A stretch of DNA of 64,000 nt. Source: Candidatus Neomarinimicrobiota bacterium (GTDB lineage Bacteria > Fidelibacterota > Marinisomatia > Marinisomatales > TCS55). Within the stretch, counting starts at the first letter, position 1, and the number at the start of each line of letters is the position of its first letter. Under the pieces are notes generated by a model. The model saw only the letters and a program-made list of their open reading frames with translations, had not been told where the DNA came from and searched no databases. Where the stretch lies: NCBI GenBank assembly GCA_018651745.1, contig JABIDL010000027.1, positions 7,636 to 71,635 of the forward strand. Direction: 5' to 3'. The position numbers were made by a program, and so were the translations under genes. Positions 1 to 64,000 of this stretch are shown here, one piece after another.

Positions 1-1
1 T

Positions 2-322
2 GGCGGACGACAAGAATTAATAGCTGCGATTATACAAATTGGGAAAAAATTAAAAGATGGTAGTTTAAAACCTGAAGATGTGGATGAATCTCTTGTCGCG
101 TCAATGCTATATACTTCGGATATCCCCGATCCAGATTTATTGATTCGCACTGGCGGAGAATATAGAGTAAGCAATTTTCTATTGTGGCAAATAGCATACA
201 CTGAAATGGTTGTAACCCAAAACTATTGGCCTGAATTCCGAGAAAATGATTTATTAGAAGCTATCAAGATTTATCAGGATAGAGATCGCCGGTTTGGGAA
301 AGTCAGCGGTCAGGTAGCATAA
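2..322 (+). CDS. uppS: Isoprenyl transferase (undecaprenyl diphosphate synthase), 3' part
   Basis: The C-terminal 106 codons of a cis-prenyltransferase; the 5' part lies outside the window and the frame is open from base 2. The enzyme condenses isopentenyl diphosphate units to make undecaprenyl diphosphate, the lipid carrier for peptidoglycan and surface polysaccharides. Visible family motifs are GGRQEL at the very start and RTGGEYRVSNFLLWQIAY, the conserved RxSxFLLWQ substrate-binding block near the C-terminus. The stop codon overlaps the bamA start (TAATG), so the genes are almost certainly co-transcribed and translationally coupled. Identification rests on these motifs plus the envelope-gene context. 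Confidence 0.93.
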   Translation, partial: GGRQELIAAIIQIGKKLKDGSLKPEDVDESLVASMLYTSDIPDPDLLIRTGGEYRVSNFLLWQIAYTEMVVTQNYWPEFRENDLLEAIKIYQDRDRRFGKVSGQVA

Positions 323-2727
323 TGAAAAAAACAATCCAATTCGCTTTAAGCATTCTTATGATTTGCATTTCATTTGCCATGGGACAGGAACTTCAGGAAG
401 TAACCCTCAAAGCTGTAAGCGTGGAGGGCAATATCACCACTTCTGACAATATGATTCGATATACAGCTGGATTGAAAGCCGAGCAGACCGTACGATTAAA
501 AGATTTCTCGAATGCGGTTGACAGATTGTGGAAGCTGGGGTTATTTAAAAATATTCAAATTAAGGTGGAAGAAGATTCGCCGGATGGAATGTCTATACGA
601 ATTGAAGTGGAAGAGAACCCCATTCTTGGAGAAGTTGTATATAAAGAAAATAAAAAGATTAAGGACCGCACCTTTCGCGATGAATTGGAATTTCGTAAAG
701 GTCAACGGATTAAACCAGATTTGATCGCAAAATCTATCCGCTCTATTCAAAACCTATATGATGAAAAAGGATATTTAAACGCAGTTGTTTCTGCCGAACT
801 GACCATACCAGAAAATATCTCTGCAGATGCAAGTACTTCAGAAAAAAATACACGGAATCTTATTTTCACTATTAAAGAGAATAAAAAAGTTAAAACGAGG
901 AGAATTATTTTTGATGGTAATTCAGCATTTTCTGATCTCAGATTGCGCCGGGTTCTTTCAGAAACAAAACAACAAAGATGGTATTTATTTTGGCGTCCTA
1001 GTTTTGATGAAGAAAAATTTGAAGAAGATAAACTAGCTTTAACTGGGTTTTACCGTAATAGAGGTTACCGTGATTTTAATATCTTGAGCGATTCGGTTTA
1101 CTTTGATGATTCTGGAAAAAGATTGTATTTGCAAATAAATGTGCACGAAGGACCCAGATACAAATATCGAAACTTTACTTGGGATGGCCAATCTCTTTTT
1201 ACTAGGGATATTTTGGAAAGTGCTCTTGGATTAGAAAAAGGCGATTTTTTCAGCGAAGAAGATTTAAACTTAGCGGTATTAGAAAAAGTTCAGTCGCTTT
1301 ATCTTGATAAAGGTTACATCTATAGTCAAATTGAACCTCAAATTACTCCTGCAGGTGAAGACTCCCTGGATATTCATTTTGTGATAATTGAAAACCATCA
1401 AGTAAAAGTTCGAAACATATATGTTTATGGGAATACAAAAACGAGAGAAAATGTTATTCGAAGAGAATTAAAGATTTATCCGGGCGATATATTTAATCGT
1501 AAAACATTACAGCGAAGTGTTAGAGATTTGTTTGTACTGAATTTTTTCGAAAATGTTGTTCCCGATGTTTCTCGAGTAAATGAAGATGAAGTAGATCTTG
1601 AATTTACAGTGGCTGAGAAACCTACAGACGAAATTACGGCTAGCGTTGGTATTACCGGTGCATACGGAATGGAAGGCGGCGGAAGTGTTAATATGAAAAA
1701 TTTCCGAGGGTTAGGCCAACAATTTGGGATATTTTTTAAAGTGGGGTCTCAATATAGTGTGTATAACCAAGACCCGGGGAAATACCAGTCATTCAGCCTT
1801 CGATTTGTTGACCCAATGATTTTTGATTCACCCAATAGGATTGGCTTTAGTTTAAGTTATTCATATCGCGGATCTGCAACTCAATATTATTTCCCCCTAG
1901 ACATTCTTGTACGAGGTGGATCTATAGAATGGGGTCGAAGATTCAAATGGCCCGACGATTATTTTAGTGGATATTGGATTTTTCGAACGCAAAAGAAGGA
2001 TTATCAAGGTACCGATGAGGATCTTGAAACTTATTTAAATGGAATTACTAGCACAGTTGGATTAAATATAACCCAAGTTTTATCCCGGAATAGCCATGAC
2101 AGAGCAGAATTTCCGACACGAGGATCAAAGCTATCCCTAGTTTCAACCTTATCTGGAGGCATTCTTGGAGGGAACGAAGACTTTCATAAACATGTTTTGA
2201 ATTTAGAATGGTATACACCTACATTCTGGAAATTCGTATTAATGAGCTCTTTCAAAATGGGCGTTATCCGTCCTATGGGGTCTTCAGGAGATGAGGTTTC
2301 TATTGTGCCCTTTGATGAAAAATTTATCATGGGCGGCAATGGAATACCCTATGGTACAATGTTAAGAGGATATCGTGACAATGCGGTTGGGCCAAGAACT
2401 TCAAGTGGGTCTCCTTTAGGTGGTAGTGCTATGCTTAAATTCACCTCTGAATTCAGGATTCCTATTTCTGAAAGTCCTGTAGTATATGGATTAGCTTTTG
2501 CAGAAATGGGGAATGTTTGGGATGATCAAAATATGTCAGAACCATATTATTTAGATCGTTCTGGAGCATTAGATTTGAAGAGATCTGTTGGCGTAGGAAT
2601 CCGATTTTTTATGCCAATGATTGGTATGCTTGGTTTTGATTACGGATATGGTTTTGATGACGCCGATGGAGATGGTAATAAAGAAGGCTGGATGGCAACC
2701 ATTATTTTTGGACAAGGGAATTATTAA
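322..2727 (+). CDS. bamA: Outer membrane protein assembly factor BamA
   Basis: An 801-residue Omp85-family protein, the usual BamA length. It inserts beta-barrel proteins into the outer membrane. A signal peptide (residues 1-21, ending CISFAMGQ) is followed by about five POTRA repeats (roughly residues 25-430), recognisable by recurring blocks such as IYVYGNTKTRENVIRREL. A C-terminal barrel follows, with the lid-loop motif MLRGYRDNAVGP near residue 682, the counterpart of the VRGY motif. The start overlaps the uppS stop, and skp, its periplasmic chaperone partner, follows directly. Identification is secure from architecture and neighbours. Confidence 0.96.
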   Translation: MKKTIQFALSILMICISFAMGQELQEVTLKAVSVEGNITTSDNMIRYTAGLKAEQTVRLKDFSNAVDRLWKLGLFKNIQIKVEEDSPDGMSIRIEVEENPILGEVVYKENKKIKDRTFRDELEFRKGQRIKPDLIAKSIRSIQNLYDEKGYLNAVVSAELTIPENISADASTSEKNTRNLIFTIKENKKVKTRRIIFDGNSAFSDLRLRRVLSETKQQRWYLFWRPSFDEEKFEEDKLALTGFYRNRGYRDFNILSDSVYFDDSGKRLYLQINVHEGPRYKYRNFTWDGQSLFTRDILESALGLEKGDFFSEEDLNLAVLEKVQSLYLDKGYIYSQIEPQITPAGEDSLDIHFVIIENHQVKVRNIYVYGNTKTRENVIRRELKIYPGDIFNRKTLQRSVRDLFVLNFFENVVPDVSRVNEDEVDLEFTVAEKPTDEITASVGITGAYGMEGGGSVNMKNFRGLGQQFGIFFKVGSQYSVYNQDPGKYQSFSLRFVDPMIFDSPNRIGFSLSYSYRGSATQYYFPLDILVRGGSIEWGRRFKWPDDYFSGYWIFRTQKKDYQGTDEDLETYLNGITSTVGLNITQVLSRNSHDRAEFPTRGSKLSLVSTLSGGILGGNEDFHKHVLNLEWYTPTFWKFVLMSSFKMGVIRPMGSSGDEVSIVPFDEKFIMGGNGIPYGTMLRGYRDNAVGPRTSSGSPLGGSAMLKFTSEFRIPISESPVVYGLAFAEMGNVWDDQNMSEPYYLDRSGALDLKRSVGVGIRFFMPMIGMLGFDYGYGFDDADGDGNKEGWMATIIFGQGNY

Positions 2728-2746
2728 ACATTACAAGGAGATAAAT

Positions 2747-3292
2747 GTGATTAAATCAATAAAACAAACGCTGCTGGTTCTGGGGTTTTTATTAATCCCC
2801 GTATTTGCAAATGCTCAAATGCAAATTGGTTTTGTACAATCTGATCGTATTCGTGCTGAATATGAGGAATTCAAGGATGCAGAATCCCAATTGCAGATGG
2901 AGTATCAAAAAGTGCAGGAAGAATATAGATTAATGCTTACCCAGCTTGACAGCATGAACCAAGCATTTGAGGCTCAAAGGCTTATGAGTTCACCTGAGTG
3001 GCGTCGTGAAAAGGAGCAAGAGGTTCAAGACGCAGAAAGAATGATCCAAGTTTTTCAAGCGCAAAAAATTGGTCCTGAAGGTGAATTATATCGCCGTCAA
3101 GCCCAGTTGGAATTTGAGATATTAACAAAGGTTAAAAGGGCAGTTGATAAAGTTGCCGCCACTAAGAAGTTTGATTATATCATTGATGGCTCTGTTGCCC
3201 TCTTGTATGGGAACCCCACTCATGATTTAACCGACGATGTCCTCTTTGAATTGAGAAAATATAGTCTACCGGAATCTTCTGATTCTAAGTAA
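2747..3292 (+). CDS. skp: OmpH/Skp-family periplasmic chaperone
   Basis: About 181 residues. The GTG at 2747 was chosen over an upstream in-frame ATG inside bamA because AAGGAG lies 6 bases before it and the protein then begins with a clean signal peptide (IKSIKQTLLVLGFLLIPVFANA). The mature part is a charged, Gln/Glu-rich helical coiled coil (residues about 35-140), followed by the small C-terminal body with FDYIIDGSVALLYGNPTHDLT, typical of OmpH/Skp proteins, which end in D[LI]T. Skp holds unfolded outer-membrane proteins in the periplasm for BamA. It lies between bamA and lpxD, the same order as in E. coli. Confidence 0.9.
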   Translation: MIKSIKQTLLVLGFLLIPVFANAQMQIGFVQSDRIRAEYEEFKDAESQLQMEYQKVQEEYRLMLTQLDSMNQAFEAQRLMSSPEWRREKEQEVQDAERMIQVFQAQKIGPEGELYRRQAQLEFEILTKVKRAVDKVAATKKFDYIIDGSVALLYGNPTHDLTDDVLFELRKYSLPESSDSK

Positions 3293-3304
3293 GTAGCACT
3301 CGGC

Positions 3305-4306
3305 GTGTTTACTCTCAAGGAAATAGCGACCTTGGTTAACGGAGAAGTTGTAGGAGATGGCGATGTACTTATTACAGGAGTTTCTGACATTCGCAATTCA
3401 AAACCCGGAACCATTACCTTTTTAAATGGACGGAAATACATGGAATATTCCTATTCGTCCAAAGCATCAGCAATAGTTACGAATGAAAAAGAGATTCTAG
3501 GAAATATGGATGGAATCTTCGTGGATGATGTACGCATTTGTATGGCTAAAATAATTAAACAATTTGCTCCTGAGTTAAAAGTAAAACCCGGTTTAAATAA
3601 AACTGCCAAAATTGCTTCAAGCGCAACCATAGGAAAAAATGTATCGGTTGGACCTTTTGCCGTTATTGAAACTGACGTTCAAATTGGCGACAATACGAAC
3701 ATAGGTGCACAAGCGGTTATTGAAGAAGGTGTAATTATAGGTTCAAATGTTAGTATACATTCAGGAGTGAAAGTATATAAAAATTGTAAGATTGGCAGTC
3801 AAGTCACCATTTTTTCAGGTACGGTAATTGGAGCTGACGGATTCGGATTTGTGACAGAAAATGATTATCCATTTAGAATCCCTCAAATTGGTCGGGTGAT
3901 AATCCGAGATAAAGTAGAAATTGGTCCCAATTGTTCAATTGATCGAGGAACAATAGGAGATACAATTATCGGAGAGGGATCAAAATTTGATGGCCAAATA
4001 CATATTGGACACAATGTTCAAATTGGCAAGGGGTGTCTTTTTGCCGGACATTCTGCTATTGGAGGTAGTACAATTATAGGGGATTACTGTATGTTCGGCG
4101 GAAAAAGCACAGCAACAGATCATATTACAGTTGGGGACAAATCTATGGTTGCTGCAGTATCAGCGGTAATGAAATCTGTGCCAGGCGGAGAGATTTATAG
4201 CGGGCGCCCTGCACGAAAACTTCGCGATCAACAGAAAAAAGATGCTGTATTAACTCAAATTTCAGGATTGAAAAAACGACTTAGAAAGTTGGAGGAGAAT
4301 TCCTAA
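3305..4306 (+). CDS. lpxD: UDP-3-O-acylglucosamine N-acyltransferase
   Basis: 333 residues with a GTG start 12 bases after the skp stop. LpxD adds the N-linked hydroxyacyl chain in the third step of lipid A synthesis. The N-terminal uridine-binding domain (about 1-100, with ITGVSDIRNSKPGTITFL) is followed by a long left-handed beta-helix of hexapeptide repeats (about 100-310). The family block GADGFGF sits near residue 178 and the catalytic His lies in IHIGHNVQIG near residue 238. A short C-terminal helix (LKKRLRKLEENS) ends the protein. Length and motifs match the family. Confidence 0.95.
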   Translation: MFTLKEIATLVNGEVVGDGDVLITGVSDIRNSKPGTITFLNGRKYMEYSYSSKASAIVTNEKEILGNMDGIFVDDVRICMAKIIKQFAPELKVKPGLNKTAKIASSATIGKNVSVGPFAVIETDVQIGDNTNIGAQAVIEEGVIIGSNVSIHSGVKVYKNCKIGSQVTIFSGTVIGADGFGFVTENDYPFRIPQIGRVIIRDKVEIGPNCSIDRGTIGDTIIGEGSKFDGQIHIGHNVQIGKGCLFAGHSAIGGSTIIGDYCMFGGKSTATDHITVGDKSMVAAVSAVMKSVPGGEIYSGRPARKLRDQQKKDAVLTQISGLKKRLRKLEENS

Positions 4307-4323
4307 CATTCGGAAGGTAGAAT

Positions 4324-5253
4324 ATGGAAAGAAACCAGAAAACAATAGCTAAATCTGCTTCTTGTATTGGTGTCGGTCTTCATACCGGAGTTGAGAGTAC
4401 AATAACCTTTAAACCAGCGCCAGAGGATTATGGTATTCGATTTGCTAGAACAGATGTTACGGGTTGTCCTGAGATCAGAGCTGATATTGAACATGTAGTC
4501 GATATTTCACGGGGGACGACCATCGAAGAAAATGGAGTTAGAATCCAAACTGTAGAGCATGCTCTTGCCGCAGTTACCGGTCTTAGAATTGATAATATTC
4601 TAATTGAGCTAACCGAAAAAGAAGCCCCCGTTATGGATGGAAGTGCAAAAGATTTTGTTGATGTAATTATGGATGCTGGCATTGTTGAACAATCGAAGTC
4701 TCGATCTGTTCTCGTTATTGATAAACCTGTTATGTATTCTGACCCTAAAAAAGAAATTGATATTCATGTTGTTCCTTCAGATCGCTTTAGAATTACGTTT
4801 ATGGTTGACTATTCTCTTCCTCAATTAGGTACACAGTACGAAGCAATCTATAATATGGCTGAAGATTTTGCAGAAGAAGTAGCACCCGCTAGAACGTTTT
4901 GTTTTTTAAGCGAAGTGGAAATGTTGAAAGAAAAAGGGCTTATTAAAGGTGGTAGTTTGGATAATGCTATTGTAATTGTTGATAAAGAAATTGATATAAA
5001 AGAAGTGAATAGTTTGCAAAAAGAGTTTGGTGTCCAAGAAGCGATAAGTTTAGGAGCCAATGGTATCCTGAATGGAAAAGTTTTAAGATTCAAAAATGAA
5101 CCAGTGAGGCATAAAGCGTTGGATTTAATAGGTGATCTAGCATTACTTGGTAGACCCATCCAAGGGCATGTAACCGCCGCCAGAAGTGGTCATGCGAGCA
5201 ATGTTGAGTTTGTAAAAATGATCCGCAGTCAATACCTGTCAGTATTTAATTAA
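4324..5253 (+). CDS. lpxC: UDP-3-O-acyl-N-acetylglucosamine deacetylase
   Basis: 309 residues. LpxC is the zinc deacetylase that commits UDP-acyl-GlcNAc to lipid A synthesis. Zinc ligands are visible as His79 in VEHALAAVTG and His263/Asp267 in RHKALDLIGD, and a further conserved His lies in the ARSGHASN segment. Many Bacteroidota carry an LpxC-FabZ fusion; here LpxC ends with its own stop and fabZ starts separately 19 bases later. The ATG at 4324 is preceded by a purine-rich GGAAGGTAG. Confidence 0.96.
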   Translation: MERNQKTIAKSASCIGVGLHTGVESTITFKPAPEDYGIRFARTDVTGCPEIRADIEHVVDISRGTTIEENGVRIQTVEHALAAVTGLRIDNILIELTEKEAPVMDGSAKDFVDVIMDAGIVEQSKSRSVLVIDKPVMYSDPKKEIDIHVVPSDRFRITFMVDYSLPQLGTQYEAIYNMAEDFAEEVAPARTFCFLSEVEMLKEKGLIKGGSLDNAIVIVDKEIDIKEVNSLQKEFGVQEAISLGANGILNGKVLRFKNEPVRHKALDLIGDLALLGRPIQGHVTAARSGHASNVEFVKMIRSQYLSVFN

Positions 5254-5272
5254 ATTTATATAGGAGGATAAG

Positions 5273-5728
5273 ATGGGGAATAACAATACCCTTGATATCA
5301 ACGAAATCCTCCGGTTAATTCCACATCGATATCCTTTTGTTTTTATTGATAAGATTGTCGAGATGGTTCCGGGGAAACAAATTGTTGCTATAAAAAATGT
5401 CACAATAAATGAACCATATTTCCAAGGGCATTTCCCAGGATCGCCGATTGTTCCAGGTGTATTGATTTTAGAAGCTATGTGTCAGGCGGGATGTTTTGCT
5501 TTATTGTACAATCTGAAAGACCCGTTAAAAACAAATTTACATTTATCTCAGGTTGAAAAACTCAAACTCAGAAAACCAGTTGTCCCGGGAGACCAAATGA
5601 AATTTGTTGTTCAATTGCTTAAAAGAAAACTCGGAGCATGTAAATTTTATGGTGAAGTTTTTGTCGATGACACGTTGGTTGCAGAAGCTTCCTTTATGGC
5701 CAATCTAACCGAGCGCGCAGGTACCTAA
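5273..5728 (+). CDS. fabZ: 3-hydroxyacyl-ACP dehydratase
   Basis: 151 residues with a strong AGGAGG ribosome site. FabZ dehydrates 3-hydroxyacyl-ACP in fatty-acid elongation and competes with LpxA and LpxD for hydroxyacyl-ACP. The hot-dog fold signature is clear: LIPHRYPFVFIDKI near the N-terminus, then QGHFPGSPIVPGVLILEAM with the catalytic His (about residue 53) and Glu (about 67). The stop at 5726-5728 is immediately followed by the likely lpxA start, so the two are probably translationally coupled. Confidence 0.95.
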   Translation: MGNNNTLDINEILRLIPHRYPFVFIDKIVEMVPGKQIVAIKNVTINEPYFQGHFPGSPIVPGVLILEAMCQAGCFALLYNLKDPLKTNLHLSQVEKLKLRKPVVPGDQMKFVVQLLKRKLGACKFYGEVFVDDTLVAEASFMANLTERAGT

Positions 5729-5729
5729 T

Positions 5730-6503
5730 ATTTCATCTTTAATTCATTCCACAGCATTGATTCATTCCAATGCTGAGCTTGGAAACAATGTTTCTATTGG
5801 TCCTTATTCCATAGTAGAGGAAGGTGTACAAATTGGGGATGATACTGTAGTTGGTAATTATACAACGATAAAAAATGGAACTTCAATAGGAAAACAATGC
5901 AATATTTTTCATAATTGCAGTATTGGTGAAATCCCTCAAGATCTCAAGTTTAAAGGGGAAGAAACACAGGTTGAAATTGGCGATAATGTTATTATTCGTG
6001 AATCAGTAACTATTAATCGAGGGACAGTAGAGCGCGGGAAAACATCAATCGGGAATAATGTATTGTTAATGGCAACTGTTCATATTGCTCATGACTGCAT
6101 TATTGAAGACAATGTTATTATGTCCAATTTAACAACTTTGGGAGGACATGTGACAATTGAAGAATGGGCGGTTTTAGGAGGGTGTGTTCTTGTGCATCAA
6201 TTTACCACAATCGGAGCACATGCTTTTGTTGGTGGCGGTTTTCGAACCGTCCAGGATGTGCCACCATTTATTCTCGTGGCAGGAGAGCCACTTAAGTTTA
6301 AGGGCCTAAACAAAATAGGGCTTAAAAGACGAGGATTTAATGATCAAACTATTGCAAGTATAAAAAAAGCTTATCAAATGATTTATAAATCTAAATTATC
6401 GAGAAAAGAATCCGTTGAATTATTACGAAATGATATGAATAATATACCGGAAGTAATGCAGGTGGTTGAATTTATAGAATCAAGTGACCGTGGAATTATT
6501 TAA
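5730..6503 (+). CDS. lpxA: UDP-N-acetylglucosamine O-acyltransferase (probable ATT start)
   Basis: LpxA performs the first acylation of lipid A synthesis. The beta-helix runs through most of the protein, with the conserved block RESVTINRGTVERGKTSIG, the catalytic His in HIAHDC, GGHVTIEEWAVLGG and VHQFTTIGAHAFVGGG, and the C-terminal helical part KGLNKIGLKRRGF. The first standard in-frame start is TTG at 5757, but it would remove the family N-terminus. In-frame codons upstream encode SLIHSTALIHSNA, which matches the usual LpxA opening. ATT at 5730, one base after the fabZ stop and 8 bases after an AGG, is the best start in this sequence. No ATG, GTG, CTG or TTG lies between the in-frame stop at 5706 and 5757. 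Family identity is certain; the start is inferred. Confidence 0.9.
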   Translation: MSSLIHSTALIHSNAELGNNVSIGPYSIVEEGVQIGDDTVVGNYTTIKNGTSIGKQCNIFHNCSIGEIPQDLKFKGEETQVEIGDNVIIRESVTINRGTVERGKTSIGNNVLLMATVHIAHDCIIEDNVIMSNLTTLGGHVTIEEWAVLGGCVLVHQFTTIGAHAFVGGGFRTVQDVPPFILVAGEPLKFKGLNKIGLKRRGFNDQTIASIKKAYQMIYKSKLSRKESVELLRNDMNNIPEVMQVVEFIESSDRGII

Positions 6504-6524
6504 TTAAAAGCGTGGATATATTTA

Positions 6525-7241
6525 ATGATCATAAAAAATTATTTATTTTCCATAATTTTATCTCAATCTCTGACCTTTTCGCAATGGATTTCCTTTGATT
6601 TAAGTTCTATTCCTGTCTCTCTTTTTCAAGAACAAGTGGAACCTTTTACTCGGAGTATATCCTTTATGATTGGGCATCCCGTTACCTCTACTATTTCTGA
6701 AAATAATCGATTTCAAGGAGGGGTTTCTTTTGGTATGGCATTGGATCTATCTAACAAGACATTTAATACAAATCCACTTTCCGGATTTCCCTCGCTACAT
6801 GGATCATTTCTAGTTACCGAAAATTTGAGATTAAATGGAGCAATCAGCGGGTTTAGTTCAGGGAATGATATGGTTCAGGTATCAAGTTACGGATTGGATT
6901 TACTGCTTAGTAAAGAAAACAATAATTCTATTAACATGTTAATGAATTTCGGGTATTTAGATGGACCCTCAGATTTCCGGTGTCGCACTATTCATAGCTC
7001 TATTAACAGAATGATTGAAACACGATTTATTCCAATTGAATATGGGGTTGGTATAAATTTTTATAGTGCTCATATTTCCCAAACACTCTCAAATGAGATT
7101 CCGAATAAAATAAAAGGACAAACCAATTTTGTATTTGTTGGATTAAAATGGCCGATAAACAAATGGGAAATTGGTACAAATGTAATTTTTCATCCGAATA
7201 CAATATTTATTTCAATTGATTTGTTAAAGGGCTTCAGATGA
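6525..7241 (+). CDS. Predicted secreted or outer-membrane protein, unknown
   Basis: 238 residues, not recognised. An N-terminal hydrophobic segment (residues 2-20, IIKNYLFSIILSQSLTFSQW) looks like a signal peptide. The rest is rich in alternating hydrophobic/polar stretches, Gly, Ser and Asn (for example GGVSFGMALDLSNKTF and GVGINFYSAHISQ), as in small outer-membrane beta-barrels. The end overlaps the dxr start (ATGA), so it is translationally coupled to dxr and belongs to the envelope operon. The barrel assignment is inference from composition only. Confidence 0.7.
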   Translation: MIIKNYLFSIILSQSLTFSQWISFDLSSIPVSLFQEQVEPFTRSISFMIGHPVTSTISENNRFQGGVSFGMALDLSNKTFNTNPLSGFPSLHGSFLVTENLRLNGAISGFSSGNDMVQVSSYGLDLLLSKENNNSINMLMNFGYLDGPSDFRCRTIHSSINRMIETRFIPIEYGVGINFYSAHISQTLSNEIPNKIKGQTNFVFVGLKWPINKWEIGTNVIFHPNTIFISIDLLKGFR

Positions 7242-8389
7242 TGCCCAAAAGAATTACAATTTTGGGCTCAACAGGGTCTATCGGTATTAATGCAATACAA
7301 GTCATTGATGCTCTGGGCGAAGAATATCGTATCGATTATTTGTCTGCTAATACCAATTCAGAAAAACTAATCGAACAGGCTTTGTTATTAAGACCGAAAG
7401 CTGTTTGCATTGTTGATGAAGATTCATCGACAATTGTTCAGAGCCGGTTACATAATGAATCTATTGAAGTGTTAACAGGTCGAGATGGTCTGCTACATGT
7501 AGCAACTCAAAAAGTTGATATTCTGTTAAATGGATTGGTAGGGTCAGCGGGAATGGAACCGACTTTGAAAGCAGTTGAAGCAGGTACTAATGTTGCATTG
7601 AGTAATAAGGAAAGTCTTGTCATGGCAGGGCAGCTAATTGAAAACGCAAAAACGAAATCCGGCGCTGAAATTTTCCCGGTTGATAGTGAACATTCTGCTA
7701 TTTGGCAATGTCTAAAAGGCGAATTAATGGCTGATGTAAATAAGTTGATTCTTACAGGAAGCGGAGGTCCGTTTAGAGAAAGGGACATCAATACTTTTTC
7801 TAATATTTCGCCCGAAGAAGCGCTTAATCATCCAAACTGGGATATGGGAAAAAAAATAACCATTGATTCGGCTACAATGATGAATAAAGGACTTGAAGTC
7901 ATTGAAGCACATTGGTTGTTTGGTACAAAACCGGATGATATAGACATTATCGTCCACCCTCAATCAATTATTCATTCGATGGTGGAATTTTCTGACGGCT
8001 CAGTAAAAGCACAAATGGGTGTTCCCGATATGAAAATACCAATTCAATATGCCATTACCTATCCACGGCATAAACCATCAAGTTGGGAATCTTTGGATTT
8101 GCTTTCAAATCAAAATTTAACATTTCAAGCTAAAGATATTGTAAGATTTCCATGCATTCAGTTAGCATACGATGCATTGCATAAAGGCGGCACAGCACAG
8201 GCTGTTTTAAATGTGGCAAATGAACATGCTGTCTATCGGTTTTTAGATGGTAGCATATCATTTACGGATATTCCCAGGATTGTGGAAGGTGCATGTGAAT
8301 TACACGAATATTCAGAAAATCCGGACCTTGACAACATTATTCAATTAGAACGGTGGACTAAAAATTTTGTTGTAAACTTCCGCCCATGA
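7238..8389 (+). CDS. dxr: 1-deoxy-D-xylulose 5-phosphate reductoisomerase
   Basis: 383 residues (IspC). It converts DXP to MEP with NADPH, the committed step of the non-mevalonate isoprenoid route that ultimately feeds UppS at the start of this operon. Motifs: NADPH-binding ILGSTGSIG at residues 7-15, ALSNKESLVMAG, the metal/substrate-binding PVDSEHSAIWQC, and GSGGPFR followed by HPNWDMGKKITIDSATMMN. Two consecutive ATG codons (7238, 7241) are possible starts; the first overlaps the upstream stop. Full length with no missing key residue seen. Confidence 0.96.
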   Translation: MMPKRITILGSTGSIGINAIQVIDALGEEYRIDYLSANTNSEKLIEQALLLRPKAVCIVDEDSSTIVQSRLHNESIEVLTGRDGLLHVATQKVDILLNGLVGSAGMEPTLKAVEAGTNVALSNKESLVMAGQLIENAKTKSGAEIFPVDSEHSAIWQCLKGELMADVNKLILTGSGGPFRERDINTFSNISPEEALNHPNWDMGKKITIDSATMMNKGLEVIEAHWLFGTKPDDIDIIVHPQSIIHSMVEFSDGSVKAQMGVPDMKIPIQYAITYPRHKPSSWESLDLLSNQNLTFQAKDIVRFPCIQLAYDALHKGGTAQAVLNVANEHAVYRFLDGSISFTDIPRIVEGACELHEYSENPDLDNIIQLERWTKNFVVNFRP

Positions 8390-8408
8390 TTTTGGAGAAA
8401 AACATAAT

Positions 8409-9578
8409 ATGACAACACTTTGGGCAACAATTTTTGTGTTAGGGATTTTGGTCCTCGTACACGAGCTAGGTCATTATTTAGCCGCACGATCCGTGGGAGT
8501 TCGTGTTGATAGATTTTCAATCGGCTTCCCTCCTAGACTGATAACATTTACATCTGTTGATAACGGGTGGAATTTCAATATATTTTTCTATAAACGAGAT
8601 GAATCCGGCAAACTAATTTGGTCGCCAATTATAGAAAAGTTCATAGCGTCTAATCAAAAAATTGGTAGCGGTACCGAATATTGTTTGGCCCTTATTCCAT
8701 TTGGAGGATACGTAAAAATGGCTGGAACAATTGATGAAAGTCTTGATTCAGAAATTGAAAATAAACCCTATGAATTAATGAGCAAATCTCATCTAGCTCA
8801 AACGTGGGTAATGAGTGCGGGGATATTGATGAATATATTACTGGCATTTATTTTATTTACAGGTGTGAGTTGGCACACAGGCTTACCGGAAGCAATTGAT
8901 GCGCCTGTTGTTCATGAGGTTATTTCAAATTTACCGGCAGAAAAAGCTGGTTTGCTCATTGGTGACAAAATTACAGCGATTGATGATGCAGAGATTAATT
9001 CTTGGTCAGATCTTTCTGAGGTTATTCACTTATTGCCAAATACGGAAATTTCATTAGAATGGGAACGAGATGGATCAATCCTGACCAAACAAATAACCAC
9101 CTCTTTTCAAGTAAATCCTGCTACAGGAGACACCTTGGGCGCAATCGGTATTCTTCCTGAAATAATCTATAATCCAATAAATTTTCAGACAGCAGCATCG
9201 TTAGGATTTCTTTCCACGGTTAACGGGTTTGGGATGATTATTAATACTCTTAGGATGCTGTTTTCCGGTCAGGCATCACCCAAAGAATTGGGCGGACCTA
9301 TTATGATTGCTAAACTTGCTGGAAAATTCGCAGAGAGAGGATGGGTAGATTTACTTGTTTTTATGGCGCTTATATCAGTGAATTTAGCTTTTATAAATAT
9401 TCTACCAATTCCTGGGTTGGATGGCGGACATATTTTGATTACTATAATTGAAGTGGTAATACGAAGACCATTGACCATTAAAACACGTATGCTTATTCAG
9501 CAGGTTGGAATGGTATTTCTTTTATTGCTTATGGCAACTGTATTCTTTAATGATTTTTCTCGCCTTTTGGGTAACTGA
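8409..9578 (+). CDS. rseP: RseP-family site-2 intramembrane metalloprotease
   Basis: 389 residues, inner membrane. The zinc motif HELGH is at residues 18-22 in the first membrane helix, and the third ligand is in LPIPGLDGGH (Asp about 338). One PDZ domain lies around residues 165-245 (VISNLPAEKAGLLIGDKI). Members cleave anti-sigma factors and leftover signal peptides within the membrane. The segment between the first helix and the PDZ contains an insertion (about residues 45-90) that is longer than in the E. coli protein. The gene ends the plus-strand envelope operon, and its last 32 bases overlap the convergent DUF3108 gene. Confidence 0.93.
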   Translation: MTTLWATIFVLGILVLVHELGHYLAARSVGVRVDRFSIGFPPRLITFTSVDNGWNFNIFFYKRDESGKLIWSPIIEKFIASNQKIGSGTEYCLALIPFGGYVKMAGTIDESLDSEIENKPYELMSKSHLAQTWVMSAGILMNILLAFILFTGVSWHTGLPEAIDAPVVHEVISNLPAEKAGLLIGDKITAIDDAEINSWSDLSEVIHLLPNTEISLEWERDGSILTKQITTSFQVNPATGDTLGAIGILPEIIYNPINFQTAASLGFLSTVNGFGMIINTLRMLFSGQASPKELGGPIMIAKLAGKFAERGWVDLLVFMALISVNLAFINILPIPGLDGGHILITIIEVVIRRPLTIKTRMLIQQVGMVFLLLLMATVFFNDFSRLLGN

Positions 9579-10278
9579 TTTTTTTCAATTTCATTGTCAT
9601 AGTACCAAATTTCAATTTTACCACCACTTGAACCGGGAAACGATTTAGGTCATCGCTAAACCATATTTGCATATCCCCCTTATTTTTTAACAATGTTTTT
9701 CCATCTTGATATGGTTTAACAACAAAACAAAAATAATCACCGGATTTTGTCTTAATAAATTCTTTTCCAGTCACTTTCAATTTTAACTCAGTAGTTTTAT
9801 TTGACTCAAATGTTAAAAATGAAAACACCTCCCCAACCGATAAAGGGATGGTTCTTAAATAGTAAAAAAGTGAATAAGGGTCCCGGACTTTTCCTGAAAT
9901 GTGTACTGTATCATTATTCGAGATGGAAATATGTTTCTTATAATCAATTTGTGTATCTATATCTTTTATAAATGATCCTTCCCTAATTTTTTTGGAAAGA
10001 CGATGGGTATAAAGTTCTGATTTGTCTAACCACATATCTACTTGGTCACGAATTTTAAAAAATCGATCTGCTACTTTACCTGTATTTGCTTTATAAGCTA
10101 TGTGATAAACCGGATGACCATAAAGAGTATCGATAGATACAAATTCCAAGGATGATTCTCCAGCTGGAATAAAATTAAATTGTGCTGTATAATCTAATTT
10201 TTCACCCAATTGAAATGGGGAATTTGCGGTTGCTGTTGCAAAGAAAAATATAATCAAGAATAAGTACTTATAAATCAT
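9547..10278 (-). CDS. DUF3108 domain-containing secreted protein
   Basis: 243 residues with a signal peptide (residues 1-18, YKYLFLIIFFFATATA). It starts FQLGEKLDYTAQFNFIPAGESSLEF, the typical beginning of DUF3108 proteins, which have a lipocalin-like or LolA-like beta-rich fold and occur in the periplasm. The DGKTLLKNKGDMQIWFSDD segment and the basic C-terminus also fit. Molecular function is unknown in the family. It is last in a three-gene minus-strand operon; its start overlaps the preceding stop by 4 bases. Confidence 0.8.
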   Translation of the reverse strand: MIYKYLFLIIFFFATATANSPFQLGEKLDYTAQFNFIPAGESSLEFVSIDTLYGHPVYHIAYKANTGKVADRFFKIRDQVDMWLDKSELYTHRLSKKIREGSFIKDIDTQIDYKKHISISNNDTVHISGKVRDPYSLFYYLRTIPLSVGEVFSFLTFESNKTTELKLKVTGKEFIKTKSGDYFCFVVKPYQDGKTLLKNKGDMQIWFSDDLNRFPVQVVVKLKFGTMTMKLKKISYPKGEKNH

Positions 10279-10844
10279 TGACGAATAATAGTAAGTGAAT
10301 TGTTTTTAAAATGGTAAATAGTAGATCCTTTGGATGCAAGCTTCCCGTCATCAATAATGAGGTCAATTTCTTTCCCGAAATTTTGTTTGATCTGCTTAGG
10401 TTCATTCAAGGGGAATTCTCCTTTAAGATTCACACTTGTTGTCGTTATGGGATAACCTAAGGTAGAAACCAAATTGGTAGAGAATGAATGATTTGGTATT
10501 CTGATGCCCAGGGTTTGATTGGGACCTAAAATAGTTGATGAAACGAAATTTTTTTTCACTGGTAATATTATAGTGGTTTTGCCACCCAACTTATTCTCAA
10601 TTGATTCCCAATATTTATTATGAATAGAAGACCAACTTTTTACAGTCCTAACATTGGGGGCAATGACACTAATAGGGCCCTCACGTTTTTTAATAAAATT
10701 GAGTTTTTGAATGGCAGCGTCATTTCTTGCGTCAACACCGAAACCGTATAGGGTATCTGTAGGGTACACAATAATTCCACCTTTTTGAATTACGTTTGCT
10801 GCTAGCGAATTTGCATCAGGATGATTTACGGAAATTATCTTCAT
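10275..10844 (-). CDS. tsaC: L-threonylcarbamoyladenylate synthase (Sua5/YciO/YrdC family)
   Basis: 189 residues. Members make threonylcarbamoyl-AMP, the precursor of the t6A modification at position 37 of ANN-decoding tRNAs. The family N-terminal signature GGIIVYPTDTLYGFGVDA is at residues 23-40, followed by IQKLNFIKKREGPISVI with the conserved KxR pair. TTSVNLKGEFPLN near residue 140 is the usual TSAN-type block. It is the short form without the C-terminal Sua5 domain. It overlaps both neighbours by 4 bases (ATGA type). YciO-type paralogs have the same fold, so the exact subfamily is slightly uncertain. Confidence 0.88.
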   Translation of the reverse strand: MKIISVNHPDANSLAANVIQKGGIIVYPTDTLYGFGVDARNDAAIQKLNFIKKREGPISVIAPNVRTVKSWSSIHNKYWESIENKLGGKTTIILPVKKNFVSSTILGPNQTLGIRIPNHSFSTNLVSTLGYPITTTSVNLKGEFPLNEPKQIKQNFGKEIDLIIDDGKLASKGSTIYHFKNNSLTIIRQ

Positions 10845-11707
10845 TTAACATGTTGTTTTTCAGAAGATTTCCATCTTCTATGAAACCAGAAATACTGTGC
10901 AGGATATTGTTTGATTTTGTTTTCTAGCATTGTGGTAAACGTTTGAGTAATTGTGTCTATATCGTAGGTTTTTGGATGTAATTCCTGGAATTGAATATGG
11001 TAGGTGTTATTCCCTTGGTAGAAAGCGGATCCAAAAACCAAAGGTGCGCCAGTTTTCAAATGAAAAACAGCTGGCCCTTTTGGTGTGGATGCATTTTTCC
11101 CGAAAAATGAAACGAAAATACCTTTTTCTCCGGCGTCCTGATCAGAAACTAATCCAAGAATTTTTTTGTTTCTTAATGCATTGAACATTGTTCCAATTGA
11201 TTCAGAACGGAAGATATGTTCTACACCGAAAAAATCCCGTTGATCCTGAAAATGTTTATTCGAGCCAAGATTTTTCTGTACTGCTGCGACTCCGGCAAAT
11301 GGGTATTTATTTGATCCAAGCCAAGAAATTAACACTTCCCATGCACCACAATGACCTGTGATGAAAATTACTCCTTCGTCTTTGGCTATTGCGTGGTCTA
11401 AAATTTCTTTTCCATCAATAAGAAATTCATAATTATGATACGAATTAGGATATGCTAAAAAGTGGACTGCATTTTTCATAAAATATCGATAGCATTTTTT
11501 TAAAATTTTGATTTGAGAAACAATAGATTTATTTGGAAAAGCAATTTGTATATTTTTTAGAGCTTCTTTTTGTCGAATTGGAATCCACCGATACACTATT
11601 CTAGCTAACAGATCACCAATTTTATTTCTATTTTGGTGTGACAAAGCCCTGAACCATTTTGATAATAGTTTCAGGAACACATAAGTTAATGTTTCAGTTT
11701 TGGACAT
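10841..11707 (-). CDS. Lipid A biosynthesis-type (LpxL/HtrB) acyltransferase
   Basis: 288 residues, LPLAT superfamily. This branch transfers secondary acyl chains to Kdo-lipid A. The catalytic H(X4)E motif is seen as GHCGAWEVL near residue 118. Downstream, SDQDAGEKGIFVSFFGKNAS and STPKGPAVFHLKTGAPLVFG match the conserved DQ..G..V.FFG and G.A.LA..TGAP blocks. An N-terminal hydrophobic/basic stretch suggests inner-membrane association. First gene of the minus-strand operon, divergent from the nfeD gene with 61 bases between. Confidence 0.88.
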   Translation of the reverse strand: MSKTETLTYVFLKLLSKWFRALSHQNRNKIGDLLARIVYRWIPIRQKEALKNIQIAFPNKSIVSQIKILKKCYRYFMKNAVHFLAYPNSYHNYEFLIDGKEILDHAIAKDEGVIFITGHCGAWEVLISWLGSNKYPFAGVAAVQKNLGSNKHFQDQRDFFGVEHIFRSESIGTMFNALRNKKILGLVSDQDAGEKGIFVSFFGKNASTPKGPAVFHLKTGAPLVFGSAFYQGNNTYHIQFQELHPKTYDIDTITQTFTTMLENKIKQYPAQYFWFHRRWKSSEKQHVK

Positions 11708-11768
11708 GATTGGTTTTAGTTATGTATGCTATATGTATCAAATCTAAGTTAAATTCATCGCCACAGAA
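11708..11768. promoter_or_regulatory. Divergent promoter region (acyltransferase / NfeD protein)
   Basis: These 61 bases separate two divergently transcribed operons and must hold promoters for both strands. It is AT-rich, with TATGTATGCTATATG as the most promoter-like stretch. No consensus pair was assigned. Confidence 0.4.
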
Positions 11769-13154
11769 ATGAATTTTGGTATTAAACCACAGCGAATAAA
11801 TAGCATCTTAATTTGCTTTTTAGTAATGATGTCTTTAGCGTTCTCAAAGAATGCCGTCTATAAAATTACAATATCTGGAATTATTGACCTTGGATTGCCA
11901 CCTTATATAGAGCGAGTAATAGAAACGGCAGAAAAAGATAGTGCAGATGCAATTATTTTTGATATAGAGACTCCGGGTGGAAGGGTTGATGCAGCAACTC
12001 AAATAAAAGATGCAATACTCGGAACTGATATTTTAACAATTGCATTTATAAATCGCCGCGCAATTTCAGCAGGAGCCTTGATTTCATTATCCTGTGAAAA
12101 AATTTATATGACCGGTGGCGGAACTATTGGAGCAGCAACGGCAGTAGATATGCAAGGAAATAAGGCGTCTGAAAAAGTCATCAGTTATATGCGCGAAGAA
12201 ATGGCATCGACCGCAGAAATAAGAGGAAAGGATGTGACTATTGCCCGTGGAATGGTTGATGATAGTTTGAGCTTCACTCATCTTGTGATAGATGGCGATT
12301 CATTGGAAGTCAACGATATTGAAGGCAGGAAAAAAGGAAAACTCATTACTCTTACTACAAACCTAGCGCTTAAATATAAAATTGCTGATGGAGAGGCAGA
12401 GTCAATTGAAGAAGTGCTAAATAAGATTGGGTTAACAAACGCAATTATAAAATCTTCCAAAGAAAACTGGTCCGAAAATTTGGTTCGTTTTTTGACGAAT
12501 CCCATTGTTGCTTCGCTGTTAATGACATTTGGGTTTTTAGGAATTTTATTTGAATTACAAAGTTCCGGCTGGGGAGTTCCCGGTACCTTTGGTGGTGTCT
12601 GTCTTCTGTTGTCTTTAAGCGCTTCGTATATTGCAAAATTAGCAACCGCTACAGATTTCATTATCATTATAGTTGGCGTTCTTCTACTTCTCGCAGAAAT
12701 TCTTTTTATTCCAGGATTCGGAATTGCAGGTGTTTCAGGAATTGTCATTATATTTTGGGGTATTTATGAACTATTATTACCAGATATTCCTGTGGGTGCA
12801 GAGGCTATGTCCGATGCCATTACGGGGCTGACTATTGGGATTATCGGCGGACTAATTGGTCTCGCACTTCTATTTAGATTGGTTATCAAAACAAAATTTT
12901 GGGAAAATTTGACTGCTCCTGGATCTGAAAATCGAAAAGAAGGTTACTCAACCTCAATCGGGTTGGAAAGTTATGCTGGTCAAAACGGAATTGCTGATAC
13001 AGATCTACGCCCTTCGGGTTGGATATTAGTTCAAGAAGAACGCATTTTTGTGATAACGGAAGGCACATTTATTAATAAAGGTGACTCTGTAAAGATTCTA
13101 TCAGTTGATGGAAACAGAGTTTTGGTAAGACAATTAAATACAGAGGAGAAGTAG
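11769..13154 (+). CDS. NfeD-family membrane protein with ClpP-class serine protease domain
   Basis: 461 residues, long NfeD1-type protein. A signal peptide (to about residue 25) precedes a ClpP-like domain (about 30-230) with [19 protein letters not shown] and [19 protein letters not shown]; the Ser of ISAGA is the expected nucleophile. Then come about four membrane helices (about 245-375) and a C-terminal OB-fold NfeD domain (about 390-461, [15 protein letters not shown]). Such proteins pair with flotillin/stomatin proteins and are thought to process or organise membrane partners. The flotillin gene follows 1 base later, the standard pairing. Confidence 0.92.
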
Positions 13155-13155
13155 C

Positions 13156-14169
13156 ATGAACCCCGCATCAATTATATTATTATCATTAGTATTAGTATTT
13201 GTTATACTCTTGTTTTATTTCGTTCCGATAGGAATGTGGATTCAATCAGTGGTCAGTTTGGGAATAGGCAAAATTACCATTATTGATCTTATTAGAATGA
13301 GATTACGAAAAATTCAACCACGGCTTATTGTAGATGCTGTAATTAATCTTCAAAAAGCTGGGCTTGCAAATATCAAAACTGATATGCTTGAAACCCATTT
13401 TATGGCTGGAGGAAATATTGTAAATATCGTCCATGCTCTCATTTCAGCTGATAAGGCAAATATCCCGCTGACATATGAAACAGCAACAGCAATTGATCTT
13501 GCAGGGCGAGATGTAAAAACCGCAGTTGAAACGAGTGTCTATCCAAAAGTAATAGATGCACCGCGGGAAGGTTTTTTATCAGCGGTAGCGAAAGATGGAA
13601 TTGAATTAAAGGCAAGAGCCAGAGTTACAGTGCGAACTAATATTCCCGGTCTTATTGGCGGCGCAACGGACGATACAATTATCGCTAGAGTAGGAGAAGG
13701 CATAGTGAGCGCAATTGGATCCTCTGTGAGTTATGGAGGAGTTTTGGAAAACCCAGATAATATTTCTCGCGCTGTTTTGAATAAAGGATTGGATGCCGGC
13801 ACAGCTTTTGAAATTCTCTCGATTGATATCGCAGATTTGGATGTTGGGAAAAATGTTGGGGCACAACTTCAAGCAGATCAGGCTGAAGCAGATTTGAGAG
13901 TTGCCCAAGCTCGAGCTGAAACTCGTCGTGCTATGGCAGTGGCAGAAGAACAGGAAATGAAAGCCCGAACACAAGAAATGCAAGCAAAAGTGGTTGCATC
14001 TGAGGCAGAGGTTCCCTTGGCAATGGCACAAGCCTTTAGAGAAGGTAAATTGGGCGTATTTGACTATGTAAATATGAAAAACATTCAAGCTGATACTTCT
14101 ATGCGAGAATCCATTTCTGGTGGATCAGAATCCAAAACCGATCAACATCCCGATAAAAATCCTGATTAG
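13156..14169 (+). CDS. floA: Flotillin-like protein FloA (UPF0365)
   Basis: 337 residues. An N-terminal hydrophobic hairpin (about residues 5-30, [19 protein letters not shown]) is followed by a PHB/SPFH region with [19 protein letters not shown] near residue 155, and by a long Ala/Glu-rich helix (about 230-300, [17 protein letters not shown]) that drives oligomerisation. FloA organises functional membrane microdomains in other bacteria. It is coupled to the NfeD protease upstream and its stop is directly adjacent to the next ATG. Confidence 0.93.
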
Positions 14170-14649
14170 ATGGAAGGAATAGGCTACTGGCTGTTTATTG
14201 CGGTTTTTTACCTGCTGTCGTTTCTAAAGAAGAGACGACAGCAGCAAGCCGCCCTCCAAAACATGGATGATGAAATTGGCTCAGAAGAAAAACCTCAAGA
14301 CACATTCAAATTTGATTATTTGAAAAACATGTTTAATGAGGACCAAGAATTAATAGATGATGATTTAGTTGAAGTTGAGACCGGATTAAACCAAGATGAT
14401 TTGGAAGAAGAATGGGTGGAATCTAATCCTGAAATTGCGGATACAAGCGATAAGGTTATTATTGGTCCTAAGCGTGTTATTAAACCCGGGCTTACTCATT
14501 TGAAAAAGCGGTTTAATTCCAATAAAAAAGCCCGGCATGAAGATTATTTGAATCATACAATGTTCAAAAATATCCACGATTTAAAACGTGCAATCATTTT
14601 CAAAGAAATACTAGACAAACCGCGAGCTTTGCGGCGTGCAATTCGATGA
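14170..14649 (+). CDS. Small membrane-anchored acidic protein, unknown
   Basis: 159 residues, not assigned to a family. One N-terminal membrane helix (about residues 3-18, GIGYWLFIAVFYLLSFL) is followed by a KKRRQQQ stop-transfer stretch, an acidic linker rich in Asp/Glu (about 30-90), and a basic C-terminal part ending AIIFKEILDKPRALRR. The ATG follows the floA stop with no gap, so it is the third gene of the NfeD-FloA operon and may act with FloA. The C-terminal ILDKPRALRR pattern recalls short conserved tails seen in FCB proteins of this context. No function is claimed. Confidence 0.75.
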   Translation: MEGIGYWLFIAVFYLLSFLKKRRQQQAALQNMDDEIGSEEKPQDTFKFDYLKNMFNEDQELIDDDLVEVETGLNQDDLEEEWVESNPEIADTSDKVIIGPKRVIKPGLTHLKKRFNSNKKARHEDYLNHTMFKNIHDLKRAIIFKEILDKPRALRRAIR

Positions 14650-14650
14650 T

Positions 14651-15244
14651 TTATACAAGTTTTTGGAAAATGGCCATTATATTATTATTGAGATCTTTTT
14701 CAGTAGTTTCATTGTAAACGATAAAATCAGCCATTCCGGTTTTTTCTTCCTCTGACCATTGAAGATCTATCCGCTTTAGAATTTCATCTCGACTTAATGT
14801 CCTCCGACTCATTGCTCTTGAAAGCCTAGTTTTCAATTGAGCGGTGATGATGATTACATAATCCAAATGTTGATCATAGCCTGATTCAAAAATCATGGCA
14901 CCATCAACTACAAATAGTGGAAATGAGTTTTCTTTTTCAATTTTTCTATAAACTGAATCAATTTTATCAAACACAAACGGATGAATGACAATATTTAATC
15001 TGGATTGATGGTCTTCATCCTGAAATGCAATTCGACCAAGTTTCTTTTTATCAATTGTATTCCTCGCTCCCAATATATCGGTTCCAAATTCTGAAATGAG
15101 TTCGTTTTGGACTTGTATGTTTTTATCAATTAGAAGCTTTGCTTCTTTGTCTGCTTGGAATATATAACACCCTGCCTTTTCTAAAATTTTACTGGCAGTA
15201 CTTTTCCCACTACCAATTCCCCCGGTAACACCAACTCGAAGCAT
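14651..15244 (-). CDS. coaE: Dephospho-CoA kinase
   Basis: 197 residues, usual length. It catalyses the last step of coenzyme A synthesis. The Walker A loop GVTGGIGSGKSTASKIL is at residues 5-21. Further family blocks are FQADKEAKLLID, HPFVF near residue 87, VVDGAMIFESGYDQ and RLSRAMSRRTLSRDE. It ends 1 base from the convergent gene at 14170-14649 and lies 1 base after adk on the same strand, so it is in an operon with adk and the nucleoside genes. Confidence 0.95.
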   Translation of the reverse strand: MLRVGVTGGIGSGKSTASKILEKAGCYIFQADKEAKLLIDKNIQVQNELISEFGTDILGARNTIDKKKLGRIAFQDEDHQSRLNIVIHPFVFDKIDSVYRKIEKENSFPLFVVDGAMIFESGYDQHLDYVIIITAQLKTRLSRAMSRRTLSRDEILKRIDLQWSEEEKTGMADFIVYNETTEKDLNNNIMAIFQKLV

Positions 15245-15245
15245 A

Positions 15246-15806
15246 TTACAACACTCCTAAAATCCTGTCCGTAATATGCTCAATAGAACCTATGCCATCT
15301 ACTGATTTAAGCAGATTGTTATCCTCATAATATTGAATTAAAGGTGCTGTTTGATTCCAATAAACTTTCTGTCGCTCCTGAATAACTGATTCAGTATCAT
15401 CGCTCCTGCCGGAATCCTTTGCTCGGATAACCAGCCTCCTCACCAATTCATCTTGGTCGGCAGTAATGCTGATAACAGCATTAAGTTTATGACCTAATTC
15501 CATTAAAATATTTTCTAATCCTTTTGCCTGCGGGATAGTGCGAGGGAAGCCATCTAAAATATATCCCGACTTACATTCCGATTCTCGTAATCGATTATTC
15601 ATCATCTTTAATAGGATTTCGTCCGGAACGAGTTTTCCCGCATTAATGAATTCCTTTGCCTGAATTCCGATGGAGGAAGATTTCGCCATTTCTCCTCGTA
15701 AAATTACTCCGGTTGATAAATGAATAATATTAAAATGATCCTTTAGCCTTATTGCTTGGGTCCCTTTTCCAACTCCCGGCGGTCCTAATAATATTAATTT
15801 CAACAT
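15246..15806 (-). CDS. adk: Adenylate kinase, short-lid form
   Basis: 186 residues. It interconverts ATP + AMP with 2 ADP. The P-loop GPPGVGKGTQAIRL is at residues 8-21; the AMP-binding LSTGVILRGEM and GYILDGFPRTIPQAKGLE are present. The lid is the short type (VIRAKDSGRSDDTESVIQ), without the zinc-binding extension. Spaced 1 base from the CNT transporter gene upstream and coaE downstream. It fits the nucleotide-salvage theme of this operon. Confidence 0.95.
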   Translation of the reverse strand: MLKLILLGPPGVGKGTQAIRLKDHFNIIHLSTGVILRGEMAKSSSIGIQAKEFINAGKLVPDEILLKMMNNRLRESECKSGYILDGFPRTIPQAKGLENILMELGHKLNAVISITADQDELVRRLVIRAKDSGRSDDTESVIQERQKVYWNQTAPLIQYYEDNNLLKSVDGIGSIEHITDRILGVL

Positions 15807-15807
15807 G

Positions 15808-17028
15808 TTATATCAACATTCCCGCAATGGTAGCGGTGAGCCAAGAAGCAAGGGCACCACCAATCATTGCTTTACCAACTATTTTAGCTAAATCTTTTCT
15901 TCTTTCGGGCGCCATTCCGCCTATGCCACCAAGCTGAATTCCAATGGATCCGAAATTTGCAAAACCGCACAGGGCGTAACTGGCGATAATTGCTGTTCTG
16001 TCAGATATTTGTCCTGATGCAAGCAAATCCTTTAAATCTCCATAAGCTATGAGTTCTGTGAAAGCTATTTTTTCTCCCATAAGCATTCCCATGATTCCCG
16101 CTTCTTTCCAAGGAACTCCCATTGTCCATGCGAGAGGTTTGAATACAAACGCGAAAATTTCTTCCAATGAAGTTCCCCCAATTGCAAGTAGGTAATTTAT
16201 CATGGAAACAATTGAAACAAAAGCAATCAGCATGGCGCCAACATTTGCTGCTAATTTTAATCCTTCGGTTGCTCCACGTCCGAGAGCATCCATTGAATTC
16301 GCATCAACTTTCTTAACTTTTATATTTATTTCACCGGCAGTTTCCGAAAGTTCAGTTTCGGGATAAATTATTTTAGCGATGGCAAGTGCTGCAGGTGCCG
16401 ACATCACTGAAGCCGCCAATAAATGTCCCGCAATTCCCGGAATATCTCCTAACCAGGTTACATATAATGCCAAAACTCCGCCGGCAACCGTAGCAAATCC
16501 TCCCGTCATTACAGTCATAAGCTCCGATTGGGTCATGTTTTTAATGAATGGTCGTACCAATAATGGAGCTTCTGTTTGCCCCACAAAAATATTGGCAGAA
16601 ACACTTAAGGTTTCTGAACCGCTTGTTTTCATAGTTTTTTGCATAGCACGCGCAATCCATTTTATGACAAATTGGATTATTCCAAAGTGGTACATTACAG
16701 TCATAAGTGCGGAAAAAAATATAATGGTTGGTAATGCCCGGAAAGCAAAATTCACCATCGCTTCATGATATCCAACCCCGGGAACAAATGACTCAAAAAG
16801 AAAGTCGCCTCCTGCATCAGAAAAACTAATTAGTTTTTTAACTACTTTATCAAGGAATGCAAACAGAGGTTCGCCGACCGGTGTTTTAAGAATAAAAAGT
16901 GCAAATAAAAGCTGTAACCCCAAACCCCATCCTACTACTCTCAGATTAATTTTTTTTCTATTATTCGACATTGCAAAAGCAATTCCCAATAATACGATTA
17001 CTCCGATAAGTCCCACGAATTTTCCCAT
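15808..17028 (-). CDS. Concentrative nucleoside transporter (NupC/CNT family)
   Basis: About 406 residues, multi-pass inner-membrane protein. The ATG at 17028 overlaps the tdk stop (TGATG) and yields a membrane N-terminus MGKFVGLIGVIVLLGIAFAM. An open frame continues 44 codons further into tdk but encodes a polar, unlike stretch, so that start is rejected. CNT motifs include FVGQTEAPLLVRPFIKNMT, GGFATVAGGVLALYV, MGEKIAFTELIAYGDL and YALCGFANFGSIGIQLGG, the core Gln/Glu and Asn-containing re-entrant hairpins. It imports nucleosides with Na+ or H+. The neighbours tdk, udk and cdd process the imported nucleosides. Confidence 0.93.
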   Translation of the reverse strand: MGKFVGLIGVIVLLGIAFAMSNNRKKINLRVVGWGLGLQLLFALFILKTPVGEPLFAFLDKVVKKLISFSDAGGDFLFESFVPGVGYHEAMVNFAFRALPTIIFFSALMTVMYHFGIIQFVIKWIARAMQKTMKTSGSETLSVSANIFVGQTEAPLLVRPFIKNMTQSELMTVMTGGFATVAGGVLALYVTWLGDIPGIAGHLLAASVMSAPAALAIAKIIYPETELSETAGEINIKVKKVDANSMDALGRGATEGLKLAANVGAMLIAFVSIVSMINYLLAIGGTSLEEIFAFVFKPLAWTMGVPWKEAGIMGMLMGEKIAFTELIAYGDLKDLLASGQISDRTAIIASYALCGFANFGSIGIQLGGIGGMAPERRKDLAKIVGKAMIGGALASWLTATIAGMLI

Positions 17029-17591
17029 CAGGATTTTCCAGGTGGCTGATAACATCCACGACAACGTGCTTCGTAAATATCCGTCTCGCCAATGATGACT
17101 TGCTCGGTATCTTTTGACAGACGTTGTGTGAAATTTGCGGGATCCCCGCAGGCAACACAAATTGCTCTTAATTTAGTAACATAATCTGCCTCGCACATGA
17201 GATTTGGCATGATTCCGAATGGTTTCCCCTTATAGTCTTTATCTAATCCAGCAACAACTACTCGAGCTGAATTTGAAGCAAGGATTTTACAAATGTTTAC
17301 AATTTCTTCATCAAAAAATTGAGCCTCATCTATACCAATTACATCAGCATTTTTTGTAAGCGGAATAATATCAGCTGCTTTTTCAACCGTATAGGATTTG
17401 AGCTTTGATTGATTATGAGATACAATATGTTCTTTTTCATATCGATTATCAATTGCAGGCCTAAATATAGCTGTTTTCATTTTTGCTATTTCTGCTCTTT
17501 TTAACCTCCGAATAAGTTCTTCGGTTTTTCCGCTGAACATACTTCCGCATATCACTTCAATCCATCCTGAATATTTTGGGGAAAGTGTCAT
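17028..17591 (-). CDS. tdk: Thymidine kinase
   Basis: 187 residues, type II tetrameric thymidine kinase. P-loop CGSMFSGKTEELIRRL near residue 16, the DEAQFFD block near residue 91, and zinc-ligand Cys pairs CVACGDP and ARCRGC. The lasso sequence VIIGETDIYEARC matches the substrate-binding loop. It phosphorylates thymidine (and deoxyuridine) entering through the coupled CNT transporter. Starts 8 bases downstream of the udk stop. Confidence 0.95.
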   Translation of the reverse strand: MTLSPKYSGWIEVICGSMFSGKTEELIRRLKRAEIAKMKTAIFRPAIDNRYEKEHIVSHNQSKLKSYTVEKAADIIPLTKNADVIGIDEAQFFDEEIVNICKILASNSARVVVAGLDKDYKGKPFGIMPNLMCEADYVTKLRAICVACGDPANFTQRLSKDTEQVIIGETDIYEARCRGCYQPPGKS

Positions 17592-17599
17592 AATTGTTA

Positions 17600-18223
17600 T
17601 TAATTAGGAATAATCGAAGAAATTTTGGTTCTAATTAAATCAATTGCCACGGGATTTTCTCCACCTTCTGGAATAATAATATCAGCAAAAAGTTTGGAAG
17701 GTTCTACAAATTGGGAATGCATGGAGCGAACGGTGGAAAGATACTGATCAATCACGGACTGAGTTGAGCGTTCACGTTCGACTCTGTCGCGCGTCAATCT
17801 TCGAATAAATCGAATGTCTGTGGGCGTCTCGATGTAAATTTTAATGTTCATTAAATTTCGTAATGCAGTATTAGCCAAAACCATGATGCCTTCTATCACA
17901 ATGACGTGATGTGGTTTAATTGTACGTTTTTCGCTCAGACGAGAATGAGTTGAAAAATCATAAATAGGAATTTGAACCATTCCCCAGTTTATCAAGGATT
18001 TCAAGTCTTGTTTCATCAGTTCAAACTCAAACGCATCCGGATGATCAAAATTTTGCTGATTCCGTTTTTCCAAAGGCATGGTTGACAAATCTCGATAATA
18101 AGAATCCTGTTCAATCACTACAACTTCACCCGGCCCATATTCTTTGAGCAATGCTCGTGCTAACGAAGTTTTTCCAGATCCCGTTCCTCCTGCGATTCCA
18201 ATTAGAATTGTTTTATGCTTCAT
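17600..18223 (-). CDS. udk: Uridine kinase
   Basis: 207 residues. It phosphorylates uridine and cytidine. The Walker A loop GIAGGTGSGKTSLARAL is at residues 9-25. The family blocks NQQNFDHPDAFEFELM, PIYDFSTHSR, IVIEGIMVL and FIRRLTRDRVERERS are all present. Its start overlaps the cdd stop by 4 bases (ATGA), indicating translational coupling within the nucleoside salvage operon. Confidence 0.95.
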   Translation of the reverse strand: MKHKTILIGIAGGTGSGKTSLARALLKEYGPGEVVVIEQDSYYRDLSTMPLEKRNQQNFDHPDAFEFELMKQDLKSLINWGMVQIPIYDFSTHSRLSEKRTIKPHHVIVIEGIMVLANTALRNLMNIKIYIETPTDIRFIRRLTRDRVERERSTQSVIDQYLSTVRSMHSQFVEPSKLFADIIIPEGGENPVAIDLIRTKISSIIPN

Positions 18224-18600
18224 GGCAAATTTCCACCATCAAAGGCATCAGGTAATAAATCCGAAGAATTTTTAGTAATAACAGATCCGTCTAGTTTTGC
18301 AATGTGCACGGGAATATCACCACATAAATCCCAGATAACTTGTCGGCACGCTCCACATGGCGGAGCGCCTAAATTGGAAACAACAGCGATAGCAATAAAT
18401 GATTTATATCCTTCAGAGATTGCGCGGAAAAGAGCAGTCCTTTCTGCACAGTTTGTAAGACCATAACTGCTGGATTCTACATTGCATCCGCTAATAATTT
18501 CTCCGGATGATGTTTGTACGGCAGCCCCCACTTTGAATTGAGAATAAGGAGCGTGAGAATTTTTTCTCACTTCTATAGCACTTTGTATCAATTTATGCAT
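18220..18600 (-). CDS. cdd: Cytidine deaminase
   Basis: About 126 residues. It deaminates cytidine and deoxycytidine to uridine forms, feeding udk. Zinc motifs: TNCAERTALF (Cys-Ala-Glu) near residue 55 and PPCGACRQV near residue 87; the substrate block SGCNVESSSYGLTN precedes them. The ATG at 18600 is preferred because AAAGG lies 7 bases upstream; an in-frame GTG at 18603 overlapping the rhomboid stop is the alternative. Full-length homotetrameric type. Confidence 0.94.
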   Translation of the reverse strand: MHKLIQSAIEVRKNSHAPYSQFKVGAAVQTSSGEIISGCNVESSSYGLTNCAERTALFRAISEGYKSFIAIAVVSNLGAPPCGACRQVIWDLCGDIPVHIAKLDGSVITKNSSDLLPDAFDGGNLP

Positions 18601-18602
18601 CA

Positions 18603-19259
18603 CTACACCTTTTCAAATTTAAGGAAGCGACTCATTCGTTCAAATCCAATCCCGGCAATAAACCCACCAATATGAGCAAACCAAGCAACACCGCCGGTTG
18701 CGTCCGGCCCCAGAGTTCCGAGTCCGCTTGTGAGTTGCATGAGAAACCAAAAGCCGAGTACATAAAAAGCAGGGATTTGAATGGTTGTTATAAAGATAAA
18801 TATGAAAACAAAGACATGGACTCTTGCGCGTGGATACCGAATCATATAAGCGCCTAACACACCGGCAATTGCACCGCTAGCTCCAACCATTGGGATTGAA
18901 GAGGATGGGTCAATCATAACTTGCAAAAGAGCCGCAGCAATTCCACAAACAAAATAAAAAATAATGTACCGAACATGTCCGAGGGCGCTTTCTACATTAT
19001 CTCCAAAAATCCAAAGAAACCACATATTTCCGATGATGTGAGCAAATCCCCCATGGATAAACATAGAAGTAAAAATATTCATTACCCCAAAATCAGAGGG
19101 GATGAGTCCAAAAGTATTTATAAATGATCGCACGGCCATTGGGCTTGATACTTCCATTCCCATTTGAAGTAAGAATAAAAAGGAATTAATTGCAATAATT
19201 CCATAGGTAACATAGGGTGTTAAAATGTGTGGATTGTCGTCTCGGTAGGGGAAAAACAT
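18603..19259 (-). CDS. Rhomboid family intramembrane serine protease
   Basis: 218 residues with about six membrane helices. The catalytic Ser lies in VGASGAIAGVLGAYM (about residue 128) and the catalytic His in VAWFAHIGGFIAGIGFE (about residue 195). The family HIIGNMWFLWIFGDNVE block in helix 2 is intact, so the enzyme is probably active. It starts MFFPYRDDNPHILTPYVTY, a common N-terminus in this subfamily. It sits between the M23 peptidase (TGATG overlap) and cdd (overlapping stop/start), so it is part of the same long minus-strand transcript. Confidence 0.93.
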   Translation of the reverse strand: MFFPYRDDNPHILTPYVTYGIIAINSFLFLLQMGMEVSSPMAVRSFINTFGLIPSDFGVMNIFTSMFIHGGFAHIIGNMWFLWIFGDNVESALGHVRYIIFYFVCGIAAALLQVMIDPSSSIPMVGASGAIAGVLGAYMIRYPRARVHVFVFIFIFITTIQIPAFYVLGFWFLMQLTSGLGTLGPDATGGVAWFAHIGGFIAGIGFERMSRFLKFEKV

Positions 19260-21511
19260 CAGTCGATAATAAAGTTAAGAGTTTCTTCGGTTTTGTTACC
19301 AGCTTTATCCGAGCACGAAACAACTATCGAATGTGAACCGAGACTTAAAGGTTCATCAAGATAGTATGCTAATTCTTGAAGAATTGGTTGATAGGCGAAT
19401 CTGATTTGTTCACCATCTAAGGCTAGAGACATTGATGTTTCACTAGGGTCAATATCTGATAATTTATCCTGAAAAGAAACCCGGATTTTTTCAACGAAGT
19501 AAGATTTATATTTCCCGCCATTCCCCGGGAAAGAATCCACTAACTTTGGCGGAATTTCATCTTGAATGATTGCGATAGCTTCTAAACTCGTAATAGAACC
19601 GGTGATGACTTTACGTTTTTTGCTAACCACGTTATTGACAAAAGTCCATCCATCGTCTTTATCATAATAATATAAATCTATATGATCTTTCCCTTTAATT
19701 TTTTCTCCAAAGCGAATGCCTACATGGATCGAATCTTTTAATGGAATTTCGAATGGTTGCAACTGGTACACATTTGAAAGGCGAACTCCTCCGACTACCT
19801 CAACCGGATTATCAATTGTTTCAATCCACATAACGGTTGGGAAATACGTTGATTTATTTTTCGTTCTAATGGAACATTGATTATCTTGAGATAATATTGT
19901 AGTTGGGTTGCCTTCAACGACAACTTGAGGTTGGATAGCAAACCGAATATCCCTTTGAGTTTTATCTGAAACTGTAACATTGATTCCTTTTATTCCATTA
20001 AATAAATTTGGATCAAGCATTTTAGTTAAATAAACATTTGGATGGGTTTGCTCAAGTGAAATTGGCATGAGCGAAGAACCCTGATTTATTGCAAGCGCCA
20101 GTTTTGCCTCTATAACCTGTTTAGTTTCTACCTGAATGAAAACTCCAGCCTCAGAATGTGAAATATCTAAATCTATTTTTGTTTCAAAGGCAGAAGCATC
20201 AAGTATTTCGCCATTCCAATGAATTGGTTTTGAATACGCACCAAGTTTATTAATACCAATGAACTGGATTGCTTTCCGTTTGATCTCTTTTTTTGGGAGT
20301 GTGAGTAGAATCCCATCTTTTGATGAAGTTTGATTTAAAATGTTGATTCTCTGATCTGCAAATCCATACGATGTAAAACTGTATGCTATTACTTCTTTAA
20401 TGGGGACTAATATTTTTTTTGGCTGAACTGTGAATTGTATTTCACTTTGATGTAGCATTACATCAGAAATCTTCATATCAAAAGGAGGATTGCCAAATAT
20501 TGTACCAACAACTTTTGACATATTTCCTGAGGAATCAAATCCCTTTATTTCAATCCTGTGAAACCCAGGCGTTATGTGTAAAGGCCTTCCGTTTTGATTT
20601 TTAGCAACCGTGACATCTGAATACGAATTTAACCGGTACAGCTTTGAGTATTCTCCGAGATTTAAGCGGTCAAAACTATAATCTCTGACCGTATGTACTT
20701 TTTTCCCTTGTGAATAATCAAGTGTATCAAACTGAAGTGTATAATAATTTTCGTCATCTACCCACAGCTCAATTTTTTGCAACTGATATTCGTTATTCGA
20801 ACCCTCACGCTTGTCAACAACATTGACAGCCAATCCTATTTTACCCAAACAATTTAATGTATCTGGGAATCGGAAAATTCCTCCTTTATTTTTAAGTAAT
20901 GGAAAAGATTGTGGTAGGCGAGCTCCATTTATCCAAGTGTCTGCTGAGAGTGGGATAATGGCCACTTCACGGAAAATCGGTGGAATTCTATCCTGTACGA
21001 TGAATCCATGAGTTAACGGATTTATTGGCTGCTCTTTATCATTTCTTAATTCAAAATGCAGGTGAGGACCAAAAGAGGCACCCGTATTTCCGGTTTGTCC
21101 GATAACATCGCCTTTTTTAACTCGAAAATCACTTGGATTAAAATATTCGTTTACAATGTAAGATTTTTTTTCTTTTTGAACTTTTCTTGAAACAGCCTCT
21201 AATAGTGGCGTAAACTGACTAAGATGAGCATAAACTGCAGTCTTTCCGTCGGAAGTTGTAAGATAAAGTGCCTTTCCGAATCCGGTATAATTGGCAACCA
21301 TTCGAGAAACATAGCCATCGCTAATCGCAATAACTGAGGCACCTTCTTGTTCGCTGGTTTTAATGTCAATTCCCATGTGAAAGTGGTTATCACGATATTC
21401 ACCAAAATTAGACGAATACATAGTTCCAGCATCTGTCGGCCACGTGTAGTCTTGTGCAATCATGATTGTCACAATAAGAAAAAATGTAAGAAGGGATGTT
21501 ATGATTTTCAT
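19259..21511 (-). CDS. M23 family metallopeptidase, long form
   Basis: 750 residues. A signal peptide (residues 1-19) is followed directly by the LytM/M23 domain (about 25-170). Zinc-site motifs are HFHMGIDI (His and Asp near residue 42) and HLHFELR (near residue 147), both intact. The remaining 550 residues are beta-rich modules without a recognised family; a C-terminal IRVSFQDKLSDIDP...LGSHSIVVSCSDKAGNKTEE segment resembles bacterial Ig-like domains. Likely a periplasmic or surface peptidoglycan hydrolase, but substrate is unknown. It is the first gene after the terminator at 21572-21599. Confidence 0.88.
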   Translation of the reverse strand: MKIITSLLTFFLIVTIMIAQDYTWPTDAGTMYSSNFGEYRDNHFHMGIDIKTSEQEGASVIAISDGYVSRMVANYTGFGKALYLTTSDGKTAVYAHLSQFTPLLEAVSRKVQKEKKSYIVNEYFNPSDFRVKKGDVIGQTGNTGASFGPHLHFELRNDKEQPINPLTHGFIVQDRIPPIFREVAIIPLSADTWINGARLPQSFPLLKNKGGIFRFPDTLNCLGKIGLAVNVVDKREGSNNEYQLQKIELWVDDENYYTLQFDTLDYSQGKKVHTVRDYSFDRLNLGEYSKLYRLNSYSDVTVAKNQNGRPLHITPGFHRIEIKGFDSSGNMSKVVGTIFGNPPFDMKISDVMLHQSEIQFTVQPKKILVPIKEVIAYSFTSYGFADQRINILNQTSSKDGILLTLPKKEIKRKAIQFIGINKLGAYSKPIHWNGEILDASAFETKIDLDISHSEAGVFIQVETKQVIEAKLALAINQGSSLMPISLEQTHPNVYLTKMLDPNLFNGIKGINVTVSDKTQRDIRFAIQPQVVVEGNPTTILSQDNQCSIRTKNKSTYFPTVMWIETIDNPVEVVGGVRLSNVYQLQPFEIPLKDSIHVGIRFGEKIKGKDHIDLYYYDKDDGWTFVNNVVSKKRKVITGSITSLEAIAIIQDEIPPKLVDSFPGNGGKYKSYFVEKIRVSFQDKLSDIDPSETSMSLALDGEQIRFAYQPILQELAYYLDEPLSLGSHSIVVSCSDKAGNKTEETLNFIID

Positions 21512-21571
21512 ATTTCAGGATGCTTCTTCAAGCAATTTAGGAAAAGGTACCCCCCGGATTCAACGGATAAA

Positions 21572-21599
21572 AAAACAGGCCGGTTATCCGGCCTGTTTT
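21572..21599 (-). terminator. Rho-independent terminator after the PDZ protein gene
   Basis: A perfect 12-bp inverted repeat (AAAACAGGCCGG / CCGGCCTGTTTT) with a 4-base loop. On the minus strand the hairpin is followed by a run of T, so it ends transcription of the PDZ gene at 21625-22464 and insulates the M23-rhomboid-cdd-udk operon. Confidence 0.88.
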
Positions 21600-21624
21600 A
21601 AAAAAGATGCTTTGAGTTTTTTGT

Positions 21625-22464
21625 TTATTGGTTTTTTAGCATTTCAATTTCTTTCTTTAAAGCTTCCAACTCCTGGCGAAGTGATTTCAGATCTTCTTGT
21701 AGTTCACCTCTTCCACCCTCATGCTTTTTCATTATTTTGAAATGTTTTTTTACAGGATCATCAAAATCATGGTTATCTCTTTCCATGTCAAAAAACATCA
21801 TTTTATGATCATCACCAGGAATTGCTTGTCTCCAGCTGAAGGTATTTTCCTGCTCTCCCAAAGTTATAGATATAGTTTTTTTTCTTCCATTACGCTTTAG
21901 AGTTAATTTGACTTTATCTTTAGGCTTATAGCTTCTGATAATTCTCTGAAGACTCCTTGGTCCATCAATGGGCTGATCTTCTACCTTTATGATAATATCA
22001 CCAGCTTTAACTTTTCCTTTTTCGGCAGGGCTGTCTTCAACAACCTCCGATACTAAAACACCAGACTCGTCTTCCACTTTAAAATATTTTCGTAATTGTT
22101 CCGTTAAATCCTGGATATGCACACCAAGAAAGGCAGCGTCCGAACTTCCGGCATCAATGATGAATTTACTGTCTTCACCAAATGCCAATGCTTTTACATG
22201 AACGTCTATTCCCATGGCTTCGATTTTTTCTTCAATTTCTGAAATTGCGTTTTCATCTTCAATATCAAAGGAAAATTCAGATGTCTCTCCGTCTCTGGTG
22301 ATTACAATTGTGCAAACACCGTCTTCCACTTGGGCATCCACATTAATATTAATATCTTCTGACTGGTCGCCAACAATGACCTTTTTTACGATTACTTTTT
22401 TGTCATGTTCGCCCGCAAAAGCAGATGAAGCTAGCAATAGGGCACTTAAAACCAAGTTAATCAT
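21625..22464 (-). CDS. Secreted PDZ-domain protein with C-terminal coiled coil
   Basis: About 279 residues. The ATG at 22464 is chosen because AGGAG lies 8 bases upstream and the protein then begins with a signal peptide (INLVLSALLLASSAFAGEHD). One PDZ domain spans about residues 105-200, with DAAFLGVHIQDLTEQLRKYF and SPAEKGKVKAGDIIIKVEDQ. The C-terminal 35 residues (LQEDLKSLRQELEALKKEIE) form a heptad coiled coil. No protease domain is present, so it is a PDZ adaptor rather than a DegP-type enzyme. An earlier in-frame ATG would disrupt the signal peptide. Confidence 0.85.
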   Translation of the reverse strand: MINLVLSALLLASSAFAGEHDKKVIVKKVIVGDQSEDININVDAQVEDGVCTIVITRDGETSEFSFDIEDENAISEIEEKIEAMGIDVHVKALAFGEDSKFIIDAGSSDAAFLGVHIQDLTEQLRKYFKVEDESGVLVSEVVEDSPAEKGKVKAGDIIIKVEDQPIDGPRSLQRIIRSYKPKDKVKLTLKRNGRKKTISITLGEQENTFSWRQAIPGDDHKMMFFDMERDNHDFDDPVKKHFKIMKKHEGGRGELQEDLKSLRQELEALKKEIEMLKNQ

Positions 22465-22604
22465 GATTGTTACTCCTATATGTTTTATATCAGATGGTAC
22501 AGATTGGGATAACATTTGTTCCGGCCTAGAAAAACATTTTATGTGTTCCTCTCAAAACTTTCCGTTAAATTTACGTTAGAAAATAAAGCGAAAAGGATAA
22601 TTCC

Positions 22605-23294
22605 ATGAAATTAAGAAATACAGTACTCATCGTACTTTTTAGTCAAATTATGTTTGTGGGCACGGCACAGGCAATTGGTGGATTGGGTTTGCAGTTAGGC
22701 CAGGCGACCGCGTCAATACCGGCGTTTTCAATTCCAAGTGGACCTGCTACGCTTACGACAACGGCATTTTCAAATCCTATCACAATTGGAGGGTATTTTT
22801 ATATTGATGCAATTCCTTTTGTTGACTTAGAAGCAGATATTTTAATTAAGGGTCAGGAATATGACTTCAATTTTGTGAATGCTTTAGGGACTATCGGACC
22901 TTTCACTTTTGGCTGGGGCAGCATATCAACATATCTATCGTTCCGAAAAAAACTAATGAGTCTTAGTCTTCCATTACTTGCAAAAGCAAAGCTGTATTAT
23001 GGAGGTGGTTACAATATGCATAAGGTTACACCACTAATGACTGTCGATTTAATGAAAGAATTTATGGATGGGGATATTGAGTCATCACCCACAGGATTCA
23101 CTGAAAAAGACTTGATAAATAAATTGGAAGAAAACTTGGTGGATGCTAGCGGGTTTCACGTTCAAGCTGGTCTTCAATTTAAATTATTTATGTTAGATTC
23201 GTTTTTGTTCTACCGCTATACTTTGACTAAGGATGTAATCCCTGATAATGATGGATTTGGTAGTATCAACCTTAGGGTTGGAATTGGAATCTAA
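22605..23294 (+). CDS. Secreted protein, probable outer-membrane barrel, unknown
   Basis: 229 residues. The signal peptide (about residues 1-23, ending FVGTAQA) is followed by a Gly/Ala-rich stretch and alternating beta-strand patterns, for example TIGGYFYIDAIPFVDLEAD. It ends with SINLRVGIGI, an OMP-like C-terminal strand. Family not recognised. Monocistronic: divergent from the PDZ gene, and followed by a hairpin that overlaps the next gene. Confidence 0.72.
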   Translation: MKLRNTVLIVLFSQIMFVGTAQAIGGLGLQLGQATASIPAFSIPSGPATLTTTAFSNPITIGGYFYIDAIPFVDLEADILIKGQEYDFNFVNALGTIGPFTFGWGSISTYLSFRKKLMSLSLPLLAKAKLYYGGGYNMHKVTPLMTVDLMKEFMDGDIESSPTGFTEKDLINKLEENLVDASGFHVQAGLQFKLFMLDSFLFYRYTLTKDVIPDNDGFGSINLRVGIGI

Positions 23295-23316
23295 TAAAAA
23301 TAATAAATTTGGGTTT

Positions 23317-24057
23317 ATGAAAAGGGGCAGAATTCTGCCCCTTTTCTATTTCTGCGCATGGCTCTCGGCGCAACAATCTATATCTTTGTCGGATATCCCA
23401 ACCGGTGAAAATGTAAAACAGTCGGGGAAGAAACTGATGAAATTCGATGACGGTTTCATTGAAATTATCGCTGGAGAATCCGCAGACTTAGACACGGTTT
23501 ATGTGGCCGTACATGGATATGGATCTAGAGGATATGAATGGGTGGATGCACTTCGAACCATGGCTGAAACCGGAAAGAAAACATTGTTTTACCGGTATGA
23601 CTGGAACCTTTGTCCGAAAGTCATATCTGATAAGTTGTCCGCTGATCTTGCAGCATGGCTAAAACAAAATGAATCCAGCCCGTATCTTATTATTTTTTCC
23701 CACAGTTACGGCGGAACTGTTACGACATCTTTTTCTGGGACTTATTCTCTAGACGTGTCTGCCGAAATCCATTCCATCGCCGCACCGCTCGGACATCACA
23801 TAAGGTTTTCTGAAAAATGCGGTTACGAAAATGGGATACTTTTTGACAGTACTTTCACTTTGGCAAATGGAATAAAACATATTCAATGGAGAACCTCTCA
23901 TTCGGCTGATGGCGCTTTCCGGAATTTGGAAATTGATCCGCAGATTGTTCAAATTAAGGGAAGTACAGTTCATGAGCTTCCTGCCACATTTCGAGGTGGA
24001 AAAAGACTCGGGCATAATTGGTCTGTTACCTACGTTATTGAACAGGTTTTTCGCTAA
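23317..24057 (+). CDS. Predicted secreted alpha/beta-hydrolase
   Basis: About 246 residues. The ATG at 23317 gives a signal peptide (KRGRILPLFYFCAWLSAQQ); the longer frame from 23248 runs through the end of the upstream gene and is rejected. VYVAVHGYGSRGYEWVDAL looks like the oxyanion region (HGYG) and IIFSHSYGGTVTT like the nucleophile elbow (SHSYGG, a GxSxG variant with the first Gly replaced). A C-terminal His, perhaps in RLGHNWSVTYV, could finish the triad. Substrate unknown. The first codons lie inside a 26-bp perfect palindrome. Confidence 0.78.
   Translation: MKRGRILPLFYFCAWLSAQQSISLSDIPTGENVKQSGKKLMKFDDGFIEIIAGESADLDTVYVAVHGYGSRGYEWVDALRTMAETGKKTLFYRYDWNLCPKVISDKLSADLAAWLKQNESSPYLIIFSHSYGGTVTTSFSGTYSLDVSAEIHSIAAPLGHHIRFSEKCGYENGILFDSTFTLANGIKHIQWRTSHSADGAFRNLEIDPQIVQIKGSTVHELPATFRGGKRLGHNWSVTYVIEQVFR
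23320..23345. terminator. 26-bp perfect palindrome, terminator-like, overlapping a gene start
   Basis: AAAAGGGGCAGA at 23320-23331 pairs with the downstream half (23334-23345), AATT at the centre. GC core with A/T flanks fits an intrinsic terminator of the upstream gene (stop at 23292-23294), but it occupies codons 2-10 of the hydrolase gene. Confidence 0.65.
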
Positions 24058-24062
24058 AAGGA

Positions 24063-24761
24063 TTATTCCGAATGCTGTTTAATGAAACGGTTGTTAAAAA
24101 TCCCCACCATTCCGGTGCCAAGAATAAGATATATCACAATAAACTTCTGGGAAATAACGTCGGGTTTAAATGTATCTGTATAAAAAAGTCCACCTAAATT
24201 GAAATCCGAAAACAAAATATAAATACTTGTAGAAAGAGAGATTAATCCAAATCCAATTGCATGTTTTATAGTAGAAGAATCCATTCGAAAAAATGCTATA
24301 GTATGAAACAGGGCTGCAAAAAATACTAGTCGAAAAAACCACACTGCAAAAAATATATGAAAGTTTAAAGTAATATTTGCCGGAGTAAACCCAACGCCTA
24401 ATAGAAAGATAAAACTCAAAATAAAAAGCACTGTACCTATTCCAAGGGTAATATCACCTGTTGGAAATATCCCTTTAAAATAGCGAAAGCTTCCGTAAAA
24501 AAATCCAATCATTGAAAGACTGATACTTGCCAAAGCACATATAAACAAAACCATGGATTTCATATTATTTTCTTCGGATGGGGTTATGGTTTTACCCAAA
24601 TCGCTCAAATAATTTTCAGAAAAAGTATATCCTTCGGTTCGGTGTTGTTTAATGGTTCCTCCTGGGTAAAGTGAAATGGATAAAACGATTAATAATAGGA
24701 AACTAATCATCCCTATTATTGGAAGTTTTATCAAAATGAAGTGTGGATTTTTGAATAACAT
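24063..24761 (-). CDS. Multi-pass membrane protein, unknown (DUF998-like)
   Basis: 232 residues with about six or seven predicted membrane helices. The first is PIIGMISFLLLIVLSISLYPGG, followed by an extracytoplasmic YTFSENYLSDLGKT segment reminiscent of DUF998 proteins, which often carry NxxSDLG after the first helix. The end is basic (NNRFIKQHSE). Function unknown. It starts 3 bases downstream of the lamin-tail protein stop and is convergent with the hydrolase gene. Confidence 0.7.
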   Translation of the reverse strand: MLFKNPHFILIKLPIIGMISFLLLIVLSISLYPGGTIKQHRTEGYTFSENYLSDLGKTITPSEENNMKSMVLFICALASISLSMIGFFYGSFRYFKGIFPTGDITLGIGTVLFILSFIFLLGVGFTPANITLNFHIFFAVWFFRLVFFAALFHTIAFFRMDSSTIKHAIGFGLISLSTSIYILFSDFNLGGLFYTDTFKPDVISQKFIVIYLILGTGMVGIFNNRFIKQHSE

Positions 24762-24764
24762 GTT

Positions 24765-27700
24765 CTATAGTGGTTTTGCCAATACGACTGTTTGTACATC
24801 TTCCCAAAGCTGTCCGGATGATCCATCCCGCGCAGTGGTTTTTACAATATAAATACCAATTCTTGCAGTTTGACCATTATTTTTGGTGCCATCCCATTTC
24901 AAAATACTTTCTTGGGCAGAGTAAACATTCCAATAAGGAGTAGCGATGCTACGGCCAACCACATCAAATATCTCAATTTTGATTACCGCTGTCTCGAACG
25001 GAAGCTTGTATTTTAAATACAAAATATCATCATGACCGTCGCCATTAGGAGAAAACGGATTGGGTTCAAAAATGATATTGCCTGCATTTGCCAATTCTTC
25101 AAAATATACACTGTTTTGCTTTCCGGGGGTCATCCCAGTGTCATTCACCGCAATGGCCCACCGGGAAGAATCATTAGATGAAAACTCCGGACGAAGTTTT
25201 TCAGTAGACCTAGATTCAAAAAGGGGCCAGTCCTCCGAATAAATAAGTGAATCAATAATGAATCCGGTCATATCATAAAGAAAGATAGCATCGGACGTAT
25301 TATTCAATGCTGGAAATCCATCAGGAACTGATGAAATCGTGCCGACAGGATAAAGATTCATCAGCAAACTATCATTATCAGCGATAATGATATATTCGGC
25401 ACGTTTACCATTATCCCCTGAAAAAGAAAGTGTTTTTTTAGAATTTGTATTGTCGCTGATAGACCATCCTTCCAAACTGATATTATTTGCATTAAATAGT
25501 TCTATAAATTCAGTTTGTGTTGTTTCAGGTTGGGATAAAAATTCATTTATAAAAACTGTTTCAAACGGATATGAAATTAAGAGTGTATCAAATCCGATGT
25601 TGTTGGTAGAGTTTTCATCCCCGGAAATACTGAGGGTGATGACGATTGGGTGTTCCCCTGATTGTAGTTCAGGGATAGAGACTTCAATTTGGGAAGTATC
25701 GCGAAATGCAATGGAAGAAATACTTTGACTTCCAATTTCTTCGTCATTTTCTTCGACCGAAACTGACCCACCAATTGCTTGCACTCCCGCATTCATTATT
25801 TTAATGAACAAGATTGATGTTTCGTTAGCGGTCGGATATACCGGATATAAAAAATTGGAATCCTGAACCAATCCGCCATCTGTATCAAACAAAGTTACAG
25901 AGTTTCCATATCCGGGGGTCATGCCACCGATTTCTGTTGATAACGCCCAATTATCAATAACAGAAGACTCAAATTCCGGTCGAATTTTTTCCGATGAAAT
26001 TTCGGACTCAATTCCCCAAGCTGAAGAATAAATGAGCGAATCGACGACTGTGCCGGTGGCATCAAATATAAAAATTGCATCGCCGGAATTGTTAAGTGTG
26101 GAAAATCCTGTTGTTGGAACTACAACGGTAGCACCCGTTGGAGCGTAGGAAGCGATATTAGAATCTGCTGCAATCACCACATATTCACCAGATATAATCT
26201 CGATCGCTGGAAGAAATTGAATATTAAGAGTGTTATCAGAAATACCCCAACCATAGAGCGAGATAGAATCAAAAGCGACTATTTCAACGAATTCGGTTTG
26301 ATTGTTATTTGGCATAGCCATGAATTCATTTATCTGAATTGTCCCAAAAGGATAGCTAACATTTATAGTGTCAACCATCAAATTATCTGTTGAATCCAAA
26401 TCATTGCTAACGATTAGTTCAATCGTAACAACAGACTTGCCTGAATTCATTGGCTCAATAGAAACGGTTACAATAGTAGTATCAAATTTTGCCAGCGATG
26501 AAAAGGATCCTCCTCCGATTTGAGAATCATCTTTTGTAATGGAAACAGTTCCGGAAATATTTTGTAGCCCGGAGTTTAGCACTGGTATAGAAAAGTTGAT
26601 TGAATCCGTTGAAGTTGGCGGCAACGGTGAATAACTAATCTGATCCTCTAAAAGTGCGCCGTCAATGTTTCTAGGTGTAACAGAATTGACGAATCCTGGC
26701 GTCATTCCATTTATATGTTCAGTGGTTTTCCAGTTACTGCTATTGTCGGAGGAGCTGTCCGGGAATATTTTTTCCGCCGATACGCCTGAGGAATATCCCC
26801 AGTCAGAATCGTAACGGATGGAATCAATCAATGTGCCGAATGGATCAAAAATCCTAACCTGATCCGGAGTGGTATTATTCAGATTTGGAAAACCGCTGTT
26901 CGGGACGATGAATAAAACGGAATCCGGGATGAATGATATAATTGAGGAATCTTCTGCTGCTACAAAATATTCTGAAGAATTCAAAGTAAGGTCAGGGAAA
27001 ATGTAATTTCCACTTTCTGTAGCATCAGCAATCCGCCAGTTTTCTAGATTAAGCGAATCGGTTCCGTGGTAAATAAACTCAACAAATTCTGCCATTCCTG
27101 AAGATGGGGCTGGCATGAATTCATTGATAGTCAAAGTACCTTCTGAGTATCGTACACCGGCGCTTACCGTTCCCAAGTTGTTCGTGGTATCTTCATCATT
27201 TGACACCTGAAAATGGGCGGTAATTGAATGATTGCCGGAGCTGAAAGGTCCGAGATCAGTTTCAAAACTAACCGTGTCTAGTTCTGCCAAATTGGAAACA
27301 TCAATATTTTCCAAATCCTCCCGATCGGTAGATATAATTATTTCCCCGGAAATTGTCTGTGTTCCATTATTGATAACTTTTCCCTTGAGTGAAATAAGTT
27401 CTGAAGATGAAACAATGTTTGGCGTAAGCGTAAGGGAATCTGAAAGCAGTTTGCCGTCAACGGTGAATGGAAGGACGCTGTTCGCCTTTCCGGGCGTTCC
27501 CAACGAATCCTTGCTTACATCCCAATTTTCCGGTGCATTTGAAAATGTCAGCCTCACCTTTTCTAGTGAAAATCCATCAGGCGCAACGTCTGTCCACCCG
27601 AGTGAGTCAATCACAATACCGGAACTATCCATCAGGTAAAGAGAATCCGCAGTAGACAAGCCGTTTCCGATGCTCGAATCATCAACTTTTATCAAGATCG

Positions 27701-28010
27701 TGTTGCTAGGGATTGAATCTGCATAAATTCCGTTGGTCAGAGAATAATCACCTTCAAATATTATTGCATATGATTGCGGAGGAATGCTGATCCCAAATCC
27801 GGAATCAACGAGTGCATCTTCGGATGATTTATCCATAATACTATATCCGCTTAAGTCTGCAGTATCCGTTTGAGAAAGATTAAATAGCTCGACGAATTCG
27901 TTGGGAGAGTCGGTACCTACAAGGTCGTACATTATTTCTGTCATGATGACTTGGGCACAAGAAAATGAAACTAAAAAATAAATGGTAAGAAGATATTTTT
28001 TATAATTCAA
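24765..28010 (-). CDS. Large secreted protein with four lamin-tail domains and a FlgD-like C-terminal domain
   Basis: 1081 residues with a signal peptide (to about residue 19). Four lamin-tail domains begin at about residues 22, 287, 557 and 817; each starts with a variant of INEFM and contains a FVEL/FVEF block. Three CARDB/Ig-like modules separate them and begin DGKLLSDSLTL, DGALLEDQISY and DGGLVQDSNFL. The end (about 985-1081, IIFEPNPFSPNGDGHDDIL) is the FlgD-Ig/gliding-type C-terminal domain common in FCB exoproteins. Likely a surface or exported adhesive protein. Export by a type 9-like system is an inference only. Confidence 0.85.
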   Translation of the reverse strand: MNYKKYLLTIYFLVSFSCAQVIMTEIMYDLVGTDSPNEFVELFNLSQTDTADLSGYSIMDKSSEDALVDSGFGISIPPQSYAIIFEGDYSLTNGIYADSIPSNTILIKVDDSSIGNGLSTADSLYLMDSSGIVIDSLGWTDVAPDGFSLEKVRLTFSNAPENWDVSKDSLGTPGKANSVLPFTVDGKLLSDSLTLTPNIVSSSELISLKGKVINNGTQTISGEIIISTDREDLENIDVSNLAELDTVSFETDLGPFSSGNHSITAHFQVSNDEDTTNNLGTVSAGVRYSEGTLTINEFMPAPSSGMAEFVEFIYHGTDSLNLENWRIADATESGNYIFPDLTLNSSEYFVAAEDSSIISFIPDSVLFIVPNSGFPNLNNTTPDQVRIFDPFGTLIDSIRYDSDWGYSSGVSAEKIFPDSSSDNSSNWKTTEHINGMTPGFVNSVTPRNIDGALLEDQISYSPLPPTSTDSINFSIPVLNSGLQNISGTVSITKDDSQIGGGSFSSLAKFDTTIVTVSIEPMNSGKSVVTIELIVSNDLDSTDNLMVDTINVSYPFGTIQINEFMAMPNNNQTEFVEIVAFDSISLYGWGISDNTLNIQFLPAIEIISGEYVVIAADSNIASYAPTGATVVVPTTGFSTLNNSGDAIFIFDATGTVVDSLIYSSAWGIESEISSEKIRPEFESSVIDNWALSTEIGGMTPGYGNSVTLFDTDGGLVQDSNFLYPVYPTANETSILFIKIMNAGVQAIGGSVSVEENDEEIGSQSISSIAFRDTSQIEVSIPELQSGEHPIVITLSISGDENSTNNIGFDTLLISYPFETVFINEFLSQPETTQTEFIELFNANNISLEGWSISDNTNSKKTLSFSGDNGKRAEYIIIADNDSLLMNLYPVGTISSVPDGFPALNNTSDAIFLYDMTGFIIDSLIYSEDWPLFESRSTEKLRPEFSSNDSSRWAIAVNDTGMTPGKQNSVYFEELANAGNIIFEPNPFSPNGDGHDDILYLKYKLPFETAVIKIEIFDVVGRSIATPYWNVYSAQESILKWDGTKNNGQTARIGIYIVKTTARDGSSGQLWEDVQTVVLAKPL

Positions 28011-28013
28011 TTC

Positions 28014-28433
28014 TTATTTATCGCTTGAAATGAAGTCATGAAGTTTCATCTTTAATAATTCACGGCAATCACGAAATCCAACCAATTGACTTTGGTCAAG
28101 TTTCCACCCTAAAAATGGGTCTGGGATGCTCCAATGTATGTGTTCCGCCCCTCCCGGAAAGGTAGGGCAAGATTGATTGGCATTATCACAGACTGTAATA
28201 ACAATATCCATTCCAAGATCAAGATATTGTTTAATTCCGTCTGACGAATGTCCGGAAATATCAATCCCAATTTCGTCCATAACAGAAATGGCATTGGGAT
28301 GAACGATGGAAGGATGGGTTCCAGCGCTATACACTTCGAATCGATCACCTGCACTATCGCGAAGCAGTCCTTCTGCCATTTGGGATCTACAAGAATTTCC
28401 GGTGCAGATAAATATCACTTTTTCCTTATTCAT
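28014..28433 (-). CDS. arsC: Thioredoxin-type arsenate reductase (LMW-PTPase fold)
   Basis: 139 residues. The P-loop FICTGNSCRS contains Cys10 and Cys15; TVCDNANQSCPTFPGG carries Cys82 and Cys89. This spacing is the same as in the Staphylococcus pI258 ArsC, whose Cys10-Cys82-Cys89 relay reduces arsenate with thioredoxin. No arsR, arsB or ACR3 gene is adjacent, although an ArsB/NhaD-type permease lies at 51736. A protein tyrosine phosphatase role is possible but the Cys82/Cys89 pair argues for arsenate reductase. Divergent from the methyltransferase-like gene. Confidence 0.88.
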   Translation of the reverse strand: MNKEKVIFICTGNSCRSQMAEGLLRDSAGDRFEVYSAGTHPSIVHPNAISVMDEIGIDISGHSSDGIKQYLDLGMDIVITVCDNANQSCPTFPGGAEHIHWSIPDPFLGWKLDQSQLVGFRDCRELLKMKLHDFISSDK

Positions 28434-28523
28434 ACTATTGGAAGTTTACATGTGGCTGGATATATGTCAAATAGTGAATGTGGATTCGTTTTTTGTTATC
28501 GCTATGAAGTTCTAAATTTTCAT

Positions 28524-29315
28524 ATGTCAGATTACGAAAAAGAATCATTTAGTCCACTTTTTACTCATTCGCTGGAACCTGTTGCGGGTCTTACCGTTGA
28601 GGATTTAAACCGATACCTTGCAGCAGTACAATCTGTTGAGGATATAAAGCTGGATGAAGGAGAGTTATCCGAGGGATTATATCACGGAGATGCAATTGCA
28701 GGATTGAAAAAATTACCAAACGAATCCATTGATCTCATTATCACAGAACCGCCAACTAAACCCAGCGGTTCTGCTGTAACATCCGGTAAACGACTGACAC
28801 TTCAGGAATATTATGATTGGAATGCATCTTGGCTAAATGAGGCTTACAGGGTTTTAAAAAACACGGGATCAATTTATCTTTTATGCGGATGGCGCTTATC
28901 AGGAATGTATCATGGGTTATTGAGCAATCAATATAAAGTTCAAACGCGGTTAACTTGGAAGAACCAAAAAGCGAGTTCTGATTCTGAAAATTACAAAAAC
29001 CAACTTGGTGATATCTGGTTTGCAACTAAATCTAATTCTTTCCAATTTTGCATGGATGAAAAATCTAGGGAAGAAAACAAAACAAATTTTTGGCCGGAAA
29101 ATTTAGGATCGGACAATTCTGGCTCAAACCCGGCCGGGGTTTATGAACGATTAATAAAGAATAGTTCTTTTAAATTAAATTGGATTTTAGACCCATTTAT
29201 GGGGAAGGGAACTTCGGGGAAAATGGCAAAAATTTTAGGACGACGATTTATTGGAATTGATGCAGATAAAGACTGCGTTATTATTGCAATGAAGCAAATT
29301 GAAACATCTCAATAA
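28524..29315 (+). CDS. DNA methyltransferase-like protein (beta class) with altered catalytic motif
   Basis: About 263 residues. The order of motifs is that of beta-class N4/N6 amino-methyltransferases: the catalytic motif IV region first (ESIDLIITEPPTKP, about residue 70), then the SAM-binding motif I near the C-terminus (LDPFMGKGTSGKMAKILGRRFIGIDAD, given here in two parts: LDPFMGKGTSG and GRRFIGIDAD). The usual DPPY/NPPY is EPPT here, so activity is doubtful. The start is uncertain: ATG at 28524 gives MSDYEKESF; ATG at 28464 is also in frame. No restriction endonuclease is adjacent, so it is a solitary enzyme or remnant. It is followed 11 bases later by yqeY. Confidence 0.78.
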   Translation: MSDYEKESFSPLFTHSLEPVAGLTVEDLNRYLAAVQSVEDIKLDEGELSEGLYHGDAIAGLKKLPNESIDLIITEPPTKPSGSAVTSGKRLTLQEYYDWNASWLNEAYRVLKNTGSIYLLCGWRLSGMYHGLLSNQYKVQTRLTWKNQKASSDSENYKNQLGDIWFATKSNSFQFCMDEKSREENKTNFWPENLGSDNSGSNPAGVYERLIKNSSFKLNWILDPFMGKGTSGKMAKILGRRFIGIDADKDCVIIAMKQIETSQ

Positions 29316-29326
29316 AGGAGAAAAAC

Positions 29327-29770
29327 ATGGATTTATTTGATCAATTAAAAACAGATATGTATGCTGCCATGAAATCTGGCGAAAAAGAAAAAGCATCGGC
29401 ACTTCGAATTGTTATATCAAAATTGAAGGATAGACAAATTGAAAAAAGAGAAGATCTAAACAAAGAAGAGATATTGAAGGTACTCCGAACACTTGAAAAG
29501 CAAAGGAAAGAATCGGTGGAACAATATCGATCGGCAGGGCGAGATGAACTTGCCGATGCCGAACAAATAGAAGCTGATTTAATCAATACCTACCTTCCGA
29601 AAATGATGGATGAGATGACAATTCGAACTATTGTTGAAGACGTTATTAAAGAAACAGGCGCAGAATCCATGAGCGATGTTGGAAAAGTAATGCCGGTAGT
29701 AATGAAAAGAGGTGCGAACCAAATTGATGGGAAGCAAGCCCAAACTATTTTACGGGAATTACTCGACTGA
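29327..29770 (+). CDS. GatB/YqeY domain protein
   Basis: 147 residues with an AAAGGAG ribosome site. Matches YqeY: N-terminal helix with MYAAMKSGEKEKASALRIVI, then KQRKESVEQYRSAGRDELAD, and the C-terminal VGKVMPVVMKRGANQIDGKQ, which resembles the tRNA-binding tail of GatB. Precise role unknown; members are often found near rpsU-dnaG-rpoD, and here it lies upstream of cvpA and dnaG. Confidence 0.92.
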   Translation: MDLFDQLKTDMYAAMKSGEKEKASALRIVISKLKDRQIEKREDLNKEEILKVLRTLEKQRKESVEQYRSAGRDELADAEQIEADLINTYLPKMMDEMTIRTIVEDVIKETGAESMSDVGKVMPVVMKRGANQIDGKQAQTILRELLD

Positions 29771-29773
29771 ACA

Positions 29774-30325
29774 ATGGAATGGTATTTGGATGCATTGGCT
29801 GTATTTTTTATGATTGGGCTCGGATTAATCGGATATAAACGCGGATTAATTGAAGAGCTTGGTCGTTTATTGGGCTTGGTTTTAGCAATGATATTCGGTT
29901 TTAAATATTATGTAAAAATTTCTGCGCTATTTCTAACTTGGTTATCATTAGATGGTGGAGTGATATTGGTTTTAAGTTTTGCGCTAGTTTTTGTTAGCAC
30001 ATTATTGGTTGTTCGAATTGTGACAAGAATGATCCATTTATTGCTGATGTCAAAAGGTACAAAATGGCTAAATAGAACGATGGGATTTGCATTTGGATTA
30101 ATTAAAGGCGGAGTTGTCCTAACAGCATTGTTGTGGATGACAGAAATATTTTCTGATTCGAAATGGTCTGAATTAATTATGTCTGAATCAAGATTTGCCG
30201 GGGTAATGCAAAATACGCGAATTAAAACTATCCGGATATTTCATTGGGAAGACCCGGTGGAAATGGGAAAATTGTTTATCCAATCTCTGGTAGAAGAATC
30301 CACTGAAAACCAAAGTAAACCATAA
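29774..30325 (+). CDS. CvpA family membrane protein
   Basis: 183 residues with four membrane helices. The opening LDALAVFFMIGLGLIGYKRG and the GLIEELGRLLGLVLA segment are typical of CvpA (colicin V production) proteins, which occur widely and have no settled biochemical role. Three bases separate it from yqeY and it is immediately followed by the dnaG ATG, so it is part of the dnaG operon. Confidence 0.88.
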   Translation: MEWYLDALAVFFMIGLGLIGYKRGLIEELGRLLGLVLAMIFGFKYYVKISALFLTWLSLDGGVILVLSFALVFVSTLLVVRIVTRMIHLLLMSKGTKWLNRTMGFAFGLIKGGVVLTALLWMTEIFSDSKWSELIMSESRFAGVMQNTRIKTIRIFHWEDPVEMGKLFIQSLVEESTENQSKP

Positions 30326-32074
30326 ATGGCGCGAATACCACCAGATGTAATTGACCAAGTTCGAGACTCTGCTGATATTTTGGATGTTGTAAACCAATAT
30401 GTTGATTTAAAACGTAGAGGTCGAAATTATTTTGGTCTTTGTCCTTTTCATCAAGAAAAAACACCCTCTTTCAGTGTTGCTCCTGACAAAGGTATTTATC
30501 ACTGTTTTGGGTGCGGCGCTGGCGGGAACTCGATCAATTTTATTATGGAACACGAAAAGCTGAGTTTTGTGGAATCCGTAAAATCGCTTGGAGAAAAGTA
30601 TGGAGTACAAGTCAATTTTGAAGAAGGCGCCGGCTCCAGCGAATTTTTCAGTGGTCTGTATGAAATCCACGAAAAAGCAGCAGACTTATACCACGGTGTT
30701 CTTTTATCGGAACGGGGATCGGCGGCGCTGTCTTATCTGAATGAAAGAGGACTTACGGTTGAAACACTGAAATTGTTTCGGGTCGGATTCGCTCCGGAAT
30801 CCGGCGATGTGCTCCTCAATACATGCCGAGGAGTTTATTCCGAAGAAATTCTAGAAAAGAGCGGATTATTTAATAGAGGACAATCCGGATTTTTTGATCG
30901 CTTCCGTTCACGGATAATGTTTCCAATCGCAAAGCCGTCAGGGAAAATAATTGCATTCGGCGGACGAATATTCTCTATTGATGATCCTGCAAAATATCTG
31001 AATTCCCCCGAAACGCCGCTTTACAAGAAAAGCGATATTCTCTATGGAATGGATACAACCAAATCAGATATCCGCGAAGAGCGAAATGCTATTTTGGTGG
31101 AGGGATACACAGATTTACTTCAGATATATCAGTCTGGAATAAAAAATGTTGTAGCAGTTTCTGGAACCGCTTTAACGCAAAATCATGTAAATCAGCTCGG
31201 AAAATTCACGAAGAAGGTATCGGTTTTATATGACGGTGATGAAGCCGGAATTCGCGCAGCAATTAGAGCTGGTTATATTTTATTACGAGGATCGGTAGAA
31301 CCCGCCATGGTAGAGATTCCGGACGGAATTGATCCCGACGACTGGATACAGGCTGAAGGCGCAAAGCCTATAGAGTCTGCCATTAAACACGCGAGCTCAT
31401 TGTTAAAATTTCACCTCAATTCAGTTTCTATGGACACTATGTCCGCAGCAGAGAGATCTGAATTGATTAAGGATATTCTTAGGGAAATTTCCGGGATTAA
31501 AGATCCCGTGGTTAGAGATGATTTTTTGAAATCACTTGCATCCTCTGCCAAATTAGATGATATAGAAATCATTCGAATGTTTAAAAGCCAAATAAAAAGG
31601 AAACGTGCTCCAAATATGTCGCAGGAAAAATTGGATGAACCAGATTTATTTACTACCGTGGAAACAAAAGCCCAAGCAGAAATAGTTAAAATTATCGCCA
31701 CACAGGATAGCAAGTTTATCGAAAATTTTACAACACTATTTGACATTAATATCTTTACAAATCCTCTTTTAAAAAAACTCGCTGATTTTATTATAGCCCA
31801 AAAAGGCGAGGTTGATATTCCTGAATTATTAGATCAACTTGATGAAAAAAATGAAAGGGAAAAAATATCGGCCCTCTTCATGGAAGACATGGATCTTATG
31901 GATTCTGACCAAGCTCTAAAAGAATGTATTCGTACGTTAAAAAGACAAAAATTGAAAGAGCAAATTAAATCTTCCAGAATAGCATTAAGGGATGTTGAAT
32001 CTTCTGGGGGAGATGGATCTGAATACTTGAACAAAATTGCACGGTTACAGAAGGAATTGGATGATTTAGTATGA
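30326..32074 (+). CDS. dnaG: DNA primase
   Basis: 582 residues. It lays RNA primers for replication. The CHC2 zinc ribbon is at about residues 38-65 (LCPFHQEKTPSF, then YHCFGCGAGGNSINF), the RNA-polymerase core follows with FRSRIMFPI and IIAFGGR, and the TOPRIM motifs are VEGYTDLLQIYQSG and VLYDGDEAGIRAA. The C-terminal helicase-binding part is shorter and more divergent than in E. coli. It overlaps the next gene by 4 bases (ATGA). No rpoD is adjacent, unlike the classical macromolecular synthesis operon. Confidence 0.96.
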   Translation: MARIPPDVIDQVRDSADILDVVNQYVDLKRRGRNYFGLCPFHQEKTPSFSVAPDKGIYHCFGCGAGGNSINFIMEHEKLSFVESVKSLGEKYGVQVNFEEGAGSSEFFSGLYEIHEKAADLYHGVLLSERGSAALSYLNERGLTVETLKLFRVGFAPESGDVLLNTCRGVYSEEILEKSGLFNRGQSGFFDRFRSRIMFPIAKPSGKIIAFGGRIFSIDDPAKYLNSPETPLYKKSDILYGMDTTKSDIREERNAILVEGYTDLLQIYQSGIKNVVAVSGTALTQNHVNQLGKFTKKVSVLYDGDEAGIRAAIRAGYILLRGSVEPAMVEIPDGIDPDDWIQAEGAKPIESAIKHASSLLKFHLNSVSMDTMSAAERSELIKDILREISGIKDPVVRDDFLKSLASSAKLDDIEIIRMFKSQIKRKRAPNMSQEKLDEPDLFTTVETKAQAEIVKIIATQDSKFIENFTTLFDINIFTNPLLKKLADFIIAQKGEVDIPELLDQLDEKNEREKISALFMEDMDLMDSDQALKECIRTLKRQKLKEQIKSSRIALRDVESSGGDGSEYLNKIARLQKELDDLV

Positions 32075-32529
32075 AAAATGCCACGCTGATATTTCTTGCG
32101 TTAATTTTGAGTCATGAATACAGCTTTTCCCAGGAAATACAATGGAAGAATGCACCCAAACGTACCGCTATTTCCATTGGTTGTGATTCACCAAATGTGC
32201 CTATTTACCTTGATGATCATTTCATTGGAAAATCCCCCCTTGAAAACCCCATTAACGTTACTCCGGGTTGGCATAGAGTGAGCATTTTCCCAAATATGAA
32301 AAATGAATCTATACGTACAATATCAAAAAGCAGAAGAATTAGAGACATTGTAAAAATGGGTTTTCAGGATATTTATGTTGAAGAAGGCAAAATCGAAAAT
32401 GTAGCTCTAACTTATAACCGCATTGAAGCCGAAGTTGATGTTTATGATAAAAAAATGAAGAGCGCGAAAACTATTGGATTTTCTGTGATGCTTCTTTTTG
32501 TCAGCCTTGTTGGATGGGCGCTTTCATAA
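32071..32529 (+). CDS. PEGA-like domain protein with signal peptide and C-terminal membrane helix
   Basis: 152 residues. An N-terminal signal peptide (to about residue 20) is followed by a PEGA-type beta module at about residues 32-70 (VPIYLDDHFIGKSPLENPI), a pattern used in surface-layer and periplasmic proteins. A C-terminal hydrophobic helix (TIGFSVMLLFVSLVGWA) anchors it. Function unknown. Translationally coupled to dnaG and 3 bases ahead of the next gene. Confidence 0.72.
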   Translation: MKNATLIFLALILSHEYSFSQEIQWKNAPKRTAISIGCDSPNVPIYLDDHFIGKSPLENPINVTPGWHRVSIFPNMKNESIRTISKSRRIRDIVKMGFQDIYVEEGKIENVALTYNRIEAEVDVYDKKMKSAKTIGFSVMLLFVSLVGWALS

Positions 32530-32532
32530 AAC

Positions 32533-33417
32533 ATGCGGTCTGCAATTATTCTTTGGGTTGGATTAAACGCGTTATCTGGGCAAGCAGATACGACAACTAT
32601 AAAATATTTCAAAACAAGCCTACTTCGATCTGCTATTCTTAGAAATGAAATAGATGCTAAAGACGTTCGGAAAAATCCTCATTTTAAGGCAGTTTATGAC
32701 GGAAATGGGAAATTGCTGAATATTGAATATATACCCGCGCCATGGGATAAACCCGGCCGGAGGAAATCTGTAAAATCCAAAAACTTGAAACTATATTATA
32801 AAACCTGGAATCCCAGAAGGACAGAACTTGCAGAAGGCCTTACACGTAAAGAAGCGAGAGGGAAGAAATATTTTGAAGCTTTGTTAAACCGGGACGGTAA
32901 GGTTGTTTCGGTAACTGAAATTCACCCATCCGGCCGTAGAAAGTGGACGTATCATTTACAACCCGAATCCAATGACTATTCGATTGAATTTCATTCAAAC
33001 GGGACCATACTTGCTCTAGATAATTTATTGTTTGCCGATGCGGTTAGCGAAGTTCGGCGAGGATGGAATGCGTTATATAAAACAAGAAAAGATGGTCGAC
33101 CAAAACAAGTGCATGTTCAAGATCGTTTAGGCCAACGAGTGTATTATTATACAATTACTTTTGGCGCATCACGCAATCAGGAGTTCTCAGGAAAGACGAT
33201 TAAATCTGAATATTTTAAGGATGATAAATCAAAAGTTGGACACCATGAAATGATCTTTGATAAAAAACGTCGTCTTACCAAAGTTGAATATTTTGATAGA
33301 AAGGATAATCTAATTCAATCTTTTATCCATGAATACCGAGATGCTTTAAAGGAAAAAGTGATTAGCACTATCAATGAGAAGGGTAAAATGGTGGAACGGA
33401 AAATTGTCCCTTATTGA
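32533..33417 (+). CDS. Secreted protein with MORN/YD-like repeats, unknown
   Basis: 294 residues. A short signal peptide (SAIILWVGLNALSGQ) precedes a repeated pattern in which a hydrophobic strand, a Gly/Asp turn and a Lys/Arg-rich strand alternate: VYDGNGKLLNIEYI, LLNRDGKVVSVTEIH, FDKKRRLTKVEYFDRKDNL. This resembles antitoxin- or MORN-like beta repeats, but no family is assigned. It is the last gene of the dnaG operon and is followed by the terminator at 33440. Confidence 0.7.
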   Translation: MRSAIILWVGLNALSGQADTTTIKYFKTSLLRSAILRNEIDAKDVRKNPHFKAVYDGNGKLLNIEYIPAPWDKPGRRKSVKSKNLKLYYKTWNPRRTELAEGLTRKEARGKKYFEALLNRDGKVVSVTEIHPSGRRKWTYHLQPESNDYSIEFHSNGTILALDNLLFADAVSEVRRGWNALYKTRKDGRPKQVHVQDRLGQRVYYYTITFGASRNQEFSGKTIKSEYFKDDKSKVGHHEMIFDKKRRLTKVEYFDRKDNLIQSFIHEYRDALKEKVISTINEKGKMVERKIVPY

Positions 33418-33439
33418 TTATTATGAAATGAAGAGAAAT

Positions 33440-33467
33440 AAAAAACCCCGCAAATGCGGGGTTTTTT
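33440..33467. terminator. Bidirectional rho-independent terminator
   Basis: The stem CCCCGC / GCGGGG is extended by six A-T pairs on either side, with an AAAT loop. It is flanked by A-run and T-run, so it works on both strands, between the convergent dnaG operon and the TonB-dependent receptor gene. Confidence 0.92.
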
Positions 33468-33495
33468 ATTATTAAGAAGTCCTAATATTCCTTAA

Positions 33496-36426
33496 CTAGA
33501 AAGCGATTGAAACACCTGCATTGATGGACATGGGTAATCCAAAAAATACTTCGGCGTCATCAGCATCGTGATCTTGGTCATACGAATTATATTCACTGTT
33601 GTCTGCAGCATCTTGAATATATTTTTCATCAAGAGCATTGAACACATGTAAAAATAACTTGGGTTTTGTTGGCCCTAGTTTGATAGGCAAATTGTAATAA
33701 GCGTGAATATCTAAAATACCAAAATCAGGCGATTTCCACGATTGCTTTCTATCGAAGAAAGCATCACCGGGCGTGTATTCACGGCTTGTTGGGTCCCAAT
33801 CAGCATAATGGTTCATGTAATGTCGGTACAATAACTGAATTGAAGCACCTTCTATCGGGGAAATTGTAAGCCCAGCAATCATATTAGATTGAGGCATATC
33901 TCCAACTTTCAAACCTTCCAAAGCATATGAATAGGATTTTTCAGTACCAGAAGAATCACTACGATAGGTTCCCGAAGCATCATCAAGATAAGACCAATCT
34001 CCAATCCCCGCTCCGAGATCAAGACGTATGGATGGTGAAAACTGGTAAGCAATTTGGGCCTCAACGCCTGTATGTTTTTGATTGATTCCAGTCAAGTAAA
34101 TGATATTATCGTCACCTTCAAGGTTTTGGACATATTTAGTCGCAATTCTATCTTGCCAAAGCGTGTTGTATGCGTTGATACTTACAGCCATATTGCCTTG
34201 TGTGGAGTTAATACCAACCTCGTATGAAGTAAATTTTTCATTGGTTGGATCTTCGGCATATTTTGAATCCCAGTCTTGAATAACCTGATCAAAAATTGGC
34301 GCTTTATCTACTAAGCCAAAGTTGGCCCAAACATCCACTCCAGAGCCGAGGTCCATCATTAATCCACCTTTTACCTGAAAGGTTGTGATTGGGGTTGCTT
34401 CAATGTAAAGCTGCCCGCCACCGCTGACACCAATTCGATTTGCTCCCCACCATGTTGAAGGTTCATCTAGGTCTTTAGCTTGTATATAAGATCCAACATA
34501 TGTGGATAAGGTGTCAACGTTATAAAGTGATGCTTTTTTAAAGTGGTTTAAATGAGTGTATTTCACCGTCGTAGATCCAAACATACCATAAGCAGAAAGT
34601 GGTCCAGAATTCCACTCTGCTTGTGCGAATAAACCTAACCAATCAACTGTATTGGTAAAGTTGTAATCAATCGGATCACCTAGGCCTTTTTGCTGGTCAG
34701 TACCATCATAGTCACTATCTTCATTGATAAAATATTCTCCACCAAGTAAATCCCGGATAGTTTTCACATGATAGATCATTGCGGAACGCCAGTCAATTCC
34801 CACTTGTGTTTTCAGATTTTCATTAACATCGAAGTTAAGTTTTGAAATAGCACCGATGGTTGATTGACGGTTATTGCTATTACGCAAAATACCAATAGAT
34901 TCTTTTCCTGCACGAGCAAATGTTTTTTTATAGGCGTAGACAGTATCACCATCGGATGCATTAGCAGCAATGGTAGCGTCCCAGTCTCTTACCCATGGTG
35001 AAGGTCCATAATAGTATTTGTACCAATTTGATTCTGCGGTACCTAAATCATTTTTCCCATTAGCATCAGTAGTAACGATTGTTCCATATGTACCGGTTCC
35101 GCCACCCATTCCGCCAGACCAATACAAAATACTGGAAAGATGCATTTTTTCGTTCAATGTCCAATAGTGGTTTAGACTGACCTGGGGTTTATGAAAGAAA
35201 TTCTCACGTTCAGAAAGATTGCTGGATTCATGACGGGCTACACCATTTTCATTTGGTTTTCCGTACATTTGCCAATGTTGCTGTCCTGTTGCTGCGTCCA
35301 GAATTGCCTGAGATGAAGCTGAAATATTTGCAACATTTTGGTTAAAAGATCTTCCAGTTTCTATGAACTCACCGCCATTTGAGGCTAAAGCATTCTCATC
35401 ATACGTTGCTAGAGATAAGGCGTAATTAGAATCATAGACAGCGATATTTTGTTTGTATAGGCTTTGGCCGTGTCTCTGAGGAGCACCCAAAGCATACAAT
35501 TCGAAGCGATGATTTTTTGATGCATTAAAACTTGCCCCAATATAATAAGCCCAAGCATCTGTCCATGTGCCTTGTACATAACCTGTGCCCGTTTTTCTAA
35601 CAACGGTTCCGCTTACGGCTAGCTTGTCATTCATGATGAGCCCGGAATGAAATGACCCCGTTGTTTTTAAAAATCCATCATTTCCTACTTCTTGTTTAAA
35701 CAATCCTCTGCGTTCCTGAGCTGTGGGATCCGTGATGACATTCATTGATCCTCCAATTGAGGGGGTTGCCAAATTTACAGCACTTAAACCCTTTTGCATT
35801 TGAATGGAACTTGTTGCATCCGATACGCCGTCCCAATTAGACCAGTAAACCCATCCATTTTCCATATCGTTTACGGGAACACCGTTAATCATAATGGCAA
35901 CATTTCGTTGGTTAAAACCGCGAACATTTATACGAGCATCACCGGCACCACCACCCTGTCCTGTAGAATAAACACTTGGGACCGTATTTAATATCAAAGG
36001 AATATCTCTAGACCCAAGCCGTAATTGTAAATCTTCTTTGCTGATATTTGAATATGCGACGGGAGAGTTTTCACCAGCTCTTGACGCTAATACTTCGAGC
36101 GCCGATAATGAAATCACGGTAGAAGCCAAAGAAAAATCTGCAGTTATTGCATCGTCAGAAACTGTTACCGGTTCACTGCTACTTTCATAACCTATTACAG
36201 ATGCTGTGACTATGTATGTGCCGGCAGGTACATTATCTATGCTGTAGGTACCGCTTGCATTTGCTGCTGCACCCATGTTTGTTCCATCAACGACGACGTT
36301 TGCGCCTGCAAGTCCATTACCAGTAGATGCGTCTGTGACTGTTCCCGAAATTGATCCCTGTGCGTATAGTGCCAAAGGCAATAGAAAGGTGAAGAGAAAT
36401 GTATTCATTTGTGTGAGTTTACTCAT
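33496..36426 (-). CDS. TonB-dependent outer-membrane receptor with regulatory-like N-terminal domain
   Basis: About 976 residues from the ATG at 36426, chosen because AAGGAG precedes it by 7 bases and a signal peptide follows (MNTFLFTFLLPLALYAQG). A carboxypeptidase-regulatory-like domain (about 24-110, GSISGTVTDASTGNGLAGAN) precedes the plug (about 120-240, INVRGFNQRNVAIMINGVPV) and the 22-strand barrel; the C-terminus GVSIAF is a typical last strand. It imports a large ligand across the outer membrane with TonB energy. No SusD gene is adjacent, so it is not a SusCD pair; substrate unknown. Monocistronic. Confidence 0.92.
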   Translation of the reverse strand: MSKLTQMNTFLFTFLLPLALYAQGSISGTVTDASTGNGLAGANVVVDGTNMGAAANASGTYSIDNVPAGTYIVTASVIGYESSSEPVTVSDDAITADFSLASTVISLSALEVLASRAGENSPVAYSNISKEDLQLRLGSRDIPLILNTVPSVYSTGQGGGAGDARINVRGFNQRNVAIMINGVPVNDMENGWVYWSNWDGVSDATSSIQMQKGLSAVNLATPSIGGSMNVITDPTAQERRGLFKQEVGNDGFLKTTGSFHSGLIMNDKLAVSGTVVRKTGTGYVQGTWTDAWAYYIGASFNASKNHRFELYALGAPQRHGQSLYKQNIAVYDSNYALSLATYDENALASNGGEFIETGRSFNQNVANISASSQAILDAATGQQHWQMYGKPNENGVARHESSNLSERENFFHKPQVSLNHYWTLNEKMHLSSILYWSGGMGGGTGTYGTIVTTDANGKNDLGTAESNWYKYYYGPSPWVRDWDATIAANASDGDTVYAYKKTFARAGKESIGILRNSNNRQSTIGAISKLNFDVNENLKTQVGIDWRSAMIYHVKTIRDLLGGEYFINEDSDYDGTDQQKGLGDPIDYNFTNTVDWLGLFAQAEWNSGPLSAYGMFGSTTVKYTHLNHFKKASLYNVDTLSTYVGSYIQAKDLDEPSTWWGANRIGVSGGGQLYIEATPITTFQVKGGLMMDLGSGVDVWANFGLVDKAPIFDQVIQDWDSKYAEDPTNEKFTSYEVGINSTQGNMAVSINAYNTLWQDRIATKYVQNLEGDDNIIYLTGINQKHTGVEAQIAYQFSPSIRLDLGAGIGDWSYLDDASGTYRSDSSGTEKSYSYALEGLKVGDMPQSNMIAGLTISPIEGASIQLLYRHYMNHYADWDPTSREYTPGDAFFDRKQSWKSPDFGILDIHAYYNLPIKLGPTKPKLFLHVFNALDEKYIQDAADNSEYNSYDQDHDADDAEVFFGLPMSINAGVSIAF

Positions 36427-36575
36427 GATTGTGCTCCTTGGGTTTGAAATGATAGACATTTTATTTACTTCAGGTAAATATCCATTATATACTAACAAAA
36501 ATTAGAAACAGCCAGCCAGTATTTCAATGAGTTTGAAAAGAATTATTAGCATTCTGTATTTGAAATGTTTTTTAC
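36427..36575 (-). promoter_or_regulatory. Upstream region of the TonB-dependent receptor gene
   Basis: 149 bases between the receptor start and the SRAP gene end. It must carry the receptor promoter. It is AT-rich with several possible -10 boxes (for example TATAAT-like on the minus strand near 36485-36490), but no convincing pair was assigned and no operator was recognised. Confidence 0.35.
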
Positions 36576-37253
36576 TTAAAATAAACCTTCGATTGACTGA
36601 ATACACAGCTCAGAATTATTTTTTGGCGAATTTACAAAAGTAGAGACAGGATGGAATGCCAGTTTTTCAGAGTAAGGTTTTAGTAAATCTTTTGCCTCCC
36701 TTGCTGGGTGATTTTTTTGTTGAATCCAGCGGTCAATATCATATGATTTCAAGATCACCGGCATTCGATTATGAATAAAAGAAATTTTGTCTTGCGGTTC
36801 AGTCGTAATAACGGTATAGGATAAAGTTTTATTTCCTTCCAGTGATTTCCAGGTATCAAACAACCCTGCCATAGGAAGCAATTTTCGCCGCGGATGATGA
36901 ATGTAATATGGCGTTTTTGTTTCCCCTTCGCGACGCCATTCATAATATCCATCGGCGATGACCACGCAGCGATTCCGGGAAACAAGATCCCGAAAAGATG
37001 GTTTTTCTAGGATTGTTTCCGCTCTGGCATTAATCAGTTTTGGCCCGATTGACCTTTTTTTTGACCATGATGGGATCAGTCCCCATTGCATCATTTTGAC
37101 CACCCTTCTCCCGGGAAATCCAAGAATTGGGGTCATTTGAGTTGGGGCGATGTTGTAGCTTGGGGAATATCTTTCAGGATCCATCCATTCTTCTATTGCA
37201 AGTTCCTCGATGATGGATTGCATGTCCCGAGTTAATGTTTTTCGTCCGCACAT
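36576..37253 (-). CDS. SRAP-domain protein (YedK/HMCES family)
   Basis: 225 residues. It begins MCGRKTL; Cys2, freed after Met removal, is the residue that forms a thiazolidine crosslink with abasic sites in single-stranded DNA. Other family residues are visible in SYNIAPTQMTPIL (Asn), INARAETILEKPSFRDL, CVVIADGYYEWRREG (Glu) and IHNRMPVIL (His). It protects abasic sites during replication. It follows the lexA-imuB-dnaE2 genes after 137 bases with two CGTAAG motifs, consistent with SOS control. Confidence 0.93.
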   Translation of the reverse strand: MCGRKTLTRDMQSIIEELAIEEWMDPERYSPSYNIAPTQMTPILGFPGRRVVKMMQWGLIPSWSKKRSIGPKLINARAETILEKPSFRDLVSRNRCVVIADGYYEWRREGETKTPYYIHHPRRKLLPMAGLFDTWKSLEGNKTLSYTVITTEPQDKISFIHNRMPVILKSYDIDRWIQQKNHPAREAKDLLKPYSEKLAFHPVSTFVNSPKNNSELCIQSIEGLF

Positions 37254-37390
37254 AATGTTGTTTAATTTTTAACGTAAGGCGCAATGAATCAAGGAAAAGA
37301 AACTCTTAATGCGTAAGAAAATATTGAATTAATAACGATGGTTTGTTTTTCTATTCATATTAATCACTCTACGTTTTTCTGGTAGAGAAT
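37254..37390 (-). promoter_or_regulatory. SRAP upstream region with two CGTAAG motifs
   Basis: 137 bases between dnaE2 and the SRAP gene. CGTAAG occurs at 37273-37278 and 37312-37317. The same hexamer occurs twice in front of lexA (42271 and 42282). It is therefore a candidate SOS operator half-site; the link is inferred from recurrence only. Confidence 0.4.
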
Positions 37391-40300
37391 TTACGCCGTT
37401 TTCATCTTCTTTATCATAGTGCTTAAGCTTCCTAACTTTTCGATAGTAACTGAAATGACACCAAATGACTCTTCAACCTTGCCTCTAAGAATAAATAGAT
37501 TCTCCCATAATAGTAAGTCACCATATTTCTGAAAAGCTTCCGGAAAAAGAACACACTCATAAATATCTGTTTCATCTTCTAATGTTAAAAATTCCATGGC
37601 GTCTCTATTCTTTACTGTCGCTGTTTCTTTTCTCGTGATATATACCCCGGCCAAGTGAATCGTTCGACCAATATAATTTGATAAGTCCCTTGCTTTACGC
37701 ACACGATGATTAATCATTTCCAAATAAGGTTCTAATGGGTGTTCTGAAATCGGAAAGCCAAATGATTCGATTTCTAATTGACGGCGATCTGCTTTGCTTA
37801 GCCTATTATACTGAAATTGACAGAGTGCGGTGTTTGAAGTAATATCACCATTTGCCATACTCAGGGTGGCGCCTGTATTGTTTTCTCCCAAACAATACCA
37901 TACGGCACGGTAAGCAATTTCTTGATGAGATAATTCCGGTGCTAATGCAGAAAAACAACCCGCATTTGTCAGAGCCATAACATCCGATAGATTGGGGTCA
38001 ATGCGCATGAAAAAATCATCCAGAGAAGAAAAATAGCCAGCTTTTCGTTCATCTAATATTTCTTTGATTGTTTTTTCCTGCAGATTGCGAATACTCATAA
38101 ATCCCATACGAATTTTATTTTTTCGACCTCGATATTCCATCCAACTTCTGTTTACATCCGGGGACAAGATTTGAATTCCAAACCGACGTGCCTCACTGAG
38201 ATATGCAAACGGCGAATAAAAACCGCCTTGATTTGAAATAACCGCCGCCAAAAACTCTGCTGGAAAATGGGCTTTGAGATATGCACACGTAAAAGAAAGC
38301 ATGGCAAAAGATGCAGAATGGGGTTTGCAAAATGAATAACCCACAAAAGAACGAATCATACTCCAAATATCCTTAATAACGCCATCTTCATAACCGCGTT
38401 TTTTTGCACCTTGAAAAAACTTCTTTTCCCAATTTTTAATCAAGTGCTGCATTGCATCTCGGCTCATGGTTTTACGCAAAGATTCTGCCTCCGCATACCC
38501 CATCCCCGCCATAACCTGGGCCGCCATGGATACTTGTTCTTCATATACCATAATGCCATAACTTTCTTTTAAAAAACCTAAATCTGGGTGTTTAATTTTC
38601 CATGGTTTTCCGTGGATTCTCTCCAGCATTATATGGGTAAAACGGTTCGCCGCCGGTCGAATAATGGATGAATAAATCACCACATGTTCGAAATCCACTA
38701 CACCGGCTTTGGCTAAGAGCTGCCGCGTAGCGGGACTTTCGATATAGAACACACCCATGGTTTTTCCACTCTTCATCAGTTCAGCTGTTTTTTCATCGTC
38801 AATCGGTTGGATTTTATGATAATCTAAATGTCGGTTTTTTGTTGCCGCTTCACCATAATTCAAATTGATTTGTTTAATCGTATCCCGTACCACCGCCAGG
38901 CTGCGGTTGCCCAGAATATCAATTTTTAGAAGCCCCGAATCTTCCACCTGATCTTTTTCCCACTCTACAATTTGCACACCTTTGGGTGCCGTGAGTACCG
39001 GTACATATTTTCGGATTTCATCAGGAACAATCACCACGCCACCAGGATGGACAGATGGATGGCGAAAAGCACCCACTGCTTTTTCACTTTCCTTCAGGAT
39101 TAATTCTAATGTTTCGTCCAGTTCTATATTTTCAAATCGAGGGTCGGTTTTTACCCAGTTCAGTAAATCCTTCCGGGATGCAACCCAACCAATCCGCTTG
39201 GTAATTGTATTAATTTCTTCATTGGATAGCCCATAGACTTTTGCCACTTCGCGAATCGCAGATCGTGGTTTCATAAAAACCTGACTACAGACCATTCCCG
39301 TTCGTTCGTTTCCATATTTTTTAAATACGTAATCCAAAATATCGTCTCGTTCATCCCATGGAAAATCCACATCAATATCCGGCATATTACTTCGTTCGGG
39401 GTGGATAAAGCGTTCAAACTGAAGGTTATATTTAATGGGGTCCACCTGAGTGATTAATAAACAATAACTCACAATGGATGCGGCGCCAGAACCCCGCCCG
39501 ATGGTGGCGTGCGTTTGCTTCACAATATCTTCTACAACCAAAAAATATGGGGCAAATCCCTTGGCTGTAATCAACGCCAACTCATGGTCAATTCGTTTTT
39601 GAATTTCTGTCGTGACTTTTTTATAACGCTTTTGTGCGCCTGCCGCTACTTTTTCTTTCAATATTTGGTTGGACCGACGGGTATCTTTTAAGGATAAATA
39701 AGGGAAAATTGTATTCACAAACGACCAATCTCGTTTGCAGCGTTCCGCCAAATAGGCGCTGTTATTGATGGCTTCCAAACTGTTGGGGAATCGTCGTACC
39801 ATATCTTTCTCTGAGCAAAACCAGTGCTTGTCAGACTTGCAAGCATCTTCCGGAAGTTGGGATAAGGTTGTGTTCAAATCGATGGCACGTAATATGCGGT
39901 GTGTTGATCTATCTTCTTTTTTAAGAAAATACACATCGCCAGTAGCGATCATTTCTAATTTAAGTTTTTGAGATAATTCACCCATGGGTTTTTCTGCCAT
40001 ACCCGGACGTAATTCTACAAATAAGTGGCTATTGGGGATGTGTTGGCTCAAGGACGATAGTGTTATTTTGTCATGAGATAATATAAATAACCCATCGGAA
40101 TGTTTTTCTAAAACATCCGCTATAGATTGAGATGGGTTGTCGTGAACAGCCGAAGTGGCACGGCAGATGTTTTCATAGCCACCCTGGTTTTCTGCCAATA
40201 AAATAGCTTCGCCCTGATTGGTGATCAGGTTGACGCCGGCAAGGGGTTCTATCTCAGCGGCACGAGCGTGTTGGACAAAACGAATGAATCCCCATAAGCC

Positions 40301-40423
40301 ATTGGTTTCTGTTAATGCCAGGTGGTTCATCCCTTGGTTGCGTGCCGCAGTGAGTAGCGCCGGTTGGGAAGCGGTTCCGGACATTCGGGAATAGTGGGAA
40401 TGGACATTCAAATGCGTAAACAT
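37391..40423 (-). CDS. dnaE2: Error-prone DNA polymerase III alpha (DnaE2/ImuC)
   Basis: 1010 residues, shorter than replicative DnaE1 and without its C-terminal tau-binding part. An N-terminal PHP domain (about 1-200; FTHLNVHSHYSRM) is followed by the C-family polymerase core with catalytic PDIDVDFPWDERDD (two Asp, about residue 350), GRGSGAASIVSYCL, and FCKPHSASFAMLSF, then a helix-hairpin-helix and OB region (RTIHLAGVYITRKETATVKN). DnaE2 bypasses lesions together with ImuB. Here it lies 3 bases after an ImuB-type gene and downstream of lexA. The PHP metal site is partly altered (LALTETNGL). Confidence 0.92.
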   Translation of the reverse strand: MFTHLNVHSHYSRMSGTASQPALLTAARNQGMNHLALTETNGLWGFIRFVQHARAAEIEPLAGVNLITNQGEAILLAENQGGYENICRATSAVHDNPSQSIADVLEKHSDGLFILSHDKITLSSLSQHIPNSHLFVELRPGMAEKPMGELSQKLKLEMIATGDVYFLKKEDRSTHRILRAIDLNTTLSQLPEDACKSDKHWFCSEKDMVRRFPNSLEAINNSAYLAERCKRDWSFVNTIFPYLSLKDTRRSNQILKEKVAAGAQKRYKKVTTEIQKRIDHELALITAKGFAPYFLVVEDIVKQTHATIGRGSGAASIVSYCLLITQVDPIKYNLQFERFIHPERSNMPDIDVDFPWDERDDILDYVFKKYGNERTGMVCSQVFMKPRSAIREVAKVYGLSNEEINTITKRIGWVASRKDLLNWVKTDPRFENIELDETLELILKESEKAVGAFRHPSVHPGGVVIVPDEIRKYVPVLTAPKGVQIVEWEKDQVEDSGLLKIDILGNRSLAVVRDTIKQINLNYGEAATKNRHLDYHKIQPIDDEKTAELMKSGKTMGVFYIESPATRQLLAKAGVVDFEHVVIYSSIIRPAANRFTHIMLERIHGKPWKIKHPDLGFLKESYGIMVYEEQVSMAAQVMAGMGYAEAESLRKTMSRDAMQHLIKNWEKKFFQGAKKRGYEDGVIKDIWSMIRSFVGYSFCKPHSASFAMLSFTCAYLKAHFPAEFLAAVISNQGGFYSPFAYLSEARRFGIQILSPDVNRSWMEYRGRKNKIRMGFMSIRNLQEKTIKEILDERKAGYFSSLDDFFMRIDPNLSDVMALTNAGCFSALAPELSHQEIAYRAVWYCLGENNTGATLSMANGDITSNTALCQFQYNRLSKADRRQLEIESFGFPISEHPLEPYLEMINHRVRKARDLSNYIGRTIHLAGVYITRKETATVKNRDAMEFLTLEDETDIYECVLFPEAFQKYGDLLLWENLFILRGKVEESFGVISVTIEKLGSLSTMIKKMKTA

Positions 40424-40426
40424 GGT

Positions 40427-41569
40427 TCATTGAGGACTTTCCATATTTGTATTATTGTACTTCTTTCTGAGAATATCCATGGCAAAGGAAATACGATCTT
40501 GTTCTGTATCTTTTTCAAACAATTCCATCTGGTTGGCGACCTGAGCAAAACCAGACAAATCTAATAAAATGGATCGAATACGATTTCGGCGAATGTTTGC
40601 TTTTTCAAACAACTGCCATGATTCAGTTAAAATTGTTGCATCATTATTGTTTAAATATTGTCCATGAGTTTCATATTTAAATCCATCTGTATAATGGATT
40701 TCTACCCGAACTTTTTTTGCAATCTGGGACCGTTGCCTGAGTTTAAATGCCACCTGATCTGATAGCCGTTTCACCTCCGACCATAATATACTTGTATCAT
40801 TCGTATCTTCTGCCAAAACGACCTGCTCCACGATATGATCTTTCATAGCTGGGGGGCGCACCACGGATAAATCTTGTCCGTGGACTTCTCGGAAAAGAGG
40901 TAATGCATACCGTCCAAACAATCTCCGGGCATTGGCTGCTGAATTCACAAGTGATTGAATTTGTCTCACTTGGTTCAAAATCAAAAACTTGATCAGTTTC
41001 CAAATCGATGGCTCATGAACAATGGGAATGACCGGCGTATCCAAGGGGGATAAAAATTGAGCCTCATTCCCTGCCATGATACGATAAATTGTATCGGGAA
41101 CAACCGATGTAGAAATACGGCTCACCAGTTTGTTCTGACTGATACCCAAAATAGGATTAAGCCCAACCTGATCTTGAACCAGTTTTGATATGTTTGACCC
41201 CGCTTGTTTATGACTTTTATAGATGCGTTCCATGCCAGTCATATCCATATAGAACTTGCCGTAGCCAGCGGGTTCTACAATAGGGGTAAATCGCTGAACA
41301 GTGGCATAGACATATTGATTCAGTCGTCCATAAAGCGATGGGTTGTATGGCAAAAACTGGGCACCATGGCTCATTTTCCGGGCCAAAGAGACCTTCATCC
41401 CTCGACATAAACCTTCATCTTTTGCTTCTTTAGACACAGATACCACCGTACTATTTTGATGATGAGAAGAAATAATGGCAATGGGGCGCGTGCGTAGAGA
41501 TGCATCCAGCCGGCGCTCGGCCTGCAGTTCAAAATCTTTTAGACGAAGGTGAAATACAGTGGGGTGCAT
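40427..41569 (-). CDS. imuB: ImuB-type Y-family polymerase-like protein, catalytically dead
   Basis: 380 residues with Y-family finger/palm/little-finger layout. The acidic residues that bind metal are missing: the first motif is VFHLRLKDFELQAERR where active enzymes have HxDxDxF, and the second is YGKFYMDMTG where they have SIDEAYLDLTG. This loss defines ImuB, an adaptor that links DnaE2 to the sliding clamp. A C-terminal NQMELFEKD may act as the beta-clamp-binding peptide (QxxLF type). The order lexA-imuB-dnaE2 supports the assignment. No imuA gene lies between. Confidence 0.88.
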   Translation of the reverse strand: MHPTVFHLRLKDFELQAERRLDASLRTRPIAIISSHHQNSTVVSVSKEAKDEGLCRGMKVSLARKMSHGAQFLPYNPSLYGRLNQYVYATVQRFTPIVEPAGYGKFYMDMTGMERIYKSHKQAGSNISKLVQDQVGLNPILGISQNKLVSRISTSVVPDTIYRIMAGNEAQFLSPLDTPVIPIVHEPSIWKLIKFLILNQVRQIQSLVNSAANARRLFGRYALPLFREVHGQDLSVVRPPAMKDHIVEQVVLAEDTNDTSILWSEVKRLSDQVAFKLRQRSQIAKKVRVEIHYTDGFKYETHGQYLNNNDATILTESWQLFEKANIRRNRIRSILLDLSGFAQVANQMELFEKDTEQDRISFAMDILRKKYNNTNMESPQ

Positions 41570-41644
41570 ACTTTAAACACGAAGCGCACCAAGTATACAT
41601 TTTTCAACCAAAGTATCCGGACGCAGTTCTATATTTATGTTTCA

Positions 41645-42247
41645 TTAATATTCCCGAAAGGAATAGAGAAGCACGCCGTTAATTTTGAAATGATCTGTTT
41701 TATGAACCATAATCACAGGGTAATTCGGATTACGGGGATGAAGTTCCACATGTCCATTGGTGGGTTGATAACGCTTGAGCGTGGCCTCACCATTAATAAG
41801 GGCCACAACAATCTGCCCCGGATTTGCTTCCGCAGATTTCCGCACAATAATATAATCGCCATCTTCAATGTGATCTCCCACCATAGAATCACCTTTGACC
41901 TGAAGTACAAAATTATCCGGGTGAATAAAAGGCGTTGGCACAGAAATCGATTCTGCATTTTCCAGCGCTTCGATGGGTTCCCCTGCAGCAATTAAACCCA
42001 ACAATGGCAGGCGGGCCGGTGTGGCGTGATCCTCATGAGTGAGGGCTAAAGCCCGCTTGCCGTTAGGTCCTTTGGAACGATCAAGATGGCCGTTGTGAGT
42101 CAGGGCATTGACATACCAGTGAACCGTCCCCAAAGATGCAAATCCCATGCCATTCATAATTTCTTCATAAGAAGGGGCTTGGCCGTATTCAACAGTATAA
42201 CGTTGAACAAAGCTCAAAAACTTTTGCTGTTTGAATGATAAAGTCAT
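41645..42247 (-). CDS. lexA: LexA repressor
   Basis: 200 residues. The N-terminal winged helix (about 1-70, SYEEIMNGMGFASLGTVHWY) differs from E. coli LexA in its recognition helix, so its operator will differ. The autoproteolysis machinery is intact: cleavage site Ala88-Gly89 in LIAAGEP, Ser121 in KGDSMVGD and Lys158 in EATLKRY. RecA-stimulated cleavage would derepress the SOS genes. It lies 75 bases upstream of imuB on the same strand, and its own promoter contains an inverted repeat (42269-42298). Confidence 0.95.
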   Translation of the reverse strand: MTLSFKQQKFLSFVQRYTVEYGQAPSYEEIMNGMGFASLGTVHWYVNALTHNGHLDRSKGPNGKRALALTHEDHATPARLPLLGLIAAGEPIEALENAESISVPTPFIHPDNFVLQVKGDSMVGDHIEDGDYIIVRKSAEANPGQIVVALINGEATLKRYQPTNGHVELHPRNPNYPVIMVHKTDHFKINGVLLYSFREY

Positions 42248-42268
42248 TTGATTATTTAATCTTTAATT

Positions 42269-42298
42269 CCCGTAAGTTACTCGTAAGTATATTACGGG
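42269..42298. promoter_or_regulatory. Putative LexA operator: inverted repeat in lexA/gpmA intergenic region
   Basis: CCCGTAA (42269-42275) and TTACGGG (42292-42298) form a perfect inverted repeat, and between them lies TTACTCGTAA (42277-42286), itself symmetric. Four GTAA/TTAC half-sites lie within 24 bases. Position 22-51 bases upstream of the lexA start fits autoregulation. Confidence 0.55.
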
Positions 42299-42388
42299 AT
42301 AAAAAAAATATATACAAGTATTTTTTCTTTTTCTACTTTCGGATACCGTCATTCTAATCGAACTTCTACATCAAGTTTGAGATCAAAA

Positions 42389-43135
42389 ATGACTACGCTC
42401 GTACTACTTCGTCATGGCGAGAGCCAATGGAATCTGGAAAATCGTTTTACCGGTTGGACTGATGTAGGTCTAACTCTGCGCGGGCAAGACGAAGCAAAAT
42501 CCTCCGGGCGAATCTTGAAAGAGGATGGATATAAATTTGATGTGATTCACACATCTGTTTTGACGCGCGCAATCCGCACGATGGAATTATGTTTGGACGC
42601 AATGAATCTGAAAGATATTCCAATTTATTATCATTGGCGTCTGAATGAACGGCATTACGGCGCACTCCAAGGACTTAACAAAGCTGAGACCGCTGAAGAA
42701 TACGGCGAAGAGCAAGTCCATATATGGCGCCGAAGTTATACCACATCGCCTCCAAAACTGGATTTTGATGATGAGCGCCATCCGCGGTTTGCCGATCTTT
42801 ACAAAAATTTTGCGCCTGAAGAATTGCCGGCATCAGAGTGCCTTAAAGATACAGTAGAACGATTTTTGCCTTACTGGCACGACCAGATTGCACCCGATGT
42901 TAAATCCGGGAAACGAATATTAATTGTGGCTCATGGGAATTCGCTTCGAGCTCTGGTAAAATACTTGGATAATATTTCGGATGAAGAAATTGTTGACTTA
43001 AATATCCCGACCGGCGTTCCGTTGGTATATGAGCTTGCTGAAGATTTGAAACCCATCAATCATTATTATTTAGGGGATCAGGATGCTATTGCTGAAAAAG
43101 CCGCCGCCGTTGCTGCGCAGGGAAAAACGAGGTAA
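42389..43135 (+). CDS. gpmA: 2,3-bisphosphoglycerate-dependent phosphoglycerate mutase
   Basis: 248 residues. It interconverts 3- and 2-phosphoglycerate in glycolysis. Motifs: [20 protein letters not shown] with the phospho-His, [26 protein letters not shown] and [16 protein letters not shown]. All are intact. The ATG at 42389 is chosen; an in-frame TTG 12 bases earlier is unlikely. The gene shares its upstream region with lexA but has no functional link to SOS. It is convergent with the rhodanese gene. Confidence 0.96.
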
Positions 43136-43146
43136 CCAACTAGATA

Positions 43147-43767
43147 TCAACACCCTCCCTCTGGCGCTTTCTTTTTCTTTCTTTGTTTAATTTTTGGCTT
43201 GGTTATTTTTGTTTTTGTTGAAGTTGTTTTAGATATTCCTCCACTCCCAAAATACTGACTGGCCCCTTTTCTGAATTCATATTTTGCAATTTCATCATCC
43301 GGCGATGTGGACTTCGGTTTATTGGGATTTAAAATTGTTTCTGTCCAATAATTCAATCCGCCCATTAATACCGTATTGTTTTCATAGCCAAGTTGTCGAG
43401 ATATCATCCAAGCTTCGTGGGCCCGTGTTGTACCATTAGAATAAAGAATGTTCATTTTAATATCCTGATCTAAAAAATCAACCCATTCATCATCCAATAA
43501 TTGATTTAGCGGAATATTAATCGCACCATCTAAATGAAAATTTTGAAATTCATCTCTAGATCGTATATCGATAAGTTGAATGGATGGATCATTGTTGATT
43601 AACCATTCTGCAAGCTCATCCGGATGAATAAGTTCAGACCCATATTGTACCTCATTCAACATTTCTGAAGCTGTAAGTCGAAATGGTTTTGTGGTATTTT
43701 CCGGCACAAATGCAATGATAAGTCCAAATCCTAATAGCACGGCCGTAAGTTTATTTCGAGGTGTCAT
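43147..43767 (-). CDS. Rhodanese-like protein with Ser in place of active Cys
   Basis: 206 residues. An N-terminal hydrophobic segment (about 7-22, TAVLLGFGLIIAFV) anchors or exports it. A single rhodanese domain spans about 50-150, with QLIDIRSRDEFQNFHLDGAI. The active loop reads LYSNGTTRAHEAW, where the sulfur-carrying Cys of CxxGxR is Ser. The C-terminus is a basic Lys-rich tail (KTKITKPKIKQRKKKKAP) ending in GGC, so the only Cys seen is the last residue. It is the last gene of the sulfur-respiration operon, 2 bases after the YeeE/YedE gene. Role may be sulfur binding or structural rather than transferase. Confidence 0.82.
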   Translation of the reverse strand: MTPRNKLTAVLLGFGLIIAFVPENTTKPFRLTASEMLNEVQYGSELIHPDELAEWLINNDPSIQLIDIRSRDEFQNFHLDGAINIPLNQLLDDEWVDFLDQDIKMNILYSNGTTRAHEAWMISRQLGYENNTVLMGGLNYWTETILNPNKPKSTSPDDEIAKYEFRKGASQYFGSGGISKTTSTKTKITKPKIKQRKKKKAPEGGC

Positions 43768-43769
43768 GG

Positions 43770-44360
43770 TTAATACTCCTCTCTTGGAAATTTTTTCTCA
43801 GCAATTTCAGCAATCCAAAACATAATTAAAGCCGCAATAATTACGAAAAAAGTCAGGAATCCTTGAGAAATACCCAAAATTTTAGATAGTTTTATCTGAC
43901 CAAGGTATTCCGCCATATAGAGTGATTTGATCATGGGATAAAATTCGCCAAAAACGAAAATTCCTATAAAAATACCACCGACAAACACCATGGCATCAAT
44001 TTTACCAATGGCTGCTGCACATACACTTGTTCCCGGGCAGAATCCACCTATGATAAATCCAGCGCCCATAATAATGCCGCCAACTATCGCTGACCATAAG
44101 TATGTGGGGTTGACCCATACCAAGTTCAAATCAATCCAGTCAAACAAGCTAAAATAGAGCAACCCAAGCATGCCTGTAACTGCAGCGGTAAAAAATACTT
44201 TTAAAACAACAGCATCATATCCGTAAAAAACACCTGCAAGTTTTCGGCTTGAGGAGAACCCTGCTTGTTCTAATATAAACCCAAATCCAATTCCTACAGC
44301 AAAGGCTATAAAAAAATTCCATCCCTCACCAATAACTTCTTGGGGTATTAAAGGTCCCAT
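43770..44360 (-). CDS. YeeE/YedE family sulfur transporter, second subunit
   Basis: About 196 residues with about five membrane helices. The ATG at 44360 is chosen because AGGAG lies 7 bases upstream; the frame extends 20 codons further into the preceding gene. Family motifs are FGFILEQAGFSSSRKLAGVF near residue 30 and IGGFCPGTSVCAAAIGKIDA with a conserved Cys near residue 112. Relatives (TsuA) import thiosulfate through Cys relay. It probably forms a pair with the 169-residue neighbour and supplies or exports sulfur species for the reductase. Confidence 0.87.
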   Translation of the reverse strand: MGPLIPQEVIGEGWNFFIAFAVGIGFGFILEQAGFSSSRKLAGVFYGYDAVVLKVFFTAAVTGMLGLLYFSLFDWIDLNLVWVNPTYLWSAIVGGIIMGAGFIIGGFCPGTSVCAAAIGKIDAMVFVGGIFIGIFVFGEFYPMIKSLYMAEYLGQIKLSKILGISQGFLTFFVIIAALIMFWIAEIAEKKFPREEY

Positions 44361-44370
44361 AATTAATCTC

Positions 44371-44880
44371 CTAAATCCAATTTTTTCTAAAAAAGTATGC
44401 CAATGCGAAAGCAGTGCCAAAAATAGCCATCATCGTTACAAACCCCGCCAAAGACAGAACAGCCATCCCAGTAAGAGCGGAACCGCTTGTGCAGCCGCGA
44501 CCCAATTGACTACCGAATCCAAAAAGAATACCGCCAATGCCGGCCAACATAAGGCGCTTATTTGATGTAATTTTAGGACTATGCTCTACTTTCAATTTCA
44601 ATCTACCCGCCAAAGCGCCTGATAGGAATCCCCCTACAATCACACCCAATATTTCATATACCAACCAAGAATTTAGTGGATTCTTTCCTTCGCCCGTATA
44701 TTTACTATAATATTCAGAATTGGATGCATGATCAGAGGCAACCATTTCTACTGCTGTAACCACAACGCTTTTTACAGCACCACTGGCACCCAAGCCTCGC
44801 CCTGAAAAATAAAATGCAGATAGGAGGACCAGCCCCAATAGGACACCTGCAAGGTAGGGATTCATATATTTTGTTTTCAT
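44371..44880 (-). CDS. YeeE/YedE family sulfur transporter, first subunit
   Basis: 169 residues with about four helices. The block GFGSQLGRGCTSGSALTGMA near residue 115 carries the conserved Cys of YeeE/YedE proteins. It starts 10 bases downstream of the NrfD-like gene and ends 10 bases before the second YeeE/YedE gene, all on one strand. Half-size pairs of this type are common next to sulfur-oxidising or -reducing enzymes; the pair probably makes one functional transporter. Confidence 0.87.
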   Translation of the reverse strand: MKTKYMNPYLAGVLLGLVLLSAFYFSGRGLGASGAVKSVVVTAVEMVASDHASNSEYYSKYTGEGKNPLNSWLVYEILGVIVGGFLSGALAGRLKLKVEHSPKITSNKRLMLAGIGGILFGFGSQLGRGCTSGSALTGMAVLSLAGFVTMMAIFGTAFALAYFFRKNWI

Positions 44881-44890
44881 ACTTTTCTCC

Positions 44891-45829
44891 TTAATAGAGC
44901 CAGCGACTTGCTTGACCCGCTTCGACTACAATAAACCGAAGCATAATGCTTCCAAATAATATCAATAGTGCCGGTATATAGGCAGGTACTGTCTTTTTCT
45001 TTAATTCTATAACTTCAAGGATTACAGGTACAATCAATCCAAAACCAACAACAAAAACCCAAAAACGAACTGTATATTCCCCACCTAAAAAGAGTTTTGC
45101 TGCTTCAATATGCACCTGCGTGCCCGCTAATAATCCCATAAATAAATGAGTAATTAAAAACAACTCTACTCCAATTAACATAAGATCTATTCTTGTAAAC
45201 AAATGTCGTTCTTTTGATTTTGAAAAAAGAATAATGAAAGCCGTTCCTGCTGATAATCCAGATGTAAGGAAAAGGGGGCCCATTATGGCTGAATTCCAAA
45301 ATGGCCTCGCGTTGAATGCCGATAATAATATACCCGTGTAAAGCCCCAATACAATTGCCAATACCATCATTATCCAGGCAATAATATTTCGAAATGATAT
45401 AAATTTATCTATTATTATTTGTAACCATTGGTATTTCCAATCCCAATTAGGGAAAGCCTCTTCGACCCAACTGGCTGACCAAATCACAGATAGTGGCGTT
45501 ATAACGAGCAATGTCCACGCGCCCCAACTCATAGGCGACTCCCAACGAATATTTGTATATAATTGCCAAAAATAAAGCTTATGGCTTAAATCAAGAAAAA
45601 GTGCAAATAACCCAACACCAAGCAAAATGGGTGTAATCATCGGCGCAATCATAACAGCAATTGGAAATTCTTTTGATTTTCCTCGAATGGCATAAAGAGC
45701 GGAAAAAAATAAAATCCCAGCCACTAACCCCCCAATAAAAAGATAGAGCGGAATTTCCCAATGCCAAACATGCAACACTGGATCAATCTCCGGATTCATT
45801 CTACCGCTTACAATTATTTCTTCTATCAT
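44891..45829 (-). CDS. psrC: NrfD/PsrC-type quinone-interacting membrane subunit
   Basis: 312 residues with about eight membrane helices. The N-terminal part VLHVWHWEIPLYLFIGGLVA is the family signature of NrfD/PsrC, followed by SWGAWTLLVITPLSVIWS. It anchors the molybdoenzyme and ferredoxin subunits to the membrane and exchanges electrons with menaquinone. It lies 4 bases downstream of the ferredoxin subunit gene. A polysulfide or thiosulfate partner is likely from context. Confidence 0.9.
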   Translation of the reverse strand: MIEEIIVSGRMNPEIDPVLHVWHWEIPLYLFIGGLVAGILFFSALYAIRGKSKEFPIAVMIAPMITPILLGVGLFALFLDLSHKLYFWQLYTNIRWESPMSWGAWTLLVITPLSVIWSASWVEEAFPNWDWKYQWLQIIIDKFISFRNIIAWIMMVLAIVLGLYTGILLSAFNARPFWNSAIMGPLFLTSGLSAGTAFIILFSKSKERHLFTRIDLMLIGVELFLITHLFMGLLAGTQVHIEAAKLFLGGEYTVRFWVFVVGFGLIVPVILEVIELKKKTVPAYIPALLILFGSIMLRFIVVEAGQASRWLY

Positions 45830-45833
45830 AATA

Positions 45834-46367
45834 TTATATCAAATAGTATATGTTTGGTTCAGTCCCGGCTTCTGGAATAAGTGTTTTCCATTTTCGTTTT
45901 TTCAATAATTTTGAAATATCACTATTGGGGTCATCAGTATCTCCAAAATACATACATTTTGTAGGGCAGACCTCAACGCAAGCAGGATCTTCTCCTTTTT
46001 CAACTTTATGAATACAAAAGGTGCATTTATCCACATGCCCTTCTGGGTGAATATATCTTGCATCATATGGGCAAGAGGCAATGCACGCCTTACATCCAAT
46101 ACACTGGTCAGGATCGACAAGAACTATCCCACCTTCAACTATATGGCTTGCTTCCGTTGGACAGCAACGTACACAAGGCGCATTGGTACAATGGTTACAT
46201 CGTTCACTCCGCATCTCCATCGATAAATCAGGATATGTTCCAGAAGTCGCTTCCACGACCCAATCTCGACAAAAACCATCTGGCACATTATTTTCAATTT
46301 GGCATGCTACAACACAATCGCTACACCCAACACATTTTTTCGTATCGATGGCCATGGCATAACGCAT
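45834..46367 (-). CDS. psrB: Four-cluster ferredoxin subunit (PsrB/PhsB-type)
   Basis: 177 residues with cysteine motifs for four [4Fe-4S] clusters: CVGCSDCVVACQIE near residue 12, CNHCTNAPCVRCCP near 58, CIGCKACIASCPYD near 89, and CTFCIHKVEKGEDPACVEVC near 119. It passes electrons between the membrane NrfD subunit and the catalytic subunit. Its start overlaps the catalytic subunit stop by one base, so the pair is strongly coupled. Confidence 0.93.
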   Translation of the reverse strand: MRYAMAIDTKKCVGCSDCVVACQIENNVPDGFCRDWVVEATSGTYPDLSMEMRSERCNHCTNAPCVRCCPTEASHIVEGGIVLVDPDQCIGCKACIASCPYDARYIHPEGHVDKCTFCIHKVEKGEDPACVEVCPTKCMYFGDTDDPNSDISKLLKKRKWKTLIPEAGTEPNIYYLI

Positions 46368-48607
46368 TAGACACCACCTTGAACTGGCATTTCAGTATGA
46401 AATGTCACAAAGTTCCCCCGCATACCAGTACCACCCATTTCAGGATCAATGTGTACCTTTGTGATTAATTCTGCATCGCTTGCACCTTTGCCATGAGCTC
46501 GGGAAAGATTTTTATTCGTATGACCAAACCCATGAACCATATAAATTGAATCCCATCGAATTCGCTCTGTAACTCGAACCTTGATGGGGAATGAAGAAAT
46601 AACACCATCCTGATTTTCTAACCAAATTTTCTGATCGTTTTTTAATCCCCACTCTTTAGCAACTTTCGGATTAATCCATACAGAATTTTCATCCATTAGA
46701 TTGGTTAAGTTTGGATTGTTAGCTGTTCGGCTAAACGTGTGCATGGGCGCCCGACCGTAAATCAATCTATAAAATCCATCGGGTGGTTCTTCGTGAGCCG
46801 TATATTTTGGTAAAGGATCATATCCTTCGTCTTCCATTGATGTTGAATACAATTCAATTTTACCCGTATTGGTATTGAATTCATATTCTTCAAGGTTTTC
46901 TAAGGGATAAAGATCATCAAATTCACGAGCATATTTCTTGAGACCAATCTTTTTCATTTCCTTTAACGAAGAACCAATTTGTTTTAACTGCCAATCTAAT
47001 TCTTCTTCTATTGTTTCAAATGGAAAGTATTCATCCAAACCAAGGCGACCGGCCAACTCTTTTGCCATCCACCATGCCGGTTTTGAATTATACTTTGGCT
47101 CAGCAGCAGGGGCTCTCAATGCCACTGTTGGTTCACGATGGCTACTCACTCTCAAATTATCATATCGTTCCAAATAGGTACATTCCGGTAAAACTACATC
47201 TGCCCATCCTGTTATTTCCATGGGCATCGTATCAATGGCAACCATTAGGTCTAAATTTTGAATAGCTTTTAAAGTATTCTTCTGATCAGGTAAGGTGGAA
47301 ATAAGATTTGTACCATTAACAAACCAACCCTTGAATGAACAATCTCTCTCAACAGTAGGTATCGTGGCATCACAAATCCCCGATGCCAATGCAAGGCCTG
47401 CTAATTTATACTGTCCCGGAAATGCATCCCGCCATGTTTTAGTTGGTTTTGGATATTTTGGTAGCTTCAATTTGGCAACTTTATATTTTTCCGGGTTATA
47501 AAAGCCTCCACGTCGCCCCCAGCTGCCCAATAAAGCATTTAGGATTGAAACAGCGCGCAAACGCTGAGTATCGTCACCATACCAGGTGACATGTCGTCCT
47601 GGATGAACAATTACAGATGGTGAGGCATTGGCCATTTCTTTGGCAGTTTTACGAATGACATTTGGTTTAATTGTGGTAATACCATAGGCCCACTCTGGTG
47701 TAAAATCTTTTACATGCGATTTTAGCTCTTCAAAGCCAAATGTATATTTTTCCACATATTTCTTATCATACCATTCTTCTTTAATAATCACATGTATCCA
47801 TGCAAGAAGAAGAGCCATATCGGTCGCCGGTTTTATGGGTAGCCAATAATCTGATTTACTAGCGGCAGTGGAAAAACGGGGGTCCACAGTTATAATGGTT
47901 GCGTCTTTATCTATGGCATCAGACATTTCTTGAACTTGCCCATTATGCATATTTTCACCAATATGAGATCCAATCAATACCAAGCAATCCGTATCGCGAA
48001 TATCTACTCGTTCTGGTGATCCAATTCCTTCGCCATAGGTTGCAAAAAATGCAACTTCTCTAGGCCCCCTACATTGTGCATAAGATGGGGCCGTTATATT
48101 GGGAGAGCCAAATGCTTTTAGCATGCGCCCAAAGTGTTTACCCCCTGAACCGTGAGAAAATAGGGCTATACATTCCGGGCCATATTTTTCTGAAATTTTT
48201 TGCATTTTTTCCGCAATATAATCAAATGCCTCATCCCATGTGGCTTCACGAAATGTTTGACTGCCTCTTTTTCCTGTACGAATTAAAGGTGTCTTTAACC
48301 TGTCATCATCATAATACATTCCAACGCCACCGGTACCACGTGGACATAACCGCCCATTACAATGGGGATCATTATCATGGCCAGTTAATTTCCAGATATC
48401 ACCCTTTTCGTTTAAATGGGCCCAACCTGCACATTTCCAAAAACATACTTCGCAATAGGTAGGGATTTTATTGAATGTTTGCTGAAGATCGGCTTCGGTT
48501 AAAACCGCGCCAGTTGCCCAATCAAAAATGGGATTTGCCATCGCTAGGCCGCCTAAACCGGCAGTTGATATTTTAATGAAATCTCTTCTGTTAAATTGTT
48601 TTGACAT
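46367..48607 (-). CDS. psrA: Molybdopterin oxidoreductase, PsrA/PhsA-type catalytic subunit
   Basis: About 746 residues from the ATG at 48607. It begins MSKQFNRRDFIKISTAG, a twin-arginine signal, so the enzyme is exported folded to the periplasm. The N-terminal [4Fe-4S] site is YCEVCFWKCAGWAHL plus a downstream Cys in RLCPRGTGG. The Mo ligand is probably the Cys of SYAQCRGPREVAFF. The C-terminal domain with WINPKVAKEWGLKNDQ is the molybdopterin dinucleotide-binding part. With PsrB- and PsrC-like subunits and sulfur transporters it most likely reduces polysulfide, thiosulfate or tetrathionate; the substrate cannot be told from sequence alone. Confidence 0.88.
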   Translation of the reverse strand: MSKQFNRRDFIKISTAGLGGLAMANPIFDWATGAVLTEADLQQTFNKIPTYCEVCFWKCAGWAHLNEKGDIWKLTGHDNDPHCNGRLCPRGTGGVGMYYDDDRLKTPLIRTGKRGSQTFREATWDEAFDYIAEKMQKISEKYGPECIALFSHGSGGKHFGRMLKAFGSPNITAPSYAQCRGPREVAFFATYGEGIGSPERVDIRDTDCLVLIGSHIGENMHNGQVQEMSDAIDKDATIITVDPRFSTAASKSDYWLPIKPATDMALLLAWIHVIIKEEWYDKKYVEKYTFGFEELKSHVKDFTPEWAYGITTIKPNVIRKTAKEMANASPSVIVHPGRHVTWYGDDTQRLRAVSILNALLGSWGRRGGFYNPEKYKVAKLKLPKYPKPTKTWRDAFPGQYKLAGLALASGICDATIPTVERDCSFKGWFVNGTNLISTLPDQKNTLKAIQNLDLMVAIDTMPMEITGWADVVLPECTYLERYDNLRVSSHREPTVALRAPAAEPKYNSKPAWWMAKELAGRLGLDEYFPFETIEEELDWQLKQIGSSLKEMKKIGLKKYAREFDDLYPLENLEEYEFNTNTGKIELYSTSMEDEGYDPLPKYTAHEEPPDGFYRLIYGRAPMHTFSRTANNPNLTNLMDENSVWINPKVAKEWGLKNDQKIWLENQDGVISSFPIKVRVTERIRWDSIYMVHGFGHTNKNLSRAHGKGASDAELITKVHIDPEMGGTGMRGNFVTFHTEMPVQGGV

Positions 48608-48612
48608 ATGAT

Positions 48613-49089
48613 CTAGTAGAGGCCTTCGTCCAAAATATTTTTGTAAAGATGCTTTATATCCGTGCATTTATTCGCCAGTTGATACACCTTACATTCACGG
48701 CAATCCACATCCACGCAATCCATTCCTTTTGGATTTGCTTTCCAACAGGGTTTTGTTGAGACGGTATATGCTTCGCAAGAATTTCGACTGGATTTACTGC
48801 ATGGCTTAATGATCCAACACGGAACAAGGGCAAGCAAACTTTTGATGCCGGCAATGTTGAGTCCTTCTTCATCTAGATGCTTTCGAATGCAAAGAATCCG
48901 GTTGATGTCTACATCAGAGTAGAGTCGTCTTTTTGTTTTAGTTTTATGGGGAAGTATGAGCCCTCTATCTTCGTACATACGTAAAGTAGAAATGGCTGTA
49001 TTGGTAAGTTTTGCGGCTATAGATATCGTATATAAAGGCCGGGAGTCATTGTTGGGAATATTCGAATTTTGTGATTCGCTAGTATTCAT
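48613..49089 (-). CDS. MerR-family regulator with Cys-rich C-terminus
   Basis: 158 residues. A MerR/HspR-type winged helix is at about residues 18-88 (LYTISIAAKLTNTAISTLRM, then EDRGLILPHKTKTKRRLYS). The effector region has eight cysteines within about 55 residues, including PCW, PCS, SCE, DCVDVDCREC and KCTD. This could bind a metal or Fe-S cluster or sense sulfur species. It lies 5 bases upstream of the psrA-like gene on the same strand, so it is probably the operon's own regulator. Ligand is not known. Confidence 0.85.
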   Translation of the reverse strand: MNTSESQNSNIPNNDSRPLYTISIAAKLTNTAISTLRMYEDRGLILPHKTKTKRRLYSDVDINRILCIRKHLDEEGLNIAGIKSLLALVPCWIIKPCSKSSRNSCEAYTVSTKPCWKANPKGMDCVDVDCRECKVYQLANKCTDIKHLYKNILDEGLY

Positions 49090-49249
49090 TATCTATATCC
49101 AGTGCAGTAGATTATCTCATTTCTATAGTAAAGTTAACATATAATAAATTACACTACAAGAAAACAAGATCAGCATGTCTGATATAAATAATTTTTTTAC
49201 GAATAGCCAATCTTTCAACTTTTGTTCTAAATTAATAAATTACCGAATT

Positions 49250-49275
49250 GCGAACATCTGTGTTAACACATTCGC
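49250..49275. promoter_or_regulatory. Palindromic site upstream of the sulfur operon
   Basis: A 10-bp perfect palindrome GTGTTAACAC (49260-49269) is nested between GCGAA (49250) and TTCGC (49271). It lies about 170 bases before the MerR start and 30 bases after the FetB-like stop. It could be a regulator site or a weak terminator; there is no T-run. Confidence 0.35.
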
Positions 49276-49306
49276 TAAGATGGTGTGGTAACTCAAATAT
49301 ACATAA

Positions 49307-50032
49307 TCATTCTTCTGACGCTAACTCAGATAATTGTGGTTTTATCAGCATTAAAAACATGGCGGTTGAAAACCCAACAGCACTAAAGATCATGCACATT
49401 ACCATAATTTGATACCGAACTGCAATGAGAGGAGAAATCCCTGATAAAATTTGGCCGGTCATCATCCCCGGCAGAGACACCAAGCCTACTGCAAAAAGAG
49501 AATTAGTGATGGGAATCAATGCTGCTCTCAAGGCAATTCCCCGGGCTTTAAAATAGCTCACATCCCTAGTCATTTCTGATTCTAACCGTTCCGCAGCAAG
49601 GCTCACGCCATTCATAGAGCTGGCGAAAATCATTCCGGCTAGAGGAATCATGTAGCGGGGCATAAACCAAGGATCCAATTGTAAAACGAATTGAGTTACC
49701 AAAAGCAATGTTAAGCCGCCTCCAACCAATATAGATAAAAGGGCAAATTGGTAAAACGCCCTTCTTTTATGTTGGATGGACCCAAGGGCGATCCAGCTAG
49801 CTGCAAAAACCATCACCGATAAAACGCCCACCGTTATGGAAGCATCTTCAGATTCGAAAATGTAAGATAGGAAATAGCCGATTAACAGTAATTGGATCAA
49901 CATTCTGAGTATCGCATAAATGGCATTTTTCCATTCTAAAGACCATGTATGCAGAAGGCCTATAACGACTGCAACCGGAAGGAAAACCAACACAAGGCTA
50001 GAAAAGGGGATGGTTGTTATGGTTTCATTCAT
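49307..50032 (-). CDS. fetB: FetB/YbbM-family (UPF0014) ABC permease
   Basis: 241 residues with about seven membrane helices. Blocks typical of FetB are ILRMLIQLLLIGYFLSYIF, PRYMIPLAGMIFASSMNGVS, and SLPGMMTGQILSGISPLIAV. In E. coli FetA-FetB exports iron under oxidative stress. The partner ATPase FetA is not adjacent in this window. It overlaps the DUF971 gene by 4 bases. Confidence 0.85.
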   Translation of the reverse strand: MNETITTIPFSSLVLVFLPVAVVIGLLHTWSLEWKNAIYAILRMLIQLLLIGYFLSYIFESEDASITVGVLSVMVFAASWIALGSIQHKRRAFYQFALLSILVGGGLTLLLVTQFVLQLDPWFMPRYMIPLAGMIFASSMNGVSLAAERLESEMTRDVSYFKARGIALRAALIPITNSLFAVGLVSLPGMMTGQILSGISPLIAVRYQIMVMCMIFSAVGFSTAMFLMLIKPQLSELASEE

Positions 50033-50337
50033 GTGGTGAGAATTTCCAGCGTTTCAGATGAAAAAATGCCTGTACTGTGTTTATCTCCCCAGAGCGGACG
50101 AAGACCGTAGTATCCAACGGACTCAATACCGATAAGTTGGTAGCTTGTGTCTGATTTTTCTGTTTCCGGACCTTTGTACACGGTTCCGAAAACATCCTTT
50201 TCACCGGCACAGTTTGCGCACGGACAGGCGTCTCGCAATGATGTTAATTCAATCATCGCTTCGGATTCATCATCCCACTTAATAAGTAAATAATTATTTA
50301 CAACCTCATAATGATTGATCTTTTTTTCTTGCGCCAT
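50029..50337 (-). CDS. DUF971 domain protein
   Basis: 102 residues matching DUF971 (N-terminal domain of gamma-butyrobetaine hydroxylase-like proteins). Zinc-type motif CPCANC lies near residue 35 and the C-terminal part IESVGYYGLRPLWGDKHSTG is the usual signature. Stand-alone members are linked with Fe-S or molybdenum cofactor proteins, but the role is unclear. It is coupled to the FetB-like gene by an ATGA overlap. Confidence 0.88.
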   Translation of the reverse strand: MAQEKKINHYEVVNNYLLIKWDDESEAMIELTSLRDACPCANCAGEKDVFGTVYKGPETEKSDTSYQLIGIESVGYYGLRPLWGDKHSTGIFSSETLEILTT

Positions 50338-50408
50338 GGGTCTTGTCCTGCCTCAATTGAACGCCTAAATTTGCGCCACGTCTTTTTGATTAAAAAGGAA
50401 AATAGTTT

Positions 50409-50482
50409 GGGCGATTAGCTCAGTTGGTTAGAGCGCTGCCTTCACATGGCAGAAGTCGGGGGTTCAAATCCCTCATCGCCCA
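50409..50482 (+). tRNA. tRNA-Val (anticodon CAC)
   Basis: 74 bases fold as a tRNA: acceptor GGGCGAT pairs with ATCGCCC, D arm TAGCTCAGTTGGTTAGAGCG, anticodon stem CTGCC/GGCAG around loop TTCACAT (anticodon CAC, reading GUG), T arm with GGGGGTTCAAATCCCTC. Discriminator A; CCA is not encoded. A divergent minus-strand gene lies upstream. Confidence 0.95.
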
Positions 50483-50557
50483 CGTATCATAAGCCCTCGT
50501 TTTACAACCTGTGTCTAGATCTATCCAGCCATGAATCCATTTATATTCCGTATTGAT

Positions 50558-50579
50558 ATGTATCAAAAAAGAGATACAT
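50558..50579 (+). promoter_or_regulatory. Inverted repeat upstream of the cold-shock gene
   Basis: ATGTATC (50558-50564) and GATACAT (50573-50579) form a perfect 7-bp stem with an A-rich loop, 37 bases before the csp start. It may be a 5' UTR hairpin or an operator. Confidence 0.4.
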
Positions 50580-50616
50580 TCCATCAAGTAATTTTAACAG
50601 CATAAGGAACAGACCA

Positions 50617-50814
50617 ATGCAAGAAGGAAAAGTAAAGTTTTTCAATCAAATGAAAAACTTTGGTTTTATCACCGGTGATGACGGCAAAGATTACTTTGTC
50701 CACTCCAGTTCTCTGGCAGAAGGAATTTATATTCGCGAAGGCGATAAAGTTTCTTTTGAAGTCGAAGACGGTGAAAGAGGACCGAAAGCAGAAAAGGTTG
50801 AACTAATAGACTAA
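50617..50814 (+). CDS. Cold-shock domain protein
   Basis: 65 residues, single cold-shock domain. RNP1-like motif FGFITGDDGKDYFVHSSS and the beta-barrel opening QEGKVKFFNQMKN are clear. It binds single-stranded RNA/DNA and melts secondary structure. It is monocistronic: an inverted repeat upstream and a strong terminator (50840-50868) downstream. The more acidic C-terminus (VEDGERGPKAEKVELID) is usual for the family. Confidence 0.95.
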   Translation: MQEGKVKFFNQMKNFGFITGDDGKDYFVHSSSLAEGIYIREGDKVSFEVEDGERGPKAEKVELID

Positions 50815-50839
50815 TTCAGGTCCGTTAATTCTCTTTTAT

Positions 50840-50868
50840 AAAAGGGCAGTGATTTCACTGCCCTTTTT
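50840..50868 (+). terminator. Rho-independent terminator after the cold-shock gene
   Basis: The 12-13 bp stem AAAAGGGCAGTGA / TCACTGCCCTTTT has a two-base loop (TT) and a following T-run. It closes the csp transcript 26 bases after the stop. Confidence 0.93.
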
Positions 50869-51006
50869 CTTTTGGTGCTCTTTGAATGCCACAAACGAAT
50901 AGAGCGAAACCAATTCAGAAAAAGGTTCAAAAGTGATTCATCTCGTCTTATTTTCGATCGCGAAATATCGTAAAATGATTCAAACCATAACACTAAGGAA
51001 ATAATT

Positions 51007-51267
51007 ATGGATTCAATTGCCATTATTGTCATTGTTTTTTTACTGCTTTTAATCGGAATCGGTTTTGCCTCTCGCTCTGGTGTGGCACCTGCGGAATCTC
51101 AGGATAAAATGCAGGAAGACATATCAGAGGAATCGGCAGAAGACCGACGCCAACTATCGTCGGATCGTCGCCGTACCAACGAGCGTAGATTTAATGAGTT
51201 GGGTGTTGAGGAAGACAGGAGGTCGGGTGCAGAGCGCAGGCTCCAATCCGATCGCCGTCACGAATAA
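51007..51267 (+). CDS. Small single-pass membrane protein with basic/acidic repeats
   Basis: 86 residues. One N-terminal membrane helix (about 4-20, IAIIVIVFLLLLIGIGF) is followed by an acidic linker and a tail in which DRR/ERR units recur (EDRRQLSSDRRRTNERRFNE, then EDRRSGAERRLQSDRRHE). This tail pattern occurs in many short membrane proteins without a known role. It lies 23 bases upstream of the UspA gene and is likely in the same transcript. Confidence 0.68.
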   Translation: MDSIAIIVIVFLLLLIGIGFASRSGVAPAESQDKMQEDISEESAEDRRQLSSDRRRTNERRFNELGVEEDRRSGAERRLQSDRRHE

Positions 51268-51290
51268 TTAAATCGTTAACGGATTCTAAC

Positions 51291-51707
51291 ATGAGTTATA
51301 ATACTATTCTAGTAGCATTGTGCGGTCGAGGCGACGAAGCGGATGTAATCGGGCAAGCTGTTACAATCGCCGAAATGAATCATGCAAACCTTATCGCAGT
51401 TCATGTGAATGAACCTCACGCCGGAGAAATGTCCATGATGATGGACAGTCCGGGCCGCAAATTGGATGAAGAAGATATTCGGGAGAGATTTCGGGCTGGC
51501 GGCTTTAATGAGATGGCAGATAAAGTGGTTGTCGAAATAATAAGCGATGAGAGAATTTCGAAAATCCTCACCAAAATGACAGAAGATGCTGATTTGCTTG
51601 TGCTCGGCCACAGGCGGATGAGTACCTTTAAATCAAATCTAATGGATTCTATTGATGAAGGCATTGTGAATCACGCAAAATGTCCCGTTCTGGTAGTCCC
51701 CAAGTAA
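51291..51707 (+). CDS. Universal stress protein (UspA family)
   Basis: 138 residues with the Usp alpha/beta fold: N-terminal YNTILVALCGRGDEADVIGQ, and the C-terminal ATP-binding-type LLVLGHRRMSTFKSNLMDS followed by VNHAKCPVLVVPK. The G-x2-G-x9-GS/T motif is degenerate (GHRRMSTF), so ATP binding is uncertain. It is followed 28 bases later by a permease gene; Usp domains often accompany transporters. Confidence 0.9.
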   Translation: MSYNTILVALCGRGDEADVIGQAVTIAEMNHANLIAVHVNEPHAGEMSMMMDSPGRKLDEEDIRERFRAGGFNEMADKVVVEIISDERISKILTKMTEDADLLVLGHRRMSTFKSNLMDSIDEGIVNHAKCPVLVVPK

Positions 51708-51735
51708 CCCAAATCCTTCAAACTTCAGGCTAGTT

Positions 51736-53058
51736 ATGGATATTTTGGTCGAATTCAAATTGGTTTTAATCCCAATTGTAGTTTTCTTAGTCGTTTACGC
51801 GGCAATTACATTTGAGTTGGTAAATAAAGCTGTTGCCGCGATGTCTGGTGTGTCGGTGTTGGTTTTGCTTCATGTTGTTGGTGAACACCAAGCAGTTGAA
51901 CTGATAGATATGGAAACCATCATGCTGCTCACCGGTATGATGATCATTGTCAGTATATTGAGACTTTCCGGGTTTTTTACCATTGTATCGGTGAAAATTG
52001 CAGAAGTTACTCAGGGTAGCCCAACCCGCATTCTTGTTTTGTTCTCTATCGTAACCGCTTTAATGTCGGCATTTTTAGATAATGTGACTACCGTTCTCAT
52101 TATCATCCCCATTATCATTGAACTGACTCGAGGTATGGGATTAGATCCTAAAAAATATGTCTTAAGCCAAGCACTCATTTCAAATATCGGTGGAACAGCC
52201 ACCTTAATTGGGGATCCACCTAATATCATCATTGGGTCCAAAGTCGGCCTTACGTTTAACCAGTTTATGTTCAATCTTGCACCGCTTGTTGTGATTGTAT
52301 TTATCATTATTCTTTTTGCATTATGGATCAGCAATCGGGATGAATACAAACCCATTAACACCAACCTAACTAAACTGCTTACGGTACAGCTTTTGATGGA
52401 AAAAATCCGCTTTGAATTTATGAATATTCGCATAGATCGAAGTATGATGCATAAAGGATTAATGTGTCTTTTTCTTGCCATTGCATTGTTTATGACGCAG
52501 ACCATTACAAAACTTGCGCCGGGAGTGGTGGCCCTTTCGGTTGCGATGCTTCTGTTTATTATATCTAAAGCAGATGTCGAATATGTGCTTGAAGAAGTGG
52601 AGTGGTCCACGCTCATGTTTTTTGCAGGACTTTTTATTTTAGTTGGTGTTTTGGAAGAAACTGGCGTAATAGAATGGATTGCGCATCATGTGTTTGTAAA
52701 AGTGGGGGACAATCCTTATATAGCGGTCTTAATGGTGCTTTGGGTTTCAGGAATTATTTCCGGATTTTTAGATAATATTCCCTTCACAATTACAATGATT
52801 CCAATTATTCATTTGATGCTGGAAACCAATCCAATCCCCAACAACATTTTATGGTGGGCGCTTGCTTTTGGCGCCTGCTTCGGTGGGAATATTACCATGA
52901 TTGGATCTTCGGCGAATATTGTTTCAATTGGGATTGCTAAAAAACATGGTGTCAATATCAGTTTTATGGATTTTATGAAAACCGGGGCATGGGTGACCTT
53001 TATTTCGCTTTCATTAGCATCAATTTATTTAACTTTTTTCCTGTGGATGTCACTATGA
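51736..53058 (+). CDS. ArsB/NhaD-superfamily ion transporter
   Basis: 440 residues with about eleven membrane helices in two repeats. Motifs conserved in the ion transporter superfamily are FLDNVTTVLIIIPIIIELTR, GGTATLIGDPPNIIIGSKVG in the first half, and FLDNIPFTITMIPIIHLM with GGNITMIGSSANIVSIGIA in the second. Relatives move arsenite, citrate or Na+/H+; the cargo is not clear. Its stop overlaps the next start (ATGA), pairing it with an IF-2B-like protein. Confidence 0.87.
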   Translation: MDILVEFKLVLIPIVVFLVVYAAITFELVNKAVAAMSGVSVLVLLHVVGEHQAVELIDMETIMLLTGMMIIVSILRLSGFFTIVSVKIAEVTQGSPTRILVLFSIVTALMSAFLDNVTTVLIIIPIIIELTRGMGLDPKKYVLSQALISNIGGTATLIGDPPNIIIGSKVGLTFNQFMFNLAPLVVIVFIIILFALWISNRDEYKPINTNLTKLLTVQLLMEKIRFEFMNIRIDRSMMHKGLMCLFLAIALFMTQTITKLAPGVVALSVAMLLFIISKADVEYVLEEVEWSTLMFFAGLFILVGVLEETGVIEWIAHHVFVKVGDNPYIAVLMVLWVSGIISGFLDNIPFTITMIPIIHLMLETNPIPNNILWWALAFGACFGGNITMIGSSANIVSIGIAKKHGVNISFMDFMKTGAWVTFISLSLASIYLTFFLWMSL

Positions 53059-53954
53059 GCAATCAAGATCAAATGATCATGGATGGATTATTTCGAGATT
53101 TGGTTGAGGTCGTTTCCTCATCTAAAGCCAGCTTAATTACCCTCCGCTGTTTGAGCGAAGCTATTGATCAATTGGATTGCAGTCCAGATGATTTGGTTAC
53201 CCAAATTGATGGAGCGACGGAAGTGATTTTAAAAAGTCGCCCGCGAATGTTTCCGCTGGATAACCAAATTCCTCTCTTTCAAATGAAGTTAAGGGAAAGT
53301 GGAATTACGGGTGATGGAAATAAAATCAAATTAGAAGCGAAAAAAATCTTGGGCGAATTGTCAAACCAATTAAAGGAAGATTTGTTAATCCTAACTCAGC
53401 GAAGTACCGAATATATAGAGGACGGCGATATTATTATTATTCACTCCGTTGAAGAAACAGTGGAAATGTTGTTGCCTGAGGCCAAAAGAGCAGGCAAAAA
53501 TTTTGAAGTGTTGATTTTAAAACAAGACATTGTTAAAACTCGACAAGTCATAAAAACGATGGATCGCGAAGGCATTAAATACCGCATTATACCGGAATAC
53601 GATCTAGTACATTATTTTAATGAAGCGACGAAATTATTTATTGGTGCTCAGGCTATTACATCGGATAAAAAAGTTGTGGCCGATAGTGGCACTTCTAACA
53701 TTGTAAGCGAATGCCATATTCATAAATTGCCCATCTATTTGTTTGCCCTTACACTTGAATTTTCAGGGAAAATTGCCGAAGAACAAAATATCTATTTGAA
53801 AAAACAATCCGATTTCGTTGGCGATCTAGAATTCAAAATCCAATCCCATTCTCACGATATATTTCAGCTGGATTTGGTGGATCTTCTCATTACAGAAAAA
53901 GGTGAAATCGCGATCGAGCAAGTTTTGGATTATGTTCCCCTAAATGATGATTAA
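53055..53954 (+). CDS. IF-2B alpha/beta/delta-like sugar-phosphate isomerase family protein
   Basis: 299 residues. The C-terminal Rossmann-like domain has VIKTMDREGIKYRIIPEYDL, LFIGAQAITSDKKVVADSGT and the SECHIHKLPIYLFA region, typical of eIF-2B-related proteins such as methylthioribose-1-phosphate and ribose-1,5-bisphosphate isomerases. The N-terminal helical part is divergent. Exact substrate not identifiable. The ATG at 53055 overlaps the transporter stop; a longer frame from 52989 lies inside the transporter and is rejected. Confidence 0.8.
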   Translation: MSNQDQMIMDGLFRDLVEVVSSSKASLITLRCLSEAIDQLDCSPDDLVTQIDGATEVILKSRPRMFPLDNQIPLFQMKLRESGITGDGNKIKLEAKKILGELSNQLKEDLLILTQRSTEYIEDGDIIIIHSVEETVEMLLPEAKRAGKNFEVLILKQDIVKTRQVIKTMDREGIKYRIIPEYDLVHYFNEATKLFIGAQAITSDKKVVADSGTSNIVSECHIHKLPIYLFALTLEFSGKIAEEQNIYLKKQSDFVGDLEFKIQSHSHDIFQLDLVDLLITEKGEIAIEQVLDYVPLNDD

Positions 53955-54186
53955 TCTCCACCCAATCGATCCAAATTTCTAATCTGTTTCGTAATAAAAA
54001 TTCTTCTTCAGGGAAATGTGGAAAGTGTTAAAAATAAATAACGCCTTAAAATTTGCGTTATGTTTGTATAATACAAATAATAAGCAATAATGTGGTTATT
54101 CTGCAAAAATTTGATTATTTCGAACACGAGCAGTACATTCGATCTTGTTACAAACAACATAACAACCAACCATCCGATAGAATAAA

Positions 54187-54900
54187 ATGAATCAATCCAA
54201 AAAAATTTCAAATTCAATGCTACGAAAAATTCGACAAAGTGGAGGGATGTTACTTGCTTTCTTCATTGTCGGGTGTGTCATATTTAAACCACTAAAAATT
54301 GCAGTTCCTTCTGAATTATATGGTGTTGAAAGAATGAAGGTGGGCGGTGGTGAGAAATCTGTACTATTTGATTTTGGTCCGTTTCATGTGTTTGATATAG
54401 GAGAAAGCACCGGGAGAGTCTTGTACTCCGATTTTAAAAGTTCATATTACGAAATAAAATCTTTTGAATTCAAATTGAACGATCCGTTGGGGAATGTGTG
54501 GGAATGTTGGTGTGAATACCCTCAAAGAAGTTTATTTGACGAACGGATTCGGTGTACATTCCAGGACGATCGCAATCCTGCTATTCTCTGGAATCTGGTT
54601 GATTCCACGCTTACCCTAGATCAGGATATCTTAACCATTCGTCCCTATTTTAAAACGGTCGAAAAACGAAGGATTGGCAGTACGTTAATGGGTTATACGT
54701 TCTCATCTTCCGATTCTGTACGAGCGATGGTTGATATTTCAAGTGCCAGAAGTGAAGCCATTTGGATTAATCCAAATGTGAAAACAAACTCCGCATTAGC
54801 AATAGCAGCTACTTCATCGGCGTTTATTCTAAAACATCGCCAACTTCATTATAATCAGAAAATAGATGACCAAAGTCCAGGATCAGATTTTGGAATGTAA
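54187..54900 (+). CDS. Predicted lipoprotein, unknown
   Basis: 237 residues, not recognised. The N-terminus has basic residues then a hydrophobic core ending FFIVGC, a lipobox with Cys30, so a lipoprotein is likely. The mature part is beta-rich and contains CWCEYPQR with a Cys pair. Alternative in-frame starts are 54217 and 54247 (the latter preceded by GGAGGG); all three keep the lipobox. Isolated between two intergenic stretches. Confidence 0.65.
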   Translation: MNQSKKISNSMLRKIRQSGGMLLAFFIVGCVIFKPLKIAVPSELYGVERMKVGGGEKSVLFDFGPFHVFDIGESTGRVLYSDFKSSYYEIKSFEFKLNDPLGNVWECWCEYPQRSLFDERIRCTFQDDRNPAILWNLVDSTLTLDQDILTIRPYFKTVEKRRIGSTLMGYTFSSSDSVRAMVDISSARSEAIWINPNVKTNSALAIAATSSAFILKHRQLHYNQKIDDQSPGSDFGM

Positions 54901-54957
54901 TTTAGAAATTTTCGATCATTATATGAAATTTACTTATTTGATAACACCGATTATACC

Positions 54958-55530
54958 ATGATACAAAAACCAGTTACAGTTGCCGTAAATGATTTTGTCC
55001 GAAGACAAATAAAAGGCTCAGGCAAAACCTATTCCCCGACAATGAGTTTTGAAGAAATCGCAAATGTGGCACAAGAACATTTACACAACGGGAATTACAG
55101 AGAAGGATATCGGGATGGTGTTCGAATCATTTCTGTTCGCAGTGAATTTAATCAATCCTTCGTCTGCCCTTTTATTAAACTGGAAAAATCTTCAATTCTA
55201 AATGCAACCGTAGTAAAGAGAAGACCGGAAGAAGAACCCTACATCCAAATTCGCGCAACCAAGGGTAAGCCACTACTAACGGGAAAAGTGGAACTAATCC
55301 TATACCGTCATGATGTTTTAGCGGAAAACAAGGAACACTCGACTGAAGAAGATTGGGAATTAATCAGCATGCATGCGCTACCGAAAGGCGTAGAAAAATT
55401 ACCGATGGGTCCTGTGACCATGATGAGAAACCAGCTTGAACTTGCCGGCGGAACCAAAGCACATTATTCATCGGAAGAATGGGCAGAAGCGGTACGGTTT
55501 TGGCAGCAATACGCTGCTTTGGAAATCTAG
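54958..55530 (+). CDS. DUF3228 family protein
   Basis: 190 residues. The ending PMGPVTMMRNQLELAGGTKA is the signature of DUF3228 proteins, which are found in bacteria and some eukaryotes and have no known role. The N-terminal VNDFVRRQIKGSGKTY and the region GYRDGVRIISVRSEFN also fit. No signal peptide is seen, so it is cytoplasmic. Convergent with the sorting-domain gene, 1 base apart. Confidence 0.83.
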   Translation: MIQKPVTVAVNDFVRRQIKGSGKTYSPTMSFEEIANVAQEHLHNGNYREGYRDGVRIISVRSEFNQSFVCPFIKLEKSSILNATVVKRRPEEEPYIQIRATKGKPLLTGKVELILYRHDVLAENKEHSTEEDWELISMHALPKGVEKLPMGPVTMMRNQLELAGGTKAHYSSEEWAEAVRFWQQYAALEI

Positions 55531-55531
55531 C

Positions 55532-56455
55532 TTATTTCAGGAACAGGATTTTCCGTGTAGCGATGCCGGAAGAAGATGAAAGCAACGCAAAATATAATCC
55601 GGCTGACTGATTTTGAGGATGCCAGACAATTGAGTGTGTCCCGGGCTGATAAGAACCATTAGACAATCTTTGAACATGAGCGCCGGTAACATCAACAATA
55701 TCAAGTGTAATAAACGTTTTCTCGTTGACTGAGAATATTATGGTTGTGGATGGATTAAACGGGTTCGGGGCAATGGTTTGTATCTCAAATTGTCTTGGGA
55801 TAACCTGAGATTCAGGTTGCACGGCCAAATCTATTGGTATTTCCGCCGGATAAAGATTGAATTGTCCATTGGTAATAGTTTTAGCATAAAAAATATTGGT
55901 CGGAGTAACGAGACCGTTAAAAGATCCCGCCACAGAATCCGAATCGGAAGTGGCAAACGTAATACCTCCGCTGACATTGACGTAAGCGTTGTTAACTAAA
56001 AGAGTAAGTATCTCAGCTAAAAGGCTATCTGTATTAATGGAATCCGGATTAACGATATCTGAGGAATCAGGCAAAATGCTGAATAAATCTGCCGCAAATA
56101 CGGAATCAATATTTTCTAACAAAATCATGGATGGAAACGGATCCTCAGGATTAAATATCGGAAAAGTAGCGTCCGTTATTCCATCCCCGGTTGTATCTCT
56201 CAGTAAAATTAGAAAAATATCTACCGAATCGTCGCCGGCTGGCTGAAAAGCACTGATAATAAGAGTGGTTGTATCTTCATCCGCAAATTGAATCGCTCCG
56301 GCACCCGAAGTAGTGTCCACGCTAAAATCACCGGAGAACGTTCCATTGCCGCCAAGGCCGCTATAATTAAATGATAGAGATCCAGAATAGGTAGTTGGGT
56401 CTTGCCCAAACAAGGGAAGCAATAAAATTAAAGTTATGATGATGATTCTATGCAT
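55532..56455 (-). CDS. Secreted protein with C-terminal sorting-type domain
   Basis: About 307 residues from the ATG at 56455. A signal peptide (HRIIIITLILLLPLFGQ) precedes a Ser/Thr/Asp-rich beta region (about 20-220). A C-terminal domain (about 225-307) contains IAPNPFNPSTTIIFSVNEK and GLYFALLSSSSGIATRKILF, typical of the FlgD-like/T9SS-type sorting domain of FCB exoproteins. The central part has no known family. An upstream in-frame ATG at 56503 overlaps the tRNA and is rejected. Confidence 0.82.
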   Translation of the reverse strand: MHRIIIITLILLLPLFGQDPTTYSGSLSFNYSGLGGNGTFSGDFSVDTTSGAGAIQFADEDTTTLIISAFQPAGDDSVDIFLILLRDTTGDGITDATFPIFNPEDPFPSMILLENIDSVFAADLFSILPDSSDIVNPDSINTDSLLAEILTLLVNNAYVNVSGGITFATSDSDSVAGSFNGLVTPTNIFYAKTITNGQFNLYPAEIPIDLAVQPESQVIPRQFEIQTIAPNPFNPSTTIIFSVNEKTFITLDIVDVTGAHVQRLSNGSYQPGTHSIVWHPQNQSAGLYFALLSSSSGIATRKILFLK

Positions 56456-56494
56456 CTTCGCGCCTTTGTGTTGGAATGTTATGGAAAAAAGTTG

Positions 56495-56567
56495 TGGGCC
56501 CACCAGGATTCGAACCTGGAACCGACGGATTATGAGTCCGGCGCTCTAACCGTTGAGCTATGGGCCC
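56495..56567 (-). tRNA. tRNA with CAT anticodon, probably tRNA-Ile2 (lysidine type)
   Basis: 73 bases on the minus strand: acceptor GGGCCCA/TGGGCCC, D arm with GCTCAACGGTTAGAGC, anticodon loop CTCATAA, T arm CCAGG TTCGAAT CCTGG; discriminator A, CCA not encoded. The GGACTCATAATCC context resembles E. coli ileX (k2CAU), which decodes AUA after lysidine modification, more than elongator Met. Confidence 0.88.
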
Positions 56568-57045
56568 CAAAGGGTGTGAAATTTAACGCTGCAGCTTAAT
56601 TAATGAACAACCAACTTAAGTATTAAATGTTGAAGTACATACCGATCCGGATCATAGGGAGGTAGATGGGTGGACACCTAACAAACAAGAAGTTAAGATA
56701 AATTTACCTGCACCATAATCTTTTTGGGAATATAAGATCCAATTGTTCGGGAAGATGTATGAACTAAAGCAACAACTATATAATAGCTATTCTGTTTCAA
56801 TGCAATTGAGTTGCCCATCAAGTGGAGAGATTAACACATTGTGTTTGTTTGGTGTGTATTTTAACCTATGTAGGAAATTTCATAGATTGATGAAATGTGT
56901 ATATATGAACAGATTGGTATGGTTGGTTACTGTTCGAGGGTACCATTGCACATATTTATCAATTGTAGTTCAATAAAGTTTACGTTACGTTTACATAGAG
57001 AAACAAAATGTTACTATACATCATCCTCTTTATCCATCTGCCTCC

Positions 57046-57122
57046 CTTTGCGAAAGCTTGTTACTTCCGCAAAGTTGTATCGTGGACCTCAATCATCCAT
57101 AATCGAGGAAGCTCTCCCAAAA
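57046..57122. repeat. Direct repeat copy 1 of 2 (about 77 bp)
   Basis: Matches 57226-57302 at a fixed offset of 180 bases; shared blocks are ACTTCCGCAAAGTTGT, CTCAATCATC and GCTCTCCCAA (GCGCTCCCAA in copy 2). Identity by eye is about 80%. Function unknown. Confidence 0.75.
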
Positions 57123-57225
57123 CATCAGAGAGTACCACAACCATCATTAGTCATGGAAGAATGTCTCTTTAAAGGGAATTTATAGGCCCACAACCACCTT
57201 GGTTGTGCCCAATTCCTATTCATTC

Positions 57226-57302
57226 CTTTTTGAAAGGTTTCCACTTCCGCAAAGTTGTTTTGTGAATCTCAATCATCTATTGTCGAGAAAGCGCTCCCAA
57301 AC
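57226..57302. repeat. Direct repeat copy 2 of 2 (about 77 bp)
   Basis: Second copy of the 57046-57122 repeat, diverged by substitutions only, which keeps the 180-base offset constant along the whole length. Confidence 0.75.
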
Positions 57303-57476
57303 ACCAGCCCAGTCATCGCGAGGATGCACGAGGACGCTATCCCCAAATATCTGTTTCAATTAAATTTGTAAATGAGTTGTATTATTATGTATAAGTTGTT
57401 TAAAATAGACAAATTCAATGAACAAAATGTGTACTAATATTGATAAATCGAGGTGTATATACACAAGAGGTGTATT

Positions 57477-59882
57477 ATGAAACAATGGTTGAATAACAAC
57501 ACAATTCTAACTCTCCTTCTTTTCTCTGTGCTCTGCAATGTGTCTGGGCAAAGTACTGCCGAATTAAAGAAAAAAGCACAAGAAATGGGGATAACTCCTA
57601 CACAAGCAAAAGAAATCGCCAAGCAGCGGGGGATGACGGACGCTCAAATCCAAGCCGAATTAAAAAAACGAGGGGTGTCTGCTGATTCTGAACTCGGAGG
57701 TTTGACTTCCCAAGAAGAAACAAGCGCGGATGGTTCCACTGAATTAACTGAAGAATCGGTAGTGGATTCTCCTGCTGAGGATGAAATAGAACCGGAGTCT
57801 GAAGAACAAGCTGCTCTAAAACCTCTTAACCGGTTCGGATATGATATTTTCCGTGGAGACCCCAGTGTATTCCAATCCTCCAATTTTGGCGCTGTTGATC
57901 CCAATTATAATATTGGTCCTGGCGATGAGGTTATCATTATGCTCTGGGGCGAAACGCAATTTCGACAAGTCTTTACGGTAAATCGAGAGGGGTTTATTTT
58001 TATGCCGGAAGTTGGACAAGTTTTTGTAAACAGTCAAACTCTCGGAGAACTGGAACGGAAACTTTCTCGCCTGCTTTCAAAAGTATATTCCAGCATCAGT
58101 CCCTCAACCGGGAAGGCTACAACTTTTATGGATGTGAGTTTGGGGAACCTACGCCCGCTCAGAATAATGGTTTTGGGTGAAGTTTCTCAGCCCGGCGCCT
58201 ATTCTGTAAGCCCATCCGCCACATTGTTCACGGCATTATACTATTTTCGAGGTCCAACAGCTCTTGGGTCATTGAGAGATATTAGACTCATCAGAAACGG
58301 GAAGCAAATTGCCAGCATTGATTTTTATGATTATCTGCTTAGTGGTAAACAAACGAATGATGTCCGTTTACAACTTGATGATGTGATTTTTATCCCAACT
58401 AGAGGGAAAACTATATCCATCCAAGGATCTATTAATCGAAATGCCATATTTGAGTTAAAACAAGATGAGAATATCAGCGATCTTGTTCAAATGGCCGGAG
58501 GTATAGAAATAACCGCCTTCATCGACCGCGCCCAAATTGACCGAGTTGTTCCTTTTGAAGATAGAACGGAAGATTGGAATGACCGAGTTTTAACAGATTT
58601 TAACCTTGGTGAAGAATTAGCCGGGGGAAAAACACAAATTCGGTTACACGATGGTGATAAAATTCAGATTTTTTCTATTTTAGACATGCACAAGAACGAT
58701 GTTCATATCGTTGGTTCTTCTGTCGTTCGCCCCGGTCGGTATGAGCTTAAGCCGGGTATGCGCGTTGGAGACCTTGTGGAAATGGCAGAAGGCCTACTGA
58801 GTGATGTATATTTACCACAAGCTCATCTCATCCGCACTCGTCCGGAAGATTTACGAGATGAACTATTAACAATCAACTTAGGAAAAGCGTTGGAAGGTGA
58901 CACGTTAAATAATATCGAATTACAATGGATGGATAGATTGGTGGTTTTTAATGAGAATACAATTGAAAATTCGTTCAAATACGTTCGCATTTTAGGATCT
59001 GTAAAATCACCCGGCACCAAACCATTTTTTCCCGGAATGACGCTCAAAGAACTATTTTTGAATGCCGGTGGGTTTACGCCTGAAGTGTACCGCGCAAAAG
59101 TAGAAATTTCTCGGATTGATCCGGAAAATCCCCAACCAAATGATTATGCGAAAATTATTACTTTATCGTTTAACCAACACGATGCGGTTTCGCCCTATTT
59201 CTCACTTGACAATCTGCAAGACAGGGGCGGCATATTTTGTAATTACGAAATCCAGCCCAATGATATTGTCAGCATCCGCCGGGATCCGTATTTTAACCCG
59301 CAGAGACAAGTAACCATTGCCGGATCCGTTGTGTATCCCGGGACGTACAGTATTGATTCCCCAACTGAAAAAATTACGGATATTGTTTCTCGCGCCGGCG
59401 GTCTCCGACCTGAAGCATATCCCATGGGATCAACTTTTCAGAGAAACGGTGTGGATATTCAAATATCTATGAAAGAAATTTTGCGAAGGCCATCATCTTC
59501 GATGAATTTCACCCTAAAACACGGTGATATCATTGCCATTCCAGAACATCCTGAATTGGTATATGTTAATGGCGAAGTCAATAGCCCCGGAGCATATAAA
59601 TATATTCCCGGGAAAAACCTTCGGTATTATCTCAAGAATGCAGGTGGCTATGCTCCCGATGCTGATGTAGATAATGTTTATGCCTCGTCTCCCGATGGAA
59701 CTTCTATTCTTCATTCCAAGTGGAGTTTATTTTCTCCCGGAATTCCGGATGGGTCCATTATTACTGTTTCAAGGGTAGAAGATGCGGAACCGTTTGATAA
59801 GACGGAATTTGCTAAGGAAATGACTGCTATTTTTGCGAATTTTGCGCAAGTTGTTTCTGTCATTTATTTAGCCACTAGGTAA
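57477..59882 (+). CDS. Wza-like polysaccharide exporter with multiple SLBB domains
   Basis: About 801 residues from the ATG at 57477 (AGAGG upstream). A signal peptide (to about residue 25) precedes a helical linker (TPTQAKEIAKQRGMTDAQ), an acidic stretch, and the polysaccharide-export domain at about 142 (YNIGPGDEVIIMLWGETQ). At least six SLBB-type segments follow, starting near residues 231, 311, 409, 502, 611 and 694, each with a G-x-V-x-x-PG-x-Y pattern. It is much longer than E. coli Wza (about 380). The C-terminal FANFAQVVSVIYLATR may be the membrane-spanning helix. It likely forms the outer-membrane channel for capsule or exopolysaccharide. Confidence 0.92.
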   Translation: MKQWLNNNTILTLLLFSVLCNVSGQSTAELKKKAQEMGITPTQAKEIAKQRGMTDAQIQAELKKRGVSADSELGGLTSQEETSADGSTELTEESVVDSPAEDEIEPESEEQAALKPLNRFGYDIFRGDPSVFQSSNFGAVDPNYNIGPGDEVIIMLWGETQFRQVFTVNREGFIFMPEVGQVFVNSQTLGELERKLSRLLSKVYSSISPSTGKATTFMDVSLGNLRPLRIMVLGEVSQPGAYSVSPSATLFTALYYFRGPTALGSLRDIRLIRNGKQIASIDFYDYLLSGKQTNDVRLQLDDVIFIPTRGKTISIQGSINRNAIFELKQDENISDLVQMAGGIEITAFIDRAQIDRVVPFEDRTEDWNDRVLTDFNLGEELAGGKTQIRLHDGDKIQIFSILDMHKNDVHIVGSSVVRPGRYELKPGMRVGDLVEMAEGLLSDVYLPQAHLIRTRPEDLRDELLTINLGKALEGDTLNNIELQWMDRLVVFNENTIENSFKYVRILGSVKSPGTKPFFPGMTLKELFLNAGGFTPEVYRAKVEISRIDPENPQPNDYAKIITLSFNQHDAVSPYFSLDNLQDRGGIFCNYEIQPNDIVSIRRDPYFNPQRQVTIAGSVVYPGTYSIDSPTEKITDIVSRAGGLRPEAYPMGSTFQRNGVDIQISMKEILRRPSSSMNFTLKHGDIIAIPEHPELVYVNGEVNSPGAYKYIPGKNLRYYLKNAGGYAPDADVDNVYASSPDGTSILHSKWSLFSPGIPDGSIITVSRVEDAEPFDKTEFAKEMTAIFANFAQVVSVIYLATR

Positions 59883-60014
59883 TCACTCCCGTGATGCTGA
59901 ATACATTCCGCTATTTCCCTTCCCCTTTTTTTATTAACAACCCCTCTGTGTCCAACCTTTCAATCTCCCCCAATGTTATATCAATCCAAAAACCCACTAA
60001 TCAAATTTTTCATA

Positions 60015-60046
60015 AACACCCGAACACCCGAACACATGAACACTTC
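60015..60046. repeat. Octamer tandem repeat AACACCCG
   Basis: Four 8-base units (two perfect AACACCCG, then AACACATG and AACACTTC), about 27 bases upstream of the HTH-Wzz start. Length change here could alter the spacing between promoter and start. Confidence 0.6.
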
Positions 60047-60072
60047 CCCTCTGTGTTCTCTGTGGCTAAAAA

Positions 60073-61311
60073 ATGAATTTTGACCAACTCCTAGAATTAT
60101 TGTACAATGCCAAGGGCATCACCCGGCTGGCAGACGTTGCCCGCGAGCTCGATGTTTCGCCCCAGGCGGTCAGCAACTGGAAGGCACGAAACCAAGTGCC
60201 GTATAAATACGTGGTAATAGTGAAAGAGCGCTTCGTTGCTGGAGAACTTGAAGGAGTGGAATCAGAAGAATCGGATAGAAATGTAAAACCACGTGCCGAA
60301 GAACTTCAGGCGCCAATGCCGTACGGTCCGTATGGTTTCCCCGAAGAGGACGAAATATCTCTGTGGGAAATTTTAGATGTGCTTAAAGAAAATATTCGGC
60401 TGATTCTAATCATTCCAACGGTAACCTGCATTCTAACCATCATTTATGTGCTCTTTATTGCTCAGCCGGTATTTACCTCCTCAGCGACTATTATTCCGGC
60501 AAGTGGAGAAAGTTCTATCGGGAATCTAGCGGGGATGGCTGCCCAATTTGGGATAACGGTACCCGGCGGGAATGAATCTGCCCCAAGTATGGTTTACCCG
60601 GAAATTATTCAAAGCCGGACGCTTGCTCGAAAACTTCTTAACAGAAAATTTAATACAAATGAGTACGGCCAAAATAAAACACTACTCCACATTCTTATGG
60701 TTGGGCACGATGAGCCAGAATATGGGTCGGATACCTTAGAAGCTTTGGCTATAGAATATTTGCAGGGAGAGGCGATTTCGGTTGAAAAAGATCGCCAATC
60801 GTCTATCCTTACGTTGACAGTCCAAGCCTTTGAGCCTCAACTGGCGGCAGATATGGCGACAGCATTGATTGAAGAATTGGATGAACATCAAAAACAATTC
60901 AACATTGAACAGGCAGCAAAAAAACGTATATTTATTGAAGAACGAATTGAAGAAGTGCGGTTGGATTTAGAAACAGCTGAAGAAGTACTCAAGGATTGGA
61001 GGCAGGGAAATAGAAATATCGGAGATTCGCCTGCACTTTTATTAGAGCAGGAACGCCTCATGCGAGAATCTGAAGTGCAAAAAAGTCTTTACATTACCCT
61101 AAAGCAAGAATATGAAATGGCTAAAATTGAAGAGGTGGAAGAATCTGATATTATATATATTTTGGATAAACCTGAGGTGCCTTTAGATAGAAGCAGCCCG
61201 AAGAGAAAGATGAGTGTGCTGCTGGCGGGGTTTCTCGGGATTGGAATGGGGGTGGTTGCGGCCTTCATAAGAAACTGGTACGAAACATCGCAAGATAAAG
61301 TAGCGGAATGA
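60073..61311 (+). CDS. Wzz-type polysaccharide co-polymerase fused to an N-terminal HTH domain
   Basis: 412 residues. Residues about 1-60 form a phage CI repressor-like HTH (GITRLADVARELDVSPQAVS, then NWKARNQVPYKYVVIVKERF). After a linker comes the Wzz architecture: membrane helix 1 at about 109-133, a periplasmic coiled-coil region with EERIEEVRLDLETAEEVLKD, the Pro-rich KPEVPLDRSSPKRK, and membrane helix 2 at about 380-402. Wzz proteins set polysaccharide chain length. A cytoplasmic DNA-binding-type domain on such a protein is unusual. No tyrosine-kinase domain is present. It lies 190 bases after the SLBB exporter, in the same direction. Confidence 0.87.
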   Translation: MNFDQLLELLYNAKGITRLADVARELDVSPQAVSNWKARNQVPYKYVVIVKERFVAGELEGVESEESDRNVKPRAEELQAPMPYGPYGFPEEDEISLWEILDVLKENIRLILIIPTVTCILTIIYVLFIAQPVFTSSATIIPASGESSIGNLAGMAAQFGITVPGGNESAPSMVYPEIIQSRTLARKLLNRKFNTNEYGQNKTLLHILMVGHDEPEYGSDTLEALAIEYLQGEAISVEKDRQSSILTLTVQAFEPQLAADMATALIEELDEHQKQFNIEQAAKKRIFIEERIEEVRLDLETAEEVLKDWRQGNRNIGDSPALLLEQERLMRESEVQKSLYITLKQEYEMAKIEEVEESDIIYILDKPEVPLDRSSPKRKMSVLLAGFLGIGMGVVAAFIRNWYETSQDKVAE

Positions 61312-61370
61312 TTTTTCTTAAACACCTTAACACTTTTGTCTTAACACTTTTTCTGGTTTGTTTTTCTTTT

Positions 61371-61410
61371 TTCAATAGAGCGGATATTTCGCCATTTTCT
61401 TTGGCGCAAA
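61371..61410. repeat. 40-bp dispersed repeat A, copy 1
   Basis: Matches 63947-63985 almost base for base, with the hairpin core CGCCA...TGGCG. It directly precedes the MITE-like element here, but follows it in copy 2. Confidence 0.75.
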
Positions 61411-61572
61411 AAACAATATCATCCACGAATGACACGAATAATCACAAATATCAAAAAAGAAATGATCCATATTCTTGCAGTAAACATTGATGAAAAATTA
61501 TAATGCAACTGCTAACCACCTAACAAAGCCATAAAAATAATTCGTGTTTTTTTCGTGCAATTCGTGGACAGG
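61411..61572. mobile_element. MITE-like inverted-repeat element, copy 1
   Basis: A 162-base unit nearly identical to 63772-63937. The inverted ends are TCCACGAAT (61422-61430) and ATTCGTGGA (61560-61568), extended imperfectly to about 17 bases with internal CACGAA. No coding capacity. Two copies within 2.4 kb bracket the regulatory genes of the polysaccharide locus. Movement by a transposase elsewhere is inferred only. Confidence 0.65.
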
Positions 61573-61584
61573 TTTTTCTTTTTT

Positions 61585-61619
61585 TCAATTTTCAATCCTC
61601 AATAGTCAATTATCAATTA
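61585..61619. repeat. Heptanucleotide repeat (TCAATNN) x5
   Basis: Five consecutive 7-base units with the frame TCAAT kept in all. Similar heptamer arrays occur at 62613-62675 and 63248-63282, resembling the short tandem repeats described in cyanobacteria. Confidence 0.7.
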
Positions 61620-61657
61620 CGAGGTGTAAAGTGAAATCCTTTATCCAAAAAATTATA

Positions 61658-61689
61658 TTGACACATATAGTTTCAAAAGCGTACTATAT
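61658..61689 (+). promoter_or_regulatory. Promoter with embedded operator for the winged-helix regulator
   Basis: A TTGACA -35 at 61658-61663 and a TACTAT -10 at 61682-61687 (18-base spacing). ATATAGT (61665-61671) and ACTATAT (61683-61689) form a perfect 7-bp inverted repeat with an 11-base spacer that lies over the spacer and -10, as expected of an autoregulatory operator. Confidence 0.6.
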
Positions 61690-61721
61690 AACGAGTAATA
61701 AAATTACACGATAAAGAACTA

Positions 61722-62273
61722 ATGCTTGAAACATTAATCACATCCAAAACAAGGATCAAACTTCTACTGAAGTTCTTCCTCAACCCGGGAACCCGGGCTT
61801 ACCTTCGGGAGCTTGCCACGGAATTTGGGGAATCCACCAATGCCATTCGCGTGGAATTAAATCGTTTGACGGACGCCAAGTTGCTTGAACGAGGGGAAAA
61901 TGGCAGGACGGTGATGTACAATGCCAATACCAATCATTCTCTATTTAGTGACATTCAGAATGTGGTAAAAAAATATATGGGAATTGATAAACTAGCAGAA
62001 GAGTTGGTTGCAAAACTTGGTGAGGTGAAAGTGGCATACGTTATTGGAGATTACGCGAAGGGTCATGATTCCGGGTTGATAGATTTAGTTTTGGTGGGAC
62101 ATATTGATGAAACCAAATTGAAGGAAGTAACCGCCAAAACCGAAACATTAATTGATCGCAAAATTCGGACGCTTATTTTGAGTGCAGATGATCTTAAAAA
62201 ATTAACCAAACGGTTAAATCTTGATCGCGCTCTTTTGATTTGGGGAAAAGAAACAGTGAATAGTGAACAGTAA
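61722..62273 (+). CDS. Winged-helix regulator with nucleotidyltransferase-like C-terminal domain
   Basis: 183 residues. The N-terminal half (about 1-75) is a winged HTH (AYLRELATEFGESTNAIRVE, then LNRLTDAKLLERGENGRTVM). The C-terminal half resembles an MNT-type nucleotidyltransferase core (VIGDYAKGHDSGLIDLVLVG), but the catalytic Gly-Ser and Asp-x-Asp residues are not conserved, so it is probably a sensor or a dead enzyme. This type occurs at the start of FCB polysaccharide loci. Its stop overlaps the S23 gene start, and it has its own promoter with an operator. Confidence 0.82.
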   Translation: MLETLITSKTRIKLLLKFFLNPGTRAYLRELATEFGESTNAIRVELNRLTDAKLLERGENGRTVMYNANTNHSLFSDIQNVVKKYMGIDKLAEELVAKLGEVKVAYVIGDYAKGHDSGLIDLVLVGHIDETKLKEVTAKTETLIDRKIRTLILSADDLKKLTKRLNLDRALLIWGKETVNSEQ

Positions 62274-62595
62274 TGCGTTTGAAAACCCACAAAGATTTAG
62301 ATGTTTATCAGAATTCTATGGAATTAGTAACTGATATATACCATATGACTAAGTTTTTTCCCAGGGAAGAGCAATATGGCCTGACCAGCCAGATCAGGCG
62401 ATCTGCTGTATCCGTCCCATCCAACATTGCTGAAGGTGCTGCCAGAAAAAGTAAACCGGAATTCATCCAATTTCTATATATAGCCCTTGGTTCATTATCA
62501 GAGCTAGAAACACAATTAATAATTTATTGTCAAAGATAACTAATGTACGGAAAATGATTTTTGGATTGGTTAAATCTGTCAAGAGCAAATCATGA
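62273..62595 (+). pseudogene. Four-helix-bundle (S23-type) gene, disrupted by deletion and frameshift
   Basis: The first 88 codons are a good S23/IVP-type protein (THKDLDVYQNSMELVTDIY and QIRRSAVSVPSNIAEGAAR), then a premature stop at 62537-62539. Typical members have about 115-125 residues. In another frame, from 62545, the missing tail reads VRKMIFGLVKSVKSKS and stops at 62593-62595, overlapping the next ATG as ATGA. A short internal deletion of non-triplet length therefore removed helix 4's start. The 88-residue product may still be made. The family function is unknown. Confidence 0.8.
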
Positions 62596-63218
62596 AAAAT
62601 ATTCAATCCAATACCGCTCCCAGATCACAGTTCACCGCTCACAGTTCACAGTTCACCGCTCCCAGTTCACCGATCACGAAAAAGTGGTACGCCATTTACG
62701 TCAGATCTCGCCATGAAAAGGTGATTGATTCTGAGCTCAGATTAAAAGGCATTGAATCATCTCTTCCACTGATGACTACAATTCGCCAGTGGAGCGATCG
62801 CCGGAAAAAGGTAGAGGTCCCATTATTCAGAGGATATTTATTTGTGAAAATCGAATTAAAAACAGAAAAATTATCGGTTCTTCAAACGAATGGCGTTGTG
62901 AAGTTTGTGGATTTCAATCGAAATGTTGTAATCATTCCCGAACAGCAGATGTATTGGCTGAATCAAATGGTGGATTCTAAGCTTGGGCTTCACCCGGAGC
63001 AAAACCTGCCGATTGGATCAGAGGTGGATGTGTTGGTTGGTCCGCTGAGGGGGTTACGAGGAAGGGTAAAACAAAAAAATTCAAGAACAAGGCTGGTAGT
63101 GTGGATTGATTCAATTATGCAGGGTGTTTCTGTAGAATTGGATCTCGCGTGCTTGTCGCCTACATCGCCTAAAACCAGACATATTCGTTCCGCACACACA
63201 GGAGAATATATAGTGTAA
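62592..63218 (+). CDS. NusG-like transcription antiterminator (UpxY type)
   Basis: 208 residues. The NusG N-terminal domain starts KKWYAIYVRSRHEKVIDSEL (about residue 33) and continues VPLFRGYLFVKIEL; a KOW-like segment is GPLRGLRGRVKQKNSRTRL near residue 160. UpxY/LoaP/RfaH-type paralogs let RNA polymerase read through long polysaccharide operons. The first 30 residues (SQFTAHSSQFTAPSS) are encoded by nine heptanucleotide repeats and are not part of the NusG fold. Stop/start overlap with the S23 remnant preserves the operon. Confidence 0.9.
   Translation: MKNIQSNTAPRSQFTAHSSQFTAPSSPITKKWYAIYVRSRHEKVIDSELRLKGIESSLPLMTTIRQWSDRRKKVEVPLFRGYLFVKIELKTEKLSVLQTNGVVKFVDFNRNVVIIPEQQMYWLNQMVDSKLGLHPEQNLPIGSEVDVLVGPLRGLRGRVKQKNSRTRLVVWIDSIMQGVSVELDLACLSPTSPKTRHIRSAHTGEYIV
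62613..62675. repeat. Heptanucleotide repeat array (nine units) inside a gene
   Basis: Nine 7-base units of type ACCGCTC / ACAGTTC / ACCGATC in the 5' end of the NusG-like gene. Since 7 is not a multiple of 3, gain or loss of one unit would shift the frame before the NusG domain. Confidence 0.85.
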
Positions 63219-63445
63219 CCTCGTGATGATAAACTGTACTAAGAACTGATCACCGATCACCGATCACCGTTCACAGTTTACACATTACGAATCGCCCTTC
63301 ACGGTTCCAATTTGGGACTGAAAGGGCGGAGCTATGTTTAAAAGATCTGGGTAAAAAATGGTTCGCAATACAGAATATGTTTCAGTTGGACGGAGTTTGG
63401 TCCAACTGAGGTAGAAATAACGGATTATCACTAAAGGAACAAAGA
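63219..63445 (+). promoter_or_regulatory. Structured leader region between the NusG-like gene and HigA
   Basis: Contains a heptamer array (63248-63282), an inverted repeat CGCCCTT/AAGGGCG (63293-63328) with an inner GTTCC/GGGAC stem, GGGCGGAGCTATG (63324-63336) that recalls the ops element GGCGGTAGC, and a perfect 9-bp stem CAGTTGGAC/GTCCAACTG (63383-63408) with an 8-base loop. There is no T-run. It could be the target at which the NusG-like protein acts. Confidence 0.5.
63248..63282. repeat. Heptanucleotide repeat (GATCACC) x5
   Basis: Three perfect GATCACC units followed by GTTCACA and GTTTACA. Same repeat family as the array in the NusG-like gene. Confidence 0.8.
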
Positions 63446-63745
63446 ATGGTTAGAATACCTACAGATCGTAAACCAACTCATCCTGGAGAAATGTTGATTG
63501 AAGAATTCCTCAAACCTATGAATATTACACAAAAACAACTCTCGCTTTCTATACATGTACCATTTCAACGAATCAATGAACTTGTAAATGGTAAAAGAGG
63601 AGTTACACCCAGCACAGCACTTCGCTTTTCAGCATTTTTTGGGAATACGCCTGATTTTTGGATGAATATCCAACAACGTTGGGATTTGTATTGGGCGCAA
63701 GAAAAAGAGGCGAATGAATTACACCAAATACAACGCATCGCTTAA
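63446..63745 (+). CDS. higA: HigA-family antitoxin, apparently without HigB
   Basis: 99 residues. It begins MVRIPTDRKPTHPGEMLIEE, the standard HigA opening, then an XRE-type HTH (ITQKQLSLSIHVPFQRINEL, then VNGKRGVTPSTALRFSAFFG) and NTPDFWMNIQQRWDLYWAQ. HigB toxin is normally encoded directly upstream; the 227 bases upstream hold only the structured leader, and downstream is a repeat. It may be a stand-alone regulator. AAAGGA precedes the ATG. Confidence 0.9.
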   Translation: MVRIPTDRKPTHPGEMLIEEFLKPMNITQKQLSLSIHVPFQRINELVNGKRGVTPSTALRFSAFFGNTPDFWMNIQQRWDLYWAQEKEANELHQIQRIA

Positions 63746-63771
63746 GTGAAGTACTGCCACTATCCACAAAC

Positions 63772-63937
63772 AAAACAATATCATCCACGAATGACACGAA
63801 TAATCACAAATAACAAAAAAGAGACGATCCATATTCTTGCAGTAAACATTGATGAAAAGTTATAATGCAACCGCTAACCACATACCAAAGCCATAAAAAA
63901 ATAATTCGTGTTTTTTTTCGTGCAATTTGTGGACAGG
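63772..63937. mobile_element. MITE-like inverted-repeat element, copy 2
   Basis: Second copy of the element at 61411-61572, with a few substitutions and small length changes. The inverted ends are TCCACGAAT (63784) and ATTTGTGGA (to 63933), the latter with one mismatch against copy 1. Confidence 0.65.
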
Positions 63938-63946
63938 AAGTTTTTT

Positions 63947-63985
63947 TCAATAGAGCGGATATTTCGCCATTTTCTTTGGCGCAAA
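63947..63985. repeat. 40-bp dispersed repeat A, copy 2
   Basis: Same sequence as 61371-61410, now after the MITE-like element instead of before it. The order is inverted relative to copy 1 without strand inversion. Confidence 0.75.
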
Positions 63986-64000
63986 GAAAACGGCTGCAAA

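Follow-up and report, generated by a model that had tools for sequence, protein, structure and literature searches.

Positions 60073-61311 of the window, the 64-kb stretch of DNA analysed here, encode a genuine fusion of an N-terminal HTH domain to a Wzz co-polymerase, and Wzz proteins headed by an HTH are a recurrent feature of the Marinimicrobia phylum. We propose that the window protein is probably a working Wzz/PCP co-polymerase and, at the same time, a membrane-tethered DNA-binding regulator of polysaccharide genes. The expression of such genes is matched to assembly mostly via separate sensors; a co-polymerase doubling as the DNA-binding regulator would make a one-protein circuit.

Domains, predicted fold and conservation of the window protein

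The open reading frame begins with an ATG, occupies exactly 60073-61311 of the forward strand and encodes 412 residues; domain families and homologs support its identification, and we call this form of the fusion type A. A CI/Cro-type HTH at the N-terminus (residues 1-56; 60073-60240), recognized from Pfam, AlphaFold2 (AF2) and purifying selection, comprises helices at residues 3-14, 19-25, 30-39 and 44-55. It is followed by a disordered linker (residues 57-94; 60241-60354) with pLDDT under 50 and low identity between homologs, and by a first transmembrane helix, TM1 (residues 108-129; 60394-60459), which is an AF2 helix lying within the Wzz match. The periplasmic co-polymerase part, identified through Foldseek matches, covers residues 130-377 (60460-61203), and the TM2 region lies inside the GNVR domain at about residues 378-400 (61204-61272).

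In Pfam, Wzz (PF02706) matched residues 93-189 with 55.3 bits against a cut-off of 25.5, GNVR (PF13807) matched residues 328-401 with 39.4 bits against 27.7, and Phage_CI_repr matched residues 10-49 with 23.8 bits against 22. The match to YdaS_toxin (PF15943) reached 24.9 bits, under its cut-off of 30, and the domain is not assigned to the YdaS family. With Wzz and GNVR above their cut-offs and a predicted PCP fold with two TM helices, the protein belongs to the Wzz/PCP co-polymerases, while Phage_CI_repr together with the four-helix fold modelled by AF2 identifies the N-terminal domain as a Cro/CI-type HTH. The chain ends after GNVR without a Pfam kinase match, so that it lacks the C-terminal tyrosine kinase domain of PCP-2a (Wzc-like) proteins. 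The Pfam listing for the window protein, taken up to E 1, contains neither the OmpR-type winged HTH of CadC and ToxR nor the HTH_25 domain of RodZ.

The AF2 model presents residues 1-56 as a four-helix HTH at a pLDDT of about 90, residues 57-94 as disordered, and TM1 as leading into the PCP periplasmic fold, with TM2 contained in a helix of residues 378-411. Searched with Foldseek, the co-polymerase fold found its best matches in Wzc, WzzE and KpsE, with E down to 3e-12. When the HTH was modelled alone, its mean pLDDT was 90, and its closest structural matches were small DNA-binding regulators, namely N15 Cro with its operator, Aca1/Aca2 and HigA2; at Z of 5-7 these matches are middling and indicate the fold, not the function. 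RodZ was not among the HTH structural matches listed, an absence that carries no proof. The first-pass annotation had described a CI repressor-like HTH ahead of a complete two-helix Wzz co-polymerase, and it was right as to the fold and Pfam family of the HTH and as to the completeness of the co-polymerase. Its placement of the HTH in the cytoplasm and of the coiled-coil part in the periplasm agrees with the predicted topology.

Full-length homologs with the same domain order were found in the same genus (G001, 61% identity) and in another family (G038, 59%), and the order also recurs in G006, G020, G034, G051, G131 and others, from other families. Since such homologs occur in other genera and families, the fusion is not a product of chance. 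Although synonymous sites are saturated between homolog pairs, dN in the HTH is 0.3-0.5, and in distant pairs the HTH is conserved better than the Wzz part (in the G000/G020 pair, 53% identity vs 32-34%). The linker, by comparison, is unconstrained, with 15-31% identity in pairs with the window protein vs 45-64% for the HTH. These substitution patterns show strong purifying selection on the type A HTH, whose residues are conserved in orthologs as a functional domain in the first-pass annotation would require.

Because residues 1-56 are under selection, a pattern that a later start would not leave, translation starts ahead of the HTH. A mis-called start as the source of the HTH, and with it a start site after the HTH, is rejected on this ground. 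Some close relatives found by homolog search and on the tree have no HTH and align from about residue 78-82 of the window protein; the HTH is therefore an optional module, dispensable for the co-polymerase. The internal ATG at residue 82 (60316-60318), where these relatives begin, is a possible second start and could additionally yield an HTH-less form.

Other Wzz proteins begin with a second version of the type A HTH, termed type B. The type A HTH also heads soluble HTH-coil-PAS proteins of about 200-250 residues, a family that occurs phylum-wide with an HTH common to types A and B (L046-L050, L090-L101, L108 and L109); no HTH-PAS homolog was found in the window's own genome.

HTH-Wzz fusions across the phylum and a palindrome at type C loci

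The N-terminal HTHs of Marinimicrobia Wzz proteins belong to at least three families: the CI/YdaS-like domain of the window protein, a LexA/Lrp-like winged HTH (wHTH), denoted as type C, and an Xre HTH_3, observed once (G024). The type C domain resembles those of LexA, CggR and Lrp, and its EKTLRNR recognition helix is invariant. It is present in 60 of the 130 genomes of the order, including the genome of the window, whose second Wzz (G000:C31, 441 residues) is of this type. Frames of 338-598 residues, as expected of Wzz, contain 57 of its 62 places; the remaining five frames are short, at least one of them cut by a contig end. A quick tree built from 86 Wzz cores splits type C into at least two separate clades, and the HTH types together require nine changes of state.

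The out-of-phylum survey for wHTH-Wzz covered Pseudomonadota and Chloroflexota. With the same profile, Wzz matches were present in 65 of 200 Pseudomonadota genomes and none of the 65 carried the wHTH, and 201 Chloroflexota genomes gave one wHTH-like match only. Apart from two MAG fragments, with the labels Dehalococcoidia and Geminicoccaceae, a scan of the collection with type A patterns returned Marinimicrobia only. It is because several HTH families were fused to Wzz, type C in separate clades of the tree, and because none of the Pseudomonadota Wzz matches carried the wHTH, that we regard the fusion as a recurrent habit of this phylum. A type A HTH-Wzz fragment at the end of a MAG contig in a record labelled Dehalococcoidia (L059) probably represents a misbinned Marinimicrobia contig.

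In 15 genomes of one family, a wza-(wHTH-wzz) operon is divergent from serS. All 15 serS/wza intergenic regions share just one G/C-rich octamer, GCCCGGGC, frequently in the form GGGCnnnTGCCCGGGC. One copy stands shortly upstream of a conserved promoter-like block that precedes wza; a second copy is usually located 373-449 bp downstream, within wza at the GPGD motif. Among type C loci of about 9 kb each, 35 of 40 contain GCCCGGGC, at 54 sites, and each of the other fifteen G/C-only palindromic octamers occurs in 0-4 of 20 loci. The HTH-less Wzz loci (n=20, 136 kb) contain a single site. Two of the five type C loci without GCCCGGGC carry ACCCGGGC, and another is a 1.8-kb stub. In these relatives, TGCCCGGGC is rare genome-wide, and its other places, where inspected, were all within unrelated coding sequence. 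As the loci are related by descent, these counts do not represent independent events. A conserved block, AAGGAATACTATCGAT..AACTGCGCCCAGTTTA..AAAGGCAA, downstream of GCCCGGGC and before wza in L197-L209, L212 and L214, resembles a transcribed leader; for the leader conserved ahead of wza in the f7 loci, no Rfam match exceeded the gathering score, and no consensus fold emerged from a MAFFT alignment of 11 leaders.

In many families GCCCGGGC is intragenic. At the GPG of wza, 12 of 13 genes use the codons GGC-CCG-GGC, and none of the other columns among the 72 conserved four- or six-fold ones is as GC-rich as these three (GC3 0.92 vs a mean of 0.29). In three loci the site lies in the wza signal peptide, each time 51 bases in, and in other loci it lies inside ugd, at EPGL or VARAI. 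Nearly all ugd-first loci retain CCCGGG at EPGL, with L223 as an exception, and the chance of this hexamer there, calculated from codon usage, is about 0.035 each. CCCGGG is missing from EPGL where the site has moved to wza (L211, L216) and in HTH-less loci (L258, L275). One octamer kept in different reading contexts argues for selection on the DNA, and the codon patterns point to intragenic sites being held by synonymous codon choice.

Such a conserved palindrome is the kind of trace that a DNA-binding regulator may be expected to leave, and it supports DNA binding by the type C HTH; that the wHTH is the binder we infer from linkage alone. Since this linkage is correlational, GCCCGGGC might instead be the site of another regulator of the type C operons while the wHTH does something else, a reading that bears on the type C evidence alone and partly coincides with the docking role considered below. 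We regard it as rather unlikely, as the site follows the wHTH loci through changes of context (serS/wza, wza signal peptide, ugd) and, bar the one site in 136 kb, is absent from the HTH-less Wzz loci.

Proposed regulatory role and its alternatives

In the proposed mechanism, the cytoplasmic N-terminus would act as a sequence-specific DNA-binding domain on a functioning co-polymerase, with its own polysaccharide locus as the most likely target. The type C HTH would bind the GCCCGGGC palindrome and the type A HTH some different site; GCCCGGGC is absent from the entire window, and the dyads common to five type A loci were A-rich only, yielding no operator. PCP oligomerisation could supply avidity, and one oligomer could bridge paired sites about 370-450 bp apart. 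Assembly state, or occupancy by Wzy and polymer, may then alter DNA binding and create a feedback on the operon, through either repression or activation of transcription. For the window protein, a regulatory role seems most likely in view of its fold, the selection on its HTH, the kinship to soluble HTH-PAS proteins and the analogy with type C, and a relay of chain length or assembly state straight to DNA, as envisaged in the first-pass annotation, is put forward here as a hypothesis. More tentatively, Wzz co-polymerases may double as membrane-tethered transcription factors across the order: a type C ring oligomer would bridge paired GCCCGGGC sites in its own operon to give assembly-state feedback, and other lineages, including that of the window, would have swapped in other HTH families with their own operators. 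The type C palindrome opens the idea of a co-polymerase as regulator to direct in vitro testing; if true, this idea would add a class of membrane-bound regulators recognized in uncultured lineages through their domain fusions.

PCP classes are distinguished partly by extra cytoplasmic domains (PMC12004945). The window protein is similar to WzzE, WzzB, KpsE and the periplasmic part of Wzc in its Wzz and GNVR domains, two TM helices, fold and wza neighbour, but differs from the described PCP classes, in none of which an N-terminal HTH was found. No description of an HTH-Wzz fusion was found in the openly licensed literature, in line with the earlier remark that such a one-protein circuit was, as far as known, undescribed. 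In function, the closest precedent is Streptococcus agalactiae CpsA, which likewise is a membrane protein active in capsule assembly and reportedly binds the cps promoter through its N-terminus (PMC8875755). CpsA is, however, an LCP ligase of the LytR-CpsA-Psr family, not a PCP, and is unrelated to Wzz. The membrane-tethered one-component regulators CadC, ToxR and PsaE also combine a cytoplasmic HTH, a TM segment and a periplasmic part. In these regulators an OmpR-type winged HTH is paired with a dedicated sensor domain, whereas in HTH-Wzz proteins the co-polymerase itself makes up the periplasmic part and the HTH belongs to the CI/YdaS, LexA/Lrp-like or Xre type.

Some HTH folds are docking modules, as in RodZ, which has one TM helix and an HTH of the HTH_25 family and binds MreB. 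RodZ resembles the window protein in placing a cytoplasmic HTH, a TM helix and a periplasmic part within an envelope machine, and the HTH of the window protein might similarly recruit a cytoskeleton, glycosyltransferase or kinase without binding DNA. The fusion and the selection on the HTH fit docking and DNA binding equally. We nevertheless consider docking unlikely, as the HTHs joined to Wzz come from at least three different families, all of them DNA-binding folds, the type A HTH also occurs in soluble HTH-PAS proteins, a conserved palindrome goes with type C, and HTH_25 is missing from the listed Pfam matches. A further possibility is that the HTH binds DNA not to control initiation but to tether the locus to the membrane close to the export machine, spatially coupling transcription, translation and assembly. 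The many intragenic GCCCGGGC sites are no harder to reconcile with anchoring than with promoter control, but in 15 loci the site lies upstream of the promoter-like block before wza, the usual place of a regulator, and anchoring as the sole role appears quite unlikely. That the fusion is incidental or vestigial, or that translation from residue 82 leaves the HTH unmade, is very improbable: no clear Shine-Dalgarno sequence precedes 60073 and the ATG at 60316 coincides with the start of HTH-less relatives, but the low HTH dN at saturated dS, the stronger conservation of the HTH than of Wzz in distant pairs and the independent recurrence of HTH-Wzz fusions all speak against it.

Neighbours of the fusion gene

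The upstream partner gene (57453-59882, forward strand) encodes a Wza-like outer-membrane export protein, identified by its Poly_export and SLBB domain matches. It is separated from the HTH-wzz gene by a 190-bp gap (59883-60072), and wza/HTH-wzz gaps in the range of 103-190 bp are also seen in G001, G051 and G131. The same locus contains, at 62592-63218 on the forward strand, a NusG/RfaH-like transcription antiterminator of the UpxY family (NCBIfam antiterm_UpxY, 135 bits against a cut-off of 100); UpxY-family antiterminators are found within Bacteroides capsule loci in the same way. Between the HTH-wzz and upxY genes, the stretch 61722-62539 encodes an HTH/nucleotidyltransferase-like protein, 83% identical in G001 (L033), and a 23S rRNA-intervening-sequence (IVP) protein; IVP genes also adjoin HTH-wzz in G034 (L044). 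In L034, a Wzz-like ORF at 4122-4991, the C-terminal 45 residues of which match the end of Wza (62%), is apparently a fragment from recombination in a duplicated wza/wzz locus.
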